Origin: Candidatus Bathyarchaeota archaeon
Lineage (GTDB): Archaea; Thermoproteota; Bathyarchaeia; TCS64
Assembly: GCA_014729945.1 (NCBI GenBank)
Contig: WJJC01000113.1
Coordinates: forward strand, 1-15,373
Reading direction: 5' to 3'
DNA: 15,373 bases
The notes beneath the pieces were generated by a model. The model did no database searches. It was not told where the DNA came from and saw only the letters and a program-made list of their open reading frames with translations. Shown one piece after another: positions 1 through 15,373 of the stretch (positions are counted from its first letter, which is position 1; the number at the start of each line of letters is the position of its first letter). The position numbers and the translations under genes were made by a program.

Positions 1-504
1 CCCCTTATCTATAGACAAGATTTTCCAGAGGATTGGAGGTTCCTAATCTGTGTACCGGATATAAAAAAAGGGCTCAGTGGTGAACAAGAACAAAAAGCCT
101 TTCAGCAACTTGAGCCTCCAAACGCGGATACGGTGGCTCGTGCGTCTAGAGTAGTTCTAATGCAGATGATTCCCGCTATTATTGAAGAAGATATTGACTT
201 ATTTGGTAGTGCTATAACTAAGCTAGACACCATATTCGGTGATTACTGGACAGAGATCCAAGGAGGGACTTACTCTCATCCACGAATTGAGGAATGTGTC
301 AGTCATCTACTCGCTACTGGCGCATATGGTGCAGGTCAAAGTTCTTGGGGTCCAGTCCTTTATGGATTAGTAAATGGAGAAAATCAGGCAAAAAGATTAC
401 TACACTCTATGAAAAAGTTCCTCAATGATGGAGAAAACACAGGGAAAGCATACCTCTCACATGCAGATAACCGAGGTGCTTACATAACTGATGTGGTTAC
501 ATGA
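1..504 (+). CDS. mptG: Beta-ribofuranosylaminobenzene 5'-phosphate synthase, C-terminal part (5' end outside window)
   Basis: The reading frame is open from base 1, giving 167 codons and no start in the window. The family (GHMP-kinase fold) condenses p-aminobenzoate with PRPP, releasing CO2, in the first committed step of the tetrahydromethanopterin arm. What shows this is a block with DWRF, then VPD and GLSGE near fragment residues 12-32, typical of the C-terminal half of beta-RFAP synthases, and the family hallmark GAGQSSWGP at about residues 110-118. The full protein is usually a little over 300 aa, so roughly the N-terminal half is missing only because the window is cut. The stop overlaps the next start (ATGA at 501-504), so the two genes are almost certainly co-transcribed. 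The GTG at 133 lies inside the conserved domain and is not the start. Cytoplasmic. Confidence 0.88.
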   Translation, partial: PLIYRQDFPEDWRFLICVPDIKKGLSGEQEQKAFQQLEPPNADTVARASRVVLMQMIPAIIEEDIDLFGSAITKLDTIFGDYWTEIQGGTYSHPRIEECVSHLLATGAYGAGQSSWGPVLYGLVNGENQAKRLLHSMKKFLNDGENTGKAYLSHADNRGAYITDVVT

Positions 505-2054
505 AATATCTTATTGTAACTGGTAGACTCGCAGAGGATATGATAATAAAACAAATAGAAGATATTGATTTCGATATTGATGTAATGTCTTTACCTGTAA
601 CCGTAGCATCATTCATAACCCCACAGTATGCTGCTAAACAACTTGAGAAACACGATCTCTCTGATTACGATAAAATTCTCCTACCCGGTGCAGTTACTGG
701 AGACCTTAGTATAATTGAAAAAACCACAGGAGTTCCCACCTACAAGGGTCCTTTACACGCAGCGGATCTCTCTTTGGTCTTACAAGAGGACATCAAACTA
801 TCGAAAACCTTTCCCGCGAATGAGTTAATACACGAAAAATTAAGAAACCAAGCCTTGAAAGAAATAAACTCAACGGAAGAAAACTGGAAAGAGATAATAT
901 CTAAAAAAGGAGGATTCCTAATCAGGGAGCTTCCTGTCTCAAAAGGACTGCCAATTAGAGTTCTAGGTGAGATAGTAAATGCTCCACGCCTTAAACTTGA
1001 AGATATCAAAGCCAAAGCTCTATACTATGTGGAACAAGGCGCGGATATAATTGATATTGGAATGCTAGCCGGAGATCCAATGCCAGAAAAAATCGATAAA
1101 ATCATCAACACTTTGAGAGAAACCGTTGATCTGCCTATTAGTATAGATACCCTTAATGTTTTGGAGATAAAAGCAGCTATTGACTCAGGAATAGACCTAA
1201 TCCTAAGCATAGATGACGGAAATATGAATGAGATCGCATCAAAAATCGATGATGAATCTGTGGTTGTACTACCCTCCAACATGAGAGAAGGTTATCTCCC
1301 GAAAAAAGCAGAGGAGAGGGTACATTATCTATCAGAAATAATCAACAAATTACAAGAAATAGGGATTCAAAAAATCATCGGGGATCTAGTAGTAGAGCCC
1401 CTATTAAAACCCGGTCTAATGGAGGGCTTAAAAGCATTTCAAATGTTTCATCACCAAAACCCAGAAATTCCATTACTTTTTGGAGTTGGAAACGCTGTTG
1501 AACTCATAGATGCTGATAGTCCCGGTGTACATGCTGCTTTAATTGCATTAGCCAGAGAATCAGGTGCTTGTATGTTGCATGTTCCAGAGTATAGTGTTAA
1601 GGCCCGTGGAAGTGTATCTGAGGCCGTTTCGGCGTCGAATATGATGTTTTTAGCCGAAAAAAGGGGAACGGTTCCAAAAGATTTAGGGTTGGATTTACTG
1701 TGTTTAAAGGAAAAACGATGGAAAGAAGAACTGTATGACTCAACCTTAGAGAAAGGTACTAGAGTTCTGATAGGTGCTGGTAACAAAGAGTATCATCCTG
1801 ATAAATCAGGGTGGTTTAAAATACAGGTTGATAGAACCGAAGCGAAAATAGTGGCTATCCATTATCCCCTAGGAACCGATGAACCTAGAACAGTAATAAA
1901 ATCAGATAATGCAAAAGATATCTATCAAACAATAATCAGGGAAAAGTTGATAACTAAACATGACCACGCCGCATATCTGGGTAAAGAACTGGAAAAAGCG
2001 GCGATAGCATTACGTTTAGGCAGAGCCTATATTCAAGATGAACCTTTATTCTAA
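501..2054 (+). CDS. Dihydropteroate synthase-related protein (DUF6513 + pterin-binding domain)
   Basis: 517 aa. This resembles the archaeal dihydropteroate-synthase-related family (TIGR00284 type). The N-terminal part, about residues 1-95, starts MKYLIVTGRLA and matches the DUF6513-like module. A TIM-barrel pterin-binding domain follows from about 155 to 400, with GADIIDIGM (180-188) and SIDT (214-217) standing for the DHPS signature strands. The C-terminal 110 residues are family-specific. Classical DHPS joins pterin-CH2-OPP to p-aminobenzoate. In H4MPT-making archaea a DHPS-like enzyme is expected to join the pterin to beta-RFA-phosphate, and the ATGA overlap with beta-RFAP synthase fits that exactly, though the reaction for this family is inferred. 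The start is ATG at 501. The last 9 bp overlap the end of the convergent CofE-like gene. Confidence 0.8.
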   Translation: MKYLIVTGRLAEDMIIKQIEDIDFDIDVMSLPVTVASFITPQYAAKQLEKHDLSDYDKILLPGAVTGDLSIIEKTTGVPTYKGPLHAADLSLVLQEDIKLSKTFPANELIHEKLRNQALKEINSTEENWKEIISKKGGFLIRELPVSKGLPIRVLGEIVNAPRLKLEDIKAKALYYVEQGADIIDIGMLAGDPMPEKIDKIINTLRETVDLPISIDTLNVLEIKAAIDSGIDLILSIDDGNMNEIASKIDDESVVVLPSNMREGYLPKKAEERVHYLSEIINKLQEIGIQKIIGDLVVEPLLKPGLMEGLKAFQMFHHQNPEIPLLFGVGNAVELIDADSPGVHAALIALARESGACMLHVPEYSVKARGSVSEAVSASNMMFLAEKRGTVPKDLGLDLLCLKEKRWKEELYDSTLEKGTRVLIGAGNKEYHPDKSGWFKIQVDRTEAKIVAIHYPLGTDEPRTVIKSDNAKDIYQTIIREKLITKHDHAAYLGKELEKAAIALRLGRAYIQDEPLF

Positions 2055-2885
2055 AACCCTAATTATGGTAATAGGGTAATGGTCAACTGATTCAAGCATC
2101 TCCCATGTTACACCTGTTATTGAAGTCTCCATTTTCTCACTCATACTCCAAACTGTACGCCCAGCGCCTCCCCCACATTGCCTATGAAATAGATGCGCAT
2201 ACCATAATGCTCTATCAGGGTTAACATATTTCCCTGAAATGGCTATAGGCGTTTGACGACTCTTTAACTCAAATATTCTCCCCAAGATGAAAGTTATTAC
2301 CCCACCTAAATGTATGAAGTCTGAAGACTCTAGTTTACGAGGTGATAGATGGAGATTTCTCCAAGTATAAGTGGTATCTCCATCCATGATCATCACCGTA
2401 ACTTTTACCCCAAGTTTTTTCTGGATTTCTTCTCTGATCTCCGTAGCGATCTCCATTGGATTATTTAGAGGAAAACTAACAAACGTAAATGGAAGATTAC
2501 TGGCATCTATACCTCCTTCACTATAATGTCTTAGACTTTGTAATAGCCCGACTTTCCGTAATGCTAGTTGTTTATGAGCTGCGCCTTCAAGTTCGGGATA
2601 GTTTTTCAAATTTTCTATAGTCTGTTTTTTTAAACCAGTTATTTTTCCTAATGGGCCTCCCCATATTTTTCTTGTCCAGAAAGATGCAAGAATACAAGCT
2701 ATTTTCCCTGGAGTGATTGTTTTTTCATCTATAATATTTCCTAAAGCTGTGGATATAGCCTTCTCACTTAAAGCGATTCTATCTCCATCTTTTATCTTGT
2801 TTTTGATTTTTTCTATTATTTTGTCTTTAAACTCTGTGCCCGGTTTCCAGTATGTACACTTTATCGTAATGGCTTTAATCTTCAT
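2046..2885 (-). CDS. CofE-like (coenzyme F420-0:L-glutamate ligase family) protein, divergent
   Basis: 279 aa, ATG start. True CofE adds gamma-linked glutamates to F420-0 using GTP. Family marks seen are DGDRIALSEKAIST (33-46, compare the CofE 'DGD..v.SEK.vST' strand), a central EGGIDASNLP (123-132), and MDGDT (167-171) where CofE has a metal-binding 'SDT'. The region after 175 diverges: CofE normally has a GRPWR-like stretch, whereas this has YTWRNL and then a long tail with a Gly-rich CGGGAG (237-242). It is therefore a paralogue of the fold and F420 need not be the substrate. It is the last gene of the RACo-CooC-CooC run, 13 nt after CooC, and converges on the H4MPT genes. No Shine-Dalgarno is evident, which suggests translation coupled to CooC. 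The H4MPT/corrinoid cofactor role is inference only. Confidence 0.6.
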   Translation of the reverse strand: MKIKAITIKCTYWKPGTEFKDKIIEKIKNKIKDGDRIALSEKAISTALGNIIDEKTITPGKIACILASFWTRKIWGGPLGKITGLKKQTIENLKNYPELEGAAHKQLALRKVGLLQSLRHYSEGGIDASNLPFTFVSFPLNNPMEIATEIREEIQKKLGVKVTVMIMDGDTTYTWRNLHLSPRKLESSDFIHLGGVITFILGRIFELKSRQTPIAISGKYVNPDRALWYAHLFHRQCGGGAGRTVWSMSEKMETSITGVTWEMLESVDHYPITIIRVLE

Positions 2886-2898
2886 GGACTGGAAACGC

Positions 2899-3696
2899 TC
2901 ATGGTTTATAGTGTTTCAATAATTGTTGCTCTAAACTTTTTACTTCTTTCACCGCTTTGGACTCGGGGCTATGATCAATTGTAGGTGTTCCTTCCATATC
3001 AGCGTCTGCAACCGCTTGATCATACGGAATCATGGATATTACGGGAACATTCAGTTCCTTCATTTTTTTATAAATAAATGCCTCATCTTTTTCACGCATA
3101 ACCTTGTTACCTACTGCTAATACTGTTTCAACTTTGATATCATTAGCCATTTTCAGTATTCTTCTCACAGTATCAACTGATTTCATCCTAGGTTCAATAA
3201 CCACCAACATTACATCCATTCTACGGGCAGTTCCCCTTCCCAGATGTTCAAGTCCCGCTACCATATCCATAACAAGCACTTCGTCACGTTGTATGAGCAT
3301 ATGTTGGATGAGTACTCTGAGCATCGCGTTAGCTCCACACATGCATCCTGTTCCTCCCCCCTTCACGGTGCCCATTATCAATAGTTTAACGTCATCAGGT
3401 GCATTCACTCCGAATCTATCAACAACATCGTTTACATTAGGTGTCATGTTGAACATAGCACCAAGGGCTTCTTCAGGTGAAACTCCTGTTTTTTCCTTAA
3501 TCAGATCTTCATTATCCGAGAGCGGTGTTATGTTATTAGCCACTTCATAATCGACTCCTAGACTATATGCAAGGTTTAGATTAGGATCTGCATCTACCGC
3601 CAATACTCTGTAACCATCCTGTGCAAGGAGTCTGGAGAGGGTAGCAGCAACAAATGTTTTACCTACGCCTCCCTTACCTGCTATAGCGATCTTCAA
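2899..3696 (-). CDS. cooC: CooC-type CODH nickel-insertion/maturation ATPase
   Basis: 265 aa. A SIMIBI/MinD-type ATPase that supports nickel delivery to the CODH (or ACS) metal cluster. Seen directly: a deviant Walker A GKGGVGKT (7-14) with the signature lysine K8, VDADPN (34-39), the CooC-specific metal-binding C-x-C pair (C118-M-C120) within GGGTGCMCGAN, and a Walker B-like DMVAGLEHLGRGT (143-155). In known CooC dimers the two C-x-C pairs together bind Ni/Zn. The length is normal for the family. The start is TTG at 3696-3694: AGGTG lies just upstream inside the end of the preceding gene, and translation from there begins directly at the conserved MKIAIAGKGG strand. It is 9 nt downstream of a second CooC-like gene. 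No CODH subunit gene is in the window. Confidence 0.87.
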   Translation of the reverse strand: MKIAIAGKGGVGKTFVAATLSRLLAQDGYRVLAVDADPNLNLAYSLGVDYEVANNITPLSDNEDLIKEKTGVSPEEALGAMFNMTPNVNDVVDRFGVNAPDDVKLLIMGTVKGGGTGCMCGANAMLRVLIQHMLIQRDEVLVMDMVAGLEHLGRGTARRMDVMLVVIEPRMKSVDTVRRILKMANDIKVETVLAVGNKVMREKDEAFIYKKMKELNVPVISMIPYDQAVADADMEGTPTIDHSPESKAVKEVKSLEQQLLKHYKP

Positions 3697-3705
3697 GTTT
3701 TACAC

Positions 3706-4482
3706 CTAGTATCCTGCTTTTTTCATAATTTTTTTTATAGATTGATATGTTGGGCTCTCTTCAGGTAGTTTAAACAGGGACCTTCCTTCGATATTATAGT
3801 CCAGAATTAGTGGATCTGGTTCTATTCTCCCTAGAAAGGGGAAAGGTTGCTTTTTAGCTTCATCAACCATTTTTTCTGGAAATCGATAACCTCCGACGAG
3901 GTAATAGTTTTCAAATTCTATATCTACCTCTTTCATTATTTTATGTGACCGAGCTGCATTATCGAAGCTCTTCTTACTGGGATCAAGTACGTTGAATACA
4001 TCCTTGATCTCTTTAGTTATTCTTCTATTGAGGTGCTCGACGCCTGCAGGTGAGTCAACGATTACGTATTCATAGTTTTCGCCCCATAAATCCATTATCT
4101 GACTTAATGATCTATCAGGTAAACAGTAACACCCCTCTATCCACTTGGTCCCAATTCCAATGAAATCAAAGAAATCTCGCCCCTCGTATAGACTCTCTTG
4201 AAATAGAAATGGCTCAATCTTATCAGTGGGTGTCATACCCCTCATTCTAGCCATCTTACGTTCCTCGATGATTTCTGATAATACGCTAGCAATGCTTCTC
4301 TTACCGTGTTTTTTAAGATCTATCCCTAACATGTCTGCGAGACTTTCATCAGGATCCGAGTCGACTAATAATATTGGTTCTACGTTTTTTTCACCTAAAT
4401 AGCGGCTCAGAAGTGTTGTAAATGTGGTTTTTCCAGTTCCTCCTCTACCGGTTACTACAATAGTACCTTTATGCTTACTCAT
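3706..4482 (-). CDS. Second CooC/AcsF-like ATPase with altered P-loop
   Basis: 258 aa, ATG start with a strong Shine-Dalgarno (complement of 4487-4495). Same fold as the following gene but clearly diverged. The P-loop is GRGGTGKT (12-19), so the MinD/CooC signature lysine of GKGGxGKT is replaced by Arg13 while the Walker lysine K18 remains. VDSDPD (40-45) and a Walker B-like DSPAGVEHLNR (143-153) are present. A C-x-C pair (C118-Y-C120) sits at exactly the same residue numbers as in the neighbouring CooC, so the metal-binding site appears kept. Two paralogues could serve different targets, for example CODH cluster C and ACS cluster A, or could form a heterodimer; both ideas are inference. It lies 59 nt after the RACo gene; that gap holds an AT-rich TATA-like stretch (about 4521-4530), so it may also be transcribed on its own. 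Confidence 0.78.
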   Translation of the reverse strand: MSKHKGTIVVTGRGGTGKTTFTTLLSRYLGEKNVEPILLVDSDPDESLADMLGIDLKKHGKRSIASVLSEIIEERKMARMRGMTPTDKIEPFLFQESLYEGRDFFDFIGIGTKWIEGCYCLPDRSLSQIMDLWGENYEYVIVDSPAGVEHLNRRITKEIKDVFNVLDPSKKSFDNAARSHKIMKEVDIEFENYYLVGGYRFPEKMVDEAKKQPFPFLGRIEPDPLILDYNIEGRSLFKLPEESPTYQSIKKIMKKAGY

Positions 4483-4541
4483 TTTACCCCCCTCCGATGT
4501 AAAGAGGTTTGTCGCTTGAATAAAATATGAATATAGCTTAA

Positions 4542-6386
4542 TCAGCTTTTAGTATAGGATGGGAAATAATCTTTATCTCCAGGTATATACAGCGCTTTGC
4601 TATACTCTTCGATAAATTCAAGGTCAACTAATAGATCGATGTAAACCATTTTTTTAGCTACTTCCACGGCTTCTTTTCTTTTATCAATTGATATTAGTGC
4701 AGCATATGCTCCCGATAGGGATCCGTTTCCCAGTGGATGATATTCTCCATTGGGGAATTCTGGTAGAATCCCTAACCTTATGGCGTTCTCCATGTCTGTA
4801 TATGTTCCAAATGCTCCTGCCAGATAGATGTGTTTAGTGTCCCAGATATCTATCTTAAGTTTCTTCATTAGCACTGTGACTGCTCCGCAAGCTGCAGCTT
4901 TTGAGTCGATAACATAGTCGAGATCTGCTTGTGTTAACACAATGTCTTTTTCAATACTTGTTTCTTCAGCAGGTACTACAAGATACTCTAACCCCCATTT
5001 TCCCTCTCTCACGTAGGGCATACTTGATACAAATTTACCTGAGAAATCCATTACGCCTACTCTGAAAACCTCTGCTACAATATCAATCAAACCAGAACCA
5101 CAGATTCCTTTTGCCGGAGCGTCTCCAATTGTAGAGACCTTGGCCTTTTTTGTTTTCTCATCTATTCTTACATGGTCTATGCCGCCTATAGCTGCTCTCA
5201 TGCCATGTCTTACTCCTTCCCCTTCAAACGCTGGTCCACTGGCGCAGCTACACGAGAATAACCATTTATTGTTTCCAAATATTAACTCGCCATTGGTGCC
5301 TAGGTCTACTATTAAGCTCATGTCTTCTGATTTATGCATCTCACTAGCAATTACGTCACCGATTGCGTCTCCTCCAAGGAATCTACTTACATTAGGAAGG
5401 CAGTAAATGTAGCTGTCTGGGTTTACATTTAAACCGATCTCTTCCGCTCTCTTAATAATGGGTTCACGAGGTACCTCTACATTTGCTATCTCAAGATACC
5501 CCGATTCAAGACCAGCGAATAAGTGGTTCATTACCGTATTACCTCCTACCGAGGTTTCACTAATTTCTTGAGGTTTAATACCTGTTTCATTATAAATTTC
5601 ATCAATAATTTGGTTAATGGAGTTAACTACTACATCTTGAAGTTTTTTTAACCCCTCATCTGTTCTAGCGATTGCAACTCTGGTAACTAGGTCCTCACCA
5701 TATGTTATTTGTTGATTCATTCCAGATTTTTTCCCTAGTATTTCACCCGTTTTTAGATCTGTTATTAGAGCTACTATGGTTGTAGTTCCTATGTCGATTG
5801 CTAATCCATAGTGTTTAGTTCTTGTATCTCCTTCTTCTGCGTTAATTACTTCTGGGAATTCATTTGTACGTGTGATAGTTACTGTTACTGTTTCTTCATT
5901 GAATCCACTTATTTTATTATAAATTTTTTCAGGAACTCTGGGGGGTGTTCCCTTATAGTCGCTAATTTTAAGGCGTCGATAATTAAGTAAGATCTTGCTA
6001 CTTTTTTCTGGTTTGGATTCTAAGAGATATTTTTTTACCGCTGGATTTATTTCGGGGATCTTCAGTTCTGAACTAATTAGAATTTTTGGGTTCTCAACAC
6101 GGCTTTCTAAAGGTATGGTGAATTCGCAGTCTTCAATTAGTTTGACCATGCAAGCTAAGTAGTATCCGTCTTTCAGTTCTTTGTTTGATAGGAGTTTATC
6201 TGGGATCTTTGAACGTTTCTCAACATTGCCTTTATCAAGAATAACTTTACATTTCCCACATATTCCTTTCCCCCCACATAGAGCTTCTATGTGAATCCCC
6301 TCATCTTGTAGCTTGTGGAGGAGTATGTCTCCTTTTTTGGCAATTATCTCTCTGTTTATGGGATTCAGTAATACTCTTATGGTCAA
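4542..6386 (-). CDS. RACo-like reductive activator of corrinoid proteins (2Fe-2S + ASKHA ATPase, DUF4445)
   Basis: 614 aa. Family members use ATP to drive one-electron reduction of inactive Co(II) corrinoid proteins (CoFeSP of the Wood-Ljungdahl pathway, or methyltransferase corrinoid proteins) back to Co(I). Domains: a ferredoxin-like [2Fe-2S] domain at 1-95 with C37-x5-C43-x2-C46...C79, a linker at about 95-190, and an ASKHA ATPase core from about 195. That core has AIDIGTTT (196-203), GGNTVMNH (281-288), DLGTNGEL (361-368), SCSCASGPAFEG (378-389), GICGSGLID (427-435) and AGAFG (523-527), all characteristic of the RACo family. The length fits. The start is TTG at 6386-6384; no alternative in-frame ATG lies nearby and the ferredoxin strand begins immediately. 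It heads a minus-strand run with two CooC-like genes, pointing to CODH/ACS corrinoid protein as the likely target. Confidence 0.85.
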   Translation of the reverse strand: MTIRVLLNPINREIIAKKGDILLHKLQDEGIHIEALCGGKGICGKCKVILDKGNVEKRSKIPDKLLSNKELKDGYYLACMVKLIEDCEFTIPLESRVENPKILISSELKIPEINPAVKKYLLESKPEKSSKILLNYRRLKISDYKGTPPRVPEKIYNKISGFNEETVTVTITRTNEFPEVINAEEGDTRTKHYGLAIDIGTTTIVALITDLKTGEILGKKSGMNQQITYGEDLVTRVAIARTDEGLKKLQDVVVNSINQIIDEIYNETGIKPQEISETSVGGNTVMNHLFAGLESGYLEIANVEVPREPIIKRAEEIGLNVNPDSYIYCLPNVSRFLGGDAIGDVIASEMHKSEDMSLIVDLGTNGELIFGNNKWLFSCSCASGPAFEGEGVRHGMRAAIGGIDHVRIDEKTKKAKVSTIGDAPAKGICGSGLIDIVAEVFRVGVMDFSGKFVSSMPYVREGKWGLEYLVVPAEETSIEKDIVLTQADLDYVIDSKAAACGAVTVLMKKLKIDIWDTKHIYLAGAFGTYTDMENAIRLGILPEFPNGEYHPLGNGSLSGAYAALISIDKRKEAVEVAKKMVYIDLLVDLEFIEEYSKALYIPGDKDYFPSYTKS

Positions 6387-6415
6387 TAGTTGCTCATATT
6401 GAATGGGTTTTAGCA

Positions 6416-6424
6416 GTTAAAAAT
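6416..6424 (-). promoter_or_regulatory. Possible TATA box for the RACo operon
   Basis: On the minus strand this reads ATTTTTAAC, with its centre about 34 nt before the TTG start. That places transcription start near 6394 and leaves a very short leader. It shares an 88-nt divergent intergenic region with the flavoprotein operon. The match is weak. Confidence 0.3.
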
Positions 6425-6442
6425 AGTTGACTATAGGGTAAG

Positions 6443-6449
6443 TAATATA
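6443..6449 (+). promoter_or_regulatory. Possible TATA box for the flavoprotein operon
   Basis: TAATATA lies about 29 nt before the ATG at 6475, predicting transcription start at about 6471-6473. The mRNA would be essentially leaderless, which fits the absence of a Shine-Dalgarno motif in front of this start. Confidence 0.4.
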
Positions 6450-6474
6450 GCGCTTCAAGTGGATTCAGTTATTA

Positions 6475-7059
6475 ATGATTCTAGGTATATCCGGCAGTCC
6501 TCGTTCAAAATCAACTGAATATGTATGTAAATATGGACTTCAGCTTCTTGATGAGCTAGGTTATGAGACATGTTATTGGAGTGTTATGTCTAAAAAATTG
6601 ATTTTTTGTACTCACTGTGATCATTGTAGAAAAAGAAACTGTTGTATCTTTAATGATGATATGGATGAACTTTACTCTTTGATGGAGGAGGCTGGTGCCT
6701 ATGTTATAGCTACTCCCGTCTATCATGGTGGTATAAGTGGGCAACTAAAGACCGTATTCGATCGCTGTAGAGCCCTTCTCTCAAAAAACAGCGATGTATT
6801 CAGGTATAAACCTGTGATATCAATAGCTGTAGGAGGCGACAGGGTTGGTGGGCATGAACACGCTATCCAGCAGATACTATCTTTTTTCCAGATGAATGGA
6901 GGGGTTCCAATAAGTGGAGGTGCTTTCGGGGCTAACTTTGGTGCAACTTTCTGGTCAAGAGATAGCTTGGAATGCATTAAACAGGATGAGGAAGGATTCA
7001 AGACTTTATCTAAAACCATTAATCATTTGGACAAGTACCTGAAGAGGTTGACCAGATGA
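6475..7059 (+). CDS. Isf-like iron-sulfur flavoprotein (NADPH-dependent FMN reductase fold)
   Basis: 194 aa. A flavodoxin-like fold with an N-terminal phosphate-binding loop GISGSPRSKS (4-13), the TPVYHGGISGQLKTVFDR segment (about 79-96) typical of FMN reductase/Isf proteins, and a compact cysteine cluster C45-x2-C48-x2-C51-x4-C56 (C57 follows). That spacing matches the [4Fe-4S] motif of archaeal iron-sulfur flavoproteins, which take electrons from ferredoxin and pass them on, for example to O2/H2O2 or unidentified acceptors. It is therefore expected to bind FMN and one 4Fe-4S cluster in the cytoplasm. The stop overlaps the start of the AfpA-like gene (ATGA, 7056-7059). Its divergence from the RACo operon suggests shared control or shared electron traffic. 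The physiological acceptor cannot be told from sequence. Confidence 0.75.
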   Translation: MILGISGSPRSKSTEYVCKYGLQLLDELGYETCYWSVMSKKLIFCTHCDHCRKRNCCIFNDDMDELYSLMEEAGAYVIATPVYHGGISGQLKTVFDRCRALLSKNSDVFRYKPVISIAVGGDRVGGHEHAIQQILSFFQMNGGVPISGGAFGANFGATFWSRDSLECIKQDEEGFKTLSKTINHLDKYLKRLTR

Positions 7060-7604
7060 AGGTAGCTTGGGGTGTTACAGGTAGTGGGGATAAGCTAATT
7101 GAAACCTACGATATTATGAAACAGTTGAAGGATAGCCAAGGTAGCTCCTTGATTATACACGTCTATCTTTCTAAATCAGCGGAAGTAGTTGCAAGTTATT
7201 ATGGTCTTGTTGAAGCGCTAAAAGAGTTTGATAGTTATAATGTTGAGAAGGATGCTAACACTCCTTTTCTTTCAGGTATGCTCCAGTTGCGTAAATATGA
7301 TTTCTTATTAATTGCCCCCGCTACGAGTAATACTGTAGCAAAAATAGTTCTTGGTATATCTGATACTCTTCTCACTAATGCCGCAATTCAGGGGGTAAAA
7401 GGATTCTCTGATGTGTATATTATGCCCGTGGATTTCCGTGAAGGAGTAATTACCACCATTATGCCTTCTGGAGGAGAACTCAAACTCAGGGTGAGAAAAG
7501 AGGATGCTGAGAATGTTAGACGTTTAGAGAAAATGGAAGGCTTTCATGTTTTTGAGAAACCAGAAAAAATACAGGATATCATTAAAAAAGAAAATGGGGT
7601 TTAA
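7056..7604 (+). CDS. afpA: Archaeal FMN flavoprotein of the AfpA/DmrB family
   Basis: 182 aa, a flavoprotein-fold protein like the archaeoflavoprotein AfpA of Archaeoglobus. AfpA is known as a homodimeric FMN protein that is reduced by ferredoxin and not by NAD(P)H. Related DmrB proteins reduce dihydromethanopterin. Seen: an N-terminal AWGVTGSG (4-11) flavin loop and APATSNTVAKI then GISDTLLTNA (87-109), the hallmark of this flavin-binding fold (shared with Dfp/UbiX). It is ATGA-coupled to the Isf-like gene, the same neighbour recalled for AfpA in Archaeoglobus. Because the window also makes H4MPT precursors, a dihydromethanopterin reductase role is a real alternative to an electron shuttle. 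The last four bases (TTAA, 7601-7604) also hold the stop of the opposite gene. Confidence 0.68.
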   Translation: MKVAWGVTGSGDKLIETYDIMKQLKDSQGSSLIIHVYLSKSAEVVASYYGLVEALKEFDSYNVEKDANTPFLSGMLQLRKYDFLLIAPATSNTVAKIVLGISDTLLTNAAIQGVKGFSDVYIMPVDFREGVITTIMPSGGELKLRVRKEDAENVRRLEKMEGFHVFEKPEKIQDIIKKENGV

Positions 7605-8485
7605 GCAAGCTTGGTGCTTGCTAATTTTTCAACAGCTCTGACTACTGCTTGAGTGCCACTGGCCAGCATGTCTTCGGCTTGGCAGTGGCGATACATTTGG
7701 AGAACAAGACTCGTAGATGGTAAAGGCATCTTATTAGCGGCAGCTGTCTCCATGATAATTCCCAGGTCTTTCAGGTAATCTTTTATCTTGAATCCTGGTG
7801 ACATATCGCCTTTTAAAACCCTGGCTCCGTTGTTAGTGAGTTGCCAGCTTCCCGCTGCTCCACCGGAAACTGCTTGGTGTACTTTTTCTACGTCTACTCC
7901 TGCTTTGGCTGCGAATACCAGTGCTTCAGCTACTCCCAGCATGGCTGTTCCTACGAGTATCTGGTTTACGGCTTTGCATACTTGACCGTCCCCGTTTCCC
8001 CCAATATAGGTAATAGTCTTTCCCATGACCTCGAAAAGGGGTTCGCATTTTTTGTAGATTTCTTCTTTTCCACCAATCATTATACTTAGTGTACCATCAC
8101 GTGCCCCTATTACGCCTCCACTTACAGGTGCATCTAGCATCTCTACTCCACTTTCCGTTAGTATTTCAGCTATTTCGACTGTGGCGATTGGGCTTATTGT
8201 GCTCATATCGATGAATATATCTCCCTTTTTTGCTCCGTGAATAGCTCCATTTGCTCCTAGAAGCACCTCTTTAACATCGTCACTGCCAGTTACTATGCTG
8301 ATTACTACGTCACTGTTTTCCGCTACTTCTTTAGGTGATTTTGCTAGTTTAGCTCCAGCTTCAACGATTGGCTTGGTTTTTGAGGTTGTTCGGTTCCAAA
8401 CTGTAAGCTGGTACCCTGCTTTGAGTAGGTTCATGCTCATTCCTGAGCCCATTAATCCAATTCCAATAAATCCTATCTTATCCAA
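7601..8485 (-). CDS. NAD(P)-dependent beta-hydroxyacid dehydrogenase (3-hydroxyisobutyrate dehydrogenase / tartronate- or glyoxylate-semialdehyde reductase family)
   Basis: 294 aa, full length for the family. The N-terminal Rossmann fold has GFIGIGLMGSGMSMNL (5-20) and an NRT at 31-33 after the second strand, a pattern more often seen with NADP(H). The substrate-binding motif DAPVSGG (118-124) and the catalytic lysine K171 in GQVCKAVNQ are both present, so the enzyme should be active. The C-terminal all-alpha domain runs from about 165 to the end, and KDYLKDLGI (236-244) is the usual second substrate/cofactor segment. The exact substrate (3-hydroxyisobutyrate, tartronate semialdehyde, glyoxylate or succinic semialdehyde) cannot be settled. 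The start is TTG at 8485-8483: an in-frame TAG sits five codons upstream and translation starts directly at the first strand. Its role beside the flavoproteins is unclear. Confidence 0.82.
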   Translation of the reverse strand: MDKIGFIGIGLMGSGMSMNLLKAGYQLTVWNRTTSKTKPIVEAGAKLAKSPKEVAENSDVVISIVTGSDDVKEVLLGANGAIHGAKKGDIFIDMSTISPIATVEIAEILTESGVEMLDAPVSGGVIGARDGTLSIMIGGKEEIYKKCEPLFEVMGKTITYIGGNGDGQVCKAVNQILVGTAMLGVAEALVFAAKAGVDVEKVHQAVSGGAAGSWQLTNNGARVLKGDMSPGFKIKDYLKDLGIIMETAAANKMPLPSTSLVLQMYRHCQAEDMLASGTQAVVRAVEKLASTKLA

Positions 8486-8532
8486 ATTGATCAGATACTA
8501 AAAACGTTTGAGCTTCTAAACGGTTTCGTTTA

Positions 8533-8940
8533 TTATAATATGCTCTGTTTTAGCCTTAGTATCAGGTAGTTTCCGCCGAATCCCAGTATTATTAGGATTA
8601 TGCCTACCATGAGCCATCTGTTAGCTGCAGTCCGATTGTATGCTACCTGTGTGCTCCGGTATGTCATGTAGAATCCTGCTATTATGGCTCCGTTTATCAT
8701 CATTATGACGAATCCTTCTGTGGAGGTCTGTTCATTAGAGTAAGGGTGAAGGCTACTGTAACCGTTCTGTAATGGTATTATAGATGGAGGACTTTCAAGG
8801 ATATTATAGATTCCGCCCCCCATGATGAATATGCAGAACAGTACTACTGCGAACGAGATGTATTTTTTAGGGATTAATACCTTACTGGTGCCTCCAGTAC
8901 TCTTTAATGCTTTTTTGATTCGCTTCTTGGCGGATGGCAT
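8533..8940 (-). CDS. OSTC/Ost3-like three-helix membrane protein (candidate oligosaccharyltransferase accessory subunit)
   Basis: 135 aa, with a strongly basic N-terminus (K5, K6, R7, K9, K10) and three hydrophobic segments at about 27-47, 76-94 and 109-129. It has no soluble thioredoxin domain. Order and spacing of motifs resemble the eukaryotic OSTC/DC2 and the membrane part of Ost3/Ost6: GGGIYN (41-46) at the end of helix 1, then ESPPS (49-53), EG (75-76) at the start of helix 2, and NRWL (107-110) starting helix 3, with a short basic tail (RLK). Human OSTC has GGIIYD, EPPS, MEG and NRFL in matching order and is about 149 aa. Those eukaryotic subunits link the STT3 oligosaccharyltransferase to the translocon. 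The similarity is recalled, not computed. No glycosylation gene is adjacent. ATG start, with GAGG about 10 nt upstream. Confidence 0.55.
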   Translation of the reverse strand: MPSAKKRIKKALKSTGGTSKVLIPKKYISFAVVLFCIFIMGGGIYNILESPPSIIPLQNGYSSLHPYSNEQTSTEGFVIMMINGAIIAGFYMTYRSTQVAYNRTAANRWLMVGIILIILGFGGNYLILRLKQSIL

Positions 8941-8975
8941 CTCAGATTCCTCTGCGGATTAGACGCTGGCTATCC

Positions 8976-8981
8976 ATATAA
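8976..8981 (-). promoter_or_regulatory. TATA box for the OSTC-like gene, with BRE-like purines
   Basis: The minus strand reads TTATAT preceded by GAAAAGGA (8982-8989), a purine-rich BRE-like element. Predicted transcription start is near 8952, leaving a leader of about 12 nt that carries the GAGG motif before the ATG. Confidence 0.45.
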
Positions 8982-9008
8982 TCCTTTTCTCTCTCAGGAA
9001 AGATACTG

Positions 9009-9016
9009 TTTATAAA
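9009..9016 (+). promoter_or_regulatory. TATA box for the zinc-ribbon gene and possibly the gcv run
   Basis: TTTATAAA is a near-ideal archaeal TATA box. Transcription should begin near 9038-9040, just before GAGGGGG (9041-9047), which sits 4 nt before the GTG start. The promoter is back-to-back with that of the OSTC-like gene. Confidence 0.55.
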
Positions 9017-9051
9017 TGAAAATCCATGTAGAATGATGCTGAGGGGGTACT

Positions 9052-9222
9052 GTGCCACAAAGAATACTATGTAGTAAATGCGGTGAGGTTTTATATGAGG
9101 GTGATCTTCTAAAGTCGCCTCAAGACGTTATAAAAAAGTTTGAGGGTCGATGCCCAAGTTGTGGAAAAGAGCTTAATTTCGATACGAACTCTGTTACGGT
9201 TAAGCCTTGTGAAGACGCCTAG
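9052..9222 (+). CDS. 56-aa zinc-ribbon protein of unknown role
   Basis: A small gene starting with GTG at 9052 and ending at TAG (9220-9222). Support comes from a good TATA box, a Shine-Dalgarno GAGGGGG at proper spacing, and two knuckle pairs C7-S-K-C10 and C34-P-S-C37, 24 residues apart, which together would bind one zinc. The middle (YEGDLLKSPQDVIKKF) looks like an amphipathic helix, and one extra cysteine lies at C53. The ATGs at 9026, 9033 and 9036 are out of frame. I do not recognise a named family: single zinc ribbons occur in translation, transcription and unknown small archaeal proteins. It precedes gcvT by 52 nt and may share its transcript. Confidence 0.65.
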   Translation: MPQRILCSKCGEVLYEGDLLKSPQDVIKKFEGRCPSCGKELNFDTNSVTVKPCEDA

Positions 9223-9235
9223 ATTGGAATAACTG

Positions 9236-9241
9236 TTTTAA
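9236..9241 (+). promoter_or_regulatory. Weak TATA-like element before gcvT
   Basis: TTTTAA predicts transcription start at about 9263-9266, inside the inverted repeat at 9254-9271 and about 10 nt before the TTG start. It is supportive only in combination with that repeat. Confidence 0.3.
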
Positions 9242-9253
9242 CCCAGTCTTGGG

Positions 9254-9271
9254 AATTACCTTACGGTAATT
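9254..9271 (+). promoter_or_regulatory. Perfect 7-bp inverted repeat before gcvT (possible operator or RNA hairpin)
   Basis: AATTACC, then TTAC, then GGTAATT: two perfect 7-bp arms around a 4-nt centre. It ends 3 nt before the TTG start and overlaps the predicted transcription start. At DNA level this is a good geometry for a dimeric repressor blocking initiation. At RNA level it would be a short stem next to the start codon. The gene has no clear Shine-Dalgarno of its own. Confidence 0.5.
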
Positions 9272-9274
9272 ACG

Positions 9275-10411
9275 TTGGATGTAGAGAATTTAAAGAAGAC
9301 TCATATTTACGGGTATCACGCCGAGCATGGAAATATTGTTGACTTTGGCGGTTTTGCCATGCCCGTATGGTATGATGGTATTCAAGCAGAGCATAAAGCG
9401 GTTAGAGATTCTTGCGGTGTCTTTGATACTAGTCATATGGGACGTACTTGGGCTACTGGCTCTGATGTTGAACGGTTCCTAAATTATATTGTAACAAATG
9501 ATGTATCGAAGCTTGAACCCAATGAGGGATTGTACACCGTTATGTGCAAGCCCACTGGTGGTATAGTTGATGACCTGATCCTATACCGGATTAATGATGA
9601 AAAATTCTGGGTAGTGTATAACGCGAGTAACCGTGAAAAGGACTTTAAATGGTTGAAGAAGAACAGCAAGGGCTTTGATGTAGACCTCAAGGATGTTAGC
9701 GATGAGGTAGCCATGATTGCTGTTCAAGGTCCTCAGGCTCAGGAAACATTACAAAAGATTATTGAAGAGGATTTAGCTGAGATTGAACGATTTAACATCG
9801 GTGAGGCTACTGTAAGTGGATATGATGTTATGGTGGCTAGAACAGGATATACCGGTGAGGATGGATTCGAGTTGTATATCCCTGATACGACTCCCAATGA
9901 GCCTGAGAAAGCGATGAAGATCTGGGAAGACTTGGTTGATGCGGGTGCTGTTCCCTGTGGCCTAGGGGCAAGGGATAGCCTGAGGCTGGAGGCTGGTCTC
10001 TGGCTCTATGGTAATGATATTGATGAGAGCATTAATCCGTTGGAGGCCGGTCTCAGCTGGACGGTTAAGCTGGATAAGAACGGCTACTTTGTGGGCCAGC
10101 GCGCTATTCAGAAGATGAAGGATGAAGGAGTCAAGAAGAGGCTTGTAGGTCTTAAGATGGAGGAGCGTGGGATACCTCGGCATGGGTACCCTGTGTTGAA
10201 TATGGAGGAGGAAGAGATAGGCGTGGTCACTAGTGGAGGCCTAAGCCCCACATTGGGTTATGGTATTGCTTTGGCGTATGTTCCCCCAGAGTACCGTAAA
10301 CGCGGTACTGAGCTCTATATTGAGATAAGAGGACGTCCTGTGAAGGGAAAAGTAGTTAAGCATCGACCCTTTTATGATGACTCTGAATACGGTTGGAAGA
10401 GGGATAAGTAA
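9275..10411 (+). CDS. gcvT: Glycine cleavage system T protein (aminomethyltransferase)
   Basis: 378 aa. GcvT takes the aminomethyl group bound on lipoyl-GcvH, releases ammonia and passes the methylene to a tetrahydropterin (classically tetrahydrofolate). Seen: the N-terminal HxxHGxxVDFGGFAMPVWY segment (about 15-33), DTSHMG (51-56), GGIVDDL (95-101) holding the conserved catalytic aspartate, NASNR (116-120), VARTGYTGEDGFELY (about 188-202) and GLGARDSLRLEAGL (about 230-243). C-terminal barrel domain intact; length normal. The start is TTG at 9275, because no in-frame ATG or GTG lies nearby and translation from there fits the family N-terminus. The stop and the gcvH start share one base (TAATG). 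GcvP and the lipoamide dehydrogenase are not in the window. With an H4MPT background, H4MPT as acceptor is conceivable but unproven. Confidence 0.93.
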   Translation: MDVENLKKTHIYGYHAEHGNIVDFGGFAMPVWYDGIQAEHKAVRDSCGVFDTSHMGRTWATGSDVERFLNYIVTNDVSKLEPNEGLYTVMCKPTGGIVDDLILYRINDEKFWVVYNASNREKDFKWLKKNSKGFDVDLKDVSDEVAMIAVQGPQAQETLQKIIEEDLAEIERFNIGEATVSGYDVMVARTGYTGEDGFELYIPDTTPNEPEKAMKIWEDLVDAGAVPCGLGARDSLRLEAGLWLYGNDIDESINPLEAGLSWTVKLDKNGYFVGQRAIQKMKDEGVKKRLVGLKMEERGIPRHGYPVLNMEEEEIGVVTSGGLSPTLGYGIALAYVPPEYRKRGTELYIEIRGRPVKGKVVKHRPFYDDSEYGWKRDK

Positions 10412-10818
10412 TGAGTGACGAATACAAGGTTGAAGAAGGACTTTTCTACACCAAGGAGCATGAGTGGGCGAAGAAATTAGATGACGGTAATGTAGCTGTC
10501 GGTATAGCTGATTACGCTCAGGCCCAACTGCATGAGGTCGTGTATGTTGAGCTGCCCGATGTGGACTCTGAGGTGGAGCAGATGGAGGCAGTCGGAGCAG
10601 TAGAGTCAGTTAAGGCTGTAAGCGACTTTTATTGTCCTGTGGGGGGTAAAGTGATTGAAGTTAATGAGAGCCTCATTGATGCCCCTGAGAAGATTAACGA
10701 TGATCCTTATGGTGAGGGCTGGATAGCTAAGGTTGAACCCAGTAACCTAGATGATGACCTGGGTGAGCTTATGGATGCTAAGGCTTACGGGGAATATTTA
10801 AAAACCTTATCTCACTAA
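10411..10818 (+). CDS. gcvH: Glycine cleavage system H protein (lipoyl carrier)
   Basis: 135 aa, normal length. GcvH shuttles the aminomethyl intermediate between the P, T and L proteins on a lipoylated lysine. The lipoyl lysine is K68 in ESVKAVSDFY, within the standard beta-hairpin. YTKEHEWA (13-20) and GIADYAQAQLHEVVYVELP (31-49) are the usual N-terminal blocks, and the C-terminal GEGWIAKVEPSN and ...AYGEYLKTL are typical. It is translated right after gcvT (TAATG), so T and H are one operon. Its last codons contain an AT-rich stretch that may be the promoter of the tRNA gene starting 13 nt after the stop. Cytoplasmic. Confidence 0.95.
   Translation: MSDEYKVEEGLFYTKEHEWAKKLDDGNVAVGIADYAQAQLHEVVYVELPDVDSEVEQMEAVGAVESVKAVSDFYCPVGGKVIEVNESLIDAPEKINDDPYGEGWIAKVEPSNLDDDLGELMDAKAYGEYLKTLSH
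10795..10804 (+). promoter_or_regulatory. Possible tRNA-Leu promoter inside the end of gcvH
   Basis: TATTTAAAAA lies about 32 nt (by its centre) before the tRNA 5' end, placing transcription start about 5-6 nt upstream of the mature tRNA. It occupies coding sequence for the last residues of GcvH. Confidence 0.45.
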
Positions 10819-10831
10819 CTTTTTTCTCCTT

Positions 10832-10917
10832 GCGGGGGTTCCCAAGTGGCCAAAGGGGTCAGGTTCAGGTCCTGATGGATTAGTCCTTCGTGGGTTCGAG
10901 TCCCACCCCCCGCACCA
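10832..10917 (+). tRNA. tRNA-Leu (anticodon CAG), CCA encoded
   Basis: A complete class II cloverleaf. The acceptor GCGGGGG (10832-10838) pairs with CCCCCGC (10907-10913). The D stem is CCC/GGG (10841-10843 with 10855-10857). The anticodon stem TCAGG/CCTGA (10859-10863, 10871-10875) holds the loop TTCAGGT with anticodon CAG at 10866-10868. A long variable arm with GGA/TCC pairing spans 10876-10889, and the T stem GTGGG/CCCAC (10890-10894, 10902-10906) holds the loop TTCGAGT. The discriminator A is followed by a genomically encoded CCA (10915-10917). No intron is seen. It reads CUG codons. Confidence 0.95.
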
Positions 10918-11205
10918 TTTGTATATTGTTTGTTATAATTGGTAGGAGGTTATATCGGGAAAAAATAGATCTTTTATTCTATTCTTTTTTGATGTGTTGA
11001 TCTTTTGTTTTCTTATGGATATGTTTTATTGGGTAGTGTTTTTGATATTTATTATTTAGTTAGTTTTGAACTTTGATTATGTGGATGTTTTTCTATGCTT
11101 TTTTGGTAATTTTTTCCTTTATCTTGCTATTATCATGTATTTTTTTCGTATTTTGAAATAAGCTTTAAATGTGATTCGGATTACTAATATATGGAGACTA
11201 TTTAA
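10918..11205 (+). other. Gene-free T-rich intergenic tract
   Basis: No supportable gene on either strand. From 10981 to 11160 my count is 107 T, 32 A, 29 G and 12 C in 180 bases, a strong strand asymmetry with many T runs. The T runs after the tRNA could end transcription, archaeal termination being T-run dependent. A Shine-Dalgarno-like GGAGGT at 10944-10949 has no usable start behind it. Confidence 0.6.
11163..11170 (+). promoter_or_regulatory. TATA box of the pilin operon
   Basis: CTTTAAAT predicts transcription start near 11192, leaving a leader of about 14 nt with GGAGA (11193-11197) before the ATG at 11206. It is the only promoter-like element close to the first gene of this run. Confidence 0.5.
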
Positions 11206-11610
11206 ATGGAGAGAAAAGGGGTTTCAACTTACATATCTGTTCTGTTGTTGATTGTTGTAGTTATCGCTGGGGGTATAATGATCTACGGATATACCATGGG
11301 GTGGTTCGGTAGACTAGGTGGAGAAGGAGAAATGGGAACACTATCCCTAGACTCAGCAAAAGCATATGCAAATAACACAATTATTGTATATATTAGAAAT
11401 GTGGGTAATTCACCCGTTACTATTGATTCTGTGTATATCGACAATACTCCTGCATCAGACGTTACCGTTGAACAAAATCCTATCCCAACCAACACTGCAA
11501 AAAAAGTAAGCGCGACAGGTGGTTTTACAATTACTTCAGGAACAACTTATGAAGTAAAAATTGTGGCTACTGATAATACCCAGATAGCGTTTAGTGTGAA
11601 AGCTGAATAA
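11206..11610 (+). CDS. Small type IV pilin-like protein
   Basis: 134 aa. The N-terminus is a class III signal peptide: a short basic leader MERKG, a predicted prepilin-peptidase (PibD/FlaK type) cut after G5, then a hydrophobic alpha helix at about 8-30. The remainder (about 45-134) is a single beta-rich domain (SLDSAKAYANNTIIVYIRNVGNSPVTI style), as in archaeal pilins and archaellins, with one N-glycosylation sequon (N56). It should be secreted and polymerise in, or anchor at, the membrane. First gene of a run with a second pilin, a large surface protein and a FlaI-like ATPase. It is not recognisably an archaellin FlaB: it is shorter, and no archaellum accessory gene is seen. Confidence 0.8.
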   Translation: MERKGVSTYISVLLLIVVVIAGGIMIYGYTMGWFGRLGGEGEMGTLSLDSAKAYANNTIIVYIRNVGNSPVTIDSVYIDNTPASDVTVEQNPIPTNTAKKVSATGGFTITSGTTYEVKIVATDNTQIAFSVKAE

Positions 11611-11651
11611 TATCTCATATTTTATTTTTCTCGTAATACAAGGTTATTGAT

Positions 11652-12089
11652 GTGAAGAGGCGTGGCGTTAGTGAGATTATTTCTACGATTATTATTATCT
11701 TAATTGTTAGCGTCGCGGGTACGTATCTTTTCTCATATAGTATGGGTCTTTTTCAAGATTATAATGATGATTATTTCAGGGAGACTGAGCTCGTTATTGG
11801 ACAGACTCGTGAGCGGTTTAACGTCCCGGCTGTATGGTGTGATCAGAGTAGTAACCTATTCAATATCACGGTCTACAATTTCGGTGAGATCGATCTCAGA
11901 ATCAGTGATATTTACATAAATGGTATACGGGTTACGAGTTACAGTTCTGGTAGAGACACGAAGATACTAACAGGTAGTCTGCAACAAGTGGTTTTCAATT
12001 CCCCTGTAAGCATCTCCAATGGGGAAGAATACAGGATCAGGATTGTCAGTAATAGAGGAGTGGTGAGAGTATTTGACTGGAAAGCGTAG
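11652..12089 (+). CDS. Second type IV pilin-like protein
   Basis: 145 aa, GTG start at 11652. Class III signal peptide with leader MKRRG, predicted cut after G5 (next residues VSEII), and a hydrophobic helix at about 9-30. The C-terminal beta domain (about 45-145) contains one sequon (N71-I-T), and its NLFNITVYNFGEIDLRISDIYINGI segment is built like NxxN/DIYING strands common in archaeal pilin-like proteins. A T-rich stretch at 11617-11632 before it could be a terminator of the first pilin mRNA or a TATA element (ATATTTTAT) for a near-leaderless start. The 3' end overlaps the next gene by 17 bp, so those two are translationally linked. It probably acts as a minor pilin in the same filament. 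Confidence 0.78.
   Translation: MKRRGVSEIISTIIIILIVSVAGTYLFSYSMGLFQDYNDDYFRETELVIGQTRERFNVPAVWCDQSSNLFNITVYNFGEIDLRISDIYINGIRVTSYSSGRDTKILTGSLQQVVFNSPVSISNGEEYRIRIVSNRGVVRVFDWKA
12062..12067 (+). promoter_or_regulatory. Ribosome binding site that fixes the TTG start of the 906-aa protein
   Basis: GGTGAG lies 5 nt before the TTG at 12073 and fits the archaeal anti-Shine-Dalgarno. An in-frame TGA at 12064 excludes any earlier start, so the TTG is the only one that includes the class III signal peptide. Confidence 0.6.
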
Positions 12090-14793
12090 GGCAGTTGGTT
12101 CCCTGATCTCCGTTATGTTCCTTATACTGATCCTTACCTCGGGTTATGGTTACTACCAGACTCGTCAGACCGTGCAGACTAGGAGACAACGAATACTGGA
12201 TGAGATGAAGGAGTTCGACCATAACAAAGCACTGGAAGATCTAGAGATAAACAAAAGTGACTTATCGGGGTCTAACCAGTTAAATCTAAAACTGGAAAAC
12301 ACTGGCGAGATTCTGTTAACGGTATCCTATATTGGTGTATTCAATGAGTCTGTCTCGCCACGAGAGCAGCAATATATTGATGTAGCGTTTTCGTTGAATC
12401 CCGTTGATGAGATCTGGTATAACTCATCAATAACCATTAACCCAAGCCAAGATTATACTATTCAACTATTAACAGAGAGAGGGAACATATTCTACACTTC
12501 ATATCCTTACATTGAACCGTTACCCTCTGGAAACGGGACAGATACCCAGATAGATATAACCTCGATTGGACTCCTTGAACAAACATATCCAAGTGATTAT
12601 AGAATCAATAATGGAACATATGCAAACGGCTCACTCCCAGACAGCGTAACAGATATTGATGGAGACTTTTTTACAGTAGATAGCGAGCTACAGACCACGG
12701 ATCTAATCTACGTTCCTTCAGCATATACTATCAGCTCAGGGGAATTAGCTTCAGGCACAGTATCAGATGTACAGCAAGATGATCAGAATACGCTTCAAGT
12801 TAGATCCAGTCCCTCTGATTTCCCATCTCAGTGGAACCAGTGGAGTTACAGAAAAAAAATCACAATTAATAACACGTATATAGATGAGGATCTTAGCGAC
12901 TTCCCTGTATTCATCAATATTACTGACCCCGATTTAGCTAATAATGCTCAAAATGACTTCGATGATATACTGTTTATAGATCAAAATAATTCAACACAGT
13001 TGGATCACGAGATAGAGGACTATGATGGTACAACAGGATATCTTGCTGCATGGGTGAATACTGATCTATCAACTGCTCAGGACACAGTTATATGGATGTA
13101 TTACGGAAACCCTTCATCACCTAATCAAGAGAAACCCTCCCAGGTATGGGCTAATGATTTTAACGGCGTATGGCATATGAGTCAAAACCCCGGTGCTGAT
13201 CCCCAGCTTCTAGATAGCACCTCAAATAACGAGGATGGGAGCTTCCAAGGAGGAATGGACTCTAGTGACCAGGTTAATGGAAAGGCTAATGGAGCACTCG
13301 ATTTTGATGGAGTAAACGATTATATAAATTTAGGAGACATCGACACTCGACTTGATGCCGTTACTGTTGAGGCATGGTTTTATCATGAGTCCACAGGGGA
13401 TGAGCGTATTTTCTGTAAATCAAGGGGCACAGCTGTATCTGATCACATTCTAAGCTTGGGTATAGACGATGATATTGTTAGAGTTAGAGTAGATACCCAA
13501 GGACCTGGTGGAGGCGTTACCTCCCACGATAGCAATCCCTTTGCAACCACAAATAAGTGGCAATACGTGGCTTTCACATGGAGTCGTACTACTGAAAACT
13601 TGTATATATATGGCGACGACACGGTGATTGGATCCTTCAATAAACAGGGATTCAGAATTCAGGATCCAAATATCGATGTTACCATTGGTAACGTAAACAC
13701 GGTTGACAGCAGATACTGGGATGGTGTATTAGATGAGATCAGGTTATCTTCTGTGGATAGAGACCCCGCATGGCTAAAAGCAACCTATTTTACTACATCT
13801 GAACCCGATAAATTTGTGAGTCTAGGTCCCCAGCAGGGACAGGATACAAGTGTAAGCGTTGTGTTTACGGGAAATAGTAACACCTTAAGCTTGAATGCAT
13901 TGAACTTTACTACACATATAGCATATAACACTAGCAGTGTACCTACGATTATCCAATTATATGATTACAATGCAGGACAATACCCCACATCCGGTGATGG
14001 GTACATATCTTATACCTCTAGCGCAACCGCTGAAACCGAGGAAATAAAATTCCAATACATTACTACAAACCCAGATAATTACAGAGCCCCCAATGGAAAT
14101 TGGAAAATACGTGTAACAGGTGATTTATCCGGGTCAAATTTACTAGCTTATTACGATTACATATCTTATAAGACTAAGACTAACGCCGTTAATATTGCTT
14201 CAACAAATTATACTTTCACTGGAATAAACTCCAGTAACCCCACCTCGCTAAAATTAAAACTGGTATCCAGTAATACGAAAAGTGGAGTTAATTCATTAGC
14301 CCAGTTATATGATTATAATTCACAGCAATACGCTGCTTCAGGGGAAGCCTACACGACTTGGAGTAGTACCTCTGGAAATGATACTATTTGGTTGAATATT
14401 ACATCAAACCCCGAGTATTATGTAGATAATGGCATAGCTTCACTAAGATTTGTATCCACATATGATGCATCCTTTAGCCAAGACACAGACCAGCTATACC
14501 TAAACTATACTTACGCTTCAACCGAGCTACCCTATGACACCTACAAATCGTGCCTGATAAGTGTAACAAAGATATCCACAAGTGAACCTCTACCCTACAT
14601 AGGTCTCATATTATATGCAGATGGGTCCAACGTGGATTTCTTAGGACAAAGCAACCCAGTTTACACAAACACAGATGTGAACGGACAGTATAGAATTACC
14701 TTAAAGTCAAGCACTCTTGGAGGAGAGGCTTTCACATTATATGCGTACGTGGGTAGCTTGGTTGAGAGTAAGGAGTTGGTGCAATTACCATGA
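12073..14793 (+). CDS. Large pilin-anchored surface protein with DUF2341 and LamG (concanavalin-like) domains
   Basis: 906 aa, TTG start. Order: class III signal peptide (KRRAVG, predicted cut after G9, hydrophobic helix 10-28); a pilin-like coiled and beta stretch (about 30-150) resembling the two preceding pilins; a beta region (150-250); DUF2341 (about 255-365, from WSYRKKITINN to MYYGNP); a LamG/concanavalin-like lectin domain (about 366-590) with NGALDFDGVNDYINLG, VTVEAWFY and a closing DGVLDEIRLSS strand; two related beta repeats (about 592-704 and 708-815) sharing QLYDYNxxQY at 628-637 and 744-753; and a C-terminal TDVNGQYRITL beta-sandwich (about 823-906). DUF2341-LamG proteins bind or process carbohydrates at the cell surface in many organisms; the ligand here is unknown. 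At least 17 N-x-S/T sequons are present. It overlaps the second pilin by 17 bp and the ATPase by 4 bp. Confidence 0.8.
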   Translation: MTGKRRAVGSLISVMFLILILTSGYGYYQTRQTVQTRRQRILDEMKEFDHNKALEDLEINKSDLSGSNQLNLKLENTGEILLTVSYIGVFNESVSPREQQYIDVAFSLNPVDEIWYNSSITINPSQDYTIQLLTERGNIFYTSYPYIEPLPSGNGTDTQIDITSIGLLEQTYPSDYRINNGTYANGSLPDSVTDIDGDFFTVDSELQTTDLIYVPSAYTISSGELASGTVSDVQQDDQNTLQVRSSPSDFPSQWNQWSYRKKITINNTYIDEDLSDFPVFINITDPDLANNAQNDFDDILFIDQNNSTQLDHEIEDYDGTTGYLAAWVNTDLSTAQDTVIWMYYGNPSSPNQEKPSQVWANDFNGVWHMSQNPGADPQLLDSTSNNEDGSFQGGMDSSDQVNGKANGALDFDGVNDYINLGDIDTRLDAVTVEAWFYHESTGDERIFCKSRGTAVSDHILSLGIDDDIVRVRVDTQGPGGGVTSHDSNPFATTNKWQYVAFTWSRTTENLYIYGDDTVIGSFNKQGFRIQDPNIDVTIGNVNTVDSRYWDGVLDEIRLSSVDRDPAWLKATYFTTSEPDKFVSLGPQQGQDTSVSVVFTGNSNTLSLNALNFTTHIAYNTSSVPTIIQLYDYNAGQYPTSGDGYISYTSSATAETEEIKFQYITTNPDNYRAPNGNWKIRVTGDLSGSNLLAYYDYISYKTKTNAVNIASTNYTFTGINSSNPTSLKLKLVSSNTKSGVNSLAQLYDYNSQQYAASGEAYTTWSSTSGNDTIWLNITSNPEYYVDNGIASLRFVSTYDASFSQDTDQLYLNYTYASTELPYDTYKSCLISVTKISTSEPLPYIGLILYADGSNVDFLGQSNPVYTNTDVNGQYRITLKSSTLGGEAFTLYAYVGSLVESKELVQLP

Positions 14794-15373
14794 GTGAGAA
14801 TGAGAGAGAAGAAAGTATAAAGTCAAAACAGGCCAGCATGGCTTTCCGGGATTTCTACCCTGTTAATCCCCCCTACGGGTATGTTGGAATAGCTATTGAT
14901 GAAGAAAAACAACAACTGAAATACCACACCGTAGAACCGAATCTCACTGATGAAGAAACAGATCTATTAGACAGAATAAAATCCATATTAATAGATCGAA
15001 TGAATATTCCACTGGATGTGCTCAAAAATCCAGATAAAATGGAGACTTATCTTAGGGATGAGATTCAAACAATATTCAAAAGGTTCCAACGCAAGATCCC
15101 CGAAGAATCCGAGGACAAATTCATCTATTATCTAATGAGAGACTTCCTAGGGTATGGTATTATTGATCTACTAATGAGAGATGAGAAAATAGAGGATATT
15201 TCATGTAATGGCTCTAAAACCCCCATCTATGTCTGGCATAGAGACTATGAATCTATTCCAACTAATGTTTTCTATGACTCAGATGATGAACTGGATAAAG
15301 AGGTAACACGCTTAGCATATCGTTCAGGGAGACAGATCAGTATCAGTAACCCTATTATGCAGGGAACCTTACC
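14790..15373 (+). CDS. FlaI/GspE-family secretion (type IV pilus assembly) ATPase, N-terminal part (3' end outside window)
   Basis: 194 codons are visible from ATG at 14790, which overlaps the upstream stop (ATGA). The frame remains open to the end of the window. The N-terminal domain carries the block typical of archaeal type II/IV secretion ATPases (FlaI, VirB11-like, TadA): YYLMRDFLGYG (113-123), IIDLLMRDEKIEDISCNG (124-141), PIYVWHR (145-151) and SIPTN (155-159). These hexameric ATPases power assembly of archaella, pili or adhesive surface filaments. The Walker A and catalytic region lie beyond the window and could not be checked. Following pilins and a surface protein directly, it is expected to assemble those subunits; a TadC/FlaJ-like membrane platform would normally come next. 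Confidence 0.88.
   Translation, partial: MSENEREESIKSKQASMAFRDFYPVNPPYGYVGIAIDEEKQQLKYHTVEPNLTDEETDLLDRIKSILIDRMNIPLDVLKNPDKMETYLRDEIQTIFKRFQRKIPEESEDKFIYYLMRDFLGYGIIDLLMRDEKIEDISCNGSKTPIYVWHRDYESIPTNVFYDSDDELDKEVTRLAYRSGRQISISNPIMQGTL

Follow-up and report, generated by a model that had tools for sequence, protein, structure and literature searches.

The window, a 15,373-nucleotide stretch of DNA from a Candidatus Bathyarchaeota archaeon that was analysed as a whole, encodes a small stand-alone membrane protein that is homologous to the OST3/OSTC family of eukaryotic oligosaccharyltransferase (OST) subunits and shares their fold. We consider it likely that this OSTC-like protein serves AglB, the archaeal oligosaccharyltransferase, as a membrane subunit without catalytic function, an association that we infer from family identity, fold and gene neighbourhood. 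Our results thus support the preliminary description of the gene as an OSTC/Ost3-like subunit, with a role in glycosylation being probable. In a protein-database search, 99 of 115 candidate proteins, the protein's own entry counted, matched the product at E ≤ 0.01, and a 36-row alignment of homologues contained eleven invariant columns. The reading frame is therefore not a chance ORF, and its observation is confirmed (Table 1).

Table 1 Features of the OSTC-like gene and its zinc-ribbon neighbour in the window
Feature	Extent	Positions	Strand	Basis or remark
Stand-alone OSTC/Ost3-membrane-domain protein	135 aa	8533..8940	minus	ATG start
Basic N-terminal tail	residues 1–24	8869..8940	minus	sequence; block mean pLDDT 50 and 48 over residues 1–20
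Membrane helix 1, including GG break	residues 25–49	8794..8868	minus	AlphaFold2 model
Qx3E signature, start of helix 2	residues 71–75	8716..8730	minus	alignments
Membrane helix 2	residues 73–98	8647..8724	minus	AlphaFold2 model
Membrane helix 3	residues 103–134	8539..8634	minus	AlphaFold2 model
Zinc-ribbon protein, CxxC...CPxC	56 aa	9052..9222	plus	head-to-head with OSTC-like gene

The protein carries, in the order proposed in the preliminary description, the landmarks GGGIYN (residues 41–46), PPS (51–53), EG (75–76) and NRWL (107–110). In 200,000 composition-preserving shuffles, the landmarks never recurred with this order and rough spacing, which is a check of rarity rather than a blind test because the pattern was written post hoc from the sequence. 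Not all of the landmarks extend to the wider archaeal family, which does not keep PPS and NR(F/W)L; its lasting features are the GG position within helix 1, the Qx3E signature, a glycine in helix 2 and a lysine near the end. Q71-x3-E75 was retained in 36 of 36, 35 of 45 and 37 of 38 rows of alignments A1, A2 and A3, respectively, and profile alignments placed Qx3E in human OSTC (QYIME) and MAGT1 (QFVAE) as well.

The three-helix plan proposed earlier was recovered by AlphaFold2, with helix 1 interrupted near the GG motif (residues 25–40 and 43–49). By the positive-inside rule, the basic N-terminal tail is probably cytosolic. Foldseek and VIA-align superposed the model on the membrane helices of OSTC and Ost3, the arrangement matching the last three helices of Ost3/Ost6, such that helices 1–3 of the archaeal protein correspond to Ost3 helices 2–4. 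Repeating the comparison with a model of a member from outside the class again returned OSTC/MAGT1. At the sequence level, the window protein scored 28.6 bits with the PF04756 (OST3_OST6) profile, above the curated cut-off of 27, and all 36 aligned homologues matched that profile at E ≤ 1; for L100, a divergent relative from the same class, no Pfam family reached E ≤ 0.01. A profile built from members outside the class also recovered OSTC/MAGT1, although this is not an independent discovery because those members had been found through the wider profile A2.

As the preliminary description had noted, a length of 135 amino acids leaves no space for a thioredoxin domain. All main matches listed in the class and phylum searches were likewise stand-alone and without one; the longest open frame among them was 248 amino acids (G138), and a 231-amino-acid ORF from that genome (L099) had a front extension lacking CxxC. 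A protein of this kind is therefore not expected to have an oxidoreductase or other redox role. We also considered a thioredoxin-fused partner in the same genomes and rejected it: the PF04756 search gave many matches to its thioredoxin part, and these carry no signal because 12 of 14 control genomes matched likewise.

Whether the protein is closer to OSTC or to Ost3 depends on the feature compared. OSTC/DC2 of human OST-A (PDB 6s7o_H and 8pn9_H) is likewise a stand-alone three-helix subunit, with around 22% identity to the archaeal protein and, in the alignment, a longer outer loop. By contrast, Ost3/Ost6 and MAGT1/TUSC3 (PF04756; 6s7t_H, 8age_H and 7oci_C, the yeast Ost3/Ost6 chains being recognised by PDB entry title and residue range) have a thioredoxin domain and a first helix that are absent from the archaeal protein. 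Profile scores favoured OSTC in the Bathyarchaeota set alone (53 bits compared with 24 for Ost3/6) and not among members outside the class (37 compared with 41), and a tree of 144 columns, with 15 of 39 inner branches strongly supported, placed the two human segments on the longest branches in different places. The earlier reading of the protein as OSTC rather than Ost3 thus holds for architecture only, sequence favouring neither relative consistently. A weak likeness to Ost5 was seen in 14 of 36 family members at E ≤ 1 (best 8.1e-5), with TMEM258 at E 0.14; it may reflect a shared origin or a helical hairpin only.

We then surveyed the class and phylum of G001 (Candidatus Bathyarchaeota), read as Bathyarchaeia and Thermoproteota. 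The family was present in 143 of 151 class genomes, nearly always in single copy, and in 106 of a sample of 250 further phylum genomes, which were taken as outside the class from handles and scores and two of which have some relatives labelled Bathyarchaeia. In the sample of 300 phylum genomes, 144 had no match, the weakest matches lying near E 6e-4. One relative (P0121, among the 120 of 1,715 matches listed) is named an OST3/OST6 family protein by NCBI. An origin from Asgard archaea was considered and rejected, as the named close relatives belong to Bathyarchaeota/Bathyarchaeia or 'Thermoproteota', plus one 'uncultured archaeon'; Asgard and eukaryotic names were absent among 30 protein-database matches, for which the 7,995 candidates with the most shared words were scored.

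STT3 matches were more widespread, occurring in 136 of 151 class genomes and 264 of the 300 phylum-sample genomes. As 144 of those 300 lack a match to the OSTC-like family, AglB seems able to work without it. Conversely, 11 genomes had the OSTC-like gene and no STT3 profile match; an AglB protein query matched five of them and not the other six. In one genome of around 1.5 Mb (G130), the OSTC-like gene lies on a contig of more than 1.44 Mb, and two zinc-ribbon matches are present; neither the STT3 profile nor the AglB protein query found AglB there. Ribophorin I-like genes exceeded the cut-off in 37 of the 300 phylum-sample genomes and in none of 14 controls. The OSTC-like gene was present in 36 of these 37 genomes compared with 120 of the other 263, and at a looser E ≤ 0.001 in 40 of 44, a co-occurrence that is inflated by shared ancestry.

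Gene order gave a further connection to AglB. In the window, a 3-hydroxyisobutyrate-dehydrogenase-like gene on the same strand is followed by the OSTC-like gene, the head-to-head zinc-ribbon gene and then gcvT and gcvH; aglB was seen neither in the window nor in the 16 kb surrounding the gene in L002, from a relative. Many other genomes have aglB on the far side of a divergent gap from the OSTC-like gene. Among 129 class genomes with both genes (each gene entered once per genome, giving 140 and 136 rows), 63 had them on a shared contig and 55 within 10 kb; 54 of these 55 pairs were divergent, six with less than 1 kb between the matched stretches. Outside the class, 75 genomes of the sample had both genes among the matches listed, 40 of them on one contig and 24 within 5 kb; all 24 pairs were divergent, 18 with less than 600 bp between matched stretches. 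Measured between ORFs, the gap was 69–470 bp in 17 pairs, and two further pairs overlap depending on start choice. Collinear pairs 1.4–1.7 kb apart were found in five loci from about two lineages (L141, L142, L144, L147 and L153); there, the intervening ORFs appear ATPase-like by eye and a zinc ribbon lies near the aglB start. Distances can also be large, with aglB 413 and 721 kb away on the large contigs of G067 and G084. Loci L116–L135 were chosen for a close gene pair; in L136–L155, most of them from genomes in which the matches listed had not shown the pair close together (G155 and G280 being exceptions), aglB was within 2 kb in five of 20. These data demonstrate a recurrent head-to-head linkage of the OSTC-like gene with aglB, which is new here.

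The zinc-ribbon gene shares in this linkage. Its product matched no Pfam family at cut-off and belongs to a family of around 55 amino acids with the pattern CxxC...YEG...CPxC, with relatives in many of the loci L001–L015 and L077–L155 (67 of 95). In 62 of these 67 the gene is head-to-head with the OSTC-like gene, with gaps ranging from overlap to several kilobases, and in several loci (L121, L125, L127, L129 and others) it sits inside the gap between the OSTC-like gene and aglB. At E ≤ 0.001 the family was found in 245 of 300 phylum-sample genomes. For linkage we used 122 genomes from the matches listed, with one zinc-ribbon copy each at E about 1e-14 or better and with non-class OSTC-like and aglB rows entered only for genomes among the 122. 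The zinc ribbon shared a contig with aglB in 76, within 1 kb in 41 and always upstream on the same strand (41 of 41); it shared a contig with the OSTC-like gene in 82, within 700 bp in 27 and always head-to-head (27 of 27). In seven genomes it lies within 1 kb of aglB with the OSTC-like gene on another contig, and in nine within 1 kb of the OSTC-like gene with aglB on another contig or unlisted, true separations being fewer because some of these genes are at contig ends (for example, G124, G045 and G076). The OSTC-like gene is thus recurrently linked to a zinc-ribbon gene that often precedes aglB, and whose product is possibly a cytosolic OST or ribosome-side factor.

Other neighbours recur as well. 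In 36 of 47 class loci and 33 of 40 others, a RadB-like gene is found no more than 2 kb from the OSTC-like gene; the corresponding counts for AglB are 4 of 47 and 25 of 40, half of the 40 non-class loci having been selected for closeness to aglB. For CarS, a distance of at most 500 bp was seen in 31 of 47 class loci and 11 of 40 others, topoisomerase I is frequent too, and the block also contains CLP1, endonuclease III, a family 4 glycosyltransferase (PF00953), which we take to be AglH-like, and others. These counts weaken the idea, which we had considered, of a linkage specific to aglB alone; because RadB, CarS and topoisomerase I adjoin as well, neighbourhood by itself is no proof of partnership. 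With the RadB-like gene adjoining at least as often, the aglB linkage belongs to an ancient arrangement of genes, and as the genomes are related its counts are not independent events. What lends the linkage weight is that AglB, whose eukaryotic counterpart binds OSTC, is among the lasting neighbours.

Three other explanations were weighed against a subunit of AglB. That a three-helix membrane protein resembles OSTC by chance is extremely improbable and refuted in practice by the profile matches to the OST3/OSTC family, which ranked first, above unrelated rows, for three archaeal profiles and two models. The linkage could instead reflect only the inherited order of a housekeeping block and be silent on function, a reading that we regard as possible and somewhat unlikely. 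It would account for the presence in one block of RadB, topoisomerase I, endonuclease III and CLP1, whose functions are unlinked, and it draws on the same relatedness of the genomes. The genes nevertheless stay near each other despite group-specific arrangements, head-to-head or collinear, with gaps from 0.07 to 16 kb, and the zinc ribbon keeps to aglB or to the OSTC-like gene when the other is elsewhere or unlisted, contig ends accounting for some such cases.

An OST3/OSTC homologue might also have another job, for example as a chaperone or lipid-handling membrane protein whose partner is CarS or the Sec channel instead of AglB. The closeness of CarS, UbiA-type prenyltransferase-like ORFs that recur by eye in five loci (L130, L141, L144, L147 and L153) and the labelling of MAGT1 as a magnesium transporter in the PDB are consistent with such a job. 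We nonetheless think it improbable, as the fold is the STT3-binding module in the OST structures described in PMC7226087 and the gene tracks aglB and ribophorin-like genes.

If the protein is a subunit of AglB, its three-helix module would be the counterpart of eukaryotic OSTC/DC2 or of the membrane part of Ost3/Ost6. AglB, its proposed partner, is the catalytic enzyme, with its gene nearby in many genomes, whereas the OSTC-like protein would be non-catalytic. In PMC7226087, three helices of yeast Ost3 are described as contacting Stt3 TMH10, 11 and 13; its helix 2 is placed at the pocket for the lipid-linked sugar and its helices 3–4 on Sec61, and DC2/OSTC is said to join OST-A to the translocon. 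By homology, the archaeal protein would pack against AglB's transmembrane domain in the way that Ost3 packs against Stt3, and could line or shape the entry site of the lipid-linked sugar and stabilise the enzyme. It may further dock AglB on the Sec channel, allowing co-translocational glycosylation.

The archaeal OST has been described as a single subunit, AglB (PMC7226087), and a 2016 paper found no promising relatives of the non-catalytic OST subunits among prokaryotes (PMC4973528). Asgard members were reported later (PMC10307638, PMC8993221), and a single sentence in a 2024 paper (PMC11417166) reports OST1 and OST3/6 from both TACK and Asgard archaea, so the presence of an OST3/6 family in TACK archaea was already known. 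The proteins reported in PMC11417166 and PMC10307638 presumably belong to the same family as the OSTC-like protein; in passages from these two papers, we found no architecture for TACK OST3/6, nor its distribution within TACK or its gene neighbourhood. Elsewhere, 'OSTC' denotes the whole complex (PMC12338589), and in passages from PMC7997004 Ost3 appears in the reference list only. Within titles, abstract openings and text passages, in which few subscription journals are represented, we found no published account of a stand-alone protein of this family, of how widely it occurs or of its gene being linked to aglB and a zinc ribbon.

Tentatively, and with slightly less than even confidence, we propose that many Thermoproteota have a multi-subunit OST of AglB, a three-helix subunit and a hitherto unrecognised cytosolic zinc ribbon encoded immediately upstream of aglB, in some cases with a ribophorin-I-like protein, and that the membrane-only subunit would then be older than the Asgard/eukaryote line and also older than the thioredoxin fusion behind Ost3/Ost6. 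If true, the origin of the OST complex would precede eukaryotes and lie outside the Asgard archaea. A conserved OSTC-like partner encoded near aglB in Bathyarchaeota and other phylum genomes would mean that a portion of the eukaryotic OST existed earlier than Asgard archaea or apart from them. The position of the gene beside aglB in many archaea suggests that the archaeal OST is not always a lone protein, contrary to usual teaching. Such a partner would also set the membrane module apart from the redox module, offering a testable order of events, with the membrane subunit first and the thioredoxin fusion later.

The remainder of the window carries two further gene groups. Positions 11206–15371 on the plus strand, perhaps a type IV pilus-like operon, contain two ORFs that appear pilin-like by eye, a 906-amino-acid protein with Laminin_G_3 and DUF2341 domains and an incomplete ORF that appears secretion ATPase-like by eye and had no Pfam match at E ≤ 0.001. 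Positions 501–6386 hold one-carbon metabolism genes, encoding a pterin-binding protein, an F420-ligase-domain protein, two ATPases that appear CooC-like by eye and a RACo-type corrinoid-protein activator.
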